Notes under the pieces: model-generated | What the model saw: the letters and a program-made list of their open reading frames with translations, nothing else | Database searches by the model: none | What the model was told of the DNA's origin: nothing | Assembly (NCBI GenBank): GCA_902767775.1 | Contig: CACXIP010000024.1 | Location: forward strand, 1-64,000 | Reading direction: 5' to 3' | Source: an uncultured Prevotellaceae bacterium | Lineage (GTDB): Bacteria; Bacteroidota; Bacteroidia; Bacteroidales; Bacteroidaceae | Length of the DNA stretch: 64,000 nt | Translations under genes and position numbers: made by a program | Part shown: piece after piece, positions 1 through 64,000 of the stretch | Numbering within the stretch: the first letter of the stretch is position 1 | Layout of the letters: each line of letters starts with the position of its first letter

Positions 1-21
1 ACGAAATCTTTACGACATGAC

Positions 22-62
22 AAAGGCCGAGCTTGGGAAAGTTCGGCCTTTGAGCATTTTTT
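22..62 (+). terminator. Rho-independent terminator of an upstream gene
   Basis: A 9-bp perfect stem (22-30 with 43-51, AAAGGCCGA/TCGGCCTTT) with a 12-base loop is followed after five bases by a run of six T (57-62). It probably ends a plus-strand gene lying before the window. Confidence 0.75.
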
Positions 63-71
63 AACAAATAA

Positions 72-156
72 GAGGGTATGCCTATTTTGACACACCCTCA
101 TCTCCCAACAACGCTTAACTCTTAACTATGAATTCTGAACTATGAACTATGAACTA
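72..156. repeat. Imperfect hairpin and short tandem repeats before the GH9 gene
   Basis: GAGGGT (72-77) pairs with ACCCTC (94-99), with two more pairs inside across one mismatch. After it come short tandem units of the type AACTCTTAACT and TGAACTAT (about 112-156) running into the GH9 start region. No clear TAnnTTTG promoter box is seen. The role is unknown; this looks like low-complexity intergenic repeat. Confidence 0.5.
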
Positions 157-174
157 ACTAAATTTCCCAAGAAA

Positions 175-2712
175 ATGAGACATCTTCTTTCACTTACTCT
201 ATTGGTTGCTCTTTCCCAACCATTGGCAGCCCAAGATTTCCAATTGCTGCCCGAAGGTTATTTCAACAACAAAGGTGTGGACGTAATGGCATTCAGCGAC
301 TTCTACCCTGAAGGCCATCAAGGTGGTGTCTGCGTCATCATGAACGGACAACGTGTCGCCACCAACGGCGACATCCGTTTGGAGGCTACTCCCGGACAAT
401 GGCAACCCGTCCCCAAGCAATTGAGCAGGAGCGCCGAAGGCAACTGCATCACCACCAACCTCTGCTATCCCGACTCCTCACGGCATCTGACGGGTTTCAA
501 CCCCATGGTTTATCCGGACTATCAGTTCAACTACCAAGTACGGGTGAAAAGTGAGGGTAAGAGCATCATCGTCACCGTCGACCTCGACAAGCCAGTTCCC
601 GACTTCTTAGTCGGAAAGGTGGGATTCAACCTGGAGTTCTTCCCCGGCAGGTTGTTTGGCAAGCCATGGCTCATGGACGAACAGTCGGGCATATATCCCC
701 AGCAACCCAACACACCCCTTGAAACCACATCACCCAACATCCTCCATACAGGTGACTTCTTCACTGGTAAGGGCGACAAGGCCGATGTTCAGCAACTTAA
801 CGGCAAAGGATACAGTCCGCTGATAGCCGATGACGTGATTGCCCTACCCTATGCTACCGGACATGTGTTCACCTCCCAACCCGACGACCCCTACAGCCGT
901 CTGACCATAGAATCCAAAACCGGTGACCTGAAGCTCTACGACGGCAGGATGAACCACAACAACGGCTGGTTTGTGCTGCGCAGCGAAATCAAAGCGGGTG
1001 TCACCAAGAACGCTGTCGAATGGGTCATCACACCTAATGTGGTGAGCGACTGGACCTACCAACCCGTGATACAGACTTCACAGGTGGGCTATCATATCAA
1101 CCAGCAGAAACGCGCCATTATCGAGACCGACCGCCGCGACAGTCAGCTGCTTCAGGCAGAGCTCATCCAAATCAAAGCCGACGGCGAACACACCGTGAAG
1201 CGAATACAACCATCGGTATGGGGCAGATTCCTGCGCTACAACTACCTGACGGCAGACTTCAGTGATATCAAGGCGCCCGGACTCTACAAAATCAAGTACG
1301 GCACTTCTTCGTCATCCGTTTTCCGCATCGACAGCAACATCTACGACCGTGGCGTATGGCAACCCGTCGTTGAGTATTTCCTCCCCGTTCAGATGTGCCA
1401 TATGCGTGTCAGTGAAAAATACCGGGTATGGCATGACGCCTGCCACATGGATGATGCGAGAATGGCAACCGTGGGCAATCTCTTTGATGGTTATGTGCAA
1501 AAGCCAGGACTCTCGAAATACGCAGCTGGCGACATCGTACCAGGAGTGAACATTGGTGGCTGGCATGATGCCGGTGACTTCGACCTGCGTGTAGAGTCAC
1601 AGATTGGAGAGTCATATATTCTTGGTTTGGCTTATGAGGCGTTCCATCCCGATATCGACGTGACATCCATCAGTCAAGAAGACCACCGAACAGAAATCCA
1701 TCAATCCGACGGAAAGAATGACATTCTGCAACAGGTAGAGAACGGTGCGCTGACGGTAGTGCGCTCCTATCAGGCACTGGGACGGCTCTACCGCGGCATC
1801 ATCTGCAACAAGTTGCGCCAATATGTGCTTTTGGGTGACGCATCGTCGATGACCGACGGCAAGATAGGCAATGACGACGACCGTTGGATTTTCACTGAAG
1901 ACAATCCTTTCCGCGAAATCACCACAGCTGCGCAGTTAGCCGGTGTGGCGAGAGTGCTCCGCGGCTTCAATGACAACCTGAGCAAGGAATGCCTTGACAT
2001 CGCCAAGAGCATATACGACAATATGCCCACCGACGCGCGTTCCAACATGCTCAAGATGCAAGCAGCCATCGAACTCTACCTCACCACGCAGCAGGCAGAG
2101 TATTTGGACTTCATCCTAAACAACCAAGCAATGCTCACCAACAGCATGAGCATCGGCCGCTCGGGTTGGCTTACCGCCCGATTGGTCAAGCAACTGTCTG
2201 GGTCGAAGGACAAGCGCATCAAGAGTTTCATTGCCGCCTTCCGTGCCGCCCTGCCCAATTACAAGGAGCAGTTGGACAAACAGACGGCAGCCACGCCCTA
2301 TGGTGTTCCCTACAGTCCCAGCATCTGGGGAGCAGGATGGGACATCCAGCGCTTTGGCTTTGAATATTACTATCTGGCAAGCATCTTCCCCGATGTCTTC
2401 CCCAAGGAGACCGTTTACAATGCCCTCCATTTCGTCCTTGGTTGCCATCCCGGCAGCAACACTTCCTCTTTCGCTTCAGGTGTGGGAGCTCGTTCTGCTA
2501 CTGTGGCCTACGGAGCCAACCGCGCCGACTGGTCGTACATTCCTGGAGGTGTTGTTTCTGGCACAGCCTTGATTCGTCCTGATTTCCCTGAGTTGTTGGA
2601 GTTCCCCTATCTCTGGCAGCAGATGGAATATGTGATGGGCGGCGGTTCCTCTCATTATATGTTTCTGGTACTGGCATCCCAGCACCTGCTCAACCTCTCC
2701 CGAACATACTGA
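175..2712 (+). CDS. Secreted GH9 family glycoside hydrolase (endoglucanase-like)
   Basis: Probable beta-glucan-active glycosidase of family GH9, exported to the periplasm or surface. An in-frame ATG lies at 142, but the ATG at 175 is preferred because it begins directly with a typical signal peptide (MRHLLSLTLLVALSQPLAAQ). A long N-terminal region of about 270 residues has no assignment I can make. Next comes an immunoglobulin-like domain of the cellulase N-terminal type (starting near QTSQVGYH), then the (alpha/alpha)6 catalytic domain. The catalytic aspartates sit in GGWHDAGDFDLR (about residue 475 counted from base 142). A glutamate in QQMEYVMGGGSSHY close to the C-terminus (about residue 831) is the candidate general acid. 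No SusC/D pair is adjacent, and the next pectin-type genes lie 2.7 kb away. The family is clear; the substrate is not known. Confidence 0.85.
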   Translation: MRHLLSLTLLVALSQPLAAQDFQLLPEGYFNNKGVDVMAFSDFYPEGHQGGVCVIMNGQRVATNGDIRLEATPGQWQPVPKQLSRSAEGNCITTNLCYPDSSRHLTGFNPMVYPDYQFNYQVRVKSEGKSIIVTVDLDKPVPDFLVGKVGFNLEFFPGRLFGKPWLMDEQSGIYPQQPNTPLETTSPNILHTGDFFTGKGDKADVQQLNGKGYSPLIADDVIALPYATGHVFTSQPDDPYSRLTIESKTGDLKLYDGRMNHNNGWFVLRSEIKAGVTKNAVEWVITPNVVSDWTYQPVIQTSQVGYHINQQKRAIIETDRRDSQLLQAELIQIKADGEHTVKRIQPSVWGRFLRYNYLTADFSDIKAPGLYKIKYGTSSSSVFRIDSNIYDRGVWQPVVEYFLPVQMCHMRVSEKYRVWHDACHMDDARMATVGNLFDGYVQKPGLSKYAAGDIVPGVNIGGWHDAGDFDLRVESQIGESYILGLAYEAFHPDIDVTSISQEDHRTEIHQSDGKNDILQQVENGALTVVRSYQALGRLYRGIICNKLRQYVLLGDASSMTDGKIGNDDDRWIFTEDNPFREITTAAQLAGVARVLRGFNDNLSKECLDIAKSIYDNMPTDARSNMLKMQAAIELYLTTQQAEYLDFILNNQAMLTNSMSIGRSGWLTARLVKQLSGSKDKRIKSFIAAFRAALPNYKEQLDKQTAATPYGVPYSPSIWGAGWDIQRFGFEYYYLASIFPDVFPKETVYNALHFVLGCHPGSNTSSFASGVGARSATVAYGANRADWSYIPGGVVSGTALIRPDFPELLEFPYLWQQMEYVMGGGSSHYMFLVLASQHLLNLSRTY

Positions 2713-2813
2713 ACACTCGCCACATATTCCTCATCGGCAGACAGGTGCTCAATAATCATGGGCATACGAGGATTCTCTGCGGTGGCCAATTGTGCGTACA
2801 GTTCTATATCCAA
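2690..2813 (-). pseudogene. Remnant: C-terminal end of a sugar phosphate isomerase/epimerase-like protein
   Basis: Reading the minus strand from 2813 gives an open stretch containing NPRMPMIIEHLSADEEYVAS. This resembles the C-terminal end of TIM-barrel sugar phosphate isomerases/epimerases (NPxMPxIIEHL-type). No N-terminal part and no start codon are present, and the 3' end runs into the end of the GH9 gene on the other strand. It abuts a remnant of an unrelated enzyme in another frame, so it appears to be what a deletion left behind. The family assignment is from memory of the motif and is moderate. Confidence 0.5.
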
Positions 2814-2814
2814 C

Positions 2815-3205
2815 GAACAATACCAGCACATCCAGCCTTGAGGCATCTCTCTGCATCATGCGGACTGAGCACACCCTTCACGACAAACGGAACTCCGGCA
2901 GCCTGCACAAACTCTGCCAGTTCCTCCGTCGTTTTCGCTTTCATGGGCAGACCGAACACGTTATCATATCCGCCCCGGAGTTGAAGGCATGGTCTATGTC
3001 CATTCCCACAGCCATGCAGCCCACCTTGACAGCATGTTCAATCTTGCTAAACACCATCTGATTATCAGCATGGGGTTTGACAATCTTAATGGTTCTGGCA
3101 CCAGTGGCAACAATCTCCTCAAGTTCGGTTTCACTACCCATACCCACCCAATGCACGGATAGATTTTCCATGTAAATGAAGACATCCAAAAATTTGGCAT
3201 TTTCA
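2815..3205 (-). pseudogene. Remnant of an FMN-dependent alpha-hydroxy-acid oxidase/dehydrogenase
   Basis: The minus strand from about 3205 reads through GARTIKIVKPHADNQMVFSK and VGCMAVGMDIDHAFN. It then meets a stop near 2941, but a neighbouring frame continues the protein as YDNVFGLPMKAKTTEELAEF, VPFVVKGVLSP and LKAGCAGIV. The order and wording match the central barrel of the FMN-dependent alpha-hydroxy-acid dehydrogenase family (lactate oxidase relatives). About 130 residues survive, against a usual 330-390. The N-terminus and the catalytic C-terminal part are missing, and there is at least one frameshift near 2970. It is not functional. The radical-SAM promoter lies at its 5' edge. Confidence 0.65.
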
Positions 3206-3224
3206 CAAAAAAGTTATACCTTTA
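3193..3224 (+). promoter_or_regulatory. Bacteroidota-type promoter for the radical-SAM operon
   Basis: TTTG at 3193-3196, 20 bases, then TACCTTTA at 3217-3224. This is one mismatch from the TAnnTTTG -7 box. It lies about 100 bases before the gene at 3327. Confidence 0.45.
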
Positions 3225-3326
3225 CAACGAATTTGATGAATCGGAAACAAGAAAGACGTTTATGATGCAATTTGTTATCAAGCGGTTTCGTTTCTGAAGA
3301 TAAAAGCCATCCATTACCAAAGAACA

Positions 3327-4616
3327 ATGCTGACTGAGAGAACCATGGAACGTCTGCGGATATTGGCAGAATCGGCGAAATACGATGTATCGTGCTCGTC
3401 GAGCGGCACTGTGCGCAGCGGTCGCAAGGGCATGGTAGGCAATACCGTTGGCGGTGTGGGCATCTGCCATTCTTTCGCAGACGACGGGCGCTGCATCTCG
3501 CTCCTGAAAGTGATGCTCACCAACTATTGCATGTATGACTGCGCCTACTGCATCAACCGCCGCTCAAACGACATCCAACGTGCCACACTCTCAGTGTCGG
3601 AATTGGAGGAAATCACCATGGAGTTTTATCGCCGCAACTACATCGAGGGACTGTTTCTCTCGAGTGGTGTGGTACGCTCACCCGACTATACGATGGAGCG
3701 GTTGGTGGCCATCGTCCGCGACCTGCGCACGATACACCGCTTTAATGGTTACATCCACTTGAAAAGTATCCCCGGAGCATCACAGGAACTGCTGGCAGAG
3801 GCTGGCAAATGGGCTGACCGTATGAGTGTGAATATCGAGATTCCGCGGGAGGAGTCGCTCAAGTTGCTCGCACCAGAAAAAGACCACCAAAGCGTATTCC
3901 AACCCATGCAGATTATCCGTCAGGGCATTTTGGAGAACAAGGAGGAGCGGCGCAAGTTCCGCCATGCGCCACGCTTCGTTCCCGCCGGGCAATCGACACA
4001 GATGATTGTCGGGGCAACCAGCGAGACCGACCGCGACATACTTCAGATGTCATCATCACTATATGGTCAGGCACAGATGCGACGCGTCTATTATTCGGGA
4101 TACGTCAGTGTGAACACCTATGACCCTCGCCTGCCTGTTTTGAAGCAGCCACCTCTCGTCCGAGAGAACCGTCTGTATCAAGCAGACTGGCTCTTGCGGT
4201 TCTACCACTTCACGGTGGATGAGATTGTGGATGACCAACACGCCCACCTCGACTTGGAGATAGACCCCAAACTGGCTTGGGCACTGCGCCATCCTGAATA
4301 TTTCCCCGTTGACATCAACACCGCCGACTATGAGCAATTGCTGCGTGTGCCCGGTCTCGGCACCAAGTCAGCATGGCTCATCGTCAATGCCCGCCGCTCA
4401 GGACGGCTGACCTCCTATCACCTGAAGAAAATGGGAGTGGTGATGAAGAAGGCCAAGTATTTCATCACCTGTGGTGAACTGACATCAGCATACTCACAGC
4501 CCATCGTGGGCATCAACGAGCTACGCCCTGAACGACTGCGTCCGCTGCTCGTGTCTAAAGCGCAGCGAAAAAGGGCGGCAGAGGAAAAGCAACTTAAACT
4601 GGAGTTTGAGGAATGA
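3327..4616 (+). CDS. Putative DNA modification/repair radical SAM protein (TIGR03916 type)
   Basis: Radical S-adenosylmethionine enzyme of the group annotated as putative DNA modification/repair; its substrate has not been established as far as I know. The iron-sulfur cluster motif CX3CX2C is seen as C68, C72 and C75 (NYCMYDCAYC). The N-terminal KYDVSCSSSG stretch is typical of the group. A helix-hairpin-helix DNA-binding segment lies at about residues 331-385 (VDINTADYEQLLRVPGLGTK). The start at 3327 keeps the usual N-terminus; the ATG at 3345 is an alternative. The gene overlaps the next one by four bases (ATGA), so the two are translationally coupled. In many genomes the same pair sits together, and sometimes the partner is fused to a uracil-DNA-glycosylase-like domain. 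Confidence 0.85.
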   Translation: MLTERTMERLRILAESAKYDVSCSSSGTVRSGRKGMVGNTVGGVGICHSFADDGRCISLLKVMLTNYCMYDCAYCINRRSNDIQRATLSVSELEEITMEFYRRNYIEGLFLSSGVVRSPDYTMERLVAIVRDLRTIHRFNGYIHLKSIPGASQELLAEAGKWADRMSVNIEIPREESLKLLAPEKDHQSVFQPMQIIRQGILENKEERRKFRHAPRFVPAGQSTQMIVGATSETDRDILQMSSSLYGQAQMRRVYYSGYVSVNTYDPRLPVLKQPPLVRENRLYQADWLLRFYHFTVDEIVDDQHAHLDLEIDPKLAWALRHPEYFPVDINTADYEQLLRVPGLGTKSAWLIVNARRSGRLTSYHLKKMGVVMKKAKYFITCGELTSAYSQPIVGINELRPERLRPLLVSKAQRKRAAEEKQLKLEFEE

Positions 4617-5410
4617 CGGTATACGTGTTTGACGGAACGATGGAAGGTTTGCTCTCGGCGGTTTTCGATGCTTTTTTCCTAAAAGAAGAACCCGAGCAAC
4701 TTCTTACAGGCGGTGATGTACTACCCCTGTTTTGTGACCGTGTATACCAAGTGACCACTGACAACGAGAAAGCCCGCCGTGTGTGGACCGGACTGGAGAA
4801 GAAGCTGTCCCGTGAAGCCATGCGGATGATTACCACCAGCCTGTTGTCGGAACTGCAGGAGCTATGGCAACCGCTGTTCATGCTCATCAACAAGGTATTC
4901 CGTCAGGGGAGCGAAGTGGTGCGCAACTTCGCCGACCCTGATGTGCTGACCGTGACGCAGATAGCACGCCGCGTGGCACACGAAGCCCACCGCATGATGC
5001 AGTTCGTGCGCTTTCAAAAAGCCATAGACGGCACCTACCTCTCCGTCATCTCACCCGACCACGATGTGCTGCCTCTTATCATCAATCATTTCCATGACCG
5101 TTTCAACGACCAACCATGGCTCATCTATGATGCCCATCGCCATTACGGCTATCATTATGACGGAAACGAACAGCCCATCCGCATCTCTTTTGAGAACGAG
5201 TCATCGGTTCCCTTCTCACTCATCGACGGCAAACTTTCAGACGACATCCTCAGCGACGACGACCACCTGCTGCAAGACCTCTGGCGCACCTACTTCAAAG
5301 CCATCTGCATCCGTGAGCGCCTGAACCCCCGAAAACAACTCAACGACATGCCCCGCCGCTATTGGAAATATCTGACAGAAAAGCAACAACCTAATAAAAC
5401 AAACACTTAA
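4613..5410 (+). CDS. TIGR03915-type putative DNA repair/metabolism protein
   Basis: Partner of the radical-SAM protein; start and stop overlap in ATGA. At 265 residues it has the expected family length. It opens with VYVFDGTMEGLLSAVFDAF, typical of this group, whose later part (here including MMQFVRFQKAIDGTYLSVISP and HYGYHYDG) corresponds to the DUF4130-like region. It carries no signal peptide or membrane segment, so it is cytoplasmic. No catalytic residue can be named from sequence alone. The tight pairing suggests both proteins act on the same nucleic-acid lesion or modification, which is inference. Only three bases separate it from the pectinolytic gene downstream, although the functions seem unrelated. 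Confidence 0.8.
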   Translation: MTVYVFDGTMEGLLSAVFDAFFLKEEPEQLLTGGDVLPLFCDRVYQVTTDNEKARRVWTGLEKKLSREAMRMITTSLLSELQELWQPLFMLINKVFRQGSEVVRNFADPDVLTVTQIARRVAHEAHRMMQFVRFQKAIDGTYLSVISPDHDVLPLIINHFHDRFNDQPWLIYDAHRHYGYHYDGNEQPIRISFENESSVPFSLIDGKLSDDILSDDDHLLQDLWRTYFKAICIRERLNPRKQLNDMPRRYWKYLTEKQQPNKTNT

Positions 5411-5413
5411 GCC

Positions 5414-7540
5414 ATGACTACTATTCCAAGAAAATCACTCGCTCTTTTATTGTTTCTCTGTGCCTGGATGACAGCATCCATGTCATCTGCACAGGTTCAC
5501 AGCCAGCAGTGGAAACACATCCTGCGACAAACCGACGAAGCATTTTACAAAACCGACGAAGCACGGCGCATTGGCGAGCAACTGATGCTCTACCAACGTG
5601 TGACTGGTGGATGGCCCAAAAACATCAATATGGTCAGTCCGCTCACCCCAACACAACGTGAGGCTGTGCTTGCCGACAAGCAACGCACCGATGACTCCAC
5701 CACCGACAATGATGCCACCAACATACAGATGCATTTTCTCGCCCGACTCTACCACGCCACCCACGACAAACAAGTGCGCGAGTCATTTTGCAAGGCAATG
5801 GAGTACCTTCTCTCGGGGCAATACGACAATGGAGGATGGCCCCAGTTCTGGCCCAGTCCCCATGGTTATCAGGTGCATATCACCTATAACGATGATGCCA
5901 TGGTCAACACCATGCTCCTGCTTCGAGAGGTGGCAGAAGCAAAGACGCCCTTTGAACCTGCCCTCACCACCAAAGAACTCCGCAAACGGGCGAGAGAGGC
6001 TTTTGACAAAGGGGTAGACTGCATCCTGAGGACTCAGATTCGCGTTGGCGACCAACTCACCGTGTGGTGCCAACAACATGACCACGAGACTTTTTTGCCA
6101 GTCCCAGCAAGAGCATTCGAACTTTCCTCTTTCTGTTCACAGGAGAGTGCCTCTATTGTCGGTTTGCTCATGTCTCTTCCCAATCCCAATGACCAAGTGA
6201 AACGTGCCATACACGCCGCCATGAAATGGTTTGACACATACAAGTTGACTGGTCTGCGCCTGGAGCGTACATTCTCAAGAACATCAGGTGAGCGTGATGT
6301 CCGGTTGGTGGAAGACCCCAACGCCAAGCCCTTGTGGGCTCGTTACTATGACCTGGAACACACCAGGCCTTTCGTATGCGACCGTGACGGCATTCCCCGT
6401 CAGCGTCTTGAGGACATCGGCTCGGAGCGACGCAATGGATACGCTTGGTATGGCGACCGTGCCGCCTCACTCTATGACACCTATGCAAAATGGGCAGACA
6501 AAAACGACCCCTTGCATCAAGTATCCATCAGTTTGTCGACCAAGGGTGCCAATGAGAACGGGCTGCTCAATCTGTTCGAGCCCGTGAAGCCCGACCCTGC
6601 GCTGTTCGATGCTGTTGTCAGTCCAGGTGAATCCATTCAAGCTGTCATCGACAAGGTTCCTCAGAACAACAACAAGCCCTACACCATATTTCTTCGCAAA
6701 GGTACCTATGCCCAAAAGGTCATCATCTGCCGCCCCCACATCGTACTGGTAGGCGAAGACCGTGACAGCACCATTCTTGTCATGGCAGAAACAAAAGAGA
6801 CACAAAAGATAACGGAATACGAAGGAAAGCCCGTGGGCAATGGCGTGGTGGTGCTGCAAGAAGGAGCCGACGACTGTCTCATCAGCGGCATGACCATCTA
6901 CAACAACTATGGAACGACTGTAGAGAAAACCACACGCCATCAGATGGCCGTCTTCGGAAGGGCCACACGAACCATCATCGTCAATTGCAATATCTGGGCA
7001 GACGGCAACGATGCTCTCTCATTGTGGGCGCCTTCAGGCAATGGCATGTATTACCACGCCGACTTATCACTTCGCTGCCCTGGAGTTGACTTCCTATGCC
7101 CGAGGGGATGGTGCTATGCCACAAGATGCCGTTTCTATGGTGACAGCCGTGCCATTGTCTGGCACGACGGCCGTGGAGACAAAAGCAAGAAACTCGTCAT
7201 CACCAATTCCTATTTCGATGCAGCCAGTCCTACCATTCTGGGACGTTACCACCATGACTCACAATTCTACTTTGTCTCCTGCCACATGTCGGAGAACATT
7301 CTCGACAGCAACATCAGTTATGCCTATACCGACAAGGTGCTCGACCCCTGTCCCTGGGGACAACGTGTATATTTCTACAACTGTTCCCGTGAAGGAGGGC
7401 ACGGAACGTGGATGAACAACAACCTGAGCGAGGCCGAAGGTGCTCCTGAATACCATACCATCACTGCCAGTTGGACGTTCAACCGCCAATGGAATCCTGA
7501 ACGGACAATTAGAGACTTGTGGAAATTTATCTGCTACTGA
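5414..7540 (+). CDS. Secreted pectate lyase (PL10)-pectin esterase-like (CE8) fusion
   Basis: Bifunctional pectin-degrading protein. A signal peptide (about residues 1-27) is followed by a PL10 pectate lyase domain, about residues 40-370. Its motifs include YQRVTGGWPKN, YDNGGWPQFW, YNDDAMV and, near its end, HTRPFVCDRDG, whose Arg is the likely catalytic base of the family. A right-handed beta-helix of pectin methylesterase type follows, about 400-708. The usual CE8 motifs are altered: GTYAQK for GxYxE, HQMAVFG for QAVAL, GNDALSLW for QDTL, VDFLCPRG for DFIFG, and LGRYHH for LGRPW. The two Asp and the Arg of the catalytic triad remain, so activity is plausible but the substrate pocket differs. 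Together the domains would demethylate and cleave homogalacturonan. The PL10 call is firm and the esterase call is moderate. Confidence 0.82.
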   Translation: MTTIPRKSLALLLFLCAWMTASMSSAQVHSQQWKHILRQTDEAFYKTDEARRIGEQLMLYQRVTGGWPKNINMVSPLTPTQREAVLADKQRTDDSTTDNDATNIQMHFLARLYHATHDKQVRESFCKAMEYLLSGQYDNGGWPQFWPSPHGYQVHITYNDDAMVNTMLLLREVAEAKTPFEPALTTKELRKRAREAFDKGVDCILRTQIRVGDQLTVWCQQHDHETFLPVPARAFELSSFCSQESASIVGLLMSLPNPNDQVKRAIHAAMKWFDTYKLTGLRLERTFSRTSGERDVRLVEDPNAKPLWARYYDLEHTRPFVCDRDGIPRQRLEDIGSERRNGYAWYGDRAASLYDTYAKWADKNDPLHQVSISLSTKGANENGLLNLFEPVKPDPALFDAVVSPGESIQAVIDKVPQNNNKPYTIFLRKGTYAQKVIICRPHIVLVGEDRDSTILVMAETKETQKITEYEGKPVGNGVVVLQEGADDCLISGMTIYNNYGTTVEKTTRHQMAVFGRATRTIIVNCNIWADGNDALSLWAPSGNGMYYHADLSLRCPGVDFLCPRGWCYATRCRFYGDSRAIVWHDGRGDKSKKLVITNSYFDAASPTILGRYHHDSQFYFVSCHMSENILDSNISYAYTDKVLDPCPWGQRVYFYNCSREGGHGTWMNNNLSEAEGAPEYHTITASWTFNRQWNPERTIRDLWKFICY

Positions 7541-7595
7541 ATAGGTAATGGATAATAGAAGATGTTAAATGCCTTTTAATTGAACTATTGACAAT

Positions 7596-8633
7596 ATGAA
7601 AAGAGTACTATTGATGATGGGCATCCTCCTTGCAGGTTTTGCCACCTATTCCAATTCTACGGATATGAGTCTCTGCTGGTCAGCAGTGCCTGAAGAAGAC
7701 CAATTTGTGCGGCCCTCCGGGGAATTTGACAAGCCACTGAATACCATCCGTCTTAGTGACCCTGCCATACTTGCCGACAAGAAGTCACAGATGTACTACA
7801 TGACTGGCACCGGCGGCATGATGTGGCGCAGCAAGGACCTGAAGATGTGGGACGGTCCATACCGAGTGACTGAATTCGACAAGGACTCATGGATGGGTCC
7901 ACGCCCCATGATATGGGCAGCCGAACTGCATCTGATCAACGGCAAATACTACTATTTCGCCACATTCACCAATCGCGAGGTGAAGATAGACACCGTCCGG
8001 GGCAATGTCATCGAGCGTCGTGCCTGTCAGGTGCTTCAAGCAGACAACCCTATGGGACCATACCGTGCCTTCGGCGATGCCACCTATCTGCCTGCCGACC
8101 GCCCCACCCTCGATGGAACATTTTGGCGTGACAAGGATGGCAAACCGTATATGGTGTTCTGTGGAGAGTGGCTGCAAAACTGGAACGGAACGATTGAGAA
8201 GATAGAACTGAAGCCTGATTTCAGCGGCACCATCGGTTCACCGACCGTGCTTTTCCGTGCAAGCGACTCCCCATGGAGCCGTGAAAAAGATGAGAACGGC
8301 AACGTGACATGGAACAAAGTGACAGATGGTCCCTGGCTGTTTCGCACAAACACAGGACGGCTCGGTATGCTTTGGACATCATGGGTGTTTGGCGACTACA
8401 CACAGGGAGTGGCCTACTCAGAAAGCGGGACACTTGATGGGCCATGGATTCAAGAGCCCAATCCCATCACACCCCCCAACTATGGGCACAGCATGCTCTT
8501 CCAACGATTCGACGGCCAATGGATGATGTCCGTCCACAGCCATGCAAAAGACGCCAACGGAAGGACAGTCCGCATTCCACACTTTTTTGAGGTTGACCTG
8601 TCTGGAGACAAAATCATCGTCAGAGCTGAATAA
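7596..8633 (+). CDS. Secreted GH43-like glycosidase (five-bladed propeller)
   Basis: Likely an arabinose- or galactose-releasing enzyme for pectin side chains. It has a signal peptide in the first 25 or so residues. The five-blade propeller repeats are visible: RLSDPAILADKKSQMYYMTG with the catalytic-base Asp, WAAELHLINGKYYYFATF, LDGTFWRDKDGKPYMVF with the second acidic residue, and TDGPWLFRTNTGRLGMLW. In the last motif the usual catalytic Glu of GH43 is replaced by Asp, as I recall for a sub-group of this clan, so activity should not be taken for granted. At 345 residues it is a single-domain enzyme with no accessory module. It follows the pectate lyase fusion by 55 bases and is probably co-transcribed. 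Confidence 0.75.
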   Translation: MKRVLLMMGILLAGFATYSNSTDMSLCWSAVPEEDQFVRPSGEFDKPLNTIRLSDPAILADKKSQMYYMTGTGGMMWRSKDLKMWDGPYRVTEFDKDSWMGPRPMIWAAELHLINGKYYYFATFTNREVKIDTVRGNVIERRACQVLQADNPMGPYRAFGDATYLPADRPTLDGTFWRDKDGKPYMVFCGEWLQNWNGTIEKIELKPDFSGTIGSPTVLFRASDSPWSREKDENGNVTWNKVTDGPWLFRTNTGRLGMLWTSWVFGDYTQGVAYSESGTLDGPWIQEPNPITPPNYGHSMLFQRFDGQWMMSVHSHAKDANGRTVRIPHFFEVDLSGDKIIVRAE

Positions 8634-8738
8634 GATGCATCTTTTGGTATTGTCATCGCTATTGTATTACAGCTTGTGAAGGCTGGGAAAAACTGTTAGC
8701 AAAAGAGATGAGTTAAAAGCGATTTGCTATAGAAAAAG

Positions 8739-8774
8739 CAGTTTGGCAAACAAACTGAAAGATGTCGTTTTTTT
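8739..8774 (+). terminator. Possible terminator after the pectin genes
   Basis: A 7-bp stem CAGTTTG/CAAACTG (739-745 with 751-757) with a five-base loop is followed ten bases later by seven T (8768-8774). The gap between stem and T-run makes it weak. Confidence 0.4.
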
Positions 8775-8832
8775 ATGCTACTTGACGATAAAAAATTCAT
8801 GGAAAAACGATGGCTCGTCCATAAAATATTGT

Positions 8833-8840
8833 TATATTTG
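8833..8840 (+). promoter_or_regulatory. -7 box for the lplA-gcv operon
   Basis: TATATTTG fits the TAnnTTTG consensus 20 bases before the lplA start at 8861. A weak -33 match (ATGG) lies 19 bases upstream. No glycine-riboswitch-like sequence is seen between it and the gene. Confidence 0.5.
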
Positions 8841-8860
8841 CAAAGCAGTTAAGCGCATCG

Positions 8861-9838
8861 ATGACCTATATTTCGCTGCCTGAAAAAAAAGAGCACCAGC
8901 TTACGTTCTATCTCGCCATGGAAGAATATGTGGCGAGACACTTGGATATTGACGAGGCATTCTTTCTTTGGCAAGTAGAACCGACCGTCATTTTCGGGCG
9001 CAACCAACTGATAGAGAACGAGGTCAACCTTGATTACTGCCGCGAACACGGCATCGCCACTTACCGGCGCAAGAGCGGCGGAGGTTGCGTATATGCCGAC
9101 AAAGGCAACGTGATGCTCTCGTATATCACGAAAGATGAGAATGTGACGCTGACGTTCAACCACTATATCAACCTGTTGGTGCTGACACTGTTCCGCATGG
9201 GCATCGAAGCCAAGGCGACAGGGCGCAATGACGTGCTTATAGAAGGGCGCAAGGTATCGGGCAACGCCTTCTACCACATTCCCGGAAAAAGCATCGTGCA
9301 CGGCACACTGCTATACGACACCAATATGCGGCACATGGAGGCGAGCATTACTCCCAGCCACGCCAAGCTCGAGAGCAAGGGAGTAGACAGTGTGAGACAG
9401 CACATCGCCCTGCTCAAGGACCACACCACCATGTCTCTTGAGGAGGTGAAGCATCATGTCCGCCAAACGCTCTGCGATAAAGAACTGACTCTCGGCGAGG
9501 ATGACATCCGGAGAATAGAGGAAATTGAGAAGGGTTACCTCACTGAGGAGTTTATCCTCGGCAGCAACCCGCGCTACACACTGCTGAAGAGAGGGCGTAT
9601 CGAGGGAGTAGGCGACATGGAGGTCAGACTGCAAGTAAAAGGCGGCATCATCCGCAAAGCAGACATCTTGGGCGACTTCTTTCTCGTGGGCGACATCGAG
9701 GAAGGCATCCTCGCACATCTGCGTGGCACTCCCCTCACTCAAGAGGCTCTCTCCAAGGCCCTTCCATCTGACCTGGGCAACATCATCCTCCACCTGCACG
9801 CTGATGAACTGATTAGAATTATCTTCAACCAACTATAA
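8861..9838 (+). CDS. lplA: Lipoate-protein ligase A
   Basis: ATP-dependent ligase that attaches scavenged lipoate to apo-proteins, here most likely to GcvH encoded 1.1 kb downstream. It is cytoplasmic. Motifs are the RRKSGGGCVYADKGNVMLSY substrate-binding segment and GRNDVLIEGRKVSGNAFY with the catalytic lysine (about K131). A C-terminal accessory domain, from about residue 245, matches full-length ligases rather than the shorter octanoyltransferases. The gene opens the operon and lies ten bases from gcvT, a tight layout that suggests lipoylation is supplied together with its target. Confidence 0.92.
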   Translation: MTYISLPEKKEHQLTFYLAMEEYVARHLDIDEAFFLWQVEPTVIFGRNQLIENEVNLDYCREHGIATYRRKSGGGCVYADKGNVMLSYITKDENVTLTFNHYINLLVLTLFRMGIEAKATGRNDVLIEGRKVSGNAFYHIPGKSIVHGTLLYDTNMRHMEASITPSHAKLESKGVDSVRQHIALLKDHTTMSLEEVKHHVRQTLCDKELTLGEDDIRRIEEIEKGYLTEEFILGSNPRYTLLKRGRIEGVGDMEVRLQVKGGIIRKADILGDFFLVGDIEEGILAHLRGTPLTQEALSKALPSDLGNIILHLHADELIRIIFNQL

Positions 9839-9848
9839 ATCAAAAACA

Positions 9849-10940
9849 ATGGAAAACAAAAGGACCTGTCTATACGACAAGCATGTGGCACTCGGTGCCC
9901 TCATCTCTCCCTTCGGCGGTTTCGACATGCCGATACAGTACACCTCCATCATTGATGAGCACAACGCTGTGCGAGAGCACTGCGGTGTTTTCGATGTCTC
10001 ACACATGGGAGAGGTGCGTATCAAGGGGCGTGACGCTGAGCGCTATGTGAACCACATCTTCACCAACGACATCACCGATGCCCCCGACGGCAAAATCTTC
10101 TACGGCATGATGTGCTATGAGAACGGCGGTACCGTAGACGACCTGCTCGTCTACCGTATGGGTGAGAATGACTTCTTCCTCGTCATCAATGCCGCCAATA
10201 TCGACAAGGACGTAGCATGGATGCAGGCACACCTCGACGATTATGACGTGACCTTCGACCACTGCTCCGACTACTACGGACAAATTGCCGTGCAAGGTCC
10301 CGAGGCAGAAGCTGTGATGGAAGAGGTGCTCGGCATCAAATGCAGCGAGTTGACGTTCTACACCGTAAAGACCATCGAATCCGACGGAGAGACCGTCATC
10401 GTCAGCCGCACAGGATACACTGGTGAGGATGGTTTTGAGGTGTATGGCTCCCATGACTTCATCCGCCGTCAGTGGGACTTGCTCATGGCAAGCGGTCGCT
10501 GCAAGCCCTGTGGATTAGGATGCCGCGACACCCTACGCTTCGAGGTTGGACTGCCACTCTACGGCGACGAGTTGTCGGATGACATCTCACCTATCATGGC
10601 CGGTCTGAGCATGTTCTGCAAACTCGACAAGCCTGAGTTTATCGGACGCGAGGCCCTGGTGCAACAGAAGGCAGAAGGTGTGGCACGCCGTCTCATCGGT
10701 ATCGAACTGAAAGACCGTGCCGTTCCACGTCACGGATATGCCGTCCTGAGCGACGGTGTACAGGTAGGCGAGGTGACAACCGGCTACAACTCCATCTCCA
10801 CAGGCAAGAGCGTGTGCATGGCGCTGGTTGATACGGCATATGCCAAACTCGGCACGCCACTGGAAGTGCAGATTCGCAAGAAGACTTTCCCCGGCACCGT
10901 GGTGAAAAAACGTTTCTATGACAAACATTATAAAAAATAA
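9849..10940 (+). CDS. gcvT: Aminomethyltransferase, glycine cleavage T protein
   Basis: Transfers the methylene group from aminomethyl-lipoyl-GcvH to tetrahydrofolate and releases ammonia. The length of 363 residues is normal. Family signatures are FGGFDMPIQY near the N-terminus, EHCGVFDVSHMGEV, YGGTVDDLLVYR-like folate-domain sequence (here ENGGTVDDLLVYR), VSRTGYTGEDGFE, and LGCRDTLRFEVGLPLYGDEL. The C-terminal barrel holds GEVTTGYNSIS and PGTVVKKRFY. It is second in an uninterrupted operon, 21 bases before gcvH. No truncation or odd residue was noticed. Confidence 0.96.
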   Translation: MENKRTCLYDKHVALGALISPFGGFDMPIQYTSIIDEHNAVREHCGVFDVSHMGEVRIKGRDAERYVNHIFTNDITDAPDGKIFYGMMCYENGGTVDDLLVYRMGENDFFLVINAANIDKDVAWMQAHLDDYDVTFDHCSDYYGQIAVQGPEAEAVMEEVLGIKCSELTFYTVKTIESDGETVIVSRTGYTGEDGFEVYGSHDFIRRQWDLLMASGRCKPCGLGCRDTLRFEVGLPLYGDELSDDISPIMAGLSMFCKLDKPEFIGREALVQQKAEGVARRLIGIELKDRAVPRHGYAVLSDGVQVGEVTTGYNSISTGKSVCMALVDTAYAKLGTPLEVQIRKKTFPGTVVKKRFYDKHYKK

Positions 10941-10961
10941 CCAATAAAATCAACAATCATT

Positions 10962-11345
10962 ATGGCAAAAGTTATTGAAGGTCTCTATTATTCTGAGACA
11001 CATGAGTATGTTCGCGTGGAAGGAAACTATGGTTACATCGGCATTACCGACTATGCCCAGAATGCCCTTGGCAACGTGGTTTATGTCGACATGCCCGAAG
11101 AGGACGACGAAGTGACTGCCGGCGAGGAATTCGGAGCCGTGGAGAGTGTGAAGGCCGCCAGCGACCTCATCTCACCTGTTAGCGGTACAGTGGCAGAGGT
11201 GAACGAGGCTTTGGAAGATGCTCCTGAACTAATCAACACCGATGCTTTCGAAAACTGGATTATCAAGGTTGAACTCAGCGACATGTCGGAACTTGACGAA
11301 CTGATGGATGCCGAGGCATACCAGAAATTCTGCGAGGAACAATAA
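10962..11345 (+). CDS. gcvH: Glycine cleavage system H protein
   Basis: Small lipoyl carrier that shuttles the aminomethyl intermediate between the P, T and L proteins. It has 127 residues, the family's usual length. The lipoylated lysine is K64 in GAVESVKAASDL, on the expected beta-hairpin. The N-terminal THEYVRVEGNYGYIGITDYA and C-terminal ENWIIKVEL stretches are canonical. It stands between gcvT and gcvPA, and the presence of lplA in the same operon suggests this protein is the ligase's main client. Confidence 0.96.
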   Translation: MAKVIEGLYYSETHEYVRVEGNYGYIGITDYAQNALGNVVYVDMPEEDDEVTAGEEFGAVESVKAASDLISPVSGTVAEVNEALEDAPELINTDAFENWIIKVELSDMSELDELMDAEAYQKFCEEQ

Positions 11346-11364
11346 CCACTCCAAACGACCATCC

Positions 11365-12684
11365 ATGACATACAAATATTTCCCACACACACCCGAGGAC
11401 ATCGAGAAGATGCTGCAGAAGGTGGGTGCAGACTCACTTGACGCCCTCTTTGACGATGTGCCTGAGGCCATCCGTTTCAAGGGAGACTATGACCTGCCGT
11501 CAGCCATGAGCGAGACAGAGGTGCGGCAGACTTTTGAGCGCCTGTGTGAGCAGAACACTCCCATGACCGTCTTCGCCGGAGCAGGTGTTTACGACCACTA
11601 TGTACCCTCGGTGGTGCCCAGTATCGTTGGTCGCTCAGAATTCCTCACCAGCTACACCCCCTATCAGGCAGAGATATCACAGGGCACGCTCCACTATATC
11701 TTTGAGTGGCAGAGCATGATGGCAGAACTCACAGGACTGCCTATCTCCAACGCCTCACTGTATGACGGCAGCACTGCCACGGCAGAGGCCATGCTCATGG
11801 CAAAAGCCAATGCCAAGAAAGCCAATCGTGTGCTTGTCTCTGAAGCCATCGACCCCAAGGTGCTTGCCGTGGTGCGCACATACGCCCATTTCCATGGAGT
11901 GGAGATTGCCACCATCGCCACACGCGACGGTGCCACCGACAAAGACGACATGCTCAGGCAGTTGGCAGAAGGCGGTGTCGCCGGGGTGGTGCTCCAACAG
12001 CCCAACTACTTTGGCATCATTGAGGACTTCACTGGGTATGCTGATGCCATCCACAACGAGAAGGCACTGATGATTGTCAACACACCTGCCCTCGACCTCG
12101 CCCTGCTCCGCACACCCGGAGAATGGGGAGCCGACATCGCGGTGGGCGACGGCCAGTCATTAGGCATCCCCATGTCGTTTGGCGGTCCCTACGTAGGCTA
12201 TATGTGCTGCACCGAGAAACTGATGCGCAAGATGCCTGGACGCATCGTAGGCATGACACAGGACAACCGCGGACAGCGCGTGTTCGTCCTTACCCTACAG
12301 GCCCGCGAACAACATATCCGCCGACAGAAAGCCACATCCAACATCTGCTCCAACCAGAGTCTGATGGCGCTGTGGGCAACCATCTATCTCTCGGTAATGG
12401 GCAAGGCAGGAGCTCGCGAAGCCATCCAGAGGTCGTGCGACGGAGCGCACTATCTCGCCGCACGCCTTGTAGAGACAGGACATTTCCGGCTTACCTACGG
12501 AGGGGAGTTCCTCAATGAATTCTGCGTCGATTACGACGGAAATGCAGACGAACTGCTCGCACGCCTCGCCTCAAAGGGCATCCTCGGCGGTGTCAGGATG
12601 GGCGACCACACCATCATGATGGCGGTCACCGAGAAGCGCACCCAACAAGAGATGGACCAACTCATCCAACTGGTTACCCCATAA
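11365..12684 (+). CDS. gcvPA: Glycine dehydrogenase (decarboxylating) subunit 1
   Basis: N-terminal half of the split P protein, which decarboxylates glycine with the PLP-bearing second subunit. The ATG at 11365 gives MTYKYFPHTPEDIEKML, the family N-terminus. An upstream in-frame ATG at 11308 would overlap gcvH and adds a basic stretch that does not look native, so it was not used. Motifs include YTPYQAEISQGTLHYIFEWQ, SLYDGSTATAEAMLMA, the SFGGPYVGYM glycine-rich loop, and RVFVLTLQAREQHIRR with the Arg-rich segment typical of this subunit. It has 439 residues and ends 12 bases before gcvPB. Confidence 0.95.
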   Translation: MTYKYFPHTPEDIEKMLQKVGADSLDALFDDVPEAIRFKGDYDLPSAMSETEVRQTFERLCEQNTPMTVFAGAGVYDHYVPSVVPSIVGRSEFLTSYTPYQAEISQGTLHYIFEWQSMMAELTGLPISNASLYDGSTATAEAMLMAKANAKKANRVLVSEAIDPKVLAVVRTYAHFHGVEIATIATRDGATDKDDMLRQLAEGGVAGVVLQQPNYFGIIEDFTGYADAIHNEKALMIVNTPALDLALLRTPGEWGADIAVGDGQSLGIPMSFGGPYVGYMCCTEKLMRKMPGRIVGMTQDNRGQRVFVLTLQAREQHIRRQKATSNICSNQSLMALWATIYLSVMGKAGAREAIQRSCDGAHYLAARLVETGHFRLTYGGEFLNEFCVDYDGNADELLARLASKGILGGVRMGDHTIMMAVTEKRTQQEMDQLIQLVTP

Positions 12685-12696
12685 AAGACAACAATC

Positions 12697-14148
12697 ATGA
12701 ACAACAAACTATACGGCAACCTAATATTTGAATTGTCACACAAGGGACGCAGAGGTTATTCTCTTCCCGACACGGGGATAGCCACCCACCATCTGCCAGA
12801 GGCACTGTGCCGTGAGAGCGAGGCAGAACTGCCAGAGTGTGATGAACTCACCGTGGTGCGCCACTACACCAACCTGAGTGCCAACAACTTCGGGGTGAAC
12901 AATGGTTTTTACCCCCTTGGCAGTTGCACGATGAAATACAACCCTGCCATCAACGAGGAGATGGCTGCCCTGCCTGGGTTCGCCAACCTCCATCCACTGC
13001 AGCCGGCAGACACCTGCCAAGGTGCCCTTGAGGTGTACTACAACCTCCAACGGTCGCTTGCAGCCCTCACCGGACTGAGCGAGTTCACACTCAATCCCTT
13101 TGCCGGTGCTCATGGTGAACTGACCGGACTGATGATTATCCGAGCCTACCACCAGAGCCGAAACGATGACAAGCGTGTGAAAGTCATCGTGCCCGACTCT
13201 GCCCACGGCACCAACCCTGCCTCTGCCGCCGTCTGCGGACTGGAAGTGGTGGAGGTGAAGAGCCGTGCCGACGGCAGTGTCGACGTGGAAGACCTCCGTG
13301 GACTGCTCGACGACGGTGTGGCAGCCATGATGATGACCAACCCCAACACACTCGGCATGTTTGAGCGCGACATCCCCGAAATCGCACGTCTCGTGCATGA
13401 GTGCGGCGGACTGATGTACTACGACGGTGCCAACCTCAACCCGATGCTGGGTGTCTGCCGTCCTGGCGACATGGGATTCGACGTGATGCACATCAACCTG
13501 CACAAGACCTTCTCCACCCCCCATGGCGGCGGTGGTCCCGGCAGCGGACCAGTAGGAGTAAGAGCCGGTCTGGAAGCCTTCCTTCCCGCTCCCCGCGTGG
13601 TATGCGAGGATGGAACTTACCGCATCGAGAACGATGGTGAGGCCATCCACATCGGAGCATTCCTCGGCAATTTTGCCGTCATCATCCGCGCCTACACTTA
13701 TATCCTCTCTTTGGGACACGAGAATGTGCGAATGGTAGGACCGCTCGCCACCCTCAACGCCAACTACATCAAGGATTCGCTCAAGGATTTGTACAAATTG
13801 CCCATTGAGGGACGATGCAAGCATGAGTTTGTTTTCGACGGCCTCGCCGACAAATCCACTGGTGTCACCACGATGGATGTCGCCAAACGTCTGCTTGATT
13901 ATGGCTATCATGCACCGACCATCTATTTCCCGCTTCTCTTCCACGAGTCGTTGATGATAGAGCCGACAGAGAGCGAGAGCATTGACACCATAGATGGTTT
14001 CATCGAGGTGATGCGCCGAATCGCTGAGGAAGCAGCCACCGACCCCGAATTGGTGAAGAGTGCCCCCCACTCCACTCCCATCGGTCGCGTGGACGACGTT
14101 CTGGCTGCGAAGAGGCCGACACTGACAGTTAAACAAATTCAGAGTTAA
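12697..14148 (+). CDS. gcvPB: Glycine dehydrogenase (decarboxylating) subunit 2
   Basis: PLP-binding half of the P protein. The cofactor lysine is about K270 in INLHKTFSTPHGGGGPG, and PDSAHGTNPASA is also canonical. The 483 residues match the split-subunit form common in Bacteroidota, Firmicutes and archaea, as opposed to the roughly 950-residue fused enzyme of enterobacteria. It should form an alpha2beta2 enzyme with gcvPA. It lies between gcvPA (12 bases) and lpdA (36 bases). Confidence 0.96.
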   Translation: MNNKLYGNLIFELSHKGRRGYSLPDTGIATHHLPEALCRESEAELPECDELTVVRHYTNLSANNFGVNNGFYPLGSCTMKYNPAINEEMAALPGFANLHPLQPADTCQGALEVYYNLQRSLAALTGLSEFTLNPFAGAHGELTGLMIIRAYHQSRNDDKRVKVIVPDSAHGTNPASAAVCGLEVVEVKSRADGSVDVEDLRGLLDDGVAAMMMTNPNTLGMFERDIPEIARLVHECGGLMYYDGANLNPMLGVCRPGDMGFDVMHINLHKTFSTPHGGGGPGSGPVGVRAGLEAFLPAPRVVCEDGTYRIENDGEAIHIGAFLGNFAVIIRAYTYILSLGHENVRMVGPLATLNANYIKDSLKDLYKLPIEGRCKHEFVFDGLADKSTGVTTMDVAKRLLDYGYHAPTIYFPLLFHESLMIEPTESESIDTIDGFIEVMRRIAEEAATDPELVKSAPHSTPIGRVDDVLAAKRPTLTVKQIQS

Positions 14149-14184
14149 TCCTCCTCAACCCTCCATTCTTCATCCCCTAAAGAA

Positions 14185-15510
14185 ATGACAACAGACCTTA
14201 TCATAATAGGAAGCGGTCCCGGAGGTTACCGGGCAGCGGAATATGCTGCCGCCGGTGGTCTCAGCGTGACCATCATCGAGGAGGCACATGCTGGCGGCAC
14301 CTGTCTCAACTGCGGGTGCATCCCCACCAAGACACTGTGCCGCCATGCGGAGGTCATTGAGACACTCCGCAAGGCGGAGAGTTTCGGACTGAGCGGTCTT
14401 TCCTATACCGTTGACTTCGCCCGCATGATGGAACGCAAGCAACAAGTGGTGGAATCGCTACGTCAGGGAGTTGAGGGTTTGCTCTCCAAACCTGGCATCA
14501 CATTCGTACACGGAACGGCACGTTTCACAGGGAGCAATGCGGTGGCGGTGGGCGATGAGGAATATTCCGCACCGAACATCATCATCGCCACGGGCTCGAA
14601 AGCCAAGATGCTGCCCATACCCGGCATCGATGACAGCAGAGTGGTCACCTCTACCGAACTGCTCGACATCACCACCCTGCCACAGCGGTTGTGCATCGTG
14701 GGTGCCGGTGTCATCGGGATGGAGTTTGCCTCCATCTTCAACAGTTTAGGCTGTGAGGTGACAGTGGTGGAGTTCTTGAAGGAATGCCTTCCCGCCCTCG
14801 ACAGCGACATCGCCAAACGATTGCGCCAAACCATATCACGACGTGGCGTGAATTTCCTCATGCAGTCGGCTGTAAAGGAAATCACCGCCGAGGGTGTGGT
14901 CTATGAGCGCAAGGGCAAGTTGGGTGTGGTGGCTGCAGACCTCATCCTGATGGCCACAGGCCGTGCCGCCCGTATCGATGGACTCGACCTGGAGAAAGCC
15001 GGGGTGAAGACAGAGAGAGGCTGCATCGTGACCGACGAGGAATTCCGTACCACCGCTGAAGGTGTCTATGCCATCGGAGATGTCAACGGACGGATGATGC
15101 TCGCCCATGCTGCCACTTTCCAGGGACTGCATGTGGTGAACCATATCCTCGGCCGTGAGGACCATATCCGCACCGACATCATCCCCGCTGCTATCTTCAC
15201 CCATCCTGAGGCAGCAAGCGTAGGCACGACAGAAGATGCCTGCAAAGAGGCGGGCATGGCGTACGAGTGCCACAAAGGGTATTACCGTGCCAACGGCAAG
15301 GCGCTGGCGATGGACGAGACCGAAGGACTGGTCAAAGTGCTGACCGACAGTTCACGCCATATCATCGGATGCCATATCTATGGTGCCCATGCTGCCGACA
15401 TGGTGCAGGAGGTGTGCTCACTGATGAATGTCGGCGCCACCATCGACCAGATGGCCGACATCGTCAGGATACACCCCACACTCAATGAGATTTTGGATAT
15501 GACGCATTAA
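14185..15510 (+). CDS. lpdA: Dihydrolipoyl dehydrogenase (glycine cleavage L protein)
   Basis: Flavoprotein that reoxidises dihydrolipoyl-GcvH with NAD. The N-terminal FAD-binding GSGPGG loop comes first. The redox pair is C40 and C45 in GGTCLNCGCIPTK, with an extra Cys at 43 where many relatives have Val. The NAD-binding loop is IVGAGVIGMEFASIF. The C-terminal dimerisation domain carries the His-Glu pair in RIHPTLNEIL. It has 441 residues. Its place at the end of the gcv operon points to glycine cleavage, though it could also serve other lipoyl complexes. Confidence 0.94.
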   Translation: MTTDLIIIGSGPGGYRAAEYAAAGGLSVTIIEEAHAGGTCLNCGCIPTKTLCRHAEVIETLRKAESFGLSGLSYTVDFARMMERKQQVVESLRQGVEGLLSKPGITFVHGTARFTGSNAVAVGDEEYSAPNIIIATGSKAKMLPIPGIDDSRVVTSTELLDITTLPQRLCIVGAGVIGMEFASIFNSLGCEVTVVEFLKECLPALDSDIAKRLRQTISRRGVNFLMQSAVKEITAEGVVYERKGKLGVVAADLILMATGRAARIDGLDLEKAGVKTERGCIVTDEEFRTTAEGVYAIGDVNGRMMLAHAATFQGLHVVNHILGREDHIRTDIIPAAIFTHPEAASVGTTEDACKEAGMAYECHKGYYRANGKALAMDETEGLVKVLTDSSRHIIGCHIYGAHAADMVQEVCSLMNVGATIDQMADIVRIHPTLNEILDMTH

Positions 15511-15561
15511 CCCCTGTCGGATTTGGGTTAAAACGGTGTAACCATATGACAACACAGTTGG

Positions 15562-16626
15562 TCATTTCAGGTGCTGATGTATCCAACTGTCGAGCAGTGA
15601 AAGGAGCTCAGGAAGGACATGCTCATCTTTGAGTGAGGCATATTCATCCTGAGTTCCTTTCTCACATGGCAGCAACAAATGGTTGATGTCGGGGAAGACC
15701 TTCACTGTCACATCCTTGTTGTGTGACAGACACTGCATGGCACTTTCCTCGTTCTGACGCGCGTTGACCATGATGTCCCTTCCTCCGAAGACAAGCAAGA
15801 CAGGCACATTGACCTTGTAAAGATAGTCAGCAGGATTGTAGCGGATGAAGAAGCGGTACCAAGAAGAGGTGGCCGTCATTGCATACATATAGATGCCATA
15901 GCGGATGTGCTGGTTGGTTGTGTCGCGCCGCCACTCATCGTGCACCGCATACAGTTTCTGCTCAAGACTATCTGAATCGGCATATTTGTACGCCGTGCGG
16001 AACAGACGTTCATTGATATCATGATAGCGCTTCTTGTCCGCTTCCGGAAGGGGTGTCGCCTCCACAATGTCGATATTCTGCTGAATAACAGAAGACAGAC
16101 CTGCGGTCATCAGACCACAGAGGCTGATGACAAAAGCAACATCCGGCGACTGTGAGGCAGCAATGGAAATGGATGCGCCACCCTCGCTGTGCCCCAAAAG
16201 ACCGATTTGCGAGGGGTCGATGTCCGGACGCGTCTTCAGATAAGCCACTGCTGCGAGCGCATCAGCAGCGAAGTCAGCCGTTGTAGCATAATTGTAGTTG
16301 CCGGAACTCTTCCCGGTCCCACGGTCATCGGTTCTAAGCACGGCAACTCCCCTGCTGACCAAGTAATCCGAGATTTCCTTGAACACCCGATGTCCCGCCA
16401 TCGTACAGTCGCGGTCCTGCTGTCCTGTGCCAGACATCAGCACCACAGCAGGACAGCGTCGTTGGCTCCCATCAGGCAATGCGAGGGTGGCAGCCAACTG
16501 AATGGAGTCACAGGAGGTATATACAATGGTGGTGTCTTCCACAAACCCTGTGTGGGCACGGACGGCAGCCGACAGCATGACGGCAGCCCAAATGGCTACC
16601 ATTCGGAAAAGACGGTGCTTACTCAT
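15562..16626 (-). CDS. Exported alpha/beta hydrolase (dienelactone-hydrolase-like)
   Basis: Serine hydrolase with a signal peptide when started at 16626 (MSKHRLFRMVAIWAAVMLSA). A longer reading to 16725 lies inside the upstream gene and was rejected. The chosen ATG overlaps the upstream stop by eight bases, a coupled arrangement. The catalytic triad is visible: nucleophile Ser in GLLGHSEGGAS, Asp in VFGGRDIMVN, and His in DINHLLLP. The oxyanion-side VLMSGTGQQDRD is typical of acyl-peptide or ester hydrolases of this clan. It is the last gene of import locus A, so it may cut an ester, acyl or peptide bond in the imported ligand; this is inference. Confidence 0.8.
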   Translation of the reverse strand: MSKHRLFRMVAIWAAVMLSAAVRAHTGFVEDTTIVYTSCDSIQLAATLALPDGSQRRCPAVVLMSGTGQQDRDCTMAGHRVFKEISDYLVSRGVAVLRTDDRGTGKSSGNYNYATTADFAADALAAVAYLKTRPDIDPSQIGLLGHSEGGASISIAASQSPDVAFVISLCGLMTAGLSSVIQQNIDIVEATPLPEADKKRYHDINERLFRTAYKYADSDSLEQKLYAVHDEWRRDTTNQHIRYGIYMYAMTATSSWYRFFIRYNPADYLYKVNVPVLLVFGGRDIMVNARQNEESAMQCLSHNKDVTVKVFPDINHLLLPCEKGTQDEYASLKDEHVLPELLSLLDSWIHQHLK

Positions 16627-18622
16627 TGAGCAAATACTCCAAAATATAAGATATCTCATCAGCCATTTGTGTCGGACTGCCATGATAGCCTGAGCCCATC
16701 CACCGAATATGTCCACGGCGGTCAATAATCACCTTAAGTGGGATGCCCGACGTGTGCAGCACACTGGCTACAGCCTTGTACTGCTCATCTTGTTTTCCCA
16801 CCTCGCCGTTGTCATACAGCACATTGAAAGTAAAGCCCTTCGACTTGATGAAAGCCTCTGCCGTCTTGCGGTAATCAGCCTTCATCTCCTGCGTATCAAT
16901 GAAATAGAACTCCACGTCCTTGTTGTCCTTCCATCGGTTGACCGTCATCTGTCCGCCAGGCATGGATGCCTTGCATGGGGCACACCAGGTAGCCCAAAAA
17001 TCCAGGAAGATGATTTTCCCCTTTTTGTCAGCCAGATTGACCTTTCCACCGCCCATACGTTCAAGAGTACTCAAAGTGACGGGGATGTCTATCAATTCTT
17101 CCAGTGCCTTGGCACGGTCCTTTTCTATTTGCTCAGCGTTTTTCAGTGAAGCCAGGTACTTGTCAAAGTCTCCACCGGGATTTTTTGCAAGATAATCTGA
17201 CTTCAGCAGGTCGAGCATCTCCTGGGTTGTAGCATCCTCCGGGACACATTGCTTAATATAAGGGATGACCTCCTTCTCACGCCCCAACTGATTGAGCAGT
17301 TTAACATAAAGGTCGGCATATTCTGCTCTTTTTGAGTAATACGGGAAAACCATCTCCATGTATTTCATCGACTCCTCCGTACGGTTCACCGCATTGAGGA
17401 TACGCGCATGCGCATAGAGTGCCATATTGAACTTCTCCACGACATGGGCGTTCCACTCATTTGGCGATACCAGTTGCATGGCATGGGTGTTGCGCGGACG
17501 GCTGAGGATTTCCTTGATGATGAGTTCAGAATGTGGAAGTGCTTTCTCCGCTGAAATCTGCTGGTTGGTAAAAGGTATCTCCGCCACATGCCAATGTGTG
17601 GCAATCATCTCTTCAAAAGGAATGTCATGAATGTAGGTGGCAAGGTTGGAATAATCGTCGGCACGCATGATACGGTCGTAGATGACAGCACGGAAGATTT
17701 TCGAATAGAAGAGGTCACTTGTGAAGGAGTGGACATTCCAAAACTTGTCGGAAGGGAACCGTTTTAAGAATTGCACAAAATCTTTCTGTGCCTGCGCTGC
17801 TGTCGGGTCGTCGGCATCGCGTGTCTTTACGCTTCCAAAGAGGTTTTGGATGCGCAGCAGTTCCTCATCACGGCTGATGATGCCGTCGGGATAATCCTTC
17901 TTCTCGCGTTCCCTCACACGTTTTGCCAAAGCAGAGTCTGCCAATGTACGCAAAGCGATGTCGTAGATATCACTCCACTGCTGGTCGGTCATCTTCAGTT
18001 TGGGGTTATCGAGAAACATCAATGCATTCTGTCTCAGTTGTTCCTTGTTTCCACCTTGCTTCACCCTGTTCAGTGTGTTCACCAAAAATCCAAACTCATG
18101 AGCCTGGGCATCAGGGAATTGCTGAAACTCATTGTTGAACCACATCATTTGTGTCTCACCTGCCAAAGGCTGGGCCTTGGGGTCCTCCATCATACCTGGG
18201 AGATTCAATCCTGAGTCAGGAGTGCGGAGCAATGCCCATCCTATACGTGCGCCCTCTTTGTTTTGTTTGTTCTTGTCGAGCACAAATGAAGCGTATGTAG
18301 CGGGCCACCCCCAGTCGGTCTTTCCTTTGGCAATCATTTTGGCACAGAGCAAGACTGCATCCTGCGGGACATCAAATTTCCCAATCCACTTTCCCTCTGT
18401 CTGCGTGAGAGCCACATCAGTTGCCTCCCACCAATAATTGCGCATGATATACAGCACGCACTTGATGTCGGTGTCATTCTCCAACTCAGTACCTGTGGGG
18501 TCGTAGACTATCTGCTGACCTGTGGCGCCCTCAATGATATACTCCGGTTCGTATTTCACCTGAGCCTGGCACCATGACAGATGAAAGAAGATGACCGAAA
18601 CAAATAACAGCAATCGTTTCAT
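16619..18622 (-). CDS. Thioredoxin-like (TlpA-type) exported protein of import locus A
   Basis: Exported or lipid-anchored thiol-disulfide protein; the signal region ends around residue 20 (WCQAQ). A large N-terminal region of about 500 residues has no known function that I recognise. A thioredoxin fold follows from about residue 520, with the redox motif CAPC (LDFWATWCAPCKASMPGG) near residue 544 and a cis-Pro loop (TSGIPLKVIIDRRG). The same overall plan and recognisable sequence recur in the protein at 34224-36239, so the two are paralogs in the two import loci. The gene lies 29 bases after the PKD-like lipoprotein gene and overlaps the hydrolase gene. The redox role is well supported; the function of the N-terminal region is unknown. 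Confidence 0.82.
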   Translation of the reverse strand: MKRLLLFVSVIFFHLSWCQAQVKYEPEYIIEGATGQQIVYDPTGTELENDTDIKCVLYIMRNYWWEATDVALTQTEGKWIGKFDVPQDAVLLCAKMIAKGKTDWGWPATYASFVLDKNKQNKEGARIGWALLRTPDSGLNLPGMMEDPKAQPLAGETQMMWFNNEFQQFPDAQAHEFGFLVNTLNRVKQGGNKEQLRQNALMFLDNPKLKMTDQQWSDIYDIALRTLADSALAKRVREREKKDYPDGIISRDEELLRIQNLFGSVKTRDADDPTAAQAQKDFVQFLKRFPSDKFWNVHSFTSDLFYSKIFRAVIYDRIMRADDYSNLATYIHDIPFEEMIATHWHVAEIPFTNQQISAEKALPHSELIIKEILSRPRNTHAMQLVSPNEWNAHVVEKFNMALYAHARILNAVNRTEESMKYMEMVFPYYSKRAEYADLYVKLLNQLGREKEVIPYIKQCVPEDATTQEMLDLLKSDYLAKNPGGDFDKYLASLKNAEQIEKDRAKALEELIDIPVTLSTLERMGGGKVNLADKKGKIIFLDFWATWCAPCKASMPGGQMTVNRWKDNKDVEFYFIDTQEMKADYRKTAEAFIKSKGFTFNVLYDNGEVGKQDEQYKAVASVLHTSGIPLKVIIDRRGHIRWMGSGYHGSPTQMADEISYILEYLLNE

Positions 18623-18651
18623 ATTATATAAATGTTTTTAGTTTTTAATTA

Positions 18652-20328
18652 TCAAACTGCCACATCTCCTCTCCCCTGTGGCTTGACACACATATCAACC
18701 ACCTTGCCAAAACCTGGGAACACATGGTAGGGCGCCTTGAGGTTGCCATCGGCATTCTCACGGTTGTTGAACCTCAGTGTGGTGCGGTTGATGGGGAACT
18801 CATAGATTTTGCCTTCTTTCCCATTCCATGTGGCTACATAGAGCAATGTGCCACTTACATTCTGCAAGTTGGCTGTATAATACTCTGGGTTGTATATACG
18901 CATGGCTGTGATTTCCTCATCGTCAGGAAACGGGTCATTGAGCAGGATGGCCCGATGGGCGTTGAAATCATAGGAATAGATATTGCGTGTGGTGGCATAT
19001 ATGAACGTGTTGGCAGCATAGCGCCCGCACTCAAAAAACCGTGCATTGTCGCCATCTGTGGTTGCCGAGAAGTCGTCCTTCCCATATGCCTGCCGATAAA
19101 CCATCGGATTGATGATTTCCTCACCACTCTGAGAGTCGGTCGTTGTACTGTTTATGTTGAATCGCATACGGTAGAGATAACGTTTGGTGCCATCAGTAAA
19201 CACCGCACAGGCTATCGACCCATAGTTTTTTCCCATCCACACCATATCCAATCCGATATTGTTCACATCAAAGAGAGACGTGATATTGTCCTCATCTTGT
19301 TGGTTGAAGGCGAAGATGGCAGGTTCCACATCATAACTGTTTGACACCTTGACAAATCTTTTTCCAATCTTATCGTATAAGATGGCACAATATCCTGTCT
19401 GTGAACCGAAGAGGTCGGGCTGGTAGACAAAGCGTTCAAACTGCATGTCACCCGTCAGACTGCTATTGGGTTTCAGCTCACGTGAGAACTGGTATCCGAA
19501 CGACATGGTTGCCTGCTGGTTGAGGGCATGAGCCTGTCCTCCATTAATCATGATAGTACAATACCCAAATCTGGAAGAGCGGTCGATATTGACCACATCA
19601 ATCTTCTTGGGTGGGACCATGAAGAGGTCATTGTCTAAATGCTCGACAGAAAAGTCGCTGCTGCTGATACGCGCTGCCTGCCGGTCGGTCCAGACGTAGA
19701 GATTCTTCACCTGAGGTTCATAACTGCTTTTCTCCACCAACGAGAAGCTCACCCCCCGTGGTGAGCCCTCCAATGATGCCCCGTCGTTGTTGATTGCATA
19801 CACGTCCTTGATGTGACGGTTGGCAGTGAACGAGGGCTCGGCATAAATAGAAGCCAGATAATCGAGCCGGCATCGCCCGTTGTCATCTTGAAGCACCATC
19901 AGTCCGGAGAGCACGCTGGGCTGAATCGCCACACTGTATTTCGTGCGATATGCCGCTCCTGTTTTTTTCTCCGTAACGGTCAGCACCAAGGCGTAATTTG
20001 TTGTGCTCGCCGGTCTTGAAATGACGGCATCAAGGATGCGCTCTCTGCCAAGGACAACAGCCTTTGCTTCGGTGTTCGCCCAATCGTCAAGATACATCTC
20101 CCACAGGAAATCCAGTTGGCTGTCATCCATCTCACCCTGTGTGAAGGCAAGTTGGGGCTCGATATGCAAGGTCTCATACCTGTCGATAGCGAAGTAGGTA
20201 CCGGCAGATGGTGACACGACACTGATTTCATTGAGTGCTGTATAGTCATAGTTGCCCTTGTCCTCATAACAGGCCATCAGACTTACAATGGCAAAAACAA
20301 GGCATAATATATCAACTGTTCGGCGCAT
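18652..20328 (-). CDS. PKD-like family surface lipoprotein of import locus A
   Basis: A lipoprotein signal (MRRTVDILCLVFAIVSLMAC) fixes the start at 20328; the cysteine is residue 20. The reading frame extends upstream to 20409, but that part lies in the preceding gene, which it overlaps by 17 bases at the chosen start. The opening CYEDKGNYDYTALNEISV is the hallmark of the PKD-like lipoproteins encoded with SusC/D and DUF4843 genes. The rest looks beta-propeller-like and about 540 residues long. It is probably a surface ligand-binding protein that helps the SusC/D pair. The ligand is unknown, and no catalytic motif was seen. Confidence 0.78.
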   Translation of the reverse strand: MRRTVDILCLVFAIVSLMACYEDKGNYDYTALNEISVVSPSAGTYFAIDRYETLHIEPQLAFTQGEMDDSQLDFLWEMYLDDWANTEAKAVVLGRERILDAVISRPASTTNYALVLTVTEKKTGAAYRTKYSVAIQPSVLSGLMVLQDDNGRCRLDYLASIYAEPSFTANRHIKDVYAINNDGASLEGSPRGVSFSLVEKSSYEPQVKNLYVWTDRQAARISSSDFSVEHLDNDLFMVPPKKIDVVNIDRSSRFGYCTIMINGGQAHALNQQATMSFGYQFSRELKPNSSLTGDMQFERFVYQPDLFGSQTGYCAILYDKIGKRFVKVSNSYDVEPAIFAFNQQDEDNITSLFDVNNIGLDMVWMGKNYGSIACAVFTDGTKRYLYRMRFNINSTTTDSQSGEEIINPMVYRQAYGKDDFSATTDGDNARFFECGRYAANTFIYATTRNIYSYDFNAHRAILLNDPFPDDEEITAMRIYNPEYYTANLQNVSGTLLYVATWNGKEGKIYEFPINRTTLRFNNRENADGNLKAPYHVFPGFGKVVDMCVKPQGRGDVAV

Positions 20329-21067
20329 AATAAATCTCCTCCTTTTCTTCAGCATTATCATCAACATAGATGGGGTCATGGGTTTTTCGGTACTCTGCAT
20401 AAGCCTCATTCAACTGAGAGGCGAAGAGTTGCAGCTGGGCTGCGGTATAGATGCCTGGCTCACTTCCATTGTCGAAGCGGGTGGCCTGAGGCCAGTCGGT
20501 GATGCCCAGCACGTCGATGGCAAAGCGATACTTGTTGGTGCTGTATTTCCCAAAATAATAAGGCCAGTGGGCAGGGCGCATCAGCATGTCAGCCCATGAG
20601 AGTCGGAAGTGGATGGCATCTGGGTTGCCTGTAGTGAAATCCTCGCTGTCGACCATCTGCAGCAAAAGCGTCACGCTGTGGTCCTGGGTGTCGGCAGTCC
20701 GCTTGAGCAGCACCGGCAGATAGCCGTCATACTGTCCTTTGGGGATGATGCCATCGAGAATCTCATAGTGCAGCGGACTTTGCGCCGTGGTGCTGTCAGC
20801 CACCGCCACTGCTCTGAAATGGCGGTCACGGTCGGCTGTCCGTCCCATGACACGCACGGCTATCTTCACCGTGTCCTCCATTAGCGATGAAGGCTTAAGC
20901 GAGAAGGAATAGTTTATCTCCCTGACGATATTGGTCACAGCCAGAAACTGTTCTGTCTCGTAGAAATATACCCTGTCGTTGAGTGTATAGTCGATATGCT
21001 CGTTCTCCTTGCATCCGCTCAGACACAGGAGCGAGCAAATAAAGATCAATGTGAATGTTTTGTTCAT
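20312..21067 (-). CDS. DUF4843 domain lipoprotein of import locus A
   Basis: 251-residue lipoprotein with a clear lipobox (FICSLLCLSGC). The mature part begins KENEHIDYTLNDRVYFYE, which matches the DUF4843 pattern of Bacteroidota lipoproteins located between SusD and PKD-like genes. Its function is unknown; it is presumed to be an accessory surface protein of the import complex. It starts 17 bases after the SusD gene ends and overlaps the next gene, so the locus is one transcript. Confidence 0.75.
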   Translation of the reverse strand: MNKTFTLIFICSLLCLSGCKENEHIDYTLNDRVYFYETEQFLAVTNIVREINYSFSLKPSSLMEDTVKIAVRVMGRTADRDRHFRAVAVADSTTAQSPLHYEILDGIIPKGQYDGYLPVLLKRTADTQDHSVTLLLQMVDSEDFTTGNPDAIHFRLSWADMLMRPAHWPYYFGKYSTNKYRFAIDVLGITDWPQATRFDNGSEPGIYTAAQLQLFASQLNEAYAEYRKTHDPIYVDDNAEEKEEIYYAPNS

Positions 21068-21084
21068 GTCTTCGCCATCTTTAT

Positions 21085-22587
21085 TCAGTCTTTTTCTCTT
21101 CCTCCGTATTCCACCTCATCATCAGGAAGCGGGAACACATAATGGGGCATGGCATAGCTGTAGCTCACTGTGTTGCCCACGGCGGTAGGTATAGGTATCT
21201 GCTCATAATTCAAGCGCTTGTAGAAGTAATAGAGTTGTCCTTCGCACATGAATTCCTTGGTATATTCCTTGCGGATTTCCTCCATGGCATCGCCCTCACT
21301 GAGCGCTGTACTCAGTCCATCGACCAAATTGCGGTGGCTGCGCACGGTGTTGAGCAAGGTGATGGCAGCCTCCACGTCATGATTGAGTTTCAACTGGCAC
21401 TCGGCAGCAATGTAGTACGCCTCCGACAGTCTCATCATAGGAAGTCGGAAAAGATACTGTGTGTTGCCACCCGTGGGTTGCATATACTTTGTAGAGTAGT
21501 TTTTTCCATCAAGTTCCTGTGTCTGGTAGGCATATCTATAGTCACCGGAGAAACCCGCTTGGAAGAGTTCATAGATAGCCTGATAACTCGGCTCGCTCAT
21601 AATGAGCGAACTTTGGTTGTCGCTCGTGAAATAGGTAGAGTAGCGTGAGCGCAACTGGGTATCATAAAGGGCAAACACCAGTTCCTCAGAAAAGATGCGG
21701 TTGCGGTTGTACGACTCTGCCACGTTGATTTCCGCATCTGGTGTGAAATAAAAAGTTCTCTGCCCGACCACCTTCTGAGCAGCCTGCAAGGCCTCTGCAT
21801 AGTTGCCCATATACAGGTAGATGCGTGCCTGCAACAGGCATACTGCGTAATAATTCATCTTGAAGGTACGGTCGCGTTCATAGGTGACATCAGCATTTTC
21901 CTGACTGCCGCCTACAACGGGGTCGGCACGCAGTTCTTCTTCTGCCACGCTCAAGTCTGCCAGGCAGTTGGCGAGCGCCTCACTCACAGTAGAGAGCGGC
22001 GTGACATCAGCTGTCACCGTTTTCATATAGGGGATGCATTTATGCTGTGGATTAACCAGATAGGACTCCCCCCACAGTCTTGTCAGGTCGAAATGCAACA
22101 GGGCTCGTATGGCGTATGCCTCGCCCTTGATAAGGTGATAGTTGCGCCCAGTGAAGATGAGAGGGTCGGCTCCGTCGATACGGCTGATGAGTTCATTGTC
22201 GTTGGCAATGGCGGTATACATCTGCGTCCAGATTCCATTGATGCGACCTTCCACCCCACTGTTGGAGTAGTCGAATGCAGCATCAAAATTGTAAGTGTTG
22301 CTTGTCGACATGCCCGTATAGTACTGTGCCATGGCATCCAGCATGCCATAGGTGAGTTCCTGCCCGTAGGCCGAGGTGCTTCCCATCAGGAGATAGACAC
22401 CCGTCAGTGCGTCCTTGTATCCCTGCTCCGACGTGAAGTTGTCGTCAGACTTAATCTGAGTCTTCGGGCTGACATCGAGCCACTCCTCACAGGCCCCAAG
22501 GAGCAAAGTGACCGCCAGACCACAGCAGACATATCCTATTTTATGAAAAATGCTTATCCTGGTTTTCATCATCATTTCCATTTTCAT
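21085..22587 (-). CDS. SusD/RagB-type outer-membrane lipoprotein, import locus A
   Basis: Ligand-capturing lid of the SusC/D importer, a lipoprotein on the cell surface. The lipobox is VTLLLGAC, followed by EEWLDVSPKTQIKSDDNF, a typical SusD opening. Family repeats follow, for example TGRNYHLIKGEAYAIRALLHFDLTRLWGE, quoted here only by its key words KGEAYAIRALLHFDL. The C-terminus YVFPLPDDEVEYG is usual. The ATG at 22587 follows the SusC stop directly; ATGs at 22578, 22575, 22572 and 22569 are other possible starts. At 500 residues it has the expected size. Confidence 0.93.
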   Translation of the reverse strand: MKMEMMMKTRISIFHKIGYVCCGLAVTLLLGACEEWLDVSPKTQIKSDDNFTSEQGYKDALTGVYLLMGSTSAYGQELTYGMLDAMAQYYTGMSTSNTYNFDAAFDYSNSGVEGRINGIWTQMYTAIANDNELISRIDGADPLIFTGRNYHLIKGEAYAIRALLHFDLTRLWGESYLVNPQHKCIPYMKTVTADVTPLSTVSEALANCLADLSVAEEELRADPVVGGSQENADVTYERDRTFKMNYYAVCLLQARIYLYMGNYAEALQAAQKVVGQRTFYFTPDAEINVAESYNRNRIFSEELVFALYDTQLRSRYSTYFTSDNQSSLIMSEPSYQAIYELFQAGFSGDYRYAYQTQELDGKNYSTKYMQPTGGNTQYLFRLPMMRLSEAYYIAAECQLKLNHDVEAAITLLNTVRSHRNLVDGLSTALSEGDAMEEIRKEYTKEFMCEGQLYYFYKRLNYEQIPIPTAVGNTVSYSYAMPHYVFPLPDDEVEYGGREKD

Positions 22588-25500
22588 TTAAAATCTTGCT
22601 GACAACGTAAAACTGAACGTACGGGCGCGGGGATAAGACAGTCCCCATTCCTTCTTCACAGTGGAGAGCCATCCCACATCATTCATGGTAGCAGTCAGCT
22701 TCAGATACTCAAGCGGACTTTTCTTGATGATGGGAAGGGAAGAGAAATCGTAGCCTATAGTGATGACCGAGAATGCCAGTTCGTTGTAGTCCTCCACAAA
22801 CCGGCTGGTGGGTTTCGTCGTGCTCGTATCCATAATAGACTTGAACTGAGCCACCTGTCCTGGTGTATTCCATCGCTCATTGAGCACCCGTTCATCGACA
22901 TTCCAGTTGAGCACATCAACATTCTCCACCTTGTCGACCAATGTCGAGTTGTAGGTCTGCCCACCCCATTTGTAACTGAATGAACAGTTGGCGTCAAAGT
23001 TGCGCCACCTTGCAGACAATCCGAAATTGCCTTGATATTTAGGTTGTGAGTCACCGCATACCACTTGGTCGGTCGACGACCAATCGAAAGATGTCGTCCC
23101 GTCTTTTTTGATAAACACCTCCCTGCCTGTGGTTGGGTCGATGCCGGCAGAACGCACTGCCCAGATGGCTGTCATGCTCTGTCCTTCCTCATAACGGGTG
23201 CTCACTTTGCGCTGAGCGACTTTTCTTTCTTCTGTACCTGCGTATTCATCCTTGGCTTTATCCTGTGCCTCGTTGTATGCCTTCAAAGCATTGGAGATTT
23301 TGGATATCTTGTTGGTGTTATGAGCGACGTTGAAAAAAAGGTTGACCGAGGTGCGGCTTTGCGGCAGGGTGAAAAGACGGTAGTTGAGAGTCAATTCATA
23401 TCCCTTGTTCACAGTTTCACCTAAATTTTCCTTAAAGGATGAGAATCCTGACGACGGAGCCAATGTGACATCCGTCAGCAAATTGTCGGTCAGGTTGTTG
23501 TAATACTCAAAGCGTCCGCTCAACCGGTTGAAGAGGGTGATGTCGAATCCCACCGTCCGTTCCAGTTGTCGCTGCCATTTCAGGTCGGGATTGGCCAACG
23601 CCATGAGCACTACACCCATATCGCCGTTGTAGGTGCGGTCGGTGATATAGCTGTAGGTGGACAAGGCTTGGTAGGAATTGAAGTTCTGCGAACCTGTGCG
23701 GCCGATGGAGGCACGCACCTTCAAGTAATTGAGTATTTTGTTTTTCTTGAACCATGCCTCATGATGGAGGTTCCATCCGATGCCTGCCGACCAGAAGGAG
23801 CCCCATTTGTTCTTAGAGCCAAACATCGAAGAGGCATTCAGACGATAGGAGAAGTCGGCAAGATAGCGGTCGGCATAACTGTAGTTGGCAGCTCCGATGA
23901 TGCCGATGCTGCGAGTGGTGCTCTCCGCCCCCCCAGGTTTACCACCTACGGCATAACCATTGCCGAAAGAGATGAAGTCCATCCTGTCGCTGGGGAATCC
24001 GATGGCGGAGAACGACTCTGTTTCCGATTTCGACTGTTCGATGGAGTATTGAAGGTTGGTAAAAAGCATGTGCCTTCCTTTTGTGATGGAATAGTTCAAT
24101 CCCAAGTCGGCATTGACCTGGTTCGACTGTCCATGGCTTTGCGAATAGGAGCCTCGGTTGAGGTACTCCTCAGAAGATGGCAGGATGGAAGCATACTGGG
24201 AATTGGAGGCAGGTGTGAAGACATCGCTCTTGTCCTTTCTGATAGTCAATCCCACCCTTCCAGTCAGTTTTAGGTTCTCCAGCAGGTTCCACTCTGTATA
24301 GAAATTCTCAGTGATGAGCGTGTACACAGACTCATTCTTAGATTTTAGGCTTGCATCATACAGAGGGTTCCAGGTGCCGTTGCTGTATCGTTGGATAAGC
24401 TGTCCGTCATCATCATGGATGCGCCAATAGGGATTCATGCGGGAGTACTGTGAGAAACTGCCGTATGGAGACTCCTTGCCCTTATTGTCATCGACGGTCA
24501 GCAGGTTGCGGAAGATGAAGTTCTTTACGCGGTATGACAATGTGAGGTTGCCACTGATAGTGCGCCGGTTGCTGCCTTTCATGACACCCACGTTGTTGGT
24601 ATATGACAGGGATGCGGAGTAGAGCATGGCGTTGTCGCCGCCGTCGAACATGAGAGAGTGTCGCTGTCCGACACCGGTGCGCAATGGTTGCGACATCCAG
24701 TAACTGTCGACACCTCTTGCAATCTCTTTGTATATTTCGTTGTATTGAGCCGTCAGTTCGGCCTGTGAGTGTGCGTTTGATGTATTGGTGTATTTTCCCG
24801 CCAGCAGTTCTGCCTGCAATTTACCTGCAGCATCAGTCAGGTGATAGCTGTTCAGGTCGGGAACGGTGAGTTCGAGAGAGCCGTTGTAGCTCACGCGCAG
24901 TCTTCCTTGCTTGGGCTGCACCGTCTCGACCACCACCACACCGTTGGCAGCCTTAGAGCCATAGATAGCCTTGGCTGCGGCATCTTTCAATATGGTGATG
25001 CTCTGGATGAGGTTCATGTCCATGTCGACAATTTTCTCCAGAGATGTCTCAAAGCCGTTGAGGATAAACAAAGGCAAATTGGGTGAGGTCTCATAGTCGC
25101 CTTTGAGGTCGATGGAACTTTGTCCGCGGAGCTGCACGTCGGGCATGGAGTTGGGGTTGGACCCCATTTCGACATTTTCGTTGATGACAAACGAGGGGTC
25201 GAGGTTTTTGAGGCTCTGGAGTGCGTTGACACTGCCGTTGAGTCGCAGTTGCTCTCCAGTAAAAGTGGCCGCCGAACCTGTGAAGGTCTCGCTGCGGCGC
25301 ATAAACATACCGTTTCCCACCACTTCGACACCTTTCAACTGAGCCACATCATCGCTCAGTACAATCTGAAGTTGCTTCTGTTTGTCAACTTTTATCTCCT
25401 TCGTCACCATTCCCACAAAGGAGACAACAACAACCGCTCCTTTGGGTAGTGTAATCTGGAAATTGCCCACATCATTGGTCACACTGTTGACTTGCACATT

Positions 25501-25695
25501 GCCCTTCATCACGATGGTCGCTCCAGGCAGGGGTTCACCCTGCTCGTCGGTGACCTTGCCGGTGATGGTCATCTGAGTGCCCGAAGGTTGCGAGACAGAC
25601 TTGCCTGTCACCACCGCAGAATCGCTCACCTGACCATAAGCCTGCACCGCAAAAAACAGGCAGAGGAAAACGAGACCTATTATTTTCCTCACCAT
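22588..25695 (-). CDS. SusC/RagA-type TonB-dependent transporter, import locus A
   Basis: Outer-membrane beta-barrel that imports a ligand with energy from TonB. It opens with a signal peptide (MVRKIIGLVFLCLFFAVQAYG); the frame also has an ATG at 25716. The carboxypeptidase-regulatory-like domain comes next (ITGKVTDEQGEPLPGATIVM), then the plug with SITILKDAAAKAIYGSKAAN, the SusC signature. A barrel of about 780 residues ends in the aromatic FSFTLSARF. It heads the locus and abuts the SusD start. No glycosidase follows in this operon; the downstream thioredoxin-like and hydrolase genes hint at a non-glycan ligand. Confidence 0.94.
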   Translation of the reverse strand: MVRKIIGLVFLCLFFAVQAYGQVSDSAVVTGKSVSQPSGTQMTITGKVTDEQGEPLPGATIVMKGNVQVNSVTNDVGNFQITLPKGAVVVVSFVGMVTKEIKVDKQKQLQIVLSDDVAQLKGVEVVGNGMFMRRSETFTGSAATFTGEQLRLNGSVNALQSLKNLDPSFVINENVEMGSNPNSMPDVQLRGQSSIDLKGDYETSPNLPLFILNGFETSLEKIVDMDMNLIQSITILKDAAAKAIYGSKAANGVVVVETVQPKQGRLRVSYNGSLELTVPDLNSYHLTDAAGKLQAELLAGKYTNTSNAHSQAELTAQYNEIYKEIARGVDSYWMSQPLRTGVGQRHSLMFDGGDNAMLYSASLSYTNNVGVMKGSNRRTISGNLTLSYRVKNFIFRNLLTVDDNKGKESPYGSFSQYSRMNPYWRIHDDDGQLIQRYSNGTWNPLYDASLKSKNESVYTLITENFYTEWNLLENLKLTGRVGLTIRKDKSDVFTPASNSQYASILPSSEEYLNRGSYSQSHGQSNQVNADLGLNYSITKGRHMLFTNLQYSIEQSKSETESFSAIGFPSDRMDFISFGNGYAVGGKPGGAESTTRSIGIIGAANYSYADRYLADFSYRLNASSMFGSKNKWGSFWSAGIGWNLHHEAWFKKNKILNYLKVRASIGRTGSQNFNSYQALSTYSYITDRTYNGDMGVVLMALANPDLKWQRQLERTVGFDITLFNRLSGRFEYYNNLTDNLLTDVTLAPSSGFSSFKENLGETVNKGYELTLNYRLFTLPQSRTSVNLFFNVAHNTNKISKISNALKAYNEAQDKAKDEYAGTEERKVAQRKVSTRYEEGQSMTAIWAVRSAGIDPTTGREVFIKKDGTTSFDWSSTDQVVCGDSQPKYQGNFGLSARWRNFDANCSFSYKWGGQTYNSTLVDKVENVDVLNWNVDERVLNERWNTPGQVAQFKSIMDTSTTKPTSRFVEDYNELAFSVITIGYDFSSLPIIKKSPLEYLKLTATMNDVGWLSTVKKEWGLSYPRARTFSFTLSARF

Positions 25696-25752
25696 GATGG
25701 CTGATACATGTTTCACGAACTCAAATAATAGTTAGGTTTCAAGTTATGCTTT

Positions 25753-25836
25753 TTCAGTTTCCAATATCCCTATCAGGTTTGGACATGTTGTAGTCCCTAC
25801 AACATCATTCATCTCTTTCCATTTGCGGAAACTGAA
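25753..25836. repeat. Nested concentric inverted repeats upstream of SusC of locus A
   Basis: A perfect 9-bp inverted repeat with a three-base spacer (785-793 and 797-805, ATGTTGTAG/CTACAACAT) sits inside a second inverted repeat, TTCAGTTTCC (753-762) and GGAAACTGAA (827-836). The two centres coincide within half a base. The element lies between the terminator of the upstream gene and the SusC start, so it could be an operator or a structured leader. Confidence 0.6.
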
Positions 25837-25844
25837 TAAAAAAA

Positions 25845-25881
25845 TAAGGAGAAAATCGGGAGAGCCAACTCTCCCGATTTT
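25845..25881 (-). terminator. Terminator of the FN3/sorting-domain gene
   Basis: A perfect 13-bp stem (852-864 with 869-881) with a CCAA tetraloop. On the minus strand it is followed by a T-rich tract (complement of 25836-25846). It lies 10 bases after the stop of the gene at 25892-28150. Confidence 0.85.
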
Positions 25882-25891
25882 CCTAAATCTG

Positions 25892-28150
25892 CTATTTCAG
25901 CATTTTCTTCACAGTGTTGCCTTGCTTGACGATATACACCTGACCGTCAATAAGGTTGTTGACACGCTGGCCAGAGAGGTTGTAAATCTCAACTGCACCA
26001 TTGCGGTTGTCGTTATTGATGGTTGTGATGCCACTCTCACCATTGGCAAGGTTGTAGATGTTGACATCAACAACATTCGAAGGCTTTGACTCGCCTGTTG
26101 CATAGATAGCGCAAATCCACAGCTTGCAGTCAGGACCCTTGCCCAAGCTCTTGGTCTCGCCTGCATCCTGATCCCACTCGGTATCCTCGAAAGTAGTCCA
26201 GTAGAAGTTCTGGCGGTCGGTCACCCAAGAATTGACATCATTGTAGGTTTCCTTCTTATCTGCCTCAGGCATTCCGGTAGTATAGTTTGCGCTTGGCTTC
26301 CAGCTCTCGCCCTTGTCTACATATACCTTGTAGTCGGAGATAGGTGATGCTCCCTCAGGCACATCCCATGACAAGGTCAGATTGTAATAATATGAGATAT
26401 ATCCGTAGGACTCTATCTCCACCTTCTCTGCTGCAAGCACCTGGAAGTTCTCCATCGGCACATTGCCCTCATCCTTCACACTGGCGGTGACGAAGTCAGA
26501 AAGGTTTTTCTTCTCTCCACCGACCACTGCCTGAACGGCGAAATAGTGCAAGCCGTCGTTGAGCATCGGGGTAATAAACTCAGTCTTGCCTTCCACCTCT
26601 GCAGTGTGGTTGTCATACATGACTACATATCCAGTAGCATCTGCCACTGCATCCCATTTCAGGTAAACCTCGTTACCACCGATAGTTCCGTCGGCTGTCA
26701 GGTTCTGCGGGATTAAAGCAGGATCCAAAGTAGCATAAGTATAGCGCCATTCCACCTCATTATGTATGCCACGAGAGTCGGTGATGACGGTGCTGGTATT
26801 GATGGTGTTGTCGCTATTGTAAGTGTAAACAGTTGTCTGGATTACATTGCTCCATTCCTGACCTTCTTCTGCTCCCGGAGTATAATATGCCATCACTTCC
26901 CTCGCCAGCAGTCCATTCTCATATGTATAGAATGTTCCCTGGTTGGGTTGGTCAAATTCAGCACCAGTCAACTGGATGGAAGACACTATCTGCTTGGCAT
27001 CATTGAAAGTGAGTTGATAATGAGACTCATAAGTCACAGTACCGTCGGCAGAGAAATTCTTCATCACCTTGTAGTAGCCATTCTCATAATCCTCATACAA
27101 CGAACCACTGGTAGAAGTGACATTTCCGTCTACATCATATATTTTGGTGGTCGTCTTCGTCATGTTCTTGTCGGCATCATACTCATATTCGTTGACCTGA
27201 GTTTTGCAGAATACGCCATTAGAGAAATTCCATGATTCACGTGAAGCAATGGTGCCATCAGCATTGTAGTTGTAGCGATAGTGGGCATAGCTGGTAGTCT
27301 CCACAGAATTCTGGTTGCTGGCATTGTAGTAGTAGCGGTTGTAGTCGGAGAGCTGAGGCTCGTCAAGTTTCACTGTCTCATAGCCCCAAGAGCCGTCCTC
27401 TTTCTGCACATAATTGTTCTGGTACAAGCTGTAGCCAGTCTTATCCACCAATTTCTTGGATGATTCCACTGGGGTGCTGCCACCAGCAGTGAAGATATAA
27501 CCGCCAAAGCTGAGTTTCGAACCCGTGCAGAACACATAGTAGGTCTCATTGGCCACGACATCAAACTCCACGGTGCCTGTCATCTTGTCACCGAAAGTGT
27601 AGTCTTCACCAATCTCCACCTCTTCGGGGGCTTCACCATCTGCTTTGAAAGTCATTTCTTTCTGATCGAGGCACGAGCCGTCAGAAGCCTTGGCTACATA
27701 GAAATTCTTGCCACCATTAACAATGACATAAGCACAGATTTTACCATCAACCGACGGAGTAATCATGTAGTAAGTTCCAGATTGGGGCAGGTTGCCACTG
27801 GCTGGTTTATAACCATTACCAGTACTTTTATCACCATCGAGGGCACCATCTTTTGGGTTCTGGTTGCCTACCAGATAGACGATCCGGGTTTTAGGCTCCA
27901 TCTCGCCAGTCTCTGTATTCTCCACCATGACTTCCTGACCGAAAAGCCCTGCGCAATATGCCTTGGCTGAGCTAAGCTTTATGTCATAAGGTAGTGTGGT
28001 GCGGTCGTTGCCCAACACGAGTTTGGTACTGGCCGATGTCAGTGTGGCACCGTTGGCGTATGTCTCTCCATTGGTGAAGAGCACTTTCTCCTGCGCCTGA
28101 GCGCCGACAGCCATCAAGGCCACAGCAATCAAAGTAAAAAATTTCTTCAT
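25892..28150 (-). CDS. Secreted FN3-repeat protein with C-terminal sorting-like tail
   Basis: 752-residue exported protein. Signal peptide: MKKFFTLIAVALMAVGAQAQ. The first 230 residues form an unrecognised beta-rich region. Residues of about 235-470 carry spaced tyrosine-aspartate style repeats (YNADGTI, YDADKNM, YDVDGNV, YNSDNTI) that resemble degenerate YD/wall-associated repeats. Two fibronectin type III-like domains follow, at about 475-560 (VYLKWDAVADATGYVVMYDN) and 565-690 (LTLSWDVPEGASPISDYKVY). The C-terminal 45 residues (VEIYNLSGQRVNNLIDGQVY, then a basic end) look like the type IX secretion or anchoring tail common in Prevotella. Likely surface-exposed; the ligand is unknown. It has its own promoter and terminator and lies between two import loci. 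Confidence 0.75.
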   Translation of the reverse strand: MKKFFTLIAVALMAVGAQAQEKVLFTNGETYANGATLTSASTKLVLGNDRTTLPYDIKLSSAKAYCAGLFGQEVMVENTETGEMEPKTRIVYLVGNQNPKDGALDGDKSTGNGYKPASGNLPQSGTYYMITPSVDGKICAYVIVNGGKNFYVAKASDGSCLDQKEMTFKADGEAPEEVEIGEDYTFGDKMTGTVEFDVVANETYYVFCTGSKLSFGGYIFTAGGSTPVESSKKLVDKTGYSLYQNNYVQKEDGSWGYETVKLDEPQLSDYNRYYYNASNQNSVETTSYAHYRYNYNADGTIASRESWNFSNGVFCKTQVNEYEYDADKNMTKTTTKIYDVDGNVTSTSGSLYEDYENGYYKVMKNFSADGTVTYESHYQLTFNDAKQIVSSIQLTGAEFDQPNQGTFYTYENGLLAREVMAYYTPGAEEGQEWSNVIQTTVYTYNSDNTINTSTVITDSRGIHNEVEWRYTYATLDPALIPQNLTADGTIGGNEVYLKWDAVADATGYVVMYDNHTAEVEGKTEFITPMLNDGLHYFAVQAVVGGEKKNLSDFVTASVKDEGNVPMENFQVLAAEKVEIESYGYISYYYNLTLSWDVPEGASPISDYKVYVDKGESWKPSANYTTGMPEADKKETYNDVNSWVTDRQNFYWTTFEDTEWDQDAGETKSLGKGPDCKLWICAIYATGESKPSNVVDVNIYNLANGESGITTINNDNRNGAVEIYNLSGQRVNNLIDGQVYIVKQGNTVKKMLK

Positions 28151-28240
28151 AAGCGTAGTTTTTGATAGATAAATAAAAATGATTTGTAATTTTTTTTGAT
28201 TTGGTTATGCTATATTGAATTACATTTTAAATTTAGTTTT

Positions 28241-28270
28241 CAAAATTACTAATTTTTTATAAAAAACAAA
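28241..28270 (-). promoter_or_regulatory. Promoter for the FN3/sorting-domain gene
   Basis: On the minus strand TTTG (complement of 28267-28270), 18 bases, then TAATTTTG (complement of 28241-28248), a full match to the Bacteroidota consensus. It predicts a leader of about 85 bases. Confidence 0.6.
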
Positions 28271-28277
28271 TGATTTC

Positions 28278-28309
28278 TTTCAAAATTACAAATTATTAAC
28301 GTAATTTTG
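28278..28309 (+). promoter_or_regulatory. Promoter for import locus B
   Basis: TTTC at 28278-28281, 20 bases, then TAATTTTG at 28302-28309. It faces away from the promoter at 28241-28270, only eight bases apart, in a very AT-rich divergent region. Confidence 0.55.
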
Positions 28310-28381
28310 CCATATAACCAACCTAAATTTATCTACAAACCAAAATCCAAATCTATATAAGGAACATAAACCTAATAATTT

Positions 28382-31300
28382 ATGGCAAACAGCAAGATGA
28401 GAAGAAAACGGCATCATTCTCTTTACCAACAGTATCCATTGAACAATTGGAAAGCGTTTGGAGTGCTAATATTGTTTTTCCTCACGGGCATTATTCCGAC
28501 TTTTGCACAGGAAACAGACCAGACACCTAAAGAAAATGCCACACCTATGCGTTATCATGCCGACGGCTATGTGTACGACAATGACGGCGAACCACTTGTG
28601 GGTGTCAGCATCTACGTGAAAGACTCGGGTGAGGGAACATTGACCGACGAGAACGGACATTTTTCCATCCAAGTTCCCTCTTCCAGGTCTATGCTCAGGT
28701 TCACCTACATCGGTTACGACCCTGTGGAGATGACCTCTGGTGAAGCAAAAGTCAAAAAAGTGTTTTTACGCTCCAGTGCCACAACTTTACGGGAAGTGAC
28801 TGTGGTGAGTGACGGCTACAACACAATCGACAAGAGGCTCTCCGCCAGTTCAACCTTCACCCTGAAGCCCGAGGATTTCGAGATAAAGAACATCCCCAAC
28901 CTATCGAACATGCTACAGGGTACAGTTCCCGGCTTGTCTGTCGTCTCCCCATCAGGTTCGCCCAACTCAGTTCCCAAGATGCGCCTGCGCGGTTCATCCA
29001 CCATCCATGGTGATGCTGCACCAGTGTGGGTGATTGATGGAGTCATCTGGGAGGAGACGGTCAACGTGAGCAATGACGAAATCAACGCAGTGCTGCGTGG
29101 CAACGCCAGTCTCGACCAAGTCAACGAGAATGCCTCGCTCTCGCTCCTTGGCAATGCCATCACCGGCCTCAACCCCCACGACATAGAAAGCATCACCTTC
29201 CTCAAGGATGCCTCAGCCACCGCCATCTATGGCACACGCGCTGCCAATGGCGTCATCGTGGTGAAGACCAAAAAGGGTCGCGAGGGAAAAGCACAGGTCA
29301 ACTTCTCTTCTTCTATAGGATTCACCTCCCGGCCCACTTACGGACAATACAACATGATGAACTCGCAGGAGCGCATCCAACTGTCGAAAGACATGATGCA
29401 AAACGGTTACATCTTCGACATCCAACCCTATTCCACGGGATATGAGGGAGCACTCTTCGACCTTTACTCCAAGAAAATCAATGATGAGGAGTTTGCCGCA
29501 CGGGTAACCGAATTGGAGACCCGCAACACCAACTGGTTTAAGGAACTGTTCCAAAACGCCATCAACCAAGACTACAATGTCAACGTATCGGGCGGTATGG
29601 GACAGACACGCTACTACACCTCATTCGGCTACAGCAATGCGAAAGGCACATCGAAGGGTGACAATATGCGGCGCTACACCATGAACATGAGCCTCGACAC
29701 CCGTCTGTGGAATTTCCTGCAAGTGTCAACCAAACTGCTGTTCAGCGACCGCCACAGTGATGGTTTCTACATGACCAACCCCTTCGACTATGCCATATAC
29801 GCGGCACGGACATTGGCTCCCGATGAATTCTACACCCAGAACCAAACCCGTGTTGAAGGCTCCAACAACACCTACATGTTGAAATACAACATCTTCAACG
29901 AGTTGAACCATACATCGAACACCACCGACGTGCGCCAGACCAACGCACAGGTCAGCCTGCGTGCCAAAATCGTCAAGGGACTGTTTGCCGACGGCATGTT
30001 CAGCTACAGCATCTCCAACACCAACCAACGTCAGTGGGCCGATGAGGAGTCATACTACATCAGCGGTATCCGAGGCTATGATGTAGGAGCAGTGCTGGCA
30101 GGCAGTGCCGACGAACTGGCCTCACGGCTGGCACGCGGCGGCATCCTCCTCAATGATGACCAGAAGCAGACATCATGGACCGCCCGTGCACAACTCAACT
30201 ACAACGGCACCTTCTTCCAAGACCATACGATACAGGTGATGGCCGGATATGAGGCACGCTCCACCAAATACGATGGCCTTAAGGAACAAGAGTATGGCTA
30301 TTTCCCCAACCGAGGCAACAAGGTGAGCTATGAGTACAACAACAGTGTGTCGGGTTCCACCGACTGGCATGGTTCGCTCGACAAGCACACCACCAACATC
30401 GTGAGCACCCTCAACAACACCATCTCTGAGTATGGCACATTGGTCTACAGCTACAAAAACCGCTATACCCTCAACGCCAACATCCGACTGGATGCCTCCA
30501 ACCGCTTCGGGCAATATACCAACCACAAATTTCTGCCCGTGTGGTCGACAGCTTTCCGTTGGAGCATATCAGAAGAACCATGGATGCCACATAAGGTATT
30601 CAATGACCTGAGCATCCGAGGCTCATACGGCATGCAAGGAAACATACCCACCTCAGTAGGTCCCAACCTCGTGGTAAGATATCCGACGACGGTGGTCAAC
30701 AGATGGTCGGGTGAATATCAGCTCAACATATCAAGGCTGCCCTACCCCAACCTGAGGTGGGAGAAGACGAGAACCATCAACCTCGGACTGGAATGGAGCC
30801 TTTTGAACAGCCGCATCACCGGTGCATTCGACTATTACCACAAAAAAGGCACCGACATCCTCTTCCAACTTCCCGTGGCACTGGAATACGGACAAGAGAA
30901 CGTGTATCGCAATGGTGCCGACCTCACCAATTATGGCATCGAACTGTCGATGACATTCGTTCCATTGAGGAACAAGGATATGGAACTCAGCATTTCACCC
31001 ATTTGGTCGAAGAACTCCAACCGGGTGGCAAGTGTGACCAAACAAACTTATACCATTGACGACTATCTCTCGGGCAATGCCTATGAGGAAGGCAAGCCTG
31101 TCAATGCTATTTACTCTTGGCGGTTCACCGGCATCGACCCCGCCACAGGCTATGCCACTTTTGACCATACGGCAAAGAACCAAGACCAAGTGGAGAATAT
31201 ACTCAACATCAAAGACATTTTGGTGTATTCCGGTCAAAAAGACCCCAAATTCAATGGTGGTTTCTCACTTGCCTTCCGCTACAAGCAATGGTCACTCAAC

Positions 31301-31807
31301 ACCATGTGGGCTTATGCCATGGGCAATGTGGTGAGACTCAACTACCTCTTTGAAGGCAACAACCTCATGCCGCAGCCCTATGCCAACCTGAACAGGAACC
31401 TCATTGATGCATGGAAACAGCCAGGCGATGAACAAAGAACCAACATCCCCGGTTTCAACCGCACAGGAGAGCCCGACTATTATCTCTATTTCAAGTATTC
31501 ACAAGGCAATACCGGCATGGCCTCTGTGACATCACGATCCAGTTATTGGATGTATAACTATTCCGACATCCGCGTGGTAAAAGGCGACTATCTGCGCTGC
31601 CGCAACCTGAGTCTGAACTACAGTTTCCCCCAGAAGTTGCTCCAACGCCTGCACATCAATGCACTCTCGCTTTCGATGAACGTCACCAACCCCATAACCT
31701 TCTGCTCTTCTAAGTTTGACGGACAAGACCCTGAGATACAGGGAACCGGTACTACCGCCATGCCTATCACACAGACCTATACCTTCTCACTCAACATCAG
31801 CCTCTAA
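28382..31807 (+). CDS. SusC/RagA-type TonB-dependent transporter, import locus B
   Basis: 1141-residue outer-membrane importer. A long basic N-terminus leads into a membrane-type signal (ILFFLTGIIPTFAQ). The regulatory-like domain (GYVYDNDGEPLVGVSIYVKD) and the plug (SITFLKDASATAIYGTRAAN, the SusC signature) come next. The barrel ends with TQTYTFSLNISL. An insertion in the plug around residues 225-255 (NDEINAVLRGNASLDQVNEN) makes it longer than the locus A relative. It is followed after eight bases by its SusD partner. The downstream protease and thioredoxin genes again point to an unusual cargo. Confidence 0.94.
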   Translation: MANSKMRRKRHHSLYQQYPLNNWKAFGVLILFFLTGIIPTFAQETDQTPKENATPMRYHADGYVYDNDGEPLVGVSIYVKDSGEGTLTDENGHFSIQVPSSRSMLRFTYIGYDPVEMTSGEAKVKKVFLRSSATTLREVTVVSDGYNTIDKRLSASSTFTLKPEDFEIKNIPNLSNMLQGTVPGLSVVSPSGSPNSVPKMRLRGSSTIHGDAAPVWVIDGVIWEETVNVSNDEINAVLRGNASLDQVNENASLSLLGNAITGLNPHDIESITFLKDASATAIYGTRAANGVIVVKTKKGREGKAQVNFSSSIGFTSRPTYGQYNMMNSQERIQLSKDMMQNGYIFDIQPYSTGYEGALFDLYSKKINDEEFAARVTELETRNTNWFKELFQNAINQDYNVNVSGGMGQTRYYTSFGYSNAKGTSKGDNMRRYTMNMSLDTRLWNFLQVSTKLLFSDRHSDGFYMTNPFDYAIYAARTLAPDEFYTQNQTRVEGSNNTYMLKYNIFNELNHTSNTTDVRQTNAQVSLRAKIVKGLFADGMFSYSISNTNQRQWADEESYYISGIRGYDVGAVLAGSADELASRLARGGILLNDDQKQTSWTARAQLNYNGTFFQDHTIQVMAGYEARSTKYDGLKEQEYGYFPNRGNKVSYEYNNSVSGSTDWHGSLDKHTTNIVSTLNNTISEYGTLVYSYKNRYTLNANIRLDASNRFGQYTNHKFLPVWSTAFRWSISEEPWMPHKVFNDLSIRGSYGMQGNIPTSVGPNLVVRYPTTVVNRWSGEYQLNISRLPYPNLRWEKTRTINLGLEWSLLNSRITGAFDYYHKKGTDILFQLPVALEYGQENVYRNGADLTNYGIELSMTFVPLRNKDMELSISPIWSKNSNRVASVTKQTYTIDDYLSGNAYEEGKPVNAIYSWRFTGIDPATGYATFDHTAKNQDQVENILNIKDILVYSGQKDPKFNGGFSLAFRYKQWSLNTMWAYAMGNVVRLNYLFEGNNLMPQPYANLNRNLIDAWKQPGDEQRTNIPGFNRTGEPDYYLYFKYSQGNTGMASVTSRSSYWMYNYSDIRVVKGDYLRCRNLSLNYSFPQKLLQRLHINALSLSMNVTNPITFCSSKFDGQDPEIQGTGTTAMPITQTYTFSLNISL

Positions 31808-31815
31808 CAACCAAC

Positions 31816-33285
31816 ATGATGAAGACAAGAGTTTCACTACATAAAATCATTTATGGCTGTATGGCAGCCATGATGCTCACAGCCTGTGGTGACTTCCTCG
31901 AGGAAGTGTCGCAGGACGAATTCGAGCCCAAGACCGCCAGCTCGTTCCAGGAATTGATGAACGGAGAAGGCTACATGATGAATCCCGTTGACCCCATCAC
32001 CTATATGATGGATGATGACGTACAGGGCTGCAAAGGCTCCCTTTGGGATGATGTGCTCAGTGCCCGTCAGGCTATCTTCGAATGGCAGCCCGACTACTGG
32101 CAGGTGGAAAACGACTGCCAGTCAATTTCGATGTTCATCAAGAACAGCTATATGAATACCTACAAGACGATAGCCGCCTGCAACATCATCATCGAAAACC
32201 TACCAGGCAGCGACGGGCCACAGACCGACAAAGACATCACCATGGCAGAGGCAAAAACCATGCGCGCCTTCTATTATTGGAGATTGGTCAACACCTATGC
32301 CCTTCCCTACAATGACAAACAGACAAATCCAGAAAACAACCTTGGCGTCCCCTTGGTGACAGCATCTGAGGTGAAGGACGAGGGTGTGCCACGAGCCTCT
32401 GTAGCAGAAGTCTACGCACAAATCATCAGCGACATCGAGGACGCTTGTGCCCTCTTCGGAAACAACACATCCAGCAGAGGCATCTACCGCATCAACTACA
32501 CCTCTGCCCACTTGCTCGCATCACGTATCTATTTGTTTACCGAACAATGGGACAAGGTGATTGAACATGCGACAAAGGCCATGGCTACGGCTCCCGCCCT
32601 GGTGAACCTCAAAAGCTACAACATCGACAACACCCTCACACCCACCAATGGTGTTATCTCCAAGAAATTCGGCGAGACCATCTTCATCTGTGGCATGAAG
32701 GCCATGTCGGGAGACTACAGTCTGACGGGAACCCCCTTCGGAGTGAGCAAGGAATTGGGCAATCTCTATGAGACGATGGACCGACGCATGAACACCTACA
32801 TCATGCCCAGCGGATATGACTATTATCCCTATCGCATCCTCAAAAACTGCAATGATGAGCATGAGTACACATGGCGCACGGCAGAACTTTACTTAAACAG
32901 GGCGGAGGCCTACATGAACCTATACTTTCAAGGCAACCAAGAGGCAGGTCAGAAGGCTATCGACGACCTGAACACCCTGCGCAGCAACCGCTACCGCGTA
33001 TACACCAACATGGAGCTCACCACGCCTGAGGAACTTCAGCAACTGCTCCGTGACGAGCGCCGCCGCGAACTTTGCTTCGAAGGTTTCCGCTTCTTCGACC
33101 TGAAACGCTACGGCATGCCCCGCATCGAGCATACACTTATAGGAGAGAGCGGTGCGGCTTTCCTCTATGTATTGGAAGAGCGCGACCCCAGCTACTGTGT
33201 GCCGCTGCCCGACAACGCCCTCGAACATAATGAGAGCTTAGTGCAAAATCCCCTCGCCAACCGACGCGTAGGAGTACAACAATAA
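31816..33285 (+). CDS. SusD/RagB-type outer-membrane lipoprotein, import locus B
   Basis: Surface ligand-binding partner of the preceding SusC. The lipobox (AAMMLTAC) is followed by GDFLEEVSQDEFEPKTASSF. Typical SusD motifs include AEAKTMRAFYYWRLVNTYALPY, given here by its core EAKTMRAFYYWRLV, together with RRRELCFEGFRFFDLKRYG and the closing YCVPLPDNALEHN. Length is 489 residues. It sits eight bases after SusC and 16 bases before the metallohydrolase-like gene. Sequence similarity to the locus A SusD appears low apart from family motifs, so the two loci may take different ligands. Confidence 0.93.
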   Translation: MMKTRVSLHKIIYGCMAAMMLTACGDFLEEVSQDEFEPKTASSFQELMNGEGYMMNPVDPITYMMDDDVQGCKGSLWDDVLSARQAIFEWQPDYWQVENDCQSISMFIKNSYMNTYKTIAACNIIIENLPGSDGPQTDKDITMAEAKTMRAFYYWRLVNTYALPYNDKQTNPENNLGVPLVTASEVKDEGVPRASVAEVYAQIISDIEDACALFGNNTSSRGIYRINYTSAHLLASRIYLFTEQWDKVIEHATKAMATAPALVNLKSYNIDNTLTPTNGVISKKFGETIFICGMKAMSGDYSLTGTPFGVSKELGNLYETMDRRMNTYIMPSGYDYYPYRILKNCNDEHEYTWRTAELYLNRAEAYMNLYFQGNQEAGQKAIDDLNTLRSNRYRVYTNMELTTPEELQQLLRDERRRELCFEGFRFFDLKRYGMPRIEHTLIGESGAAFLYVLEERDPSYCVPLPDNALEHNESLVQNPLANRRVGVQQ

Positions 33286-33301
33286 ACACCATATCATCAA
33301 C

Positions 33302-34189
33302 ATGAGAGCAAAGATATTGACCTGTTTCTTCCTGGGTGCCATTCTTGGCATGGCATCCTGTTCGGACGAGGACATCACTCCCTCTGCCGACAACCGCTTG
33401 GTGGAATTTCCACAAGGCAGCAACAGCTATGACACGGAAATTCTGAACATCTATCAGAAATACGGCACGCAGATATTGTATCGTTACAACGATGCCATGT
33501 TTCGTTGGCAGATTACCGACCAACTTGGTTTTGTCAGTCGGCCTGCCGATGAGTCATATGTAGATGCTGCCGTCAGGTTTATCAAAAACAACTGTTTCCA
33601 ATTCTACCGCGAGGACTCGCTCAAGGCATACCTCCCCTATCGTATTTATCTTGCACGCGACCTGGGAAGGCTATTCCAATACTCTGGTCTTGATGCGGCA
33701 GGCAACAATGTCAGCATAAAAGACACCATCTGGCATACCGCTGCCACCAATGGCTATGCCAGCCTTTGCTTCGGACTCGCCAGCCAACGGTTGACCACTC
33801 TGAGCGACGACTCGCTGCGGTTGGCAAAAGGAGAGTTGAATGCCGCCCTGCTCGCCAACGCCATCGGACAAGGCAATATCCAGGTGCCCGCTACATTTGC
33901 AAAAGAGGAAGTCGGCAATGTCAGTTGGTACAACTATGTGGGCAGCTACAACACATACGGTCTGCTGGAATACATTGACGCCAAGACCATGAAACCCGCC
34001 CAGGACTTTGTCGTTTTCCTAAAATATCTCATTGCCTATCCCACAGATATGTTCGAAGAGAGGTACACTACCAAGGCATTCGACACCTCTGGGCGCATCG
34101 CACGCAAGGCAAAGATTGTCAAAAACTGGATGCTGTCGGAATATGGCATTGACCTGGATGCCATGGCTGAGACAGCTATAGAGAGATAA
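33302..34189 (+). CDS. Metallohydrolase-like import-associated lipoprotein lacking HExxH
   Basis: Lipoprotein (ILGMASC) of 295 residues. The layout IYQKYGTQILYRYND, a central helical region and the end KNWMLSEYGIDLD fits the substrate-import-associated zinc metallohydrolase lipoproteins (TIGR04549 type) that accompany SusC/D pairs. Members of that family carry HExxH. At the matching place, residues 177-190, this protein reads GELNAALLANAIGQ, without either histidine. It is therefore probably a catalytically dead, binding-type relative. The family call rests on length, ends and gene context and is moderate. It lies between SusD and the thioredoxin-like protein. Confidence 0.6.
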   Translation: MRAKILTCFFLGAILGMASCSDEDITPSADNRLVEFPQGSNSYDTEILNIYQKYGTQILYRYNDAMFRWQITDQLGFVSRPADESYVDAAVRFIKNNCFQFYREDSLKAYLPYRIYLARDLGRLFQYSGLDAAGNNVSIKDTIWHTAATNGYASLCFGLASQRLTTLSDDSLRLAKGELNAALLANAIGQGNIQVPATFAKEEVGNVSWYNYVGSYNTYGLLEYIDAKTMKPAQDFVVFLKYLIAYPTDMFEERYTTKAFDTSGRIARKAKIVKNWMLSEYGIDLDAMAETAIER

Positions 34190-34223
34190 CCAACACGAAA
34201 TGAATCATTAAACAAAAGAAGAT

Positions 34224-36239
34224 ATGAGAAGAACCGCATTTGCGTTGATGCTCGCCATGACAGCATGCTTCGCTACAGCCCAAGAGAATGGAGTGCCCCA
34301 AGAAACTTACCAAAGACTGACAGGCATACCCAAACCGCCTGTAGCAGGCACCACCATCAATTTTGTGTATCATCCGGAGGGGGGACCGTTGGCTGATGCC
34401 AAAGAAGTGGCAGCCCTCATCTATATGTACAACAGTTATCAATGGATTCTGGGAGATGCTTTGATGACTCGTGAAGGCGACAGCTGGAAAGGGTCGTTCG
34501 ACATCCCTGCCGATTGTGCCTTCATGGCTTTCCTTTTTCAGGACACCTGGAGCCAGTTTGTCACCGCCAAAGACAACAACGACAATCAAGGATTTCTATA
34601 TGTCGTCAGCGATGACAAAGGGCAACCCCTGCCGGGCGGCAACCTCGCCTGGGGCATCATGCGCAAGCCCAGTGCCGGACTGGGCATCAGCGGCTACTTC
34701 GATGAAGGCTATAAGGAAATCGAACAAGACGCCCTATATTTCTGGTATCAGAAAGAGTTGCAGCAGAATCAGGACAAAGCCAGCCTCTTCTTCCCCACGA
34801 TGATGAGTATCGTGGGACTTCAGACAGGAGAGCGTTTTCCTGAGGCTGCCGAAATGTTTTTCGACATATTCTCCAAGCAATCCAATCCCACAGAGGACAA
34901 TTATCTTGCCATGGAGAACATCTACCGCTTCCGTCTTAAGAACACAGCAAAAGCCGACAGTGTTCATCAACTGATTCTTTCAAAATACCCCAAAGGATGG
35001 ACAGTGCGCCGCACCGCTTTCGACCAACTGCGCCAAGAAAAGGAGAATTTCCATCAAAAGACAGTCAGTTTCTTGAAAGAATACCCACAGTCAGAGTCCT
35101 CGAAACTCGATGCCTATCAACCTTTCGTCTACTACAACGCAGCCCGAACGATAGCCACCGACTATTTCTCCGGACAATACGACAACAAAGAACTCTTCAG
35201 TTTGCTGCCCGAAATGGATTTCAAGACCTTGGCTGAAATATTCCGCACCAGCGCAGGAGCATTCCACATCAAAAAGGCTGTCAGCGACGACATCATACTC
35301 CCCATTGCCACCCCACTGATAGAGGAGATGCGTAAAAAAGTGAACGACAAGTCATACTGCGAGAAGACATACATGTCGCCCCGCCAGTCCAACCTGCTTG
35401 CCCAAAACCTGCTCGACGGACACATGGGCACTTATGCTGATATCCTGCTCTGCAAGGGACAGCCAGCTGAGGCCATCAAGTATATCGGCCTCATCTCACC
35501 TGAGCGCCGCTATTCCATTCCCGAAGTCAATGAAACACACATCAAGGCATTGCAGCAGACCGGAGAGTCGAAAAAGGTCGTTGATGTCATTCGGCAGGCC
35601 ACACTGCAAAATGCCCTCACACCCAATGCCATCAACCTTTTCAAGGACATCTACACCAAAGAGCACGGAAGTGATGAAGGCTTCGACGCATATATGGCAT
35701 CCATGAAGCCCCAAGGCAACATAGAAGAGCTAAAAGCCGAGATTGCCAAAAAACTTATCAAGGAGCCCTACAAGCCCTTCACGCTGAAAGACATGAATGG
35801 CAAAACAGTCAGTTCGGCCGACTGGAAAGGAAAGGTTGTGGTGCTCGACTTCTGGGCATCCTGGTGCTTCCCTTGCAAAAACGCATTCCCAGGCATGCAG
35901 ATGGCGGTCAATCATTTCAAGGACGACCCCAACGTACTGTTCTATTTCATCGACACGATGGAAAGAGCCGACGGTTATGAGCAAAAAGCCCGTGACTACA
36001 TGAAGGAGAACGGATATACCTTCAAGGTGCTCTTCGACGCTAAGGAAGATGCCAGCCAACCCGGCAACAACCAAGTGGTGTTCAAACAGATGAATGCCAT
36101 CAACCACTCAATGGCCATTCCTCGCAAGATGTTCATTAAAGATGGTTTTGTGCGACTCAGTGAAGAAGGTTACGGCGGCAGTCCCAGCCGTCTAGCAGAC
36201 GAGGTAATCTATGCTGTAGAAATGTTGAAAAAGGAATAG
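34224..36239 (+). CDS. Thioredoxin-like (TlpA-type) exported protein of import locus B
   Basis: Paralog of the locus A protein at 16619-18622, with the same length class (671 residues) and the same order. A short signal (residues 1-20) is followed by about 500 residues with no known domain, then a C-terminal thioredoxin fold with CFPC (FWASWCFPCKNAFPG) near residue 549. Shared wording in the N-terminal half includes GDSWKGSFDIPAD here against GKWIGKFDVPQD in locus A. The dicysteine centre supports thiol-disulfide exchange in the periplasm. It starts 34 bases after the metallohydrolase-like gene and ends four bases before the protease fusion, so it is the same transcript. Confidence 0.82.
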   Translation: MRRTAFALMLAMTACFATAQENGVPQETYQRLTGIPKPPVAGTTINFVYHPEGGPLADAKEVAALIYMYNSYQWILGDALMTREGDSWKGSFDIPADCAFMAFLFQDTWSQFVTAKDNNDNQGFLYVVSDDKGQPLPGGNLAWGIMRKPSAGLGISGYFDEGYKEIEQDALYFWYQKELQQNQDKASLFFPTMMSIVGLQTGERFPEAAEMFFDIFSKQSNPTEDNYLAMENIYRFRLKNTAKADSVHQLILSKYPKGWTVRRTAFDQLRQEKENFHQKTVSFLKEYPQSESSKLDAYQPFVYYNAARTIATDYFSGQYDNKELFSLLPEMDFKTLAEIFRTSAGAFHIKKAVSDDIILPIATPLIEEMRKKVNDKSYCEKTYMSPRQSNLLAQNLLDGHMGTYADILLCKGQPAEAIKYIGLISPERRYSIPEVNETHIKALQQTGESKKVVDVIRQATLQNALTPNAINLFKDIYTKEHGSDEGFDAYMASMKPQGNIEELKAEIAKKLIKEPYKPFTLKDMNGKTVSSADWKGKVVVLDFWASWCFPCKNAFPGMQMAVNHFKDDPNVLFYFIDTMERADGYEQKARDYMKENGYTFKVLFDAKEDASQPGNNQVVFKQMNAINHSMAIPRKMFIKDGFVRLSEEGYGGSPSRLADEVIYAVEMLKKE

Positions 36240-36243
36240 ACCG

Positions 36244-38406
36244 ATGACAAGACGCATTCTCCTCATCCTCCTCATGACAGCCATGTGCCATCATGCAGGA
36301 TTATTTGCGCAGAACAAACCAGAAGAGAAGATTTCAATGACCTTCTACGCCCTGCGCAACATGTACGTCGACAGCGTGTATGTATCACCACTGGTCGAAC
36401 AGCAGATGATGATACTCATGCAGTGTCTTGACCCCCATAGCGAATATCTCACCCCCGAGCAGGCCCGAGCCAATGAGGACATGCTCCTCGGTCCGTCGGC
36501 ACAGGGTTTCATCAGCGCTCCGACGGAAAAGTCCATCTCAGCCATTCTGCTCGACAAGGGCATCGGATATATCGACATCGACTACTTTGTGCAGTCAACT
36601 ATCGATGAATTTCACCAGGTTGTAGACAGTCTGAGAAAAAAGGGGATGAAGAGTCTCGTGCTCGACATCCGTGACAATCCTGGAGGCTTCTTCGACTCCG
36701 CCCTCGGCATGGCCGATGAATTTCTGCCAGTGGGGTCGCTTTTGGTGAAAACCGAGGGTAAGCACCAGCCTCTCAGCGAGGTGAAGGCCCAAATCAAGGG
36801 CATTTGGGAACAGGGGAAATTGGTAGTGCTCATCAATGAGCAGACCATGTCGGCGGCAGAAATTTTCGCCGGGGCCCTACAGGACTGGGACCGTGCCGTC
36901 CTTGTCGGCAGGCGCACCTTCGGCAAAGGACTGATTCAGGAAACGCTGCCATTCAGCGACGGTTCTGCCATCCGACTTTCCGTGGCACGCTATTCCACGC
37001 CCTCAGGACGAAGCATCCAAAAGCCCTACAAAGGGCGTTCCAGAGATGCCTATTTCAACGAGGTGAATCAACGCAGTGCTACGGGAGCACTTCCGGCAGA
37101 GGCCAAACAGAAAGCCTATGAGACGCTTGTCAACCACCGCACCATCTATGGCGGTGGCGGCATTGCACCCGACCTGTTTGTCGCTTCCGACGACGAGATG
37201 CTGGCCAAGGCGGTGGAAATCATCAAAGACAACCGGCGCTACAAGCAACTGCTCACCACTACGAGTACCGCCACATGGACCTCCTTCCAACAACCAAATG
37301 CCATGCTTCGGCTCAGCGGCACCATGCCCGACCATAGCTATGACGGCAGATACCTCGTCCTCGAGCACCACCATCCGGTCTATTTCGACCAAGTGACCAT
37401 CCTCGACAGTGTTCAGGTCAACGATAGGAAGTTCAAGATGAGTGTAATGATACCCGACTCACTCCACCATACCATTGGCCAGTTGCGGATGTCCAAGTCT
37501 GCACCTACCGACCTGCCCTCCACCTTTGGTGCCCAGATGATTCTGACACCTGGAGCCATCCAAGCCGACATCGACTCCACCGGCGTCACCCTCTCAGGCG
37601 AGAACCTCAACAGGCAGTTCAGCGACCAAATCCTCCAGGCGGAGCGCCAATGGCGTATCAGCCAGTTTGCCCTCAACGGGCATTACAACTCATTACAACA
37701 AGGCCGCGCGCTGACCGACGAGGAGAACAAGGAGCGGCAACAAAAGTTGGATGCCATCAACACCCAATTCATGGCGGCATATAGCGACCACCTGCGCAAG
37801 AACATCAGTGAGCCTTATGCCTCAGAACTGCTCTTCCGCTATCCTCTTGACCGATACGCTGCTTCCGACCGTGCGTTTTTGTCAGAGCACTGCAATCAGT
37901 CGCTGCTCAGCCAGATGAGGCAGAAAGAGGAAGCAAGGAAGCAGCGCGCCAACTATTTTCAACAATCGCAAAAAGCGACGGGTGTCGGCGCACATTATAG
38001 GGAAATCATCGGTGAAGCGCCAGACGGCACACCATTGAAACTTACTCAACTCATCCAACCCGGACATGTGACTTTGCTCGACTTCTGGGCATCATGGTGT
38101 GTCCCATGCCAGCAGGAGATACCATTTCTGAAGGAACTGTATGAGAAATATCACCCCAAAGGTTTCGACATCATCAGCATCTCGCTGGACAAGACCAAAG
38201 CCGCATGGCTGAAGGCACTGGAGCGGAACGACATGCCATGGACGCAAATCTCCGACCTGAAAGCCTGGGACGGACCCGTTACCCAAGACTATGGCATCCA
38301 GGCCATCCCTTATGTGCTGCTGCTCGACAAGCAGGGAAACATCGCACTCAAAAACCTCCACGACAAATTGTTGGAAACAGCCATCAAAGAGCAACTGGCG
38401 ATGTGA
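36244..38406 (+). CDS. S41 protease-thioredoxin fusion without a PDZ domain
   Basis: Exported two-enzyme protein. After the signal peptide (about residues 1-22) an S41 tail-specific protease domain follows. Key residues are LVLDIRDNPGG, the nucleophile Ser at about 203 (NEQTMSAAEIF) and the general-base Lys at about 228 (FGKGLI). The 25-residue gap between them equals that in known S41 proteases. The PDZ domain that normally lies between LDPHSEYLTPEQ and the protease core is missing: only about 25 residues separate them. A middle linker region (about 300-560) precedes a thioredoxin domain with CVPC (FWASWCVPCQQEIPF) near residue 618. It probably cuts and reduces peptide cargo in the periplasm; this is inference from the domains and the locus. 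Confidence 0.85.
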   Translation: MTRRILLILLMTAMCHHAGLFAQNKPEEKISMTFYALRNMYVDSVYVSPLVEQQMMILMQCLDPHSEYLTPEQARANEDMLLGPSAQGFISAPTEKSISAILLDKGIGYIDIDYFVQSTIDEFHQVVDSLRKKGMKSLVLDIRDNPGGFFDSALGMADEFLPVGSLLVKTEGKHQPLSEVKAQIKGIWEQGKLVVLINEQTMSAAEIFAGALQDWDRAVLVGRRTFGKGLIQETLPFSDGSAIRLSVARYSTPSGRSIQKPYKGRSRDAYFNEVNQRSATGALPAEAKQKAYETLVNHRTIYGGGGIAPDLFVASDDEMLAKAVEIIKDNRRYKQLLTTTSTATWTSFQQPNAMLRLSGTMPDHSYDGRYLVLEHHHPVYFDQVTILDSVQVNDRKFKMSVMIPDSLHHTIGQLRMSKSAPTDLPSTFGAQMILTPGAIQADIDSTGVTLSGENLNRQFSDQILQAERQWRISQFALNGHYNSLQQGRALTDEENKERQQKLDAINTQFMAAYSDHLRKNISEPYASELLFRYPLDRYAASDRAFLSEHCNQSLLSQMRQKEEARKQRANYFQQSQKATGVGAHYREIIGEAPDGTPLKLTQLIQPGHVTLLDFWASWCVPCQQEIPFLKELYEKYHPKGFDIISISLDKTKAAWLKALERNDMPWTQISDLKAWDGPVTQDYGIQAIPYVLLLDKQGNIALKNLHDKLLETAIKEQLAM

Positions 38407-38436
38407 TACGGCATCCCAGCAAAAAAACTACCTCTC

Positions 38437-38481
38437 GGAAATGCAAATTATTTGGCATTTCCCTTACTTATTCGATTTTTT
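38437..38481 (+). terminator. Hairpin at the end of import locus B
   Basis: GGAAATGC (437-444) and GCATTTCC (455-462) form a perfect 8-bp stem with a ten-base loop, followed 13 bases later by six T (476-481). It may be the locus terminator, or an operator for the next promoter, which it nearly touches. Confidence 0.45.
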
Positions 38482-38485
38482 GCAT

Positions 38486-38493
38486 TATCTTTG
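38486..38493 (+). promoter_or_regulatory. -7 box for the ribE leader transcript
   Basis: TATCTTTG, a full match to TAnnTTTG. No good -33 box is found at the standard distance. It predicts a transcript start near 38500, hence a 240-base leader before riboflavin synthase. Confidence 0.55.
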
Positions 38494-38513
38494 CAACCGA
38501 AAGGAAAAGGTAT

Positions 38514-38692
38514 GGCCGTATCGGATAGATCGGGATACTCATCAAATTATTTCGAAAACCGAGAATACTTCTCCTGCCAATGGCGGGCCACATCCGTAAG
38601 GAAAGCTGTTTCAGCCGGTGGATTACAAAGGCGGAAAGCTCTCAAATCATCTGAAAACGGAGTTTTCATCACATCACCGGTACGGCCTTTTT
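38514..38692 (+). ncRNA. Candidate structured leader RNA upstream of riboflavin synthase
   Basis: GGCCGTA (514-520) can pair with TACGGCC (681-687), closing a domain of about 170 bases that is followed directly by a T-run (687-692 region). Inside are GAGAA/TTCTC (561-565 with 569-573), GCTG/CAGC (604-607 with 611-614) and a 7-bp hairpin TGAAAAC/GTTTTCA around a GGA loop (652-668). The layout of a closing stem plus T-run before a biosynthetic gene suggests a riboswitch or attenuator. The conserved words of the known FMN riboswitch are not present. Open frames of 40-100 codons exist on both strands but have no recognisable product. Confidence 0.45.
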
Positions 38693-38741
38693 TATTCTCC
38701 TTTCATCAAGTGAGTAGCATAACCATCAAAAAATCCAAAAC

Positions 38742-39347
38742 ATGTTTTCCGGTATCGTAGAAGAAATGGCCACTGTGGTTGACATCATCCACGATGGCGG
38801 CAATATTGACATCACCCTCACCTGCTCGTTTACCAACGAACTGAAAATCGACCAAAGCGTCAGCCACAACGGCGTATGCCTCACCGTCGTACGCATCGAC
38901 GGCGACTGCTATACCGTGACCGCCATGCGCGAGACGCTCGACCGCTCCAACTTGGGACTGCTCAACGTGGGCGACAAGGTGAATGTGGAGCGTTCCATGC
39001 TGATGAACGGTCGCCTCGACGGCCATATCGTACAAGGACATGTGGACTGCACCGCCCGCTGCACCGCCAAAGAGGATGCCGATGGCAGCACCTACTTCAC
39101 CTTTGAATATGAATATGACAAGGAGATGGCACGCAGGGGCTATTTCACGGTAGACAAGGGCAGTGTGACAGTCAATGGTGTCTCGCTCACCGTATGCAAC
39201 CCGACCGAACGGTCTTTCCAAGTTGCCATCATCCCCTACACCATGGCAAACACCAATTTCTGCGCTATTGAGGTAGGTACTACAGTCAATTTGGAGTTCG
39301 ACATCCTCGGAAAATACATCGCACGGCTGCGACAGATAGAGGGATGA
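38742..39347 (+). CDS. ribE: Riboflavin synthase alpha chain
   Basis: Converts two 6,7-dimethyl-8-ribityllumazines to riboflavin plus the pyrimidinedione precursor. It has the typical N-terminus MFSGIVEEMATV and two lumazine-binding repeats. The first has SVSHNGVCLTVVRIDGD and DGHIVQGHVDCTA, the second has VNGVSLTVCNPTERSFQVAI and ends VNLEFDILGKYIAR. Length is 201 residues, as expected for the trimeric enzyme. It stands alone, with no other rib gene adjacent, and is preceded by the long candidate leader RNA. A strong terminator follows 97 bases later. Confidence 0.95.
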   Translation: MFSGIVEEMATVVDIIHDGGNIDITLTCSFTNELKIDQSVSHNGVCLTVVRIDGDCYTVTAMRETLDRSNLGLLNVGDKVNVERSMLMNGRLDGHIVQGHVDCTARCTAKEDADGSTYFTFEYEYDKEMARRGYFTVDKGSVTVNGVSLTVCNPTERSFQVAIIPYTMANTNFCAIEVGTTVNLEFDILGKYIARLRQIEG

Positions 39348-39443
39348 GGACAGAGAATCTGACCATTTAATGGTACAGCTACGGAACAAAGAAAAAGTGC
39401 CACATACCATAACAACGGGCTAAAACCCGAATACAACATCAAA

Positions 39444-39492
39444 CCTGAAAGCGAAGACATTTTTGCATGATGTCTTCGCTTTCAGGTTTTTT
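39444..39492 (+). terminator. Strong terminator after riboflavin synthase
   Basis: A perfect 17-bp stem (444-460 with 470-486) with a nine-base loop is followed directly by six T (487-492). The rest of the 39348-39811 gap holds the three-box element, a promoter and an AT-rich repeat tract. Confidence 0.9.
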
Positions 39493-39556
39493 GTGATATC
39501 ACCTCTTTCTGGAAACAGTATTGCAAAGAACAAATCATACGTTCTCCAACATAATA

Positions 39557-39613
39557 TGCGACAAATCAAAAGGTCTTTTTTCGTGTTTGTCGCAAATATG
39601 GTTGGCTGTCGCA
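39557..39613 (+). promoter_or_regulatory. Three-box regulatory element, copy 1
   Basis: TGCGACA at 39557-39563 (inverted) and TGTCGCA at 39588-39594 and 39607-39613 (direct, 19 bases start to start). The last box ends 53 bases before the -7 box at 39666. The same arrangement occurs at 44708-44765. It is likely an activator or repressor site, about two helical turns between the direct boxes. Confidence 0.7.
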
Positions 39614-39643
39614 CACTGGCATGAGAAAAAAGCCTTTTAATTA

Positions 39644-39673
39644 TTGCATGCATTCCGGCTTGCTTTATCTTTG
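39644..39673 (+). promoter_or_regulatory. Promoter of small peptide gene 1
   Basis: ATTG/TTG ending at 39646, 19 bases, then TATCTTTG at 39666-39673. It predicts a leader of about 130 bases before the ATG at 39812. Confidence 0.7.
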
Positions 39674-39705
39674 CCACAGAAACAACAAAGACAGGACTCG
39701 TAAAT

Positions 39706-39752
39706 TGAAGATTAAAGATTAAAAATTAAAAATTAAAGATTAAAAATTTAGA
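39706..39752. repeat. AT-rich tandem repeat in the leader of peptide gene 1
   Basis: Repeated units of the form GATTAAA and AATTAAA. It lies between the promoter and the ATG, is absent from the leader of copy 2, and looks like low-complexity insertion. Confidence 0.5.
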
Positions 39753-39811
39753 TTGAGAACCTGTTGGAGGAAAGAAAACAAGAAAATTAAAAATAACAAA
39801 AAAATACGATT

Positions 39812-39988
39812 ATGAAAGCAATGGAATTAACCCCGACAACAGTTGCCCAGTTCGACAACACGACAATGGCAACACGAGTGAGCAACTTCAAAAAGTCTGC
39901 CAAGAAATTCTTCAAAGCCACTTACAGATTTCTCATGGTAATCAGCCCGGTCTACCCGCAGTATGTTGAGAGCCAGAAAAGAAACTAA
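39812..39988 (+). CDS. Small peptide, paralog 1 of an unrecognised family (58 aa)
   Basis: 58-residue reading frame with a promoter and a regulatory element of its own. The N-terminus MKAMELTPTTVAQF matches MKTMNVTPMTIAQY of the second copy at 44880. A lysine-rich central stretch (NFKKSAKKFFKATYRF) is followed by a short hydrophobic patch and the end QKRN. It has no signal peptide. The sequence before the ATG (ACAAAAAAATACGATT) also resembles that of copy 2. The next gene, an exported His-rich protein, begins 40 bases downstream and is probably co-transcribed. I do not recognise the family; an amphipathic membrane-active or leader-type peptide is possible. The conservation of the pair is the main evidence that it is coding. 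Confidence 0.72.
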   Translation: MKAMELTPTTVAQFDNTTMATRVSNFKKSAKKFFKATYRFLMVISPVYPQYVESQKRN

Positions 39989-40028
39989 ATGTATTGGAAA
40001 TAAAGCCTAAAAATAACACAATTCATAT

Positions 40029-40721
40029 ATGAAGAAAGCCCTGACAATGGCTGCGATGATGACGATAGCCATCTCCGCCACAGCAATGCCATACGAAACC
40101 GCCCGAGAAGAGGCTCTGTTTCTGAGCGACAAGATGGCCTACGAGCTCGACTTGACGGAAGAACAATATGAGGCTGTATACGAAATCAACCTCGACTACT
40201 TACTCAACGTAAAATGCCAGGCTGACGTACTGGGAACTCCGTGGACAATCCGCAACCGCGACTTGAGCCATGTGCTCTCCGACAGACAGTACGACCACTA
40301 CCTGAGCAGCGGATGGTTTTACCGCCCTGTCATATGGAAGTCTAACAGTTTGATATTCGCCATCTACAAACGTTACAATCAAGGACGGCTAATGATGCAC
40401 CGGCCTGCCGTGTTCATCAGCTACCGAGGCGGGCACAGCCACAGAGGTGCCAGTTTCTATGCCCGCCATCACTTTGGAAGAGGCATCCCTCCCAAAATTC
40501 ACGACAGGCATTTTGACGGAAACCGGCCTCAAATTATCGTCTCCAACCGAAATGCCTCTGTAGACAACAGTAGCCGTCGCAACATAGGTACAAAAGGAAT
40601 GGAAGTGATTGTCATATCAAACAACAGGCCCCACAGCATATCGTCTGGTGCTCCCAACCGTATATTAAGAAGCCATGACAAAGTTGACCACAACAGGCAT
40701 TTCGGAAGAGGACACTGGTAA
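40029..40721 (+). CDS. Exported His-rich protein with an LTEEQ motif
   Basis: 230-residue protein with a signal peptide (MKKALTMAAMMTIAISATAMP). The first mature part, ETAREEALFLSDKMAYELDL followed by TEEQYEAVYEINLDYL, is helical and carries the LTxxQ pattern known from Spy/CpxP-type periplasmic proteins. The middle has many aromatic residues, and the last 100 or so residues contain 12 histidines among Arg, Asn and Gly (for example RHHFGRG, KIHDRHF, NRHFGRGHW). Metal binding or periplasmic stress response are possible roles. I recall similar exported proteins in Prevotella and Bacteroides without an assigned function. It is likely in one transcript with small peptide 1. Confidence 0.75.
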   Translation: MKKALTMAAMMTIAISATAMPYETAREEALFLSDKMAYELDLTEEQYEAVYEINLDYLLNVKCQADVLGTPWTIRNRDLSHVLSDRQYDHYLSSGWFYRPVIWKSNSLIFAIYKRYNQGRLMMHRPAVFISYRGGHSHRGASFYARHHFGRGIPPKIHDRHFDGNRPQIIVSNRNASVDNSSRRNIGTKGMEVIVISNNRPHSISSGAPNRILRSHDKVDHNRHFGRGHW

Positions 40722-40735
40722 GTCTTCAGGCCATA

Positions 40736-41611
40736 TTATTTAGCCAGTTTTCGAGCTAATTTCAGCAATTTCTTGGATGGCTGCAAATCGCCGACAGGTG
40801 CAAGCGTCCAATTCACCGTCCAAGTTAGCGATTCACCGGGTTGGAGAGTTTGGTAAGTACCCTGACTCTCCAACTCGATGTATGTTTTTCCTCTGTTGAC
40901 ATAGACCTGAATCTCCGCCTCACCTGGAGCTGGCTGCGACTTGTCGAGGTCAGCAAACTTTTTCACCATCATCAGTCCATTGTTGCAATACGCCAACCAT
41001 CCTTTTCCGTCGGCATTGATTTTGCGGTTCTCATTGGTGGCATCCGTTGCATACCATACAGCACCAAACTCTGGTTTGAACGGCATCAGGTTGGCTGGAG
41101 TAATGTCCTCTGCTTTTGCATCGAAGAAGATGAAGCCCTCATTCGGCACACGGGTGATTTCCCATGGAGCCACTTTCCGCTCCTTGTTGTCCATGTTGGT
41201 GATGGAATAGGTCACAGTGAAAGCATTGCCTTTGCGGTTGACGGCAAACTCCTTGCCGATTCTGAACTTCAGTTTTTCAGAAACATTACTGGTGATTCTG
41301 AGGACTGAGCTACTCTCCTCCACAGTATAGGGCTGTTTGTCGTATTCGGGCACCGGAGGCCAGTTCCATTCCTTCTGCGGACTTGTCCAGAAGGTACTTC
41401 CAAATGACTCTGGAAATCTTGACTGAGAAATCGTCTCAACATCCTTGTACTTGAACGACAGAACTTTACCGCCATGGGCAGCATCAACGACCAAAGTGAG
41501 GTCACCTGCACGCAACTCATACTTGGAATCACCGAGATCCCTGATGTCACCAGCAAAAGAGGTGGCAGCCACACCACACAGCATGGCAAGACAAAGCAAA
41601 AACTTCTTCAT
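40736..41611 (-). CDS. Exported DUF4380-type protein
   Basis: Signal peptide MKKFLLCLAMLCGVAATSFA sets the start at 41611. The frame also has ATGs at 41620 and 41686, the latter without a signal-like N-terminus. The mature part (LRAGDLTLVVDAAHGGKVLS, and FGSTFWTSPQKEWNWPPVPE given by its key residues WTSPQKEWNWPP) matches the DUF4380 beta-sandwich, a fold near galactose mutarotases and carbohydrate-processing domains. Enzymatic activity has not been established. It is divergent from the GH78 gene across 200 bases, so the two may be co-regulated in rhamnose-glycan use, which is inference. Its stop is 14 bases from the stop of the convergent His-rich protein gene. Confidence 0.75.
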   Translation of the reverse strand: MKKFLLCLAMLCGVAATSFAGDIRDLGDSKYELRAGDLTLVVDAAHGGKVLSFKYKDVETISQSRFPESFGSTFWTSPQKEWNWPPVPEYDKQPYTVEESSSVLRITSNVSEKLKFRIGKEFAVNRKGNAFTVTYSITNMDNKERKVAPWEITRVPNEGFIFFDAKAEDITPANLMPFKPEFGAVWYATDATNENRKINADGKGWLAYCNNGLMMVKKFADLDKSQPAPGEAEIQVYVNRGKTYIELESQGTYQTLQPGESLTWTVNWTLAPVGDLQPSKKLLKLARKLAK

Positions 41612-41759
41612 TTTTTTCATGTTGGATGTAATACAATAACCATCCCACAAGTCCCATCTCTGAAACCTGGAGGATATGCTTTTCACCTATTTGACGGAAA
41701 AAAACAAAGAAAGTAAAATCCACTATCTTATATTTTGCACAAGTGTCGTTTCTTTTTAC

Positions 41760-41767
41760 TATATTTG
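41760..41767 (+). promoter_or_regulatory. -7 box for the GH78 gene
   Basis: TATATTTG, with TTTG at 41734-41737 22 bases upstream. The gene starts at 41811. Confidence 0.5.
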
Positions 41768-41810
41768 CATCAGATTATGTAATAAAGCAAATTTCAACTT
41801 GAGACAAGAG

Positions 41811-44390
41811 ATGAGAACATTTTTTTTCGTAGGTCTAATGATGATTATTGGCTGTGTGCTGATGACGGCTTGCAGCAATAAGCACAAGCTGGAGGGAGCA
41901 TCACGCACCACCCCACTCAGCAGTGATGCTTGGAATGCATCGGAATGGATTTCCGTAGTGGATGCACCTGTCGTCACGGGCAAGGTGACAGACGACAAGA
42001 ACAACCGCTCTGCAGACGGAGCAAACTGGTTTGTTTCGACTGTAAGGAACGAGAAGAAAGTGACAAAGGCACTATGGATGACCACCGGACTGGGTGTTTA
42101 TTATCTCTATGTGAACGGAGTGCCTGTGGGAGATGAAATCCTAAAGCCAGGTTTTACACATCATAAGAAGACGAAACGGTCGTTCACCTACGACATCACC
42201 CGCCTTCTTAACCAGAAAGCCAATGCCGAGAATGTTCTTTCCGCACAGGTGACGCCAGGATGGTGGGCTGACAAAATCATCACCAACAGCGGTCATGAGG
42301 GAATGATAGGACGCAAGTGCGCATTCCGCGGTGTATTGGAACTCACCTATTCCGATGGTTCAATCAAACGTTACGGCACCAATCAAGGCAGTTGGAAAGC
42401 CGGCATCGCAGGAGCGGTAAGGCATGCCGGCATCTTCGATGGAGAGGAATATGATGCCCGTGAACCAATGGGTTACGAGAATATGGGAAAATTCTCCTCT
42501 CCGGAAATCAACACGGAATTTGGAGGCGATATACTGCCATCGGATGGTGCCGAGGTGTATTTGAGGAAAGACCTCACGCTGAAGCCAGTGAAAGCCTATA
42601 AGTGGAAAGGTGTAACAGGTTCCTCACAAGAGGAATATGGCAAAGTGGTTGTCGTTAAGGATTACGCTTTGGGCGACGAGATGAGCATCAGTCCGGAGGA
42701 AACTTTGGTCATCGATTTCGGGCAGAACTGTTCTGCAGTGCCCTCATTCGTGTTCAAGGCCAAGGAGGGAACTGTGCTTACCTGCCTTCCCGCCGAACTG
42801 CTCAACGACGGCAATGGAGCCAAGAGCCGTGGCATGGACGGACCAGAAGGCAGTGTCCACCGTCTCAATCTCCGCATCCCCGATTCAGGCATACGGGTGG
42901 TATATACCTTTGCCAACGACAAGGATTATGTAACCTATCAGCCCCTTTGCTCTTTCTTCGGCTACCGCTACATCTCTATCTCCGCCACTGATGAGGTCGC
43001 CATCAAATCGGTCAGTTCTGTGCCTGTATCATCCATCACCAAAGAGATGGAAACAGGACATATCACCACGGGTAATGAGATAATCAACAAGTTGATATCC
43101 AACACCTACTGGGGACAGCTCTCCAATTACCTTTCTGTCCCAACAGACTGTCCTCAGCGCAATGAGCGGTTGGGATGGACAGCCGACACACAGGTCTTCA
43201 CGGAGACAGGCACATTTTTCGCCAATACTGACAAGTTCTTCCACAAATGGATGCGCGACATGCGCGACACACAAAATGAAAAGGGTGGTTTTCCTGGTGT
43301 GGCACCTTTAGCCCAATATGGTGATGAGAAGATGCGTGTGGGATGGGCCGACGCAGGCATCATCGTACCATGGACAATATGGAAGCAGTATGGTGACACA
43401 CGCATCATCGATGACAACTGGAATGCCATGGTGCGCTTCATGAACCATGTCTATGAGACAAAATACGACCATGACGCACTAAAGGAAGAGAACGGCAACT
43501 ACCAATGGGCCGACTGGCTCAGTTACGAGCCATTGGAGAGTTGCAGCGGGAAGGCATGGGACAAGGACGGCTTATTGCCCGATGCAAGAGTCTATTGGAA
43601 CTTCCTCTGCGCTTCCTACTGGGCCATCGACGCACGCATGATGTGCGACATGGCAGCAGCCACAGGAAAGGCAACCGCCACCTATAGGAAGATGGCCGAC
43701 GAAGCCATAGGCTACCTGAGAGAGCAATTCATCAATTCAGATGGCACTTTCAAGACCGCCATACTAAACACCATGCAGACCCCCATGCTCTTCGCCTTGA
43801 AAAACAAGCTTGTGGAAGGCGAGGCAAAGGAAAAGATGAAAGCCCGGCTGAGGGAGAATTTTGCCTCCCATGGCAACTGTCTTCAAACTGGGTTCCTGGG
43901 CACCTCCATCCTTATGGAAACACTAACAGAGAACGGCATGTCCGACATTGCTTATGAACTACTCTTCCAGCACAAAAATCCCAGTTGGCTGTATTCGATA
44001 GACAATGGAGCAACCACCATCTGGGAGCGGTGGAACAGTTATATGAAAGACGTGGGCATGGGACCCAGAGGAATGAATAGTTTCAACCACTATGCCTACG
44101 GATGCGTATGCCAGTGGCTGTGGGAGTCGGTGGCAGGTATCGCAGCAGACACGAAAAAGCCAGGATTCAAGCATATCATCATGCGCCCCATTCCCGACAA
44201 GCGCCTGGGGCATGTCACCGCAGAATATCATTCAGCCGCAGGACTCATCAAGAGTGCCTGGCGCTATGAGGGTGACTTGTGGACATGGGAGTTCACCATC
44301 CCTAAGGGTGCCACTGCCTCGGTATGCCTGCCGGGACAGACAGAATGGAAGGAATATGAAAGCGGAACCTTTACCCTAACCTGCCCATAA
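41811..44390 (+). CDS. GH78 alpha-L-rhamnosidase lipoprotein
   Basis: Releases alpha-L-rhamnose from plant or microbial glycans. The ATG at 41811 gives a lipoprotein signal (MRTFFFVGLMMIIGCVLMTAC). The upstream extension to 41676 has no signal character and was rejected. Domain order is an N-terminal rhamnosidase beta-sandwich (GLGVYYLYVNGVPVGDEI), a second sandwich, the (alpha/alpha)6 catalytic barrel with VPTDCPQRNERLGWTADTQV holding the general-acid Glu, the partner Glu in NGATTIWERWNSY, and a C-terminal sandwich (GATASVCLPGQTEWKEYESG). It has 860 residues. It may act on rhamnogalacturonan along with the pectin enzymes at 5.4-8.6 kb. A small membrane protein gene follows after four bases or so. 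Confidence 0.92.
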   Translation: MRTFFFVGLMMIIGCVLMTACSNKHKLEGASRTTPLSSDAWNASEWISVVDAPVVTGKVTDDKNNRSADGANWFVSTVRNEKKVTKALWMTTGLGVYYLYVNGVPVGDEILKPGFTHHKKTKRSFTYDITRLLNQKANAENVLSAQVTPGWWADKIITNSGHEGMIGRKCAFRGVLELTYSDGSIKRYGTNQGSWKAGIAGAVRHAGIFDGEEYDAREPMGYENMGKFSSPEINTEFGGDILPSDGAEVYLRKDLTLKPVKAYKWKGVTGSSQEEYGKVVVVKDYALGDEMSISPEETLVIDFGQNCSAVPSFVFKAKEGTVLTCLPAELLNDGNGAKSRGMDGPEGSVHRLNLRIPDSGIRVVYTFANDKDYVTYQPLCSFFGYRYISISATDEVAIKSVSSVPVSSITKEMETGHITTGNEIINKLISNTYWGQLSNYLSVPTDCPQRNERLGWTADTQVFTETGTFFANTDKFFHKWMRDMRDTQNEKGGFPGVAPLAQYGDEKMRVGWADAGIIVPWTIWKQYGDTRIIDDNWNAMVRFMNHVYETKYDHDALKEENGNYQWADWLSYEPLESCSGKAWDKDGLLPDARVYWNFLCASYWAIDARMMCDMAAATGKATATYRKMADEAIGYLREQFINSDGTFKTAILNTMQTPMLFALKNKLVEGEAKEKMKARLRENFASHGNCLQTGFLGTSILMETLTENGMSDIAYELLFQHKNPSWLYSIDNGATTIWERWNSYMKDVGMGPRGMNSFNHYAYGCVCQWLWESVAGIAADTKKPGFKHIIMRPIPDKRLGHVTAEYHSAAGLIKSAWRYEGDLWTWEFTIPKGATASVCLPGQTEWKEYESGTFTLTCP

Positions 44391-44394
44391 GGTC

Positions 44395-44604
44395 ATGAAC
44401 AAAATAAAGAACATAGCAATGAACAAAAGGCAAAAATTGCAAGTGGGCTTAGCGATTTTATTCACAGTCCTCTTCGTTATTTGGTTGTTTATCCCAGTCC
44501 CAATGTATTCTAGAATACTTGGTTTGCTCTCCAATGGTTTGGGTGTTCTGAGCATGGTTCTCTCCTATAAAGCAGAAGAGAAGAATAAAAAGAAATCTGA
44601 CTGA
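44395..44604 (+). CDS. Small membrane protein with two predicted membrane helices
   Basis: 69 residues if started at 44395, or 61 from the ATG at 44419. Two hydrophobic stretches (about 16-36 and 40-58, counted from the first start) are separated by a short Pro-rich turn (FIPVPMYSR) and followed by a charged tail (KAEEKNKKKSD). It begins four bases after the GH78 stop and is probably co-transcribed with it. I do not recognise a family. Confidence 0.6.
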   Translation: MNKIKNIAMNKRQKLQVGLAILFTVLFVIWLFIPVPMYSRILGLLSNGLGVLSMVLSYKAEEKNKKKSD

Positions 44605-44707
44605 TTGCAATTTCAATTATGGTTATGATAAAAACAGGATCAGAATAACCGTTTTCTCTACATAAAGGGAGGCATTCCAGTTAATAAATGCGAGACGATT
44701 TTGGTGT

Positions 44708-44765
44708 TGCGACAGTTTTCCCATCGCTTTTTGGGGGACTGTCGCAACTTCGGTATGCTGTCGCA
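44708..44765 (+). promoter_or_regulatory. Three-box regulatory element, copy 2
   Basis: TGCGACA at 44708-44714 and TGTCGCA at 44740-44746 and 44759-44765. The direct boxes are 19 bases apart start to start, and the last ends 53 bases before the -7 box, both identical to copy 1. The inverted box is 32 bases before the first direct box, against 31 in copy 1. Confidence 0.7.
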
Positions 44766-44794
44766 TCAACTTTAGCAAGAAACAGCGAAAAAAC

Positions 44795-44825
44795 TTTGCT
44801 GACGCTTAAAGCCGCTCTATCTTTG
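44795..44825 (+). promoter_or_regulatory. Promoter of small peptide gene 2
   Basis: TTTG at 44795-44798, 19 bases, then TATCTTTG at 44818-44825: a perfect Bacteroidota consensus. It predicts a leader of about 50 bases. Confidence 0.78.
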
Positions 44826-44879
44826 CATCAGAAAAAGAACAAAAAACAAAAATAACAAATAACAAAAAAAGAAAAGATT

Positions 44880-45044
44880 ATGAAGACAATGAATGTAACC
44901 CCAATGACTATTGCTCAGTATGAGCATGATCATGTAGACGTAGTCGCCAAGTGCAAGAAAGCCATCTCCAAGTTCATCAACACCTACCTGGTTTTGGGCG
45001 AAATCTATGCCTTATGGGGTAGATTTCGCCCGAATTGTCTTTGA
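44880..45044 (+). CDS. Small peptide, paralog 2 of an unrecognised family (54 aa)
   Basis: 54-residue reading frame. MKTMNVTPMTIAQY aligns with MKAMELTPTTVAQF of the copy at 39812; the consensus is MK-M--TP-T-AQ. The central KCKKAISKFINTYLVLGEIY is basic then hydrophobic, as in copy 1, and the end RFRPNCL is different. It has one Cys in the core and one near the C-terminus, which copy 1 lacks. It has no signal peptide. It carries the same regulatory element and promoter layout as copy 1, but no exported His-rich protein follows; the outer-membrane barrel gene converges 12 bases away. The function is unknown. Confidence 0.72.
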   Translation: MKTMNVTPMTIAQYEHDHVDVVAKCKKAISKFINTYLVLGEIYALWGRFRPNCL

Positions 45045-45055
45045 CCATATCACAC

Positions 45056-47092
45056 TTATTTCGACAGGATACCAGTTTCACTGTCGCTATGGTTCATGGA
45101 GCGCTGAATATCACGATATTTTCGGCCATGGTCTAAACGGTAACTCAGTTTCAAAGTCACCATATTGCCATAATCGCGACAGTGTTGTGTGATTTCTTTC
45201 TGAACATAACGGCTCACGACTTCTGTTTTATTGGTAAGTGGATGCTGGCAGAATGGGTGCTGAACATACAGAGAAATGTTGAAGGTATCATTCATGCGGT
45301 AATTGCAGGTGAAATACCATGCTGGCGCCTGATGTCCGCGGTGCTCACCTTCCATGAAGTTCCATCCATTGTCGGCGTAGGCTCCAAGCGTCCAGCGCCC
45401 CAGATAGGCTTGCAGAGAACAGCCTCCATTGAAAGATGTATAGGTGTGGGTATAGTCCTCTCCGTAGTTAAAGAAACGATAGATTCCGCCATAGATAGTG
45501 GCAGTCAACTTCTCTGAGAGCACCTCCCACTGGTTGTAAAAGGTGATATAGAAAAAGTTGCAAGAATTGTCGGCATTGGTCTGCGTCTGAAAGAAACGGT
45601 CACCCTCGCGGAAATATTTTTCCATATTGCAATGCGCATTGAGACGATAATAGCCTTGCAATTCTGACGTGAAGCGCGGTGTGGTATATGAGAGTTTCAG
45701 TTGATGAGAGGTGACACGGTTGGGGTGAATCTCAGGATTGCCAAGAATGGTTTCCATTGCGTTTTTCTTAATACTGACATTACTGACGAGAGCAATTTGA
45801 GAGACATGCTGAGAGATTTCAATGTTGTAGTTCAACTTGAAATGAGAAGCCAGCGGATAACTAACGGTGAAATGGGGACGGAATAGCCAGAAATGATACT
45901 GTACATCACCCTGTCGGTAGTATCGGCGACTTACGCCAAGACCGCCCATATAACTCAGTTTACCGAGATGTCCATTCAATTGCGAAAAGAGATAAACGTC
46001 GGATGTGTGGATGCCGTTGGTGGCATTGACATCTCCCCTATATTCATTGTGATTATACCGCTGCGAATACTGTATACCATTGGAAATAGTAAAAGGTTTA
46101 AGCCTGTTCTCATAGATGGCTTCACCCCATAGACTATATGTCCGTCCGTTTGTATGGTATCGATAGGCAGTACTTTCATTGTTCTCGGTGTCGCCAGTTG
46201 TCTTAATATATGTTCCTACGACATTGGCTGTCAGCGACTGATGACGATGAAAAACCAAATGACAGTAAAGGTCTAACGAAGGTGTGGTACTACGGGATGA
46301 CGAACACTCATCATAAGGTATGCCATTGACATCCATCTCAGCTTTCCTCCGCTGTGGCTTTATGTCTGCGCTGCCAGAGAGTTTGGCTTGAAACACATAG
46401 TTTGAATCGCTCAGGCTATAGGTCAGATTGGCGATATGGCTGAGATTCTTGCTTTGCTCACTCAGACTATGGCGGTTCATCGTCACTTTTTCGCCACCCT
46501 CCAACTCATAGGTTGAAAGTTCTTCATAAGTTGTCCCCTTGAAGTTTTGGTAATCTAATCCATAACTAAGTGCCAGTTCGCTGCGCCCGTGATTGATTTT
46601 GCCATAAAACGACTCACTGCCATTCACTGTGGTCAATGTATTGGTGAGTTGTGTGCCAACGACATATCCACTTACCCGTTTCCTGACCTTGAAATTGATG
46701 ACATAGGCAATGCCCTCACCATATCGCACACCAGGATTATCAATCAACTCAACGTGTTCAACGCCTTTCATGTCGAGTGCCTGCAAGTCCTCTTTGGAAG
46801 CAATGATATCATTGATGCGCACCTGCACAGTGCCGAGGTTTGTCAGAGCCGTGATGCTGTTCATGGCCTCATCCACCCGGATATGTGGAAGTGTCAGTTT
46901 TGCGAGTAGTGAGTAAGCATTGGCAGAATTCTCTATCTGCTGCTTTGTTGGATAGAACCATTGTCCGTCCACCTTCTGAATGACACGTGCTCCTTTTACC
47001 GTTATTTCATCAAGCGTAACACTTTTTTCAGTGTCTTGCGCTGCTACAGTCAACGCATAGACAGCCATCAAGCAAAAAAACAATCTCTTCAT
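45056..47092 (-). CDS. Outer-membrane beta-barrel protein, TonB-receptor-like
   Basis: Barrel protein of the type paired with small regulators in Bacteroidota. The start at 47092 gives a signal peptide (MKRLFFCLMAVYALTVAAQ). The frame extends to 47197 without a signal, so that start was rejected. The mature N-terminus KSVTLDEITVKGARV is plug-like, followed by VRINDIIASKEDLQALDMKG and GVEHVELIDNPGVRYGEGIA, features of TonB-dependent plugs. No regulatory-like N-terminal domain is present. About 550 residues of alternating strands follow (outer membrane beta-barrel family 3 type). The ligand is unknown. It lies 105 bases after the regulator gene and is probably in its operon. Confidence 0.82.
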   Translation of the reverse strand: MKRLFFCLMAVYALTVAAQDTEKSVTLDEITVKGARVIQKVDGQWFYPTKQQIENSANAYSLLAKLTLPHIRVDEAMNSITALTNLGTVQVRINDIIASKEDLQALDMKGVEHVELIDNPGVRYGEGIAYVINFKVRKRVSGYVVGTQLTNTLTTVNGSESFYGKINHGRSELALSYGLDYQNFKGTTYEELSTYELEGGEKVTMNRHSLSEQSKNLSHIANLTYSLSDSNYVFQAKLSGSADIKPQRRKAEMDVNGIPYDECSSSRSTTPSLDLYCHLVFHRHQSLTANVVGTYIKTTGDTENNESTAYRYHTNGRTYSLWGEAIYENRLKPFTISNGIQYSQRYNHNEYRGDVNATNGIHTSDVYLFSQLNGHLGKLSYMGGLGVSRRYYRQGDVQYHFWLFRPHFTVSYPLASHFKLNYNIEISQHVSQIALVSNVSIKKNAMETILGNPEIHPNRVTSHQLKLSYTTPRFTSELQGYYRLNAHCNMEKYFREGDRFFQTQTNADNSCNFFYITFYNQWEVLSEKLTATIYGGIYRFFNYGEDYTHTYTSFNGGCSLQAYLGRWTLGAYADNGWNFMEGEHRGHQAPAWYFTCNYRMNDTFNISLYVQHPFCQHPLTNKTEVVSRYVQKEITQHCRDYGNMVTLKLSYRLDHGRKYRDIQRSMNHSDSETGILSK

Positions 47093-47197
47093 ATCTTGCG
47101 TTTTTACGGCAAAAATAGGAAGAGATTTACAAAAGGTAGAAAAAGCAACCTGACATTTGTCTGACATTTCACAGTCAGGCTCAGTGTCAGCTTCCAT

Positions 47198-47911
47198 CTA
47201 TTTGATTTTCAGGCGATAGGCTTTGCTGCGGTCAGACTCTATTCTGAGGTTGGAATGTTGTTCAATCACATGTTTCAGTCTGCGGATAAGTGTATAAAGC
47301 GTATTGTTTGCATCTGGTTTCTTAGGCCATAGGGCATCACAAATCTCCGTTTTCGTCAGCGAATAGGAAGGAGAATGGAAGAACATTTCCATCAACTGAG
47401 ACTGCATTGGAGTAAACTGTACAGGGTTGCCATCTGCAGCATAGAAACAGCCATCTGCCTCTGAGTACGACAGACCGCCATAACTGTTATCTGTTGGAGA
47501 TAGTGCAAGCATCGGAACATTGTCAATTGTATGACGACGACGATACCACATAAATATTGCCCAAAATGCTGTCAATATCCAGAGGATAGTGGCAGGTCTT
47601 TGGTCGGACAAACTAAAGACGGTGGCTTCAGAGCAGTGTGCGTAAGCCTGAAATTTCTTGCCACGTGTTTCTACGACCAACGTTGCCTTACCTCTCAATT
47701 CTGCTATCTGCAGATGCCTATTGAACGTGCGGATGGTATCTTGGCTTATTACATTGCTCTGCTGTTCCTCCAAGGTAAGGGCAAGTGCCCTGTTCATGTC
47801 CTCACTCACCAACTTGCTGGTGGAGTTAAAACTACCAAAGCCCGTCAGGACTGAAGCAATAATCAGTGCAAAAAGCACGAAGAATGCAAATCGTTGTCTT
47901 TCCATGTTCAT
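47198..47911 (-). CDS. Membrane-anchored winged-helix transcriptional regulator
   Basis: The N-terminal membrane helix (FAFFVLFALIIASVL) is followed by a periplasmic part of about 75 residues, a second helix (ATILWILTAFWAIFMWYRR), and a cytoplasmic winged-helix domain of OmpR/PhoB type at the C-terminus (LTKTEICDALWPKKPDANNT and LYTLIRRLKHVIEQHSNLRI). There is no receiver domain, so it resembles ToxR-style one-component regulators that sense on the outer side of the membrane and bind DNA directly. Starts at 47911 or 47905 both fit. It precedes the outer-membrane barrel gene and probably controls it; this is inference. Confidence 0.8.
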   Translation of the reverse strand: MNMERQRFAFFVLFALIIASVLTGFGSFNSTSKLVSEDMNRALALTLEEQQSNVISQDTIRTFNRHLQIAELRGKATLVVETRGKKFQAYAHCSEATVFSLSDQRPATILWILTAFWAIFMWYRRRHTIDNVPMLALSPTDNSYGGLSYSEADGCFYAADGNPVQFTPMQSQLMEMFFHSPSYSLTKTEICDALWPKKPDANNTLYTLIRRLKHVIEQHSNLRIESDRSKAYRLKIK

Positions 47912-47938
47912 TCTGCTAATTATTGATTTCCTTGGATG

Positions 47939-47946
47939 CAAAATTA
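47939..47946 (-). promoter_or_regulatory. -7 box for the membrane-bound regulator gene
   Basis: TAATTTTG on the minus strand (complement of 47939-47946), about 30 bases before the start. No clear -33 box. Confidence 0.4.
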
Positions 47947-48063
47947 CACATTGCTTTTGAAAAAGCCATCAGCAAAACCCTCAAAAATGAGATGGAAGGT
48001 AAAACTCTGAACAAATGTTCAGTATTATATACAACTTTCTCTGGTTGAAGGTGGTTTTAGAAG

Positions 48064-48519
48064 TTAAGTAGTCGAGCCGTACCGAGGAGGACTTTCCACT
48101 TCTATTCTCATTTCGCAATCTGTTCCGCCACGCAAGATGGAATGGCAAAGCGTCACTGTGAAATGTTTCTCTTTCCACAGACATTGCAGCGAATAAATCA
48201 CGCTTTGGCGTGAACACTCGCAGAGCAATGGCGTGGTGACATATCCTTTTTTGCATAACTCACAGGTGCATTCCAAGAAAACAAGGCGATAAATGCGTCC
48301 TTTCTCAACGACCTCACCTCTCACACCTGGCAGTTCATTAGCCATCTGAAAGAAGGTGTCCATATCGCCCTGGGCACGCTCATGGAGCTTTTGGTAAACA
48401 GACAGCGTACCGCCATTCACACAGTTCTTTCCGCATTCCGAAAGGAAGGCCGACCGTTGCTCTGGAGAGAGCCGCTCCAGACCTTTCTCGAAACCCTTGA
48501 ACCAATTTTCTATTTCCAT
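48064..48519 (-). CDS. Cysteine-rich cytoplasmic protein of unknown function
   Basis: 151 residues with ten cysteines, two of them in SECGKNC (29, 33) and five in LECTCELC and LLCEC (84, 86, 89, 100, 102). It has no signal peptide or membrane segment. The spacing suggests metal or iron-sulfur binding. I recall similar Cys-rich proteins in Bacteroidota and Firmicutes listed under DUF6144-like names, but this is uncertain. It stands alone, with separate genes on either side in the same direction, and has no apparent operon partner. Confidence 0.6.
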   Translation of the reverse strand: MEIENWFKGFEKGLERLSPEQRSAFLSECGKNCVNGGTLSVYQKLHERAQGDMDTFFQMANELPGVRGEVVEKGRIYRLVFLECTCELCKKGYVTTPLLCECSRQSVIYSLQCLWKEKHFTVTLCHSILRGGTDCEMRIEVESPPRYGSTT

Positions 48520-48614
48520 TTTCTTACATTTGTACGTTTAAGCCCAAATCAATTGCTCCATGCAAAGCATCTGTATTCATGACCTGAAAGAATAAGGACA
48601 TGCCCTGTTGTTCA

Positions 48615-49349
48615 TCATTCCTCAATTATGAAACTACGTGGATAGAAATCGCTATAGAAACGGCCGTCGGTGGCGGTGAACTTCAAGACGCAGTAGTTGG
48701 GGTCTGTCACGCCGCCTGGGTAGTACTGCGTATCTCCATCCCGCCAAATCATCTCTTTGCTCTTGGCGTCAGTCAGCACCTCCATCGTGCCTCGCAACAT
48801 CATGCCTTTGAAGCCTTCGGCATCGCAGAAATAAATGCTGGCCTTAGGATTGGCTTTGTAGTGGGCCACGCGCAGCGAGAAAGTGTTGGTGGTGAAATAG
48901 AATGTCTTGACACCCTCACGTTTTCGAGGTGCCAGCATGGCTTTGGTGCAGGGAAAGCCTTCTTCATCTACAGAAGAAATATAGGCAACAGACAGCGAAT
49001 CGGCCATTTTGGCGATGAGGTCCTTCACACCTTTCAATGCGGGATTCTCAGGTGTCTCTTTGCCAATCGTCAACTCCTTGCGCCAACGTTTCAGGTGAGG
49101 GAAGTACATCTTCATTTGTCCGATATACTCTTCTTTTGTAATCGGTTGGGGAAGTCCTTTGTTCACTACTCCAACAAACTGTGCGCAATGCTCAATCATC
49201 TCTTCCATCGTAAAGTCTTGCAAAAATTTGCCTTCCTTGTAGCAGTATGTGCAATAGTCTTCGTTCTTGCTCCCATCGGCATTGGTGCCAAGGACATCGT
49301 TGGTGAGCGGCATTCCGCAGCTCTGACAGAATTTTTGTACCATATTCAT
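48615..49349 (-). CDS. Zinc-ribbon and pyridoxamine-phosphate-oxidase-fold protein
   Basis: 244 residues. The N-terminal putative zinc ribbon has two CxxC knuckles, FCQSCGMPL and YCTYCYKEG, with the stretch between them typical of the domain. The C-terminal half is the split beta-barrel of pyridoxamine 5'-phosphate-oxidase-like flavoproteins (general stress protein 26 type), with VAYISSVDEEGFPCTKAM and KTFYFTTNTFSLRVAHYKAN. These relatives bind FMN or F420-like cofactors. A second reading frame on the plus strand over the same bases is a shadow. Substrate unknown. Confidence 0.82.
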   Translation of the reverse strand: MNMVQKFCQSCGMPLTNDVLGTNADGSKNEDYCTYCYKEGKFLQDFTMEEMIEHCAQFVGVVNKGLPQPITKEEYIGQMKMYFPHLKRWRKELTIGKETPENPALKGVKDLIAKMADSLSVAYISSVDEEGFPCTKAMLAPRKREGVKTFYFTTNTFSLRVAHYKANPKASIYFCDAEGFKGMMLRGTMEVLTDAKSKEMIWRDGDTQYYPGGVTDPNYCVLKFTATDGRFYSDFYPRSFIIEE

Positions 49350-49448
49350 TCAATTGTTTTGTATTTGACGCTGCAAGGTAAGAATAATTGAGAACAACAC
49401 CAAATTTCTGGGAAATACAGCACGATTTTGTGACGAATGGTTGTTTTT

Positions 49449-50285
49449 TTACCTTTTGTCCCTGCGAATTGTCCCTCCAGAATGGCTGTAAACTTGGTTA
49501 CTGCCACAACAGAAGGCTTGTAGTCGGTCAGCCATGGTCTTTTTCATGATGGCGTATGCGATGTCACCCGTGCAATGACTTGTATGGAACACGGTCTGGG
49601 GATAATTGTCCGTCAATCTCTGGGCGAGACCGACCAAGTCATTTCTCGTCTCATGGCCGTCCAACAGGTGGAATCCTCCCACGACAGTACTGACAGGCCA
49701 AGGGCAAGCCGCCAGGATATTTTCCAAGCCACTGTGGGCACAGCCCGTGAAAAGCAGTCCATCGGTATATAGAGCCAGTTCATGGCGGAAATCATCGGGA
49801 ATGTAATTCCCATCAACGTCCTTGATGAACAAATGCCGGTTGCCCTTGGGCATGGGGTGTTGATGTGGAATATGTGCCATGACATAGATTCCCCCGACAA
49901 TCTCACACGTGTGGTCCACCATGATGAATCTCTCCCCTATCCCCTCCGGCCATACCGTGGTGATGCTGTGCAGGTCATTTCTCCTGGAATAAAACATCCC
50001 TTTGACTGCCTCTGGGGAAACGATGACTTTTGCCCTCTTGTTGATTTCCATGAAATGGCGCAGTCCTCCTGCATGGTCGCTGTGACCATGGGAGACGAAG
50101 ACGTAATCCACCAACCCGAGGTCAATGCCCATCCGTTTAGCATTGCGGATGAACACATCACTGGCTCCTGTGTCGAGCAGGATACTGTTCCGCTCTGTCT
50201 CCAACAAGATGGACAGGCCGTGCTCTGACTTAAATGTCGGATCCTTTGCGCGGTTGTCTGACAACACAGTCCATTTCATATTCAT
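49449..50285 (-). CDS. Metallo-beta-lactamase-fold hydrolase
   Basis: 278-residue cytoplasmic hydrolase. The zinc motif is HGHSDHAGG (VFVSHGHSDHAGGLRHF), with later ligands in LFTGCAHSGLENI and the His of TSHCTGD. The N-terminal WTVLSDNRAKDP and the placement of the motif match the group annotated as dihydropterin aminobenzene 5'-phosphate synthase-like MBL proteins. Starts at 50285 and 50279 are both possible. A promoter box lies 74 bases upstream. The true substrate cannot be told from sequence. Confidence 0.82.
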   Translation of the reverse strand: MNMKWTVLSDNRAKDPTFKSEHGLSILLETERNSILLDTGASDVFIRNAKRMGIDLGLVDYVFVSHGHSDHAGGLRHFMEINKRAKVIVSPEAVKGMFYSRRNDLHSITTVWPEGIGERFIMVDHTCEIVGGIYVMAHIPHQHPMPKGNRHLFIKDVDGNYIPDDFRHELALYTDGLLFTGCAHSGLENILAACPWPVSTVVGGFHLLDGHETRNDLVGLAQRLTDNYPQTVFHTSHCTGDIAYAIMKKTMADRLQAFCCGSNQVYSHSGGTIRRDKR

Positions 50286-50358
50286 AATCTCTTGCGTTTT
50301 TCCCTCTATATCTCAAGCTCATTCTTCTCTATAAAAATGCCCATAGGCAATTAGCACA

Positions 50359-50366
50359 CAAAGATA
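50359..50366 (-). promoter_or_regulatory. -7 box for the MBL-fold hydrolase gene
   Basis: TATCTTTG on the minus strand (complement of 50359-50366), a full match, about 74 bases before the start. No clear -33 box was found. Confidence 0.5.
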
Positions 50367-50452
50367 AGCCTTTTCATTTAAAAATCCCTATAAATACCGA
50401 TTCTTTGAAAAAAGAGATGGTTCGCAAGAGCGACGTCTAATCTTCCGAACTA

Positions 50453-51511
50453 TCAATGAACGTCGATGCTGTCGAAAGATGAGCTGACTGGCACGAACGG
50501 ACGGTTACTACTCATTGATGGTTCATCTCCTTCCACTACTGGCCAACCGTCTATCCAATCCACTTTGTCCATGAACACCTGACGACCTGCATCTGGGTCA
50601 ATCTTCAGGTAACCATGATAGATCATCCAATCCTGTCCTTTATCATCAGTGATGAATTCAGCATTGTGCCCTGGTCCTGCCACTTTCTCATTACCATGCA
50701 ACAGCACGTTGTAGTAGCCTTCGAGCATAGGGTTGCCCTCTTTCGTTATATAAGGACCAAAAAGACTCTTGGAACGACCGTATACAACTTGATAGGTGCT
50801 GTTGGCTCCCTCACAGCACGAGCCATTTGAACCAAAAAGATAGTAATAATCTCCTCTTTTATGGATGTAGGTGCCCTCCATTTGGTTGCCTGCTATAGGT
50901 ATAGGTGTTGAGCCTGTTTGAACAGCAAGTCCGTCATCAGTCAATTCTATTCCATAGATACCATGGAACGACCCCCAGAAAACATATTTCTTTCCACTGT
51001 CTTCAATAAAAAACGGATCGATGCTGTTTCTCACGCCAATATCCTCACTGATAAACAACGCTCCATGGTCGGTGAATGGTCCTTCGGGAGAAACGGCGGT
51101 AGCCACCCCTATACCACAGGTCCACTCTCCCCCCCAGACAGACTTGGAATAATAGAGCACATATCGTCCGTCGATATAATTGATGTCAGGAGCCCAAATT
51201 CTTCCGTTTGGATTCCATTTTGGCCGGCTTTCATCATCAAAAGCAGTTCCTACATAATCCCAGTCGACAAGATTGTCTGAACGATAGATTGGCAGATTGC
51301 GGATGTTTTCTGTCGCATAAAGATAAAAATGGCCGTCGTGCGCCTTGATAACAGAAGGATCAGGCAACGACACATCTATAATCGGATTATGGTATTTCTC
51401 CGATATTTCTATCGTTTGTCCAATTTGAAGTTGCTCGCCGCTATCTGGCGACGAGCAACCTGTCATTGGAATAAAACCTATAATAAAACTGACTATGGAG
51501 AGGATGACCAT
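50453..51511 (-). CDS. GH43 family glycosidase lipoprotein
   Basis: Lipoprotein signal (MVILSIVSFIIGFIPMTGC) followed by a five-bladed propeller. The catalytic Asp is in VSLPDPSVIKAHDGHFYLYA, the second Asp in RNSIDPFFIEDSGKKYVFWG, and the acid Glu in NQMEGTYIHKRGDYYYLFGS. WAPDINYIDGRYVLYYS and the late HNAEFITDDKGQDWMIYHG are typical of arabinanase-like GH43 enzymes. At 352 residues it is a single-domain enzyme. As last gene of the mannan-type locus it would remove arabinose- or xylose-type decorations or cut arabinan; the exact activity is not known. It starts 12 bases after the GH2 fusion gene. Confidence 0.88.
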   Translation of the reverse strand: MVILSIVSFIIGFIPMTGCSSPDSGEQLQIGQTIEISEKYHNPIIDVSLPDPSVIKAHDGHFYLYATENIRNLPIYRSDNLVDWDYVGTAFDDESRPKWNPNGRIWAPDINYIDGRYVLYYSKSVWGGEWTCGIGVATAVSPEGPFTDHGALFISEDIGVRNSIDPFFIEDSGKKYVFWGSFHGIYGIELTDDGLAVQTGSTPIPIAGNQMEGTYIHKRGDYYYLFGSNGSCCEGANSTYQVVYGRSKSLFGPYITKEGNPMLEGYYNVLLHGNEKVAGPGHNAEFITDDKGQDWMIYHGYLKIDPDAGRQVFMDKVDWIDGWPVVEGDEPSMSSNRPFVPVSSSFDSIDVH

Positions 51512-51523
51512 GATTGCAGTATC

Positions 51524-54500
51524 TTATCGTATCAATACTTTGTAGACTTCCCCATTTTCCTTTCTCACGATATTGACACCAGTACTCAACTTGTCGGACC
51601 TGATGCCTGCCAACGAGTAAAAGCGCTGCTGCCCGCCAGAATGCCTTACCTCATTTTCCTGAATGGCCGACTCATCAGATTTCCACTCGCCATAAACGTT
51701 AACCAACCGCTGGTTGACCCCCTGCACCTTCTGCTCGTTCATTTTAATGACTTCACGGTCGTAGGTCATGATACCATTCACCTCAGTCTCCACGTCGGTG
51801 GTTTGGGTATAGACAGCGGCACAGAAAGCGGCAGGCCTGCCATCAGTTGTGGTGGCATTCTGTGCCATGGCGATGACAGCATCGGTATTAGCCACATAAG
51901 CATCGGTGAGTTGGTCCTCATTGGTATAGTTGACATAGGTAGTGGCCTGATTCTCATACCAGCGGTGTCCTTCGATGTGGCGGCCCAGACCACCATACTC
52001 TCCCAGCACCACAGGGCGCTGCGGGTCGTAAAGGAAGATATGGGGCGGACGGTCATAATCGTGGAGGTCGAGGAAATCACCTGCATTGGCAAAATGATTG
52101 CCTCCGCTGGCTGCATTGATGAGTCTTGTGCCATCTTGTTCACGGGTGAAACTTACGATGTCGGCCGTCTGGAACTGTCCCCATGATTCATTGAAAGGTG
52201 TCCATACCACCACGCTGGGACTGGAGTAGAGCTGGTCGATGATTTCCCTCCATTGGTTTTTGAAGGCATCGGCTATCGAAGAGGGCTGTTGGCCGTTGGT
52301 AGAAGACCACTCCCTTGGCCTCCATGGCTCGTCAGAGCGTCCCAAAGCAGGCATATCCTGCCATACGAGGAGTCCCAGACGGTCGCAATGGTAATACCAA
52401 CGAGCTGGCTCCACCTTCATATGCTTACGAATCATATTGAACCCCCAGTCTTTGGTCTTCTGGATATCGTAGAGCAAGGCATCATCTGTAGGTGCCGTAT
52501 AGAGGCCATCAGGCCAGTAGCCCTGGTCAAGGGGACCAAACTGGAAGAGGTCGCGGTTGTTGAGTTGCAGCCTCCACTCACCATTGTCAGCCTTGTGGGT
52601 GGAAATCTTGCGCATGGCGGCATATCCGTCCACACGGTCTGTCTCGTTACCAGAGCCATCGACGAGCACCACTTCCAGGTCATAAAGTACGGGGTCAACA
52701 GGACTCCACAAGCGGGCGTTGGGAAGGACGAGCGTGATGGGGGAACCGACAGCCGCCTCACCATTAGCCATAGTGGAACCCTCCAATTTCAATACGGCTT
52801 TCACTTTGGCGTCAGCCTGTGTGTTGTCGGTTTCCACACTGATGGTCATCTGGCTGTTGTCCACATCAGGAGTAGACTTCACTTTGACGATGTGCTGACG
52901 GGCGACAGGCTCCATCCATACCGTTTGCCAGATGCCCGACACCTGTGTGTACCAAATGCTGCCTGCACCACCGGGGTTATAGCGCTGCTTGCCCAAAGGT
53001 TGCGTAGCCTCGTCAGTATTGTCAATGACAAGCACAGAGAGCGTATCTGGTCTGCCATCTTGATGAAGAAGGTTGGTGATATTGAGCGAGAAAGCACCGT
53101 AACCACCGATATGTGAACCCGCCTGTGTGCCGTTGACATAGACACGTGCCTGATAGTCGACGCCACCGAAGTTGAGCAGCACGTCCTGTCCCTTCCATCC
53201 GGCAGGAATGACAATCTCACGCTGATACCAGAGGCTCTCGTTCTTGTCGAGCATGCGCATCACACCCGACAGGCTCGACTCGAGCGGGTAAGGCACCAAT
53301 ATCTCTCCGTCCCAAGTGGTAGGAATAGTGCGTTGTGTGCGTGGGGTGACGGCATACTGCCATAGTCCGTTGAGGTTCTGCCATTCGTCACGTACCATCT
53401 GTGGACGAGGATACTCGGGCAGGGGGAGTTCGGGATTGATGTCAGCCACCCAACGCGTCTTGATTCTGTCACCCTTGGGTTGCCAGGTCTGTGGTGTATC
53501 GTCTGGTTTGGCACCATACATATCCATGAGCACTTTCATCCAGTGGCCACCGATGACGCTGCGGGCACGGAAGCCACGAGCCTCACCACTGCCGTTGGTC
53601 CAATACCAGTCGCTCAGAGGCCAGCGTGTCGGTGTCTCATTGGCGTATTTCCACACGCGGTCGGCAAAACTCAGGAATGTGGCGTTGTCAGGAGCCATGG
53701 CTGCAGCCCACATCACCCAATCCGACTTGGTGTATGCCTCACGGCTGTCGAGCGGCAGTCCGTAGGTGTTTTGCTTGGTAAGGTAATATTTTATTTCACG
53801 GCGCATGACATCATCGGAGAAGAGATGGAGTCCCCACAACTTGTCCCAGATAAGGTTGTACTTGATGCTCCATGTGCCGCCACGGTCAAAGGCCAACTTG
53901 TAGTGGTCGCCATCGCGGGCATCGATTTCCCAAATCTGGGCCATCTGGCGGGCTTTGTCGGCGAAAGGCTTCCACCTCGACTCACTCTGCCCTTTCATAC
54001 GGGCGAGTTCAGCATATGCAGCCACGCCGAAAATGGCCTTCAACGAGAGGTTGGCATTATGTGCCCAATGCCCTGCGAAATCGTCGGTGCAGAGTTGCAT
54101 GTCGGGGTCCTGACCATTGTTGCGCAGATAGATAGCCCATTGCCGAAGCATATTCATATCTGTGGTGGAGAGCCAGTCGGCATTGCCGTCAATGCGTGAG
54201 ATGGCATAGCACAATGTGAGAATATTGCCGCTCTCCTCGATGGGCATGTTGCCGCCAAAGCCGCCATTGCCATCAGGACGGGTAATGGAATAGACCTGTC
54301 CGTTGGCATGTGGGTAGGTGCCCAGGTCATGACAGGCGAAATCCTTGAATCCCCAGCGGGAGGTATTGGCGCAATAGTCGAGGATGGAGCGTATCATGCC
54401 TTTCTGCAAGTCGGTGTTGTAGCAGAGGAAGAGAGGTGCTGAGGGATAGGTAAGGTCGACGGTGTTGACGCATCCATTGGAGTTGTTCTCCTTGGAGAAA

Positions 54501-56074
54501 TAAAGCAACTGTCCCTTATCATCCTGAAACAGTTTGTGGGCAGCCAGCACATGGCGGTAACTGGCAGCGAGCAGTTCCGCATATTTCACATTGCCAGCAG
54601 CTACTGCATCATCGTAGATACGCTTGTCTTGCTGACGGCAGCGGTCCATGATGGAGCGGTAGTTGTCGCGCAATTCGTCGAAAGCCTGGAAGATGGTCTT
54701 GCCGTTGCGTGCCCAATAGCCACAATAATCCTTGTTCATATAGCGGATGTCCTTCACCTCGTCATAGCCAATCATCATGTAACTGCGAGCCTCAGAAATG
54801 CTGCCAAAGTCCTTGACGTAGGCAAGAGTACCCATCGAGGCGGCATCATTGCTGCTCATCGCTCCGCTGTAGGGCAACAGTTGTCCGGTCTGGCGGAAAT
54901 TGCCCTCCATGGTGGCAGCGTCAGCCACGCTTACTTCGCCATTCACCGCTGGGATATAGAGGTAGCCCCAGTCGATGGTGATGAGGTCACCAGCACGCTT
55001 CAAAACAGGCTGTTCCACACTACCCGCCTTGATGTATCGCTGTCCGTTTTCCGTGATTAGCTCAGAGCGTGTGGGTTGGCTCATCTGGTCGACAGTGAGT
55101 TGTGCGGAGGTAGCAAAATAGAACTGCACATCGTGGGAATTGCCATCTGTGGAGGTGACCTGATAGCTGAGATAGTTGACGGGTGTAGAAAGCAATTCAA
55201 GGTCATCCATGAGCATAGGAGCAGTGAACACCAATTTCAGTTCTACGGGTCCGCAGCTGAATGTGTAGTAGGTATTGGTCGCCATCACATCAACAGACTT
55301 CTGTGTGGCTTTCTCTCCACCACTTACACCCTGCAGGATATTCTCGAAGACACCAAAGTCAACATAAGCACCACCAGTGGTGTTGTGGCAATGTGCGGCA
55401 AACATATTGTCGCCTTCTTTCAAGAATCTTTTCTCAGTGGTTGTCAGGCGATGTTGCTCTCCTTGCAACCACGTTTCCCCTGTGGAGATGATGCGGTGGC
55501 CATTGATGTAAAGTTCAAAAACATCGTCGTGGGAGAATTGTATCCAGAGGTCTTTCTGCAGGTCTTCGGCAGTCAGGCTCACGGTGCGACGTATATAGAT
55601 ATCGCTGTTCTGCTGTTTCCACTCATGACGGCAGTTGGGATACTCATTCACTGTGCCCCACGCTGCGTCCTCTGTAGACCATTTGCTGTCGTCAAACGAC
55701 AAGTCGGTCCATGAGGTACCGCTCTGTCGGGTGTGGCTCACCTTGCCTATCCAACCACTCTCGGCTGTTGCCATTGGGGCAATAGCCTTCAGCAAGTTTT
55801 CCCGCTGAGCCCCCATGAAACGATAGGATTTGCCATCCACTCGAAGCAAGCCGTCCATCGATTTCTCAGCATCTGTCCAATGCCGAGTTGTACCGTCGTT
55901 CAACCGGTTGAAAGGCGACCACAGCGAAAAGTAAGGGTCATTGACAAAGAGTGGTACTGAGGGAAGCCTCAGCGATGAAGTCTTGTATGGTTCGAAGTCA
56001 GATGGTGTTTGTGCCATAACACTGCTGCATGCTGATATGGCTATCCAAGTGAATAGTTGTTTGAAAATGCTCAT
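51524..56074 (-). CDS. Giant secreted fusion: glutaminase-like (DUF4965/DUF1793) plus GH2
   Basis: 1516 residues. The signal peptide ends near 21. DFEPYKTSSLRLPSVPLFVN and DPYFSLWSPFNRLNDG open the DUF4964/DUF5127/DUF4965/DUF1793 architecture found in proteins annotated as glutaminase A-like. It is interrupted at about residues 150-245 by a GH2-style jelly roll (IQFSHDDVFELYINGHRI). Further family motifs are MPIEESGNILTLCYA and LDSREAYTKSDWVMW. From about residue 885 a complete GH2 enzyme follows: DEWQNLNGLWQYA, the acid/base Glu near 1295 (TPFNESWGQFQTA) and the nucleophile Glu near 1359 (VVLGEYGGLGRHI). The last 45 residues (RFYSLAGIRSDKLSTGVNIV, basic end) look like a sorting tail. Likely a surface two-activity glycan enzyme. 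The GH2 part is firm; the role of the N-terminal half is not. Confidence 0.85.
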   Translation of the reverse strand: MSIFKQLFTWIAISACSSVMAQTPSDFEPYKTSSLRLPSVPLFVNDPYFSLWSPFNRLNDGTTRHWTDAEKSMDGLLRVDGKSYRFMGAQRENLLKAIAPMATAESGWIGKVSHTRQSGTSWTDLSFDDSKWSTEDAAWGTVNEYPNCRHEWKQQNSDIYIRRTVSLTAEDLQKDLWIQFSHDDVFELYINGHRIISTGETWLQGEQHRLTTTEKRFLKEGDNMFAAHCHNTTGGAYVDFGVFENILQGVSGGEKATQKSVDVMATNTYYTFSCGPVELKLVFTAPMLMDDLELLSTPVNYLSYQVTSTDGNSHDVQFYFATSAQLTVDQMSQPTRSELITENGQRYIKAGSVEQPVLKRAGDLITIDWGYLYIPAVNGEVSVADAATMEGNFRQTGQLLPYSGAMSSNDAASMGTLAYVKDFGSISEARSYMMIGYDEVKDIRYMNKDYCGYWARNGKTIFQAFDELRDNYRSIMDRCRQQDKRIYDDAVAAGNVKYAELLAASYRHVLAAHKLFQDDKGQLLYFSKENNSNGCVNTVDLTYPSAPLFLCYNTDLQKGMIRSILDYCANTSRWGFKDFACHDLGTYPHANGQVYSITRPDGNGGFGGNMPIEESGNILTLCYAISRIDGNADWLSTTDMNMLRQWAIYLRNNGQDPDMQLCTDDFAGHWAHNANLSLKAIFGVAAYAELARMKGQSESRWKPFADKARQMAQIWEIDARDGDHYKLAFDRGGTWSIKYNLIWDKLWGLHLFSDDVMRREIKYYLTKQNTYGLPLDSREAYTKSDWVMWAAAMAPDNATFLSFADRVWKYANETPTRWPLSDWYWTNGSGEARGFRARSVIGGHWMKVLMDMYGAKPDDTPQTWQPKGDRIKTRWVADINPELPLPEYPRPQMVRDEWQNLNGLWQYAVTPRTQRTIPTTWDGEILVPYPLESSLSGVMRMLDKNESLWYQREIVIPAGWKGQDVLLNFGGVDYQARVYVNGTQAGSHIGGYGAFSLNITNLLHQDGRPDTLSVLVIDNTDEATQPLGKQRYNPGGAGSIWYTQVSGIWQTVWMEPVARQHIVKVKSTPDVDNSQMTISVETDNTQADAKVKAVLKLEGSTMANGEAAVGSPITLVLPNARLWSPVDPVLYDLEVVLVDGSGNETDRVDGYAAMRKISTHKADNGEWRLQLNNRDLFQFGPLDQGYWPDGLYTAPTDDALLYDIQKTKDWGFNMIRKHMKVEPARWYYHCDRLGLLVWQDMPALGRSDEPWRPREWSSTNGQQPSSIADAFKNQWREIIDQLYSSPSVVVWTPFNESWGQFQTADIVSFTREQDGTRLINAASGGNHFANAGDFLDLHDYDRPPHIFLYDPQRPVVLGEYGGLGRHIEGHRWYENQATTYVNYTNEDQLTDAYVANTDAVIAMAQNATTTDGRPAAFCAAVYTQTTDVETEVNGIMTYDREVIKMNEQKVQGVNQRLVNVYGEWKSDESAIQENEVRHSGGQQRFYSLAGIRSDKLSTGVNIVRKENGEVYKVLIR

Positions 56075-56090
56075 TGTTGACTGATTTTTG

Positions 56091-57665
56091 CTATTTCACA
56101 AAAAGTTTATGTCCCTGGGCCACATAGATGCCATGAGGCAAGGTTTCCAATGTACCTTGCATGAGCTGGCCTTTTAGGTTATAATAATTCGTGGGAAGGT
56201 GAAAGTCGTGTCGGATGTAGGATACATCTTCGGTTTGCTGCCTATGGCGCCATACGGCGAGCATCGCATATTCCGCAGCGAAACTGACCTGATGAAAGCC
56301 TTTGGTCTTGGTGCTGTCGCCCCAGCCTCCCAACAGGTCGATGGGCAACATATGGTTCTTCAGATAATGGTCGTATGCATAGTCGAGGTTGGTCTCAAAC
56401 GACAGCAGCGACTGACCGCAATAAGATGACGGATCGGGCGATGCCGAGGCATCGACATAGGCACGCATCAGCACATTGTCGAACCATGCATTGAACCCTT
56501 GCAACGGAGAGGCGTCGGTGGGCCATTGTCTGTAGGTCACCCCTTCCCGGCGTACCGGTCTCGAGAAACCTATATAGCTATAGTGTGCCAGATCGTCGAT
56601 ATCAGCACGGTAGCTCTCATCGCCTGTCACCCGCAGCAGTTCCACAGCTCCTGCAAGCATGGTGCCTGTGTTGTAGGTATATGCAGTGCCTGTGGGTCCG
56701 CCATTGTCAACATGTGCACGTCGGCGGGATGCTCCTGTGCCGTTGTATTGCAAAGTACCGTCGGCTCCCATCATGTCGTAGTAGAGATGGGTCTGGCTGT
56801 TGTACAGGTGTTTCTTCTGCCAGGAATAGATTTTCTTGGCAAAGTCCAAGTATAGGTCAGCGAGTCTGACAGCCTTGCTGGTCACCTGATTGTTCTCATC
56901 GCGGTAATAGAAGGTATAGGTAGCATCGCTGTCCTCATCGTTGATGATATCGTGCAACCACACAAGGGGTTGGATGATAGGGGCATTGGAACAGGCATGC
57001 TTTGAGTTATAGCCTGGTCCCCAAGTGATGCCTCCATATTCCTCGCCATTGGAGTCGCGCCAGCAGTCCCATCCGTCAATGACATAGTTGGTCAGGCTGA
57101 TGGCGATGTCGCGATAAGAGGCATTGCCGGTCAGGCGGTAGGCCCGTATGAGTTCACGCGCAAGCCACATCTGGTCGTCATATACATTCTTCTTCAGATT
57201 GTCACCAGTCACATCGCCCTTGCCGCGTTGGTTGGCTCTTGGCACAGCATACACCGTATTCCATGTCTTGCGTGTGGCATACGAAACCAGCGTGTAGGAA
57301 CCGCGGTAGTAGTCAAGATTATCGATGAGAATGTCAAGTTGATGCAAATAGTGGACATAATGCAGGTCGTAGAGGTCGGGAGCCTCATCCTTTAGTGCAT
57401 TGAGCGCCTCCAACACCGAACAGTGAGCCTCGATGGCCGCCGTATAGGGCCATACGTCACTGGGACCACTCACGGCATCGCTGGCGGCATCGCATACGTC
57501 TGCCATATAGTAATTGGTACTTGAACCACGAAACGAGCGCTCCATGGTGGCATCAAGTATCTCTATAGCCCTGTTGAGGTCAGTCACCGCCTTTGATGGC
57601 TGAGACCACACCGCTGCCGATGGTACGATGGCAAAAAAGAGGGTGAGAATTGCTTTGATCATCAT
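56091..57665 (-). CDS. GH76 alpha-1,6-mannanase-like enzyme
   Basis: Endo-acting enzyme on alpha-1,6-mannan backbones. It has a signal peptide (about 1-21), then the (alpha/alpha)6 catalytic domain with the adjacent Asp pair D163-D164 in NVYDDQMWLARELIRAY. ATYTFYYRDENNQVTSKA and YDMMGADGTLQYNGTGAS lie in the later part of the domain. A short C-terminal tail (LPTNYYNLKGQLMQGTLE, end KLFVK) resembles a sorting signal. The start overlaps the GH92 stop by four bases (ATGA), so the two are translationally coupled. It is 524 residues long. Confidence 0.9.
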   Translation of the reverse strand: MMIKAILTLFFAIVPSAAVWSQPSKAVTDLNRAIEILDATMERSFRGSSTNYYMADVCDAASDAVSGPSDVWPYTAAIEAHCSVLEALNALKDEAPDLYDLHYVHYLHQLDILIDNLDYYRGSYTLVSYATRKTWNTVYAVPRANQRGKGDVTGDNLKKNVYDDQMWLARELIRAYRLTGNASYRDIAISLTNYVIDGWDCWRDSNGEEYGGITWGPGYNSKHACSNAPIIQPLVWLHDIINDEDSDATYTFYYRDENNQVTSKAVRLADLYLDFAKKIYSWQKKHLYNSQTHLYYDMMGADGTLQYNGTGASRRRAHVDNGGPTGTAYTYNTGTMLAGAVELLRVTGDESYRADIDDLAHYSYIGFSRPVRREGVTYRQWPTDASPLQGFNAWFDNVLMRAYVDASASPDPSSYCGQSLLSFETNLDYAYDHYLKNHMLPIDLLGGWGDSTKTKGFHQVSFAAEYAMLAVWRHRQQTEDVSYIRHDFHLPTNYYNLKGQLMQGTLETLPHGIYVAQGHKLFVK

Positions 57666-59941
57666 TTGTCGGATGTTGAGAAAGAATAGGGAACTGCCGA
57701 GTCGGAAACGCCACGCTTGTGGTTGGGAGCCGACTGCATCCGGTAGTTGATGGTGCCGCCACGGAGAAGAGCGGTGTGTTCCAGATAATTCTTGTCGTAG
57801 GTCTTGCCGTTGAAGGTCATTGAACCGATATAACGGTTGTCTTCACTGATGCCGGGAGCCTTAATGGTGAGTGTCTTATGCTGGGGCAGATGCAAGGTCA
57901 TTTTATCGAAATAAGGTGTGCCCAACACATACTGTCCGCTTCCAGGACATACGGGATAGAACCCCATGGCAGAGAAGACATACCAAGCCGATGTCTGTCC
58001 GTTGTCCTCGTCACCACAGTAACCGTCTGGCTGTGCGGAATAGAGGCGGTCCATCACCTCACGCACCCAATGCTGTGCCTTCCATGGCTGACCGGCATAG
58101 TCGAAAAGGTAAATCATGTGCTGGATGGGTTGGTTGCCGTGGGCATAGTTGCCCATGTTCATAATCTGCATCTCGCGAATCTCATGGATGACACCACCAT
58201 AGTAACTCTCGTCGAAGAGCGGCGGCACATTGAACACCGAGTCGAGCATCTGTACGAAGATGTCTTTTCCACCCATCAACTGAATCAGTCCCACCGGGTC
58301 GTGGAACACCGACCAAGTGTAATGCCAGGCATTGCCCTCGGTGAAGGCATCACCCCATTTCAGCGGACTGAAGGGAGACTGGAATGTGCCATCTTCATTG
58401 CGCCCACGCATCAGACGCGTCTCTTTGTCGTATACGTTGCGGTAGTTCATCGCATGCTCACGGAAGGGTTTCAGTTCTGCATCGCTCTTGCCCAACTGCT
58501 TGCCTAACTGGTAGATGCACCAATCGTCATAGGCATACTCCAATGTGCGTGCAACACTCTCATTGATGCCGATATTGTATGGCACATAGCCCAATTGGTT
58601 GTATTTCTCAAAACCGAGACGACCTGTCGACGACACTTGTGGGTGAACGGCATTGGCACCATGAACGACAGCATCCCATAATGTCTCGATGTCATACCCA
58701 CGCAGGCCTTTCAACCAGGCATCGGCCACAACGGATGCCGAGTTGTTGCCCACCATGCAGCCACGGTGACCAGGACTTGCCCACTCGGGCAGGAAACCAC
58801 TCTCCTTGTAGCAGTTCACCAGTCCCTCCTGCATTTTCTCGTTCATCTCTGGATAGAGCAAATTGAGCAAGGGGAAGAGACTGCGGAAAGTGTCCCAAAA
58901 ACCAGTGTCGGTAAAATAATAACCAGGGCAGGTCTTGCCTGTATGGGGACTGTAGTGAATGGGCTTGCCATCGGCTCCCATCTCATAGAACATGCGGGGA
59001 AAGAGCACCGAGCGATAGAGGCAGGAATAGAACGTGCGCAAATGGTCGGTATTGCCATCTTCCACCTCCACACGTCCCAGAATTTCGTTCCAGCGCTGGC
59101 GACCTGCTGCCTTGACATCATCGAATGGGCGTTGGCCTATTTCCTGCAAGTTGAGGATGGCCTGTTCGGGACTGATGAACGAAGATGCCACTCTCAGGAC
59201 TACCTGCTCACCACGTTTCAGTGTGGGAAATCCCACTATGGCACCCGTGTGATGGTCCCATGCTGCCGGTGTGTCTTCCACCAATCCGTGAGAACTGGAA
59301 TAACAGGCTTCGTAGGTAATGGGATGGGAGAACTCGATGACAAAATAGTTCTTGAACCCTTGGGGAACACCACCTGAGTTCTTTGTGGTATATCCTGTCA
59401 CTCGCTGCCGACTGGCATCAATGGCCACATGTGACCCACCATCGAAAGCATCGATGACGACACGTGCCTCAGTGGTCTCTGGATAGGTGAACCGCATGAC
59501 AGCTGCACGCTCCGTAGGAGCAAGTTCTGCCGTGATATCCCAATCGGCAAGATACACCTTGTAGAAATAAGGCATAGCTTCCTCCGCCTTGTGTGAGAAC
59601 CACGAAGCCCTTTGGTCTTCGTTGAAGACGGTGCGTGTGGTGGGCATAATGGCAAACTGGCCGTAGTCGTTGATCCAAGGTGATGGTTGGTGGGTCTGTT
59701 TCAGACCTCTGATTTTGTCCTCTGTATAGACATATTGCCAACCGTCTCCCATTCTCCCAGTCTGTGGTGTCCAGAAGTTCATACCCCAGGGCATGGCGAT
59801 GGCAGGATAGGTGTTGCCGGTAGAGAGCGAGTGCTTGGACAATGTACCCACAAGGGTCGACACATAATCCACCGGCTCTGCTGCAACAACCCCATGGAAA
59901 GCCAGAATTGCCATCAGGAGTATCAGTCCCGTTCTTTTCAT
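57662..59941 (-). CDS. GH92 alpha-mannosidase
   Basis: Calcium-dependent exo-alpha-mannosidase. The start at 59941 gives a signal peptide (MKRTGLILLMAILAFHGVVA). The N-terminal sandwich (DYVSTLVGTLSKHSLSTGNT) precedes the catalytic domain. The general-acid Glu lies in FTEGNAWHYTWSVFHDPVG, and the base aspartates in YCGDEDNGQTSAWYVFSAMG. The motif usually written GNEPSHH reads GNQPIQH here. In the family this loop contributes to linkage choice, so the enzyme may not be a plain alpha-1,2-mannosidase; that is inference. 759 residues. It sits between the DUF4973 lipoprotein gene (8 bases) and GH76. Confidence 0.92.
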   Translation of the reverse strand: MKRTGLILLMAILAFHGVVAAEPVDYVSTLVGTLSKHSLSTGNTYPAIAMPWGMNFWTPQTGRMGDGWQYVYTEDKIRGLKQTHQPSPWINDYGQFAIMPTTRTVFNEDQRASWFSHKAEEAMPYFYKVYLADWDITAELAPTERAAVMRFTYPETTEARVVIDAFDGGSHVAIDASRQRVTGYTTKNSGGVPQGFKNYFVIEFSHPITYEACYSSSHGLVEDTPAAWDHHTGAIVGFPTLKRGEQVVLRVASSFISPEQAILNLQEIGQRPFDDVKAAGRQRWNEILGRVEVEDGNTDHLRTFYSCLYRSVLFPRMFYEMGADGKPIHYSPHTGKTCPGYYFTDTGFWDTFRSLFPLLNLLYPEMNEKMQEGLVNCYKESGFLPEWASPGHRGCMVGNNSASVVADAWLKGLRGYDIETLWDAVVHGANAVHPQVSSTGRLGFEKYNQLGYVPYNIGINESVARTLEYAYDDWCIYQLGKQLGKSDAELKPFREHAMNYRNVYDKETRLMRGRNEDGTFQSPFSPLKWGDAFTEGNAWHYTWSVFHDPVGLIQLMGGKDIFVQMLDSVFNVPPLFDESYYGGVIHEIREMQIMNMGNYAHGNQPIQHMIYLFDYAGQPWKAQHWVREVMDRLYSAQPDGYCGDEDNGQTSAWYVFSAMGFYPVCPGSGQYVLGTPYFDKMTLHLPQHKTLTIKAPGISEDNRYIGSMTFNGKTYDKNYLEHTALLRGGTINYRMQSAPNHKRGVSDSAVPYSFSTSDK

Positions 59942-59949
59942 ATTTGTCT

Positions 59950-60972
59950 TTACCATTGAATAGCTTGATCCTCGTCAGGAATTTGAGTATTGATGGTGCG
60001 TTGCAATGTCAACGTACCGCTGATGTTGTAATAGAATTTGCTACCTACTGATGACGTGTAGTCGGCAAAATCGTAATCAATATTATTGATAATCACATTG
60101 CGATAGCGAAGATAAGGCTGTGTCTGGTCCTCGCTTTCCACCATGCGGTAGGATGCCTCCTTGTTTACCCTGAATTCCATCTCTGGATTGTCACACCACA
60201 TCGTAACGGTTCCGCTGGTACCACCGCTGAAACGCGCATATACCTTGTAGTTCTTGCGCCAGGGACTGCTCTCGTCGAAACGTCCTGCATAGAAGAACAC
60301 AGTGTTGTCGTCCACCACATAGGTGCGCAGTTTGTCGAGACCCGTCGAGTTGGCATCACCCTGTATGGAGATGGTAAGACCCGTGGCGCTGTAGTCGCCC
60401 GAATAGTCATTGAACGGGAACACGCGGAGCATAGCCTTGCGATAGTGCTTGCGGGGGTTGGCACCATAGTCATATCCTTGGTCGACAACGGTGAGCGGCA
60501 GCACCCATTTCTCCACCAAGTCGAGTTGTTGGAAATCAAAACGGATGTCAAGCAGGCTCACATCCTGTCCGGCAGGAATGGAAACCGTATTGGGGAAGGA
60601 GGCATATGACACCATGTCCTTGAAATAGAGTTCGGTGCGGGTGGCAAAGCGTGCCCAGTTGAGAGCGGAGAGGGTATCGGGGTCGTGTGCCACATGTACC
60701 TCCAGATTGCGGCTGTTGTGTGTCGACCCGCTGACAATCACCGGCAACTGATAGTTGGACATCCCGTTTCCGAAAAGCGGTGTGCCATCAGCGCCTTTGC
60801 GTGTGTAGGGCACGTAAATGGGTGTGACACCCTGATCGTTGAGCGGTGCGCGGAAACTGATATATTGTTCATACTGCTCGTCTTTCCATTCGTCGTTGCA
60901 ACTGCACAGTACCATTGCTGTGGTACTGCAGAAGATACCAACAAGCAGAAGATTGAATAGTCTACGTTTCAT
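59950..60972 (-). CDS. DUF4973-type surface glycan-binding lipoprotein
   Basis: Lipoprotein (signal with CSC at the cleavage site, STTAMVLCSC) of about 340 residues. Its first domain (LPVIVSGSTHNSRNLEVHVA, FATRTELYFKDM) fits DUF4973. The second part (NDYSGDYSATGLTISIQGDA) fits the DUF4361/BT_3044-like C-terminal domain. Such proteins are surface glycan-binding partners in mannan-type loci. The frame extends upstream to 61026, but the start at 60972 begins the signal. The preceding SusD gene ends 35 bases upstream. Confidence 0.78.
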   Translation of the reverse strand: MKRRLFNLLLVGIFCSTTAMVLCSCNDEWKDEQYEQYISFRAPLNDQGVTPIYVPYTRKGADGTPLFGNGMSNYQLPVIVSGSTHNSRNLEVHVAHDPDTLSALNWARFATRTELYFKDMVSYASFPNTVSIPAGQDVSLLDIRFDFQQLDLVEKWVLPLTVVDQGYDYGANPRKHYRKAMLRVFPFNDYSGDYSATGLTISIQGDANSTGLDKLRTYVVDDNTVFFYAGRFDESSPWRKNYKVYARFSGGTSGTVTMWCDNPEMEFRVNKEASYRMVESEDQTQPYLRYRNVIINNIDYDFADYTSSVGSKFYYNISGTLTLQRTINTQIPDEDQAIQW

Positions 60973-61007
60973 ATCAATAGTTATTACTATGTTCAACTTT
61001 CTTTTCT

Positions 61008-63131
61008 TTAGTCGTAATACTGCCATCCGGGATTCTGCGTCAACTTATAGTTGCGCTTCAGTTCTTCGTGGCGTATGGGCCAGAAATACATCTTCTCGGA
61101 GAATGTAGTAGGCAATGAGGTGATGGGCACTATCTTCTGGAAGTCATCGCGCTGAGCACGTGTCATCATCACGTTACAACCATAGATAATCTTCGATTCT
61201 TCAACTTGGGCGTCCATCCATCGGCGAAGGTCGTAGTAGCGTTTTCCCTCACCCATGAGTTCTATCATGCGCTCACGCTTGATTTTCTCACGGAGCACGT
61301 CGCGTTCGCCATATTCCTGTGAAGTGTAGTCGGGAAGTCCGGCACGGATGCGTACGGGTTGAATTCCGCGTTTCATCTCATCCACGTTACGCTCTATGGT
61401 GTAGGTCTTTGTTCCGTCCCAAGAGGCAACGGTGTAGGTGGTGGTAAGTTCATTCAGACATTCAGCATACATCAGCAGGATGTCGGCATAGCGAATGGCT
61501 GTCTCGTATTTCTGCTGGATATGTCCGTAGTCGCCGTTGTCGGAGCGATAGTCTGAGGGGTTCACCCATTTCTTCACACCGATGCCAGTACGCAGATAGC
61601 GGGTGGAGTTGGTGTAGCCGTCGCCAGTCTCGCTGTCGCGATAGTAGTAGATGGGCTGGTAGGTGCCTGATGTGGTGTGGCTGGGGTTGGTGTCCCACCA
61701 TTTGGAGCCATTGAAAGCCACGGAAGCATAGAAACGGGGTTCACGATTGGCATATTGAAGCGACACGTTGGTGGCCAGCGGGGGATATTGTCTAAAGTTG
61801 CGCGCAGTAGTCCATCCCTGTATGCGCTCCGAACCGTCGCCGCCGTTCATCTCATCGTCCTTTCCAGGCACGTCGGCGCCATCGTTCATATAATAGGCAT
61901 CAACCATCTTCTGGGTCATGCCGTGTGAGTTCCATCCGTTGAGCGATGAAGGCAATTGGTGAGCGACGAGGGCTGTGACAGAGTTGTTGATATCGTCGCA
62001 CATATTGTAGCCTCGGGTGAAAAGCAGTTCAGGATTGTCGGCCATGCCCACCTCTCCGTCGAAGATTTGCCTATAGCTCAGGTATGGGTCGATGTCAGCC
62101 CATCCATAGGGCCACGATTTCTCTGAGAAGTTGCCGTCGGCAGGCGGGACGATGGTGGCATCGCGGTCGAACGTGGCGACAGCATTGAAAGGAGCGTGAT
62201 AGAGTTCGTAACCACCTGCGCACTCGATGATGTCGCGACATGCGGCAGCGGCGCGAGCCCATTTCGACTCATCGTAGTCGAGGCTGAGCAATGGTGTCCC
62301 GTCGAAATTGACCAGCATTTGTGCCACATCATCCTTGACGGAGGGATCGTGTTTGCCGTTCTTCAACTGACCATTGGCAAGAGGTGAGGCAGCATAGAGC
62401 AAGGCCAGTGCCCTTGTGGCCAGACAGGAACCTTTGGTGGGTCGTGTCATATTCATGGGGTCACGCTTCCAGTATTGTATCTCCTGTGCGGCCTGCTCCA
62501 TCTCCTTGGCGATATAATCAGCACACTCTGCATAAGTACTGCGTGGTATGGAGATGGCTTCATAATTCTGGGTGTAGTCCACTCCCTGGTCGGGCATGAT
62601 GGGTATCGGACCATAACGGCGAAGCAGCAACCAATAGTAATATGCCCGTGCGAATCGTGCCTGTCCCTTGCGGTCAGCCCGCTCCTCAGGAGTCATCTGC
62701 TCATTGATATCGATGTTGTGGATGAACACCGAAGCCTGGAAAATTCCTTTATAGGCTTTTTCCCATGCCCAGTAGCCGGTCTCCTCATCATATTCACCCA
62801 ATTTGAAGGCATTGTAGGTGTGCCTGTACTCACCATTGTCGCCATATTGTGGGTCGCGGTCGCCATAGTACATATCATCGGCGAAGCAGTGATAATGGCC
62901 GTTTCCCTTACTGATGACATCGGCCAGTTCATTGTTCATGAATGAGAAGGCGTAGGCGAGCCATTGTTCCGACTGTGTGCGGCTGGTGAAGACGGTCTCG
63001 AGGGTTTTACGGTCCTCAAAATACTTGTCGGAGTCCAAATTGTCAGCACAGTTGGTAAGAGTCACGCTGACAGCGCAGCAGGCGATAAAGCCGGCAACTG
63101 CTGTTTTTATCTGTTTCTTGTTCATAGTCAT
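61008..63131 (-). CDS. SusD/RagB-type lipoprotein of the mannan-type locus
   Basis: Large (707-residue) SusD family protein. The lipobox is SVTLTNC, then ADNLDSDKYFEDRKTLETVF. Family features include RKGQARFARAYYYWLLLRRY, KRERMIELMGEGKRYYDLRR and a closing FWPIRHEELKRNYKLTQNPG. Starts at 63131 or 63125 are both possible. Large SusD proteins of this type are common with DUF4973 proteins. It should capture mannan-type oligosaccharides for the SusC barrel encoded six bases upstream. Confidence 0.93.
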   Translation of the reverse strand: MTMNKKQIKTAVAGFIACCAVSVTLTNCADNLDSDKYFEDRKTLETVFTSRTQSEQWLAYAFSFMNNELADVISKGNGHYHCFADDMYYGDRDPQYGDNGEYRHTYNAFKLGEYDEETGYWAWEKAYKGIFQASVFIHNIDINEQMTPEERADRKGQARFARAYYYWLLLRRYGPIPIMPDQGVDYTQNYEAISIPRSTYAECADYIAKEMEQAAQEIQYWKRDPMNMTRPTKGSCLATRALALLYAASPLANGQLKNGKHDPSVKDDVAQMLVNFDGTPLLSLDYDESKWARAAAACRDIIECAGGYELYHAPFNAVATFDRDATIVPPADGNFSEKSWPYGWADIDPYLSYRQIFDGEVGMADNPELLFTRGYNMCDDINNSVTALVAHQLPSSLNGWNSHGMTQKMVDAYYMNDGADVPGKDDEMNGGDGSERIQGWTTARNFRQYPPLATNVSLQYANREPRFYASVAFNGSKWWDTNPSHTTSGTYQPIYYYRDSETGDGYTNSTRYLRTGIGVKKWVNPSDYRSDNGDYGHIQQKYETAIRYADILLMYAECLNELTTTYTVASWDGTKTYTIERNVDEMKRGIQPVRIRAGLPDYTSQEYGERDVLREKIKRERMIELMGEGKRYYDLRRWMDAQVEESKIIYGCNVMMTRAQRDDFQKIVPITSLPTTFSEKMYFWPIRHEELKRNYKLTQNPGWQYYD

Positions 63132-63137
63132 GCTGTA

Positions 63138-63998
63138 TTAAAGATTGATTTGAACGCCCATTGTGACGGCTTTGGTAATGGGGTACTTCTGACCGTCGCT
63201 GCTGCCCATTTCTGGATCCCAGGTGTCGAATTTAGATATTGTAAACAGGTTGGTGGCCTGCAGGAAGAAACGCACGTCGTTGATATGTGCTTTTCCAGTC
63301 CAGGTCTTGGGCAGCGTATAGCCGATATCCAAGTTTTTGAGGCGCAGATAGCGGCCGTCACGCAACCAATAGCTTGAGGCACGGTTGTTGTTGGAGTTAT
63401 TGCCGTAAGTCAGGCGCGGATAGGTGGCATTGGGATCGGCATTGGCAGCGATGCCCAGTTTGGCAGCGGTCTCAGTGTCGATATAGCGGTCGTCGACCAT
63501 GCCTTTGAATATCTGTCCGTAGTTGTTGTTGCTGAACGCATAGACACACATTCCGTTCATAAGGAAGGTAGATTTGCCTGCTCCCTGGAAATGAAGGTTG
63601 ATGTCGAAATTCTTATACATCACCGAAATGCCAAGACCATAGATAAGGTTGGGGGTACTGGTGGCACCAATGGCCACAACGTCATCATTATTGACGATAC
63701 CATCACCATTCACGTCCTTGTATTTGATGTCGCCAGGCTGCACGGTGCCGAAAGTCTGGAGCGGACTGTTGCGGATGTCATCATAGTCGCGGAACAGTCC
63801 TTCGGCAATGAGACCACGCACTTGGTTGACTCGGTATCCACGCTGATACTGATAGGGGTAGACGTTGTTTTCCACGTCGTAGTCGAGGATGGTGTTCTTG
63901 GAAAAAGTGATGTTGCCTCGGGCTATCAAGTGGATTTTCCCAAAGGTGTCCTCATACTTGAAATTACCATCGAATCCCCTTGATTTTACGGCTCCCAC
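63138..63998 (-). CDS. SusC/RagA-type TonB-dependent transporter (C-terminal part only)
   Basis: Barrel end of a SusC-family importer; the 5' portion lies beyond the window edge. 286 residues are visible, including PGDIKYKDVNGDGIVNNDDV and IGATSTPNLIYGLGISVMYK (both typical of SusC barrels), then LRLKNLDIGYTLPKTW, with the end KYPITKAVTMGVQINL. It is six bases upstream of SusD. It should heads the mannan-type locus, so more genes of the system, for example a regulator, probably lie further upstream. Confidence 0.92.
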   Translation of the reverse strand: MGAVKSRGFDGNFKYEDTFGKIHLIARGNITFSKNTILDYDVENNVYPYQYQRGYRVNQVRGLIAEGLFRDYDDIRNSPLQTFGTVQPGDIKYKDVNGDGIVNNDDVVAIGATSTPNLIYGLGISVMYKNFDINLHFQGAGKSTFLMNGMCVYAFSNNNYGQIFKGMVDDRYIDTETAAKLGIAANADPNATYPRLTYGNNSNNNRASSYWLRDGRYLRLKNLDIGYTLPKTWTGKAHINDVRFFLQATNLFTISKFDTWDPEMGSSDGQKYPITKAVTMGVQINL

Positions 63999-64000
63999 AT

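Follow-up and report, generated by a model that had tools for sequence, protein, structure and literature searches.

A family of small basic proteins behind a rigid three-box operator in Prevotellaceae, and a candidate SpoIIE–STAS–HTH regulator

Passages of a review of STAS-only proteins describe partner switching for sigma factors and for a few partners that are unknown, and no word in its main text begins with 'AraC' or 'Bacteroid' (PMC8256260). The quoted consensus of the Bacteroidetes promoter read by sigma-ABfr is TAnnTTTG at −7 and TTTG at −33 (PMC7366714). The PepSY-like genes BT0922-23 appear among the iron-regulated genes of B. thetaiotaomicron in a third article (PMC10434189). Among the matches listed from the open-access literature, we found nothing on the peptide family, the operator or the SpoIIE–STAS–AraC module that are the subject of this report.

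The DNA analysed here is a stretch of 64,000 nucleotides from an uncultured Prevotellaceae bacterium (the window), in which two short paralogous genes had been proposed. Both open reading frames were found where the original prediction placed them (58 and 54 aa; Table 1), and their kinship held up: in a 51-residue alignment they are 33% identical (E = 3e-07, single comparison), and none of 5000 shuffled versions of copy 2 reaches the score. Over the first 42 nt, 29 nucleotides are identical, and the sequence immediately 5′ of the ATG is also alike in the two copies. As had been claimed, neither N-terminus shows a signal peptide when judged by eye, and copy 1 leads into an exported His-rich ORF 41 bp on while copy 2 does not. 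The next gene after copy 2 is on the opposite strand. The His-rich gene is likely co-transcribed with copy 1; no operator with three or fewer mismatches was found between the two, and a similar protein is also encoded 3′ of the peptide gene in two named assemblies (L191 and L198, by eye). The RNA fold of the copy 1 5′ leader is weak (z −1.8). At the gathering threshold no Rfam family matches the peptide locus; the sole Rfam match in the window is a 6S-like RNA at 38514–38693.

Table 1. Features of the two peptide loci (positions in the window)
Feature	Position	Strand	Details
Copy 1 operator	39557..39613	+	TGCGACA 39557-39563, TGTCGCA 39588-39594, TGTCGCA 39607-39613
Copy 1 −7 promoter element	39666..39673	+	TATCTTTG, 71 bp past box 2
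Copy 1, intact family member	39812..39988	+	58 aa; head MKAMELTPTTVAQF, amphipathic basic middle, tail FLMVISPVYPQYVES
His-rich protein, exported	40029..40721	+	230 aa; signal-like N-terminus
Copy 2 operator	44708..44765	+	TGCGACA 44708-44714, TGTCGCA 44740-44746 (N25), TGTCGCA 44759-44765
Copy 2 −7 promoter element	44818..44825	+	TATCTTTG, 71 bp past box 2
Copy 2, truncated paralog	44880..45044	+	54 aa; near-identity to two copies, then hairpin
Strong hairpin	44993..45034	+	GGGCGAAATCTA...TAGATTTCGCCC; −30 kcal/mol, z −7.8
Gene after copy 2	45056-47197	opposite to copy 2	
Membrane-anchored winged-helix protein	47198-47941		beside copy 2

All eight peptide genes of this genome lie behind the pattern TGCGACA-N24/25-TGTCGCA-N12-TGTCGCA, some with mismatches, and pattern scans show that a rigid three-box putative operator, with at most two mismatches in the inverted pair, stands upstream of every copy. 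The copy 1 operator and promoter match the full pattern with 0 mismatches, compared with 0 matches in 100 shuffles of the window. Exact inverted pairs occur 19 times in the genome and not once in a reversed-pattern control; all three boxes, with no more than one mismatch, are present in 39 of 150 genomes of the genus, against 0 of 150 for the reversed control. When two mismatches are allowed and the third box is not required, the count is 48 inverted pairs versus 17 for the reversed pattern, and chance therefore accounts for some of the loose sites. The genome holds at least 33 operator sites (35 rows minus two reverse readings of a promoter-less palindromic pair), a lower bound because the scan covered only stretches around previously found inverted pairs.

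The −7 element TAnnTTTG played no part in the operator search that supplied the sites. It lies exactly 71 or 72 bp past box 2 in 110 of 133 unique sites, with no more than 2 sites at any other position, and within 66–77 bp in 114 of 133; at the C29 copy it is absent from the expected place. Box changes are concerted in three single promoters (L200, L205 and L172). A genus-wide regulon built on the TGGACA/TGTCCA variant, an idea taken from L200, found no support, with 2 matches in 150 genomes versus 4 in the reversed control.

Genome comparison strongly supports as the candidate reader of the operator P0003, the AraC-type HTH protein of an operon for a SpoIIE phosphatase, a STAS protein and a coiled-coil/HTH protein. 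P0003 matches HTH_18 (E = 7.4e-16) and HTH_AraC (E = 8.4e-11) above the curated cut-offs, and its N-terminus is a coiled coil by eye. Pfam domains in the genome's own module proteins are HTH_18, STAS, SpoIIE, HATPase and a PDC sensor; HATPase is matched in the C7 phosphatase only, with the C4 protein aligning across the same region. The regulator is present in 36 and the operator in 39 of the 150 genomes, with both in 30 (Fisher p = 8e-18, a test that ignores the kinship of these related genomes), whereas a control regulator occurs in 74, of which 20 have the operator (p = 0.85). Of 19 genomes in which the operator was matched at least three times, 18 have the regulator. Linkage is also physical: among the matches listed in regulator-bearing genomes, at least 10 of 53 regulator genes have an operator no more than 10 kb away (1.2 expected), and at least 4 of 53 have one no more than 500 bp away (0.09 expected). 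In the window's own genome an operator begins directly after the regulator stop codon. Of 30 regulator loci examined, 26 have STAS and SpoIIE genes adjoining the regulator. The winged-helix protein beside copy 2 was also considered as a regulator and was rejected, as it showed no association with the operator; LytTR-type regulators were considered and not kept.

A different protein could read the operator, the SpoIIE–STAS–HTH operon then being just one more member of the regulon or the mark of a lineage. Consistent with this, no regulator at E ≤ 1e-25 was found in nine operator-bearing genomes; among these is G009, which carries peptide genes and matches the operator 11 times; its HTH relatives are distant (28–31%), with no STAS or SpoIIE gene within the stretches examined. 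Conversely, six regulator-bearing genomes gave no operator even with three mismatches at the 71-bp spacing, and the C7 SpoIIE gene is itself operator-driven. We nevertheless consider this alternative unlikely, given that the co-occurrence is specific relative to the control regulator and the physical linkage is close, and retain P0003 as the candidate.

In addition to the peptide genes, the operator precedes genes for PepSY-like and other secreted proteins and for further small peptides, as well as those for an outer-membrane protein and a sensor phosphatase. Elsewhere, T6SS Hcp-like genes stand behind it in two further genomes, at L135 (assigned by Pfam) and at L142 (by eye). The C5 peptide copy is followed by a PepSY-like protein gene, and peptide-then-protein gene orders like those of copy 1 and C5 recur at L191, L198 and L192 (by eye).

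On the evidence of their sequences, copies 1 and 2 are members of a basic small-protein family of ∼50–70 residues. The genome has eight members, and relatives, with the frame conserved in orthologs, are present in 10 named Prevotella, Prevotellaceae and Bacteroidaceae assemblies; weak partial matches in G012 and G126 (E 0.015–0.02) were left out of the member count. The absence of a known family, as first proposed, was confirmed: Pfam and NCBIfam give nothing at curated cut-offs, the best PHROGs match has E 0.043, and no PDB chain matches below E 0.36. Alignment and substitution patterns show a protein-coding, multi-copy family under purifying selection, in which the head is conserved and most members also keep an ISPVYPQ tail. 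Four syntenic ortholog pairs have dN/dS values of 0.24–0.39 with an excess of third-position changes, and their pooled synonymous and nonsynonymous differences give a Fisher p of 2.7e-7; over 15 pairs among six sequences dN/dS is 0.13–0.57. The paralogous pair thus withstands the refutation test that came with the original prediction.

This protein-level constraint bears on the idea that the peptide is a translated leader, an attenuator or coupling peptide controlling the next gene of its operon, as the recurring gene orders after copy 1 and C5 might suggest. An exported protein follows within 100 bp after only two of the eight copies in the genome, an ORF of at least 80 aa lies within 100 bp at 3 of 20 relatives, and terminator-like hairpins follow several other copies (by eye), all of which makes such a leader improbable. 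We also regard as improbable a secreted antibacterial or signalling peptide. The products are small, basic and amphipathic (12 of 2000 shuffles reach the maximal 18-residue moment of copy 1, and 4 of 2000 that of a G036 ortholog), and the operator also stands before Hcp-like genes in two other genomes, but neither a signal peptide nor a partner immunity gene was recognised by eye, a single genome has several similar copies, and the sequence is conserved rather than diversifying. A regulatory RNA made from a strong promoter, with an incidental or double-function ORF, would suit the A-rich 5′ leaders, the short predicted hairpin-ended transcripts and the many copies; the dN/dS values and third-position excess of the four pairs, and the empty Rfam result at the locus, leave it a shade less credible still.

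Most relatives end in ...FLMxISPVYPQ, and in an alignment of copy 1 with 18 relatives (L208 and L209, in which the head was not found, were left out) the sole invariant columns, Y48 and P49, sit in this tail. Columns kept in at least 90% of the 19 sequences are S45, P46 and Q50 of the tail and M1 and K2 of the head; on this alignment the idea of a variable-tail family was rejected. Copy 2 is 98–99% identical to two other copies in the genome up to its hairpin, with 1 and 2 differences over the first 116 nt relative to the C25:21337 and C25:23203 copies. Its frame then enters the hairpin, so the family tail is missing and the codons of the apparent tail come from the hairpin itself. The difference between the two C-termini noted in the original prediction is therefore real, but copy 2 is truncated and these are not free family tails. 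By eye, the same hairpin lies in the opposite sense ∼105 nt past the matching point of the C25:21337 copy. As a window-wide repeat the hairpin was rejected, there being no other paired copy in the window; its 12-nt arm has three window matches in all versus 0.41 expected, one of them a further match with one mismatch. A RiPP-like precursor, whose variable core would be modified or exported under the guidance of the conserved head, accords with the conserved head, the differing window copies and the missing ISPVYPQ tail of the C25 and C29 copies, but the invariant columns lie only in the tail, the copy 2 tail is hairpin sequence, and a non-systematic reading of neighbouring ORFs by eye revealed no modification or peptide-export genes, so that the leader/core pattern originally suggested is very improbable.

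Our preferred reading of the class is a small membrane-active or regulatory peptide. Taken as a whole, the best explanation, which we think probably correct, combines the basic peptide family, the three-box regulon, SpoIIE–STAS–HTH control and a peptide at the membrane surface. By analogy with partner switching, a signal at the sensor part of the phosphatase would set the phosphorylation of the STAS protein, whose state may free or hold the HTH protein, and the bound HTH protein would activate transcription from upstream of the −33 region. The weakest step is the last: the peptide's composition hints, doubtfully, at a cytoplasmic product lying on the inner membrane through an amphipathic helix and tuning an envelope or signalling protein, and not at an exported or modified one. 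For part of the genus, we propose with evenly balanced confidence a pathway whose switch, made up of a SpoIIE phosphatase with a Cache-type sensor and a STAS protein, acts on an AraC-type HTH protein in place of a sigma factor. This HTH protein would read the fixed-geometry operator, its boxes changing in concert in some promoters. The pathway would drive surface proteins and several tiny basic protein families including the window pair, and in some species Hcp as well; the tiny proteins might in turn act back on it or on the envelope.

If true, a partner switch acting on a DNA-binding activator would link a phosphatase sensor to transcription in a new manner. With an operator this precise, targets can be listed from sequence alone, and dozens of 'hypothetical' small or secreted proteins therefore become one testable set. 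It also offers a promoter-anchored route to tiny proteins missed by homology searches.

Several known systems resemble parts of this one. PepSY_like proteins (PF11396) are frequent partners in the regulon, at times adjoining the peptide gene, but the peptides have no PF11396 match and the resemblance is limited to the first residues. The operator-linked promoters carry the same TAnnTTTG −7 element as sigma-ABfr promoters but differ in having a fixed upstream operator, followed by A-rich tracts about ten bases apart before the promoter. P0003 shares with AraC/XylS activators the HTH_18/HTH_AraC domain and several boxes upstream of the promoter; unlike them, it matches no sugar-binding or other effector domain; instead, its N-terminus is a coiled coil (by eye) and a STAS gene lies next to its own. 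The spacing of the boxes (31 bp for the inverted pair, 19 bp for the direct one) is also unlike that of AraC itself. Finally, as in RsbU/RsbV/RsbW and SpoIIE/SpoIIAA/SpoIIAB, a STAS protein is encoded together with a SpoIIE-type phosphatase that is linked to a sensor, and a HATPase domain is identified in the operator-driven C7 phosphatase, but the product of the third gene is a DNA-binding protein of the coiled-coil/AraC type and not a sigma factor.

The two short genes proposed for the window, copy 1 and copy 2, were recovered by ORF reading at the predicted positions and sizes. Their products are indeed paralogous, sharing 33% identity over 51 residues (E = 3e-07), a score reached by none of 5000 shuffles. 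The view that they belong to no known family also held, with nothing at the curated cut-off in Pfam or NCBIfam, a best PHROGs E of 0.043 and a best E of 0.36 when PDB chains were searched with the pair. Copy 1 leads, as claimed, into an exported His-rich protein, whose ORF lies 41 bp downstream and has an exported-like start.

Features of the window and of related loci; C, contig of the same genome; L029, a locus with its flanking DNA
Feature	Location	Strand	Description
Copy 1	39812-39988	+	ORF, 58 aa
Copy 2	44880-45044	+	ORF, 54 aa
6S-like RNA	38514-38693	+	Rfam RF01693, Bacteroidales-1, 149 bits
Regulator/beta-barrel-like gene pair	45056-47941	-	winged-helix regulator (Trans_reg_C), membrane-anchored by eye; 713-aa beta-barrel-like protein
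Own-genome family members	window (2), C25 (2), C5, C8, C23, C29 (1 each)		
OMP_b-brl_2 protein	C11		behind operator
DUF4468 protein	C27		behind operator
Lipocalin-like lipoprotein	C33		behind operator; slightly under cut-off
765-aa sensor	C7		behind operator; PDC, SpoIIE and HATPase domains
SpoIIE phosphatase, 100-aa STAS protein, P0003	C4		one operon
Cas9-like ORF and repeat array	L029:495-5627		1201 aa, by eye

The 6S-like RNA lies just upstream of a riboflavin-synthase-like ORF (named by eye) and is the only Rfam match at gathering threshold in the whole window. The gene pair beside copy 2 is convergent with it; the 713-aa protein has no Pfam match, and relatives of the winged-helix regulator occur in 74 of 150 genus genomes. 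A few kb separate the Cas9-like ORF and the repeat array from the C5 copy.

The peptide family has eight members in its own genome (E ≤ 0.05). Matches were found in 5 of the 150 genus genomes, three of them with clear members (the own genome, G009 and G036) and two with weak partial ones. A non-exhaustive scan of one genome per bacterial or archaeal species, seeded with two short peptide patterns, yielded 20 loci from 10 named assemblies, each carrying the label Prevotella, Prevotellaceae or Bacteroidaceae; two of the ten are G009 and G036 themselves, the stretches being identical. By title these are mostly metagenome assemblies, and three titles give yak rumen, goat omasum and water-buffalo rumen as the source; RUG assembly names presumably denote rumen genomes.

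Four own-genome copies could be paired with copies from named assemblies, each with colinear flanking DNA: 4 kb at 86% for copy 1 (paired with L191), 0.9 kb for the C5 copy (L192), more than 2 kb downstream for the C23 copy (L193) and more than 3 kb for the C8 copy (L201). The dN/dS values of these pairs are 0.24, 0.26, 0.39 and 0.38, respectively, and the pooled synonymous and nonsynonymous differences per site give a Fisher p of 2.7e-7. Protein-level constraint between orthologs, which the original prediction had named as its test, is therefore present. Among six family sequences, dN/dS ranges from 0.13 to 0.57. Copy 1 is strongly amphipathic over residues 24-41, whose moment is reached by 12 of 2000 shuffles.

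The pattern of a conserved head with a variable tail survived only in part. In an alignment of copy 1 with 18 of the 20 named-assembly loci, the head MK[TA]MELTPMTVAQF is conserved and the middle varies in length. However, the only two invariant columns sit in the tail, F-[LF]-[MV]-x-I-S-P-[VA]-Y-P-Q, so that most members lack a free tail. Departures from this are seen in the short C29 copy (44 aa) and in one own-genome subfamily comprising copy 2 and the two C25 copies, from which copy 2 shows one and two differences in its first 116 nt. The copy at C25:23203 continues to 58 aa, and that at C25:21337 has a frameshift near the point where copy 2 enters a hairpin (fold -30 kcal/mol, compared with -11 in shuffles). 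Because the frame of copy 2 runs straight into this hairpin, its apparent tail is hairpin sequence.

All eight own-genome copies are preceded by a three-box operator, TGCGACA-N24 or N25-TGTCGCA-N12-TGTCGCA, with at most two mismatches in the inverted pair. In seven of them the promoter element TAnnTTTG (-7) follows at 71 bp behind box 2, where the C29 copy has TATCTTTA. With spacers of N14 to N26 permitted, the own genome contains 19 exact inverted pairs (16 N24 and 3 N25), compared with none for the reversed-pattern control. N24 pairs with up to two mismatches and no third box number 48 versus 17 in the control, so these loose pairs are partly chance. When the third box is required, at least 33 sites are found in the scanned stretches of this genome, 30 of which have TAnnTTTG 71 or 72 bp past box 2. 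Across the genus, the three-box pattern (≤1 mismatch) occurs in 39 of 150 genomes, with zero matches to the reversed controls in all. Over the 133 unique sites in all examined stretches, the element, which played no part in the operator search, begins 71 bp past box 2 at 83 and 72 bp past it at 27, every other position accounting for at most two sites. The named loci carry the operator (≤3 mismatches) at 17 of 20 and the element at 71 or 72 bp at 18 of 20. A search by geometry only, leaving the box free, returned 106 unique matches, 103 of them TGTCGCA or a single mismatch away, compared with zero in a single shuffle of all loci. The promoters of L200, L205 and L172 keep this geometry but have boxes altered in concert in all three copies (TGTCCAC, TGTCAGA and TGACGCT); the L200-type variant, sought genus-wide, was not supported, with two matches versus four in the control.

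The operator also precedes other genes. PepSY_like proteins (Pfam PF11396) are encoded first behind it on C1, C2, C3, C4, C12, C13, C22 (two) and C25; a third C22 protein is PepSY_like in appearance without a Pfam match, and the C18 protein is nearly identical to that of C13. In other genomes the operator is followed by Hcp/TssD at L135 (Pfam), by a protein resembling it by eye at L142, and by additional tiny basic peptides whose ends are aromatic. A 47-aa gene with its own operator lies downstream of P0003, the presumed regulator, on C4. Tiny basic peptides of 36-47 aa share the operator at L055 (on C4), L084, L116, L100 and L107, most with aromatic C-termini; those of C4, L084 and L116 are mutually similar by eye. 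By eye, too, an exported protein encoded at L120 (G063) carries a peptide-like head in front of its signal-like sequence; the C18 counterpart, L069, looks broken, and the C43 relative is without the head. The 5' ends of regulon genes may have been exchanged between these genes.

P0003, the probable reader of the operator, is a 186-aa protein in which an AraC-type HTH follows an N-terminal coiled coil (by eye), and an operator starts directly behind its stop codon. Of 150 genus genomes, 36 contain relatives at E ≤ 1e-25, and 30 of these are among the 39 operator genomes (Fisher p = 8e-18, or 2.6e-17 minus the own genome, both uncorrected for kinship). A control regulator taken from the window, present in 74 genomes, shares 20 with the operator (p = 0.85). 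The regulator is present in 18 of 19 genomes having at least three operator matches. Of 53 regulator genes, 4 have an operator among the matches listed no more than 500 bp away (0.09 expected) and 10 have one no more than 10 kb away (1.2 expected). STAS and SpoIIE genes adjoin the regulator at 26 of the 30 loci examined from these 53 matches, with the phosphatase downstream at three. The association is incomplete: nine operator genomes have no relative at E ≤ 1e-25, including G009 with 11 operator matches, in which the stretches examined around distant relatives of P0003 contain no STAS or SpoIIE gene. Conversely, six regulator genomes gave no operator even when three mismatches were allowed and the promoter was placed at 71 bp, a pattern verified on the window; 18 genomes with neither regulator nor operator, put through the same search, likewise gave no match.

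These observations suggest a model in which the sensor and phosphatase would determine the state of the STAS protein, which would release or retain the HTH protein. The latter, on its three boxes, would activate the promoter; activation from a defined face of the helix is suggested by the constant spacing of the boxes and the -7 element and by the A-rich tracts that separate box 3 from the promoter. The peptide would be produced from several related copies, all controlled in this way. Given its helix, its charge and the absence of a signal sequence, it may act in the cytoplasm at the membrane surface, an assignment we regard as tentative and rather doubtful. No description of the system was found among the matches listed from the open-access literature, the scope of the search. 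SpoIIE, STAS, AraC HTH proteins and TAnnTTTG promoters are each already known, but their combination appears to be new, as does the three-box operator.
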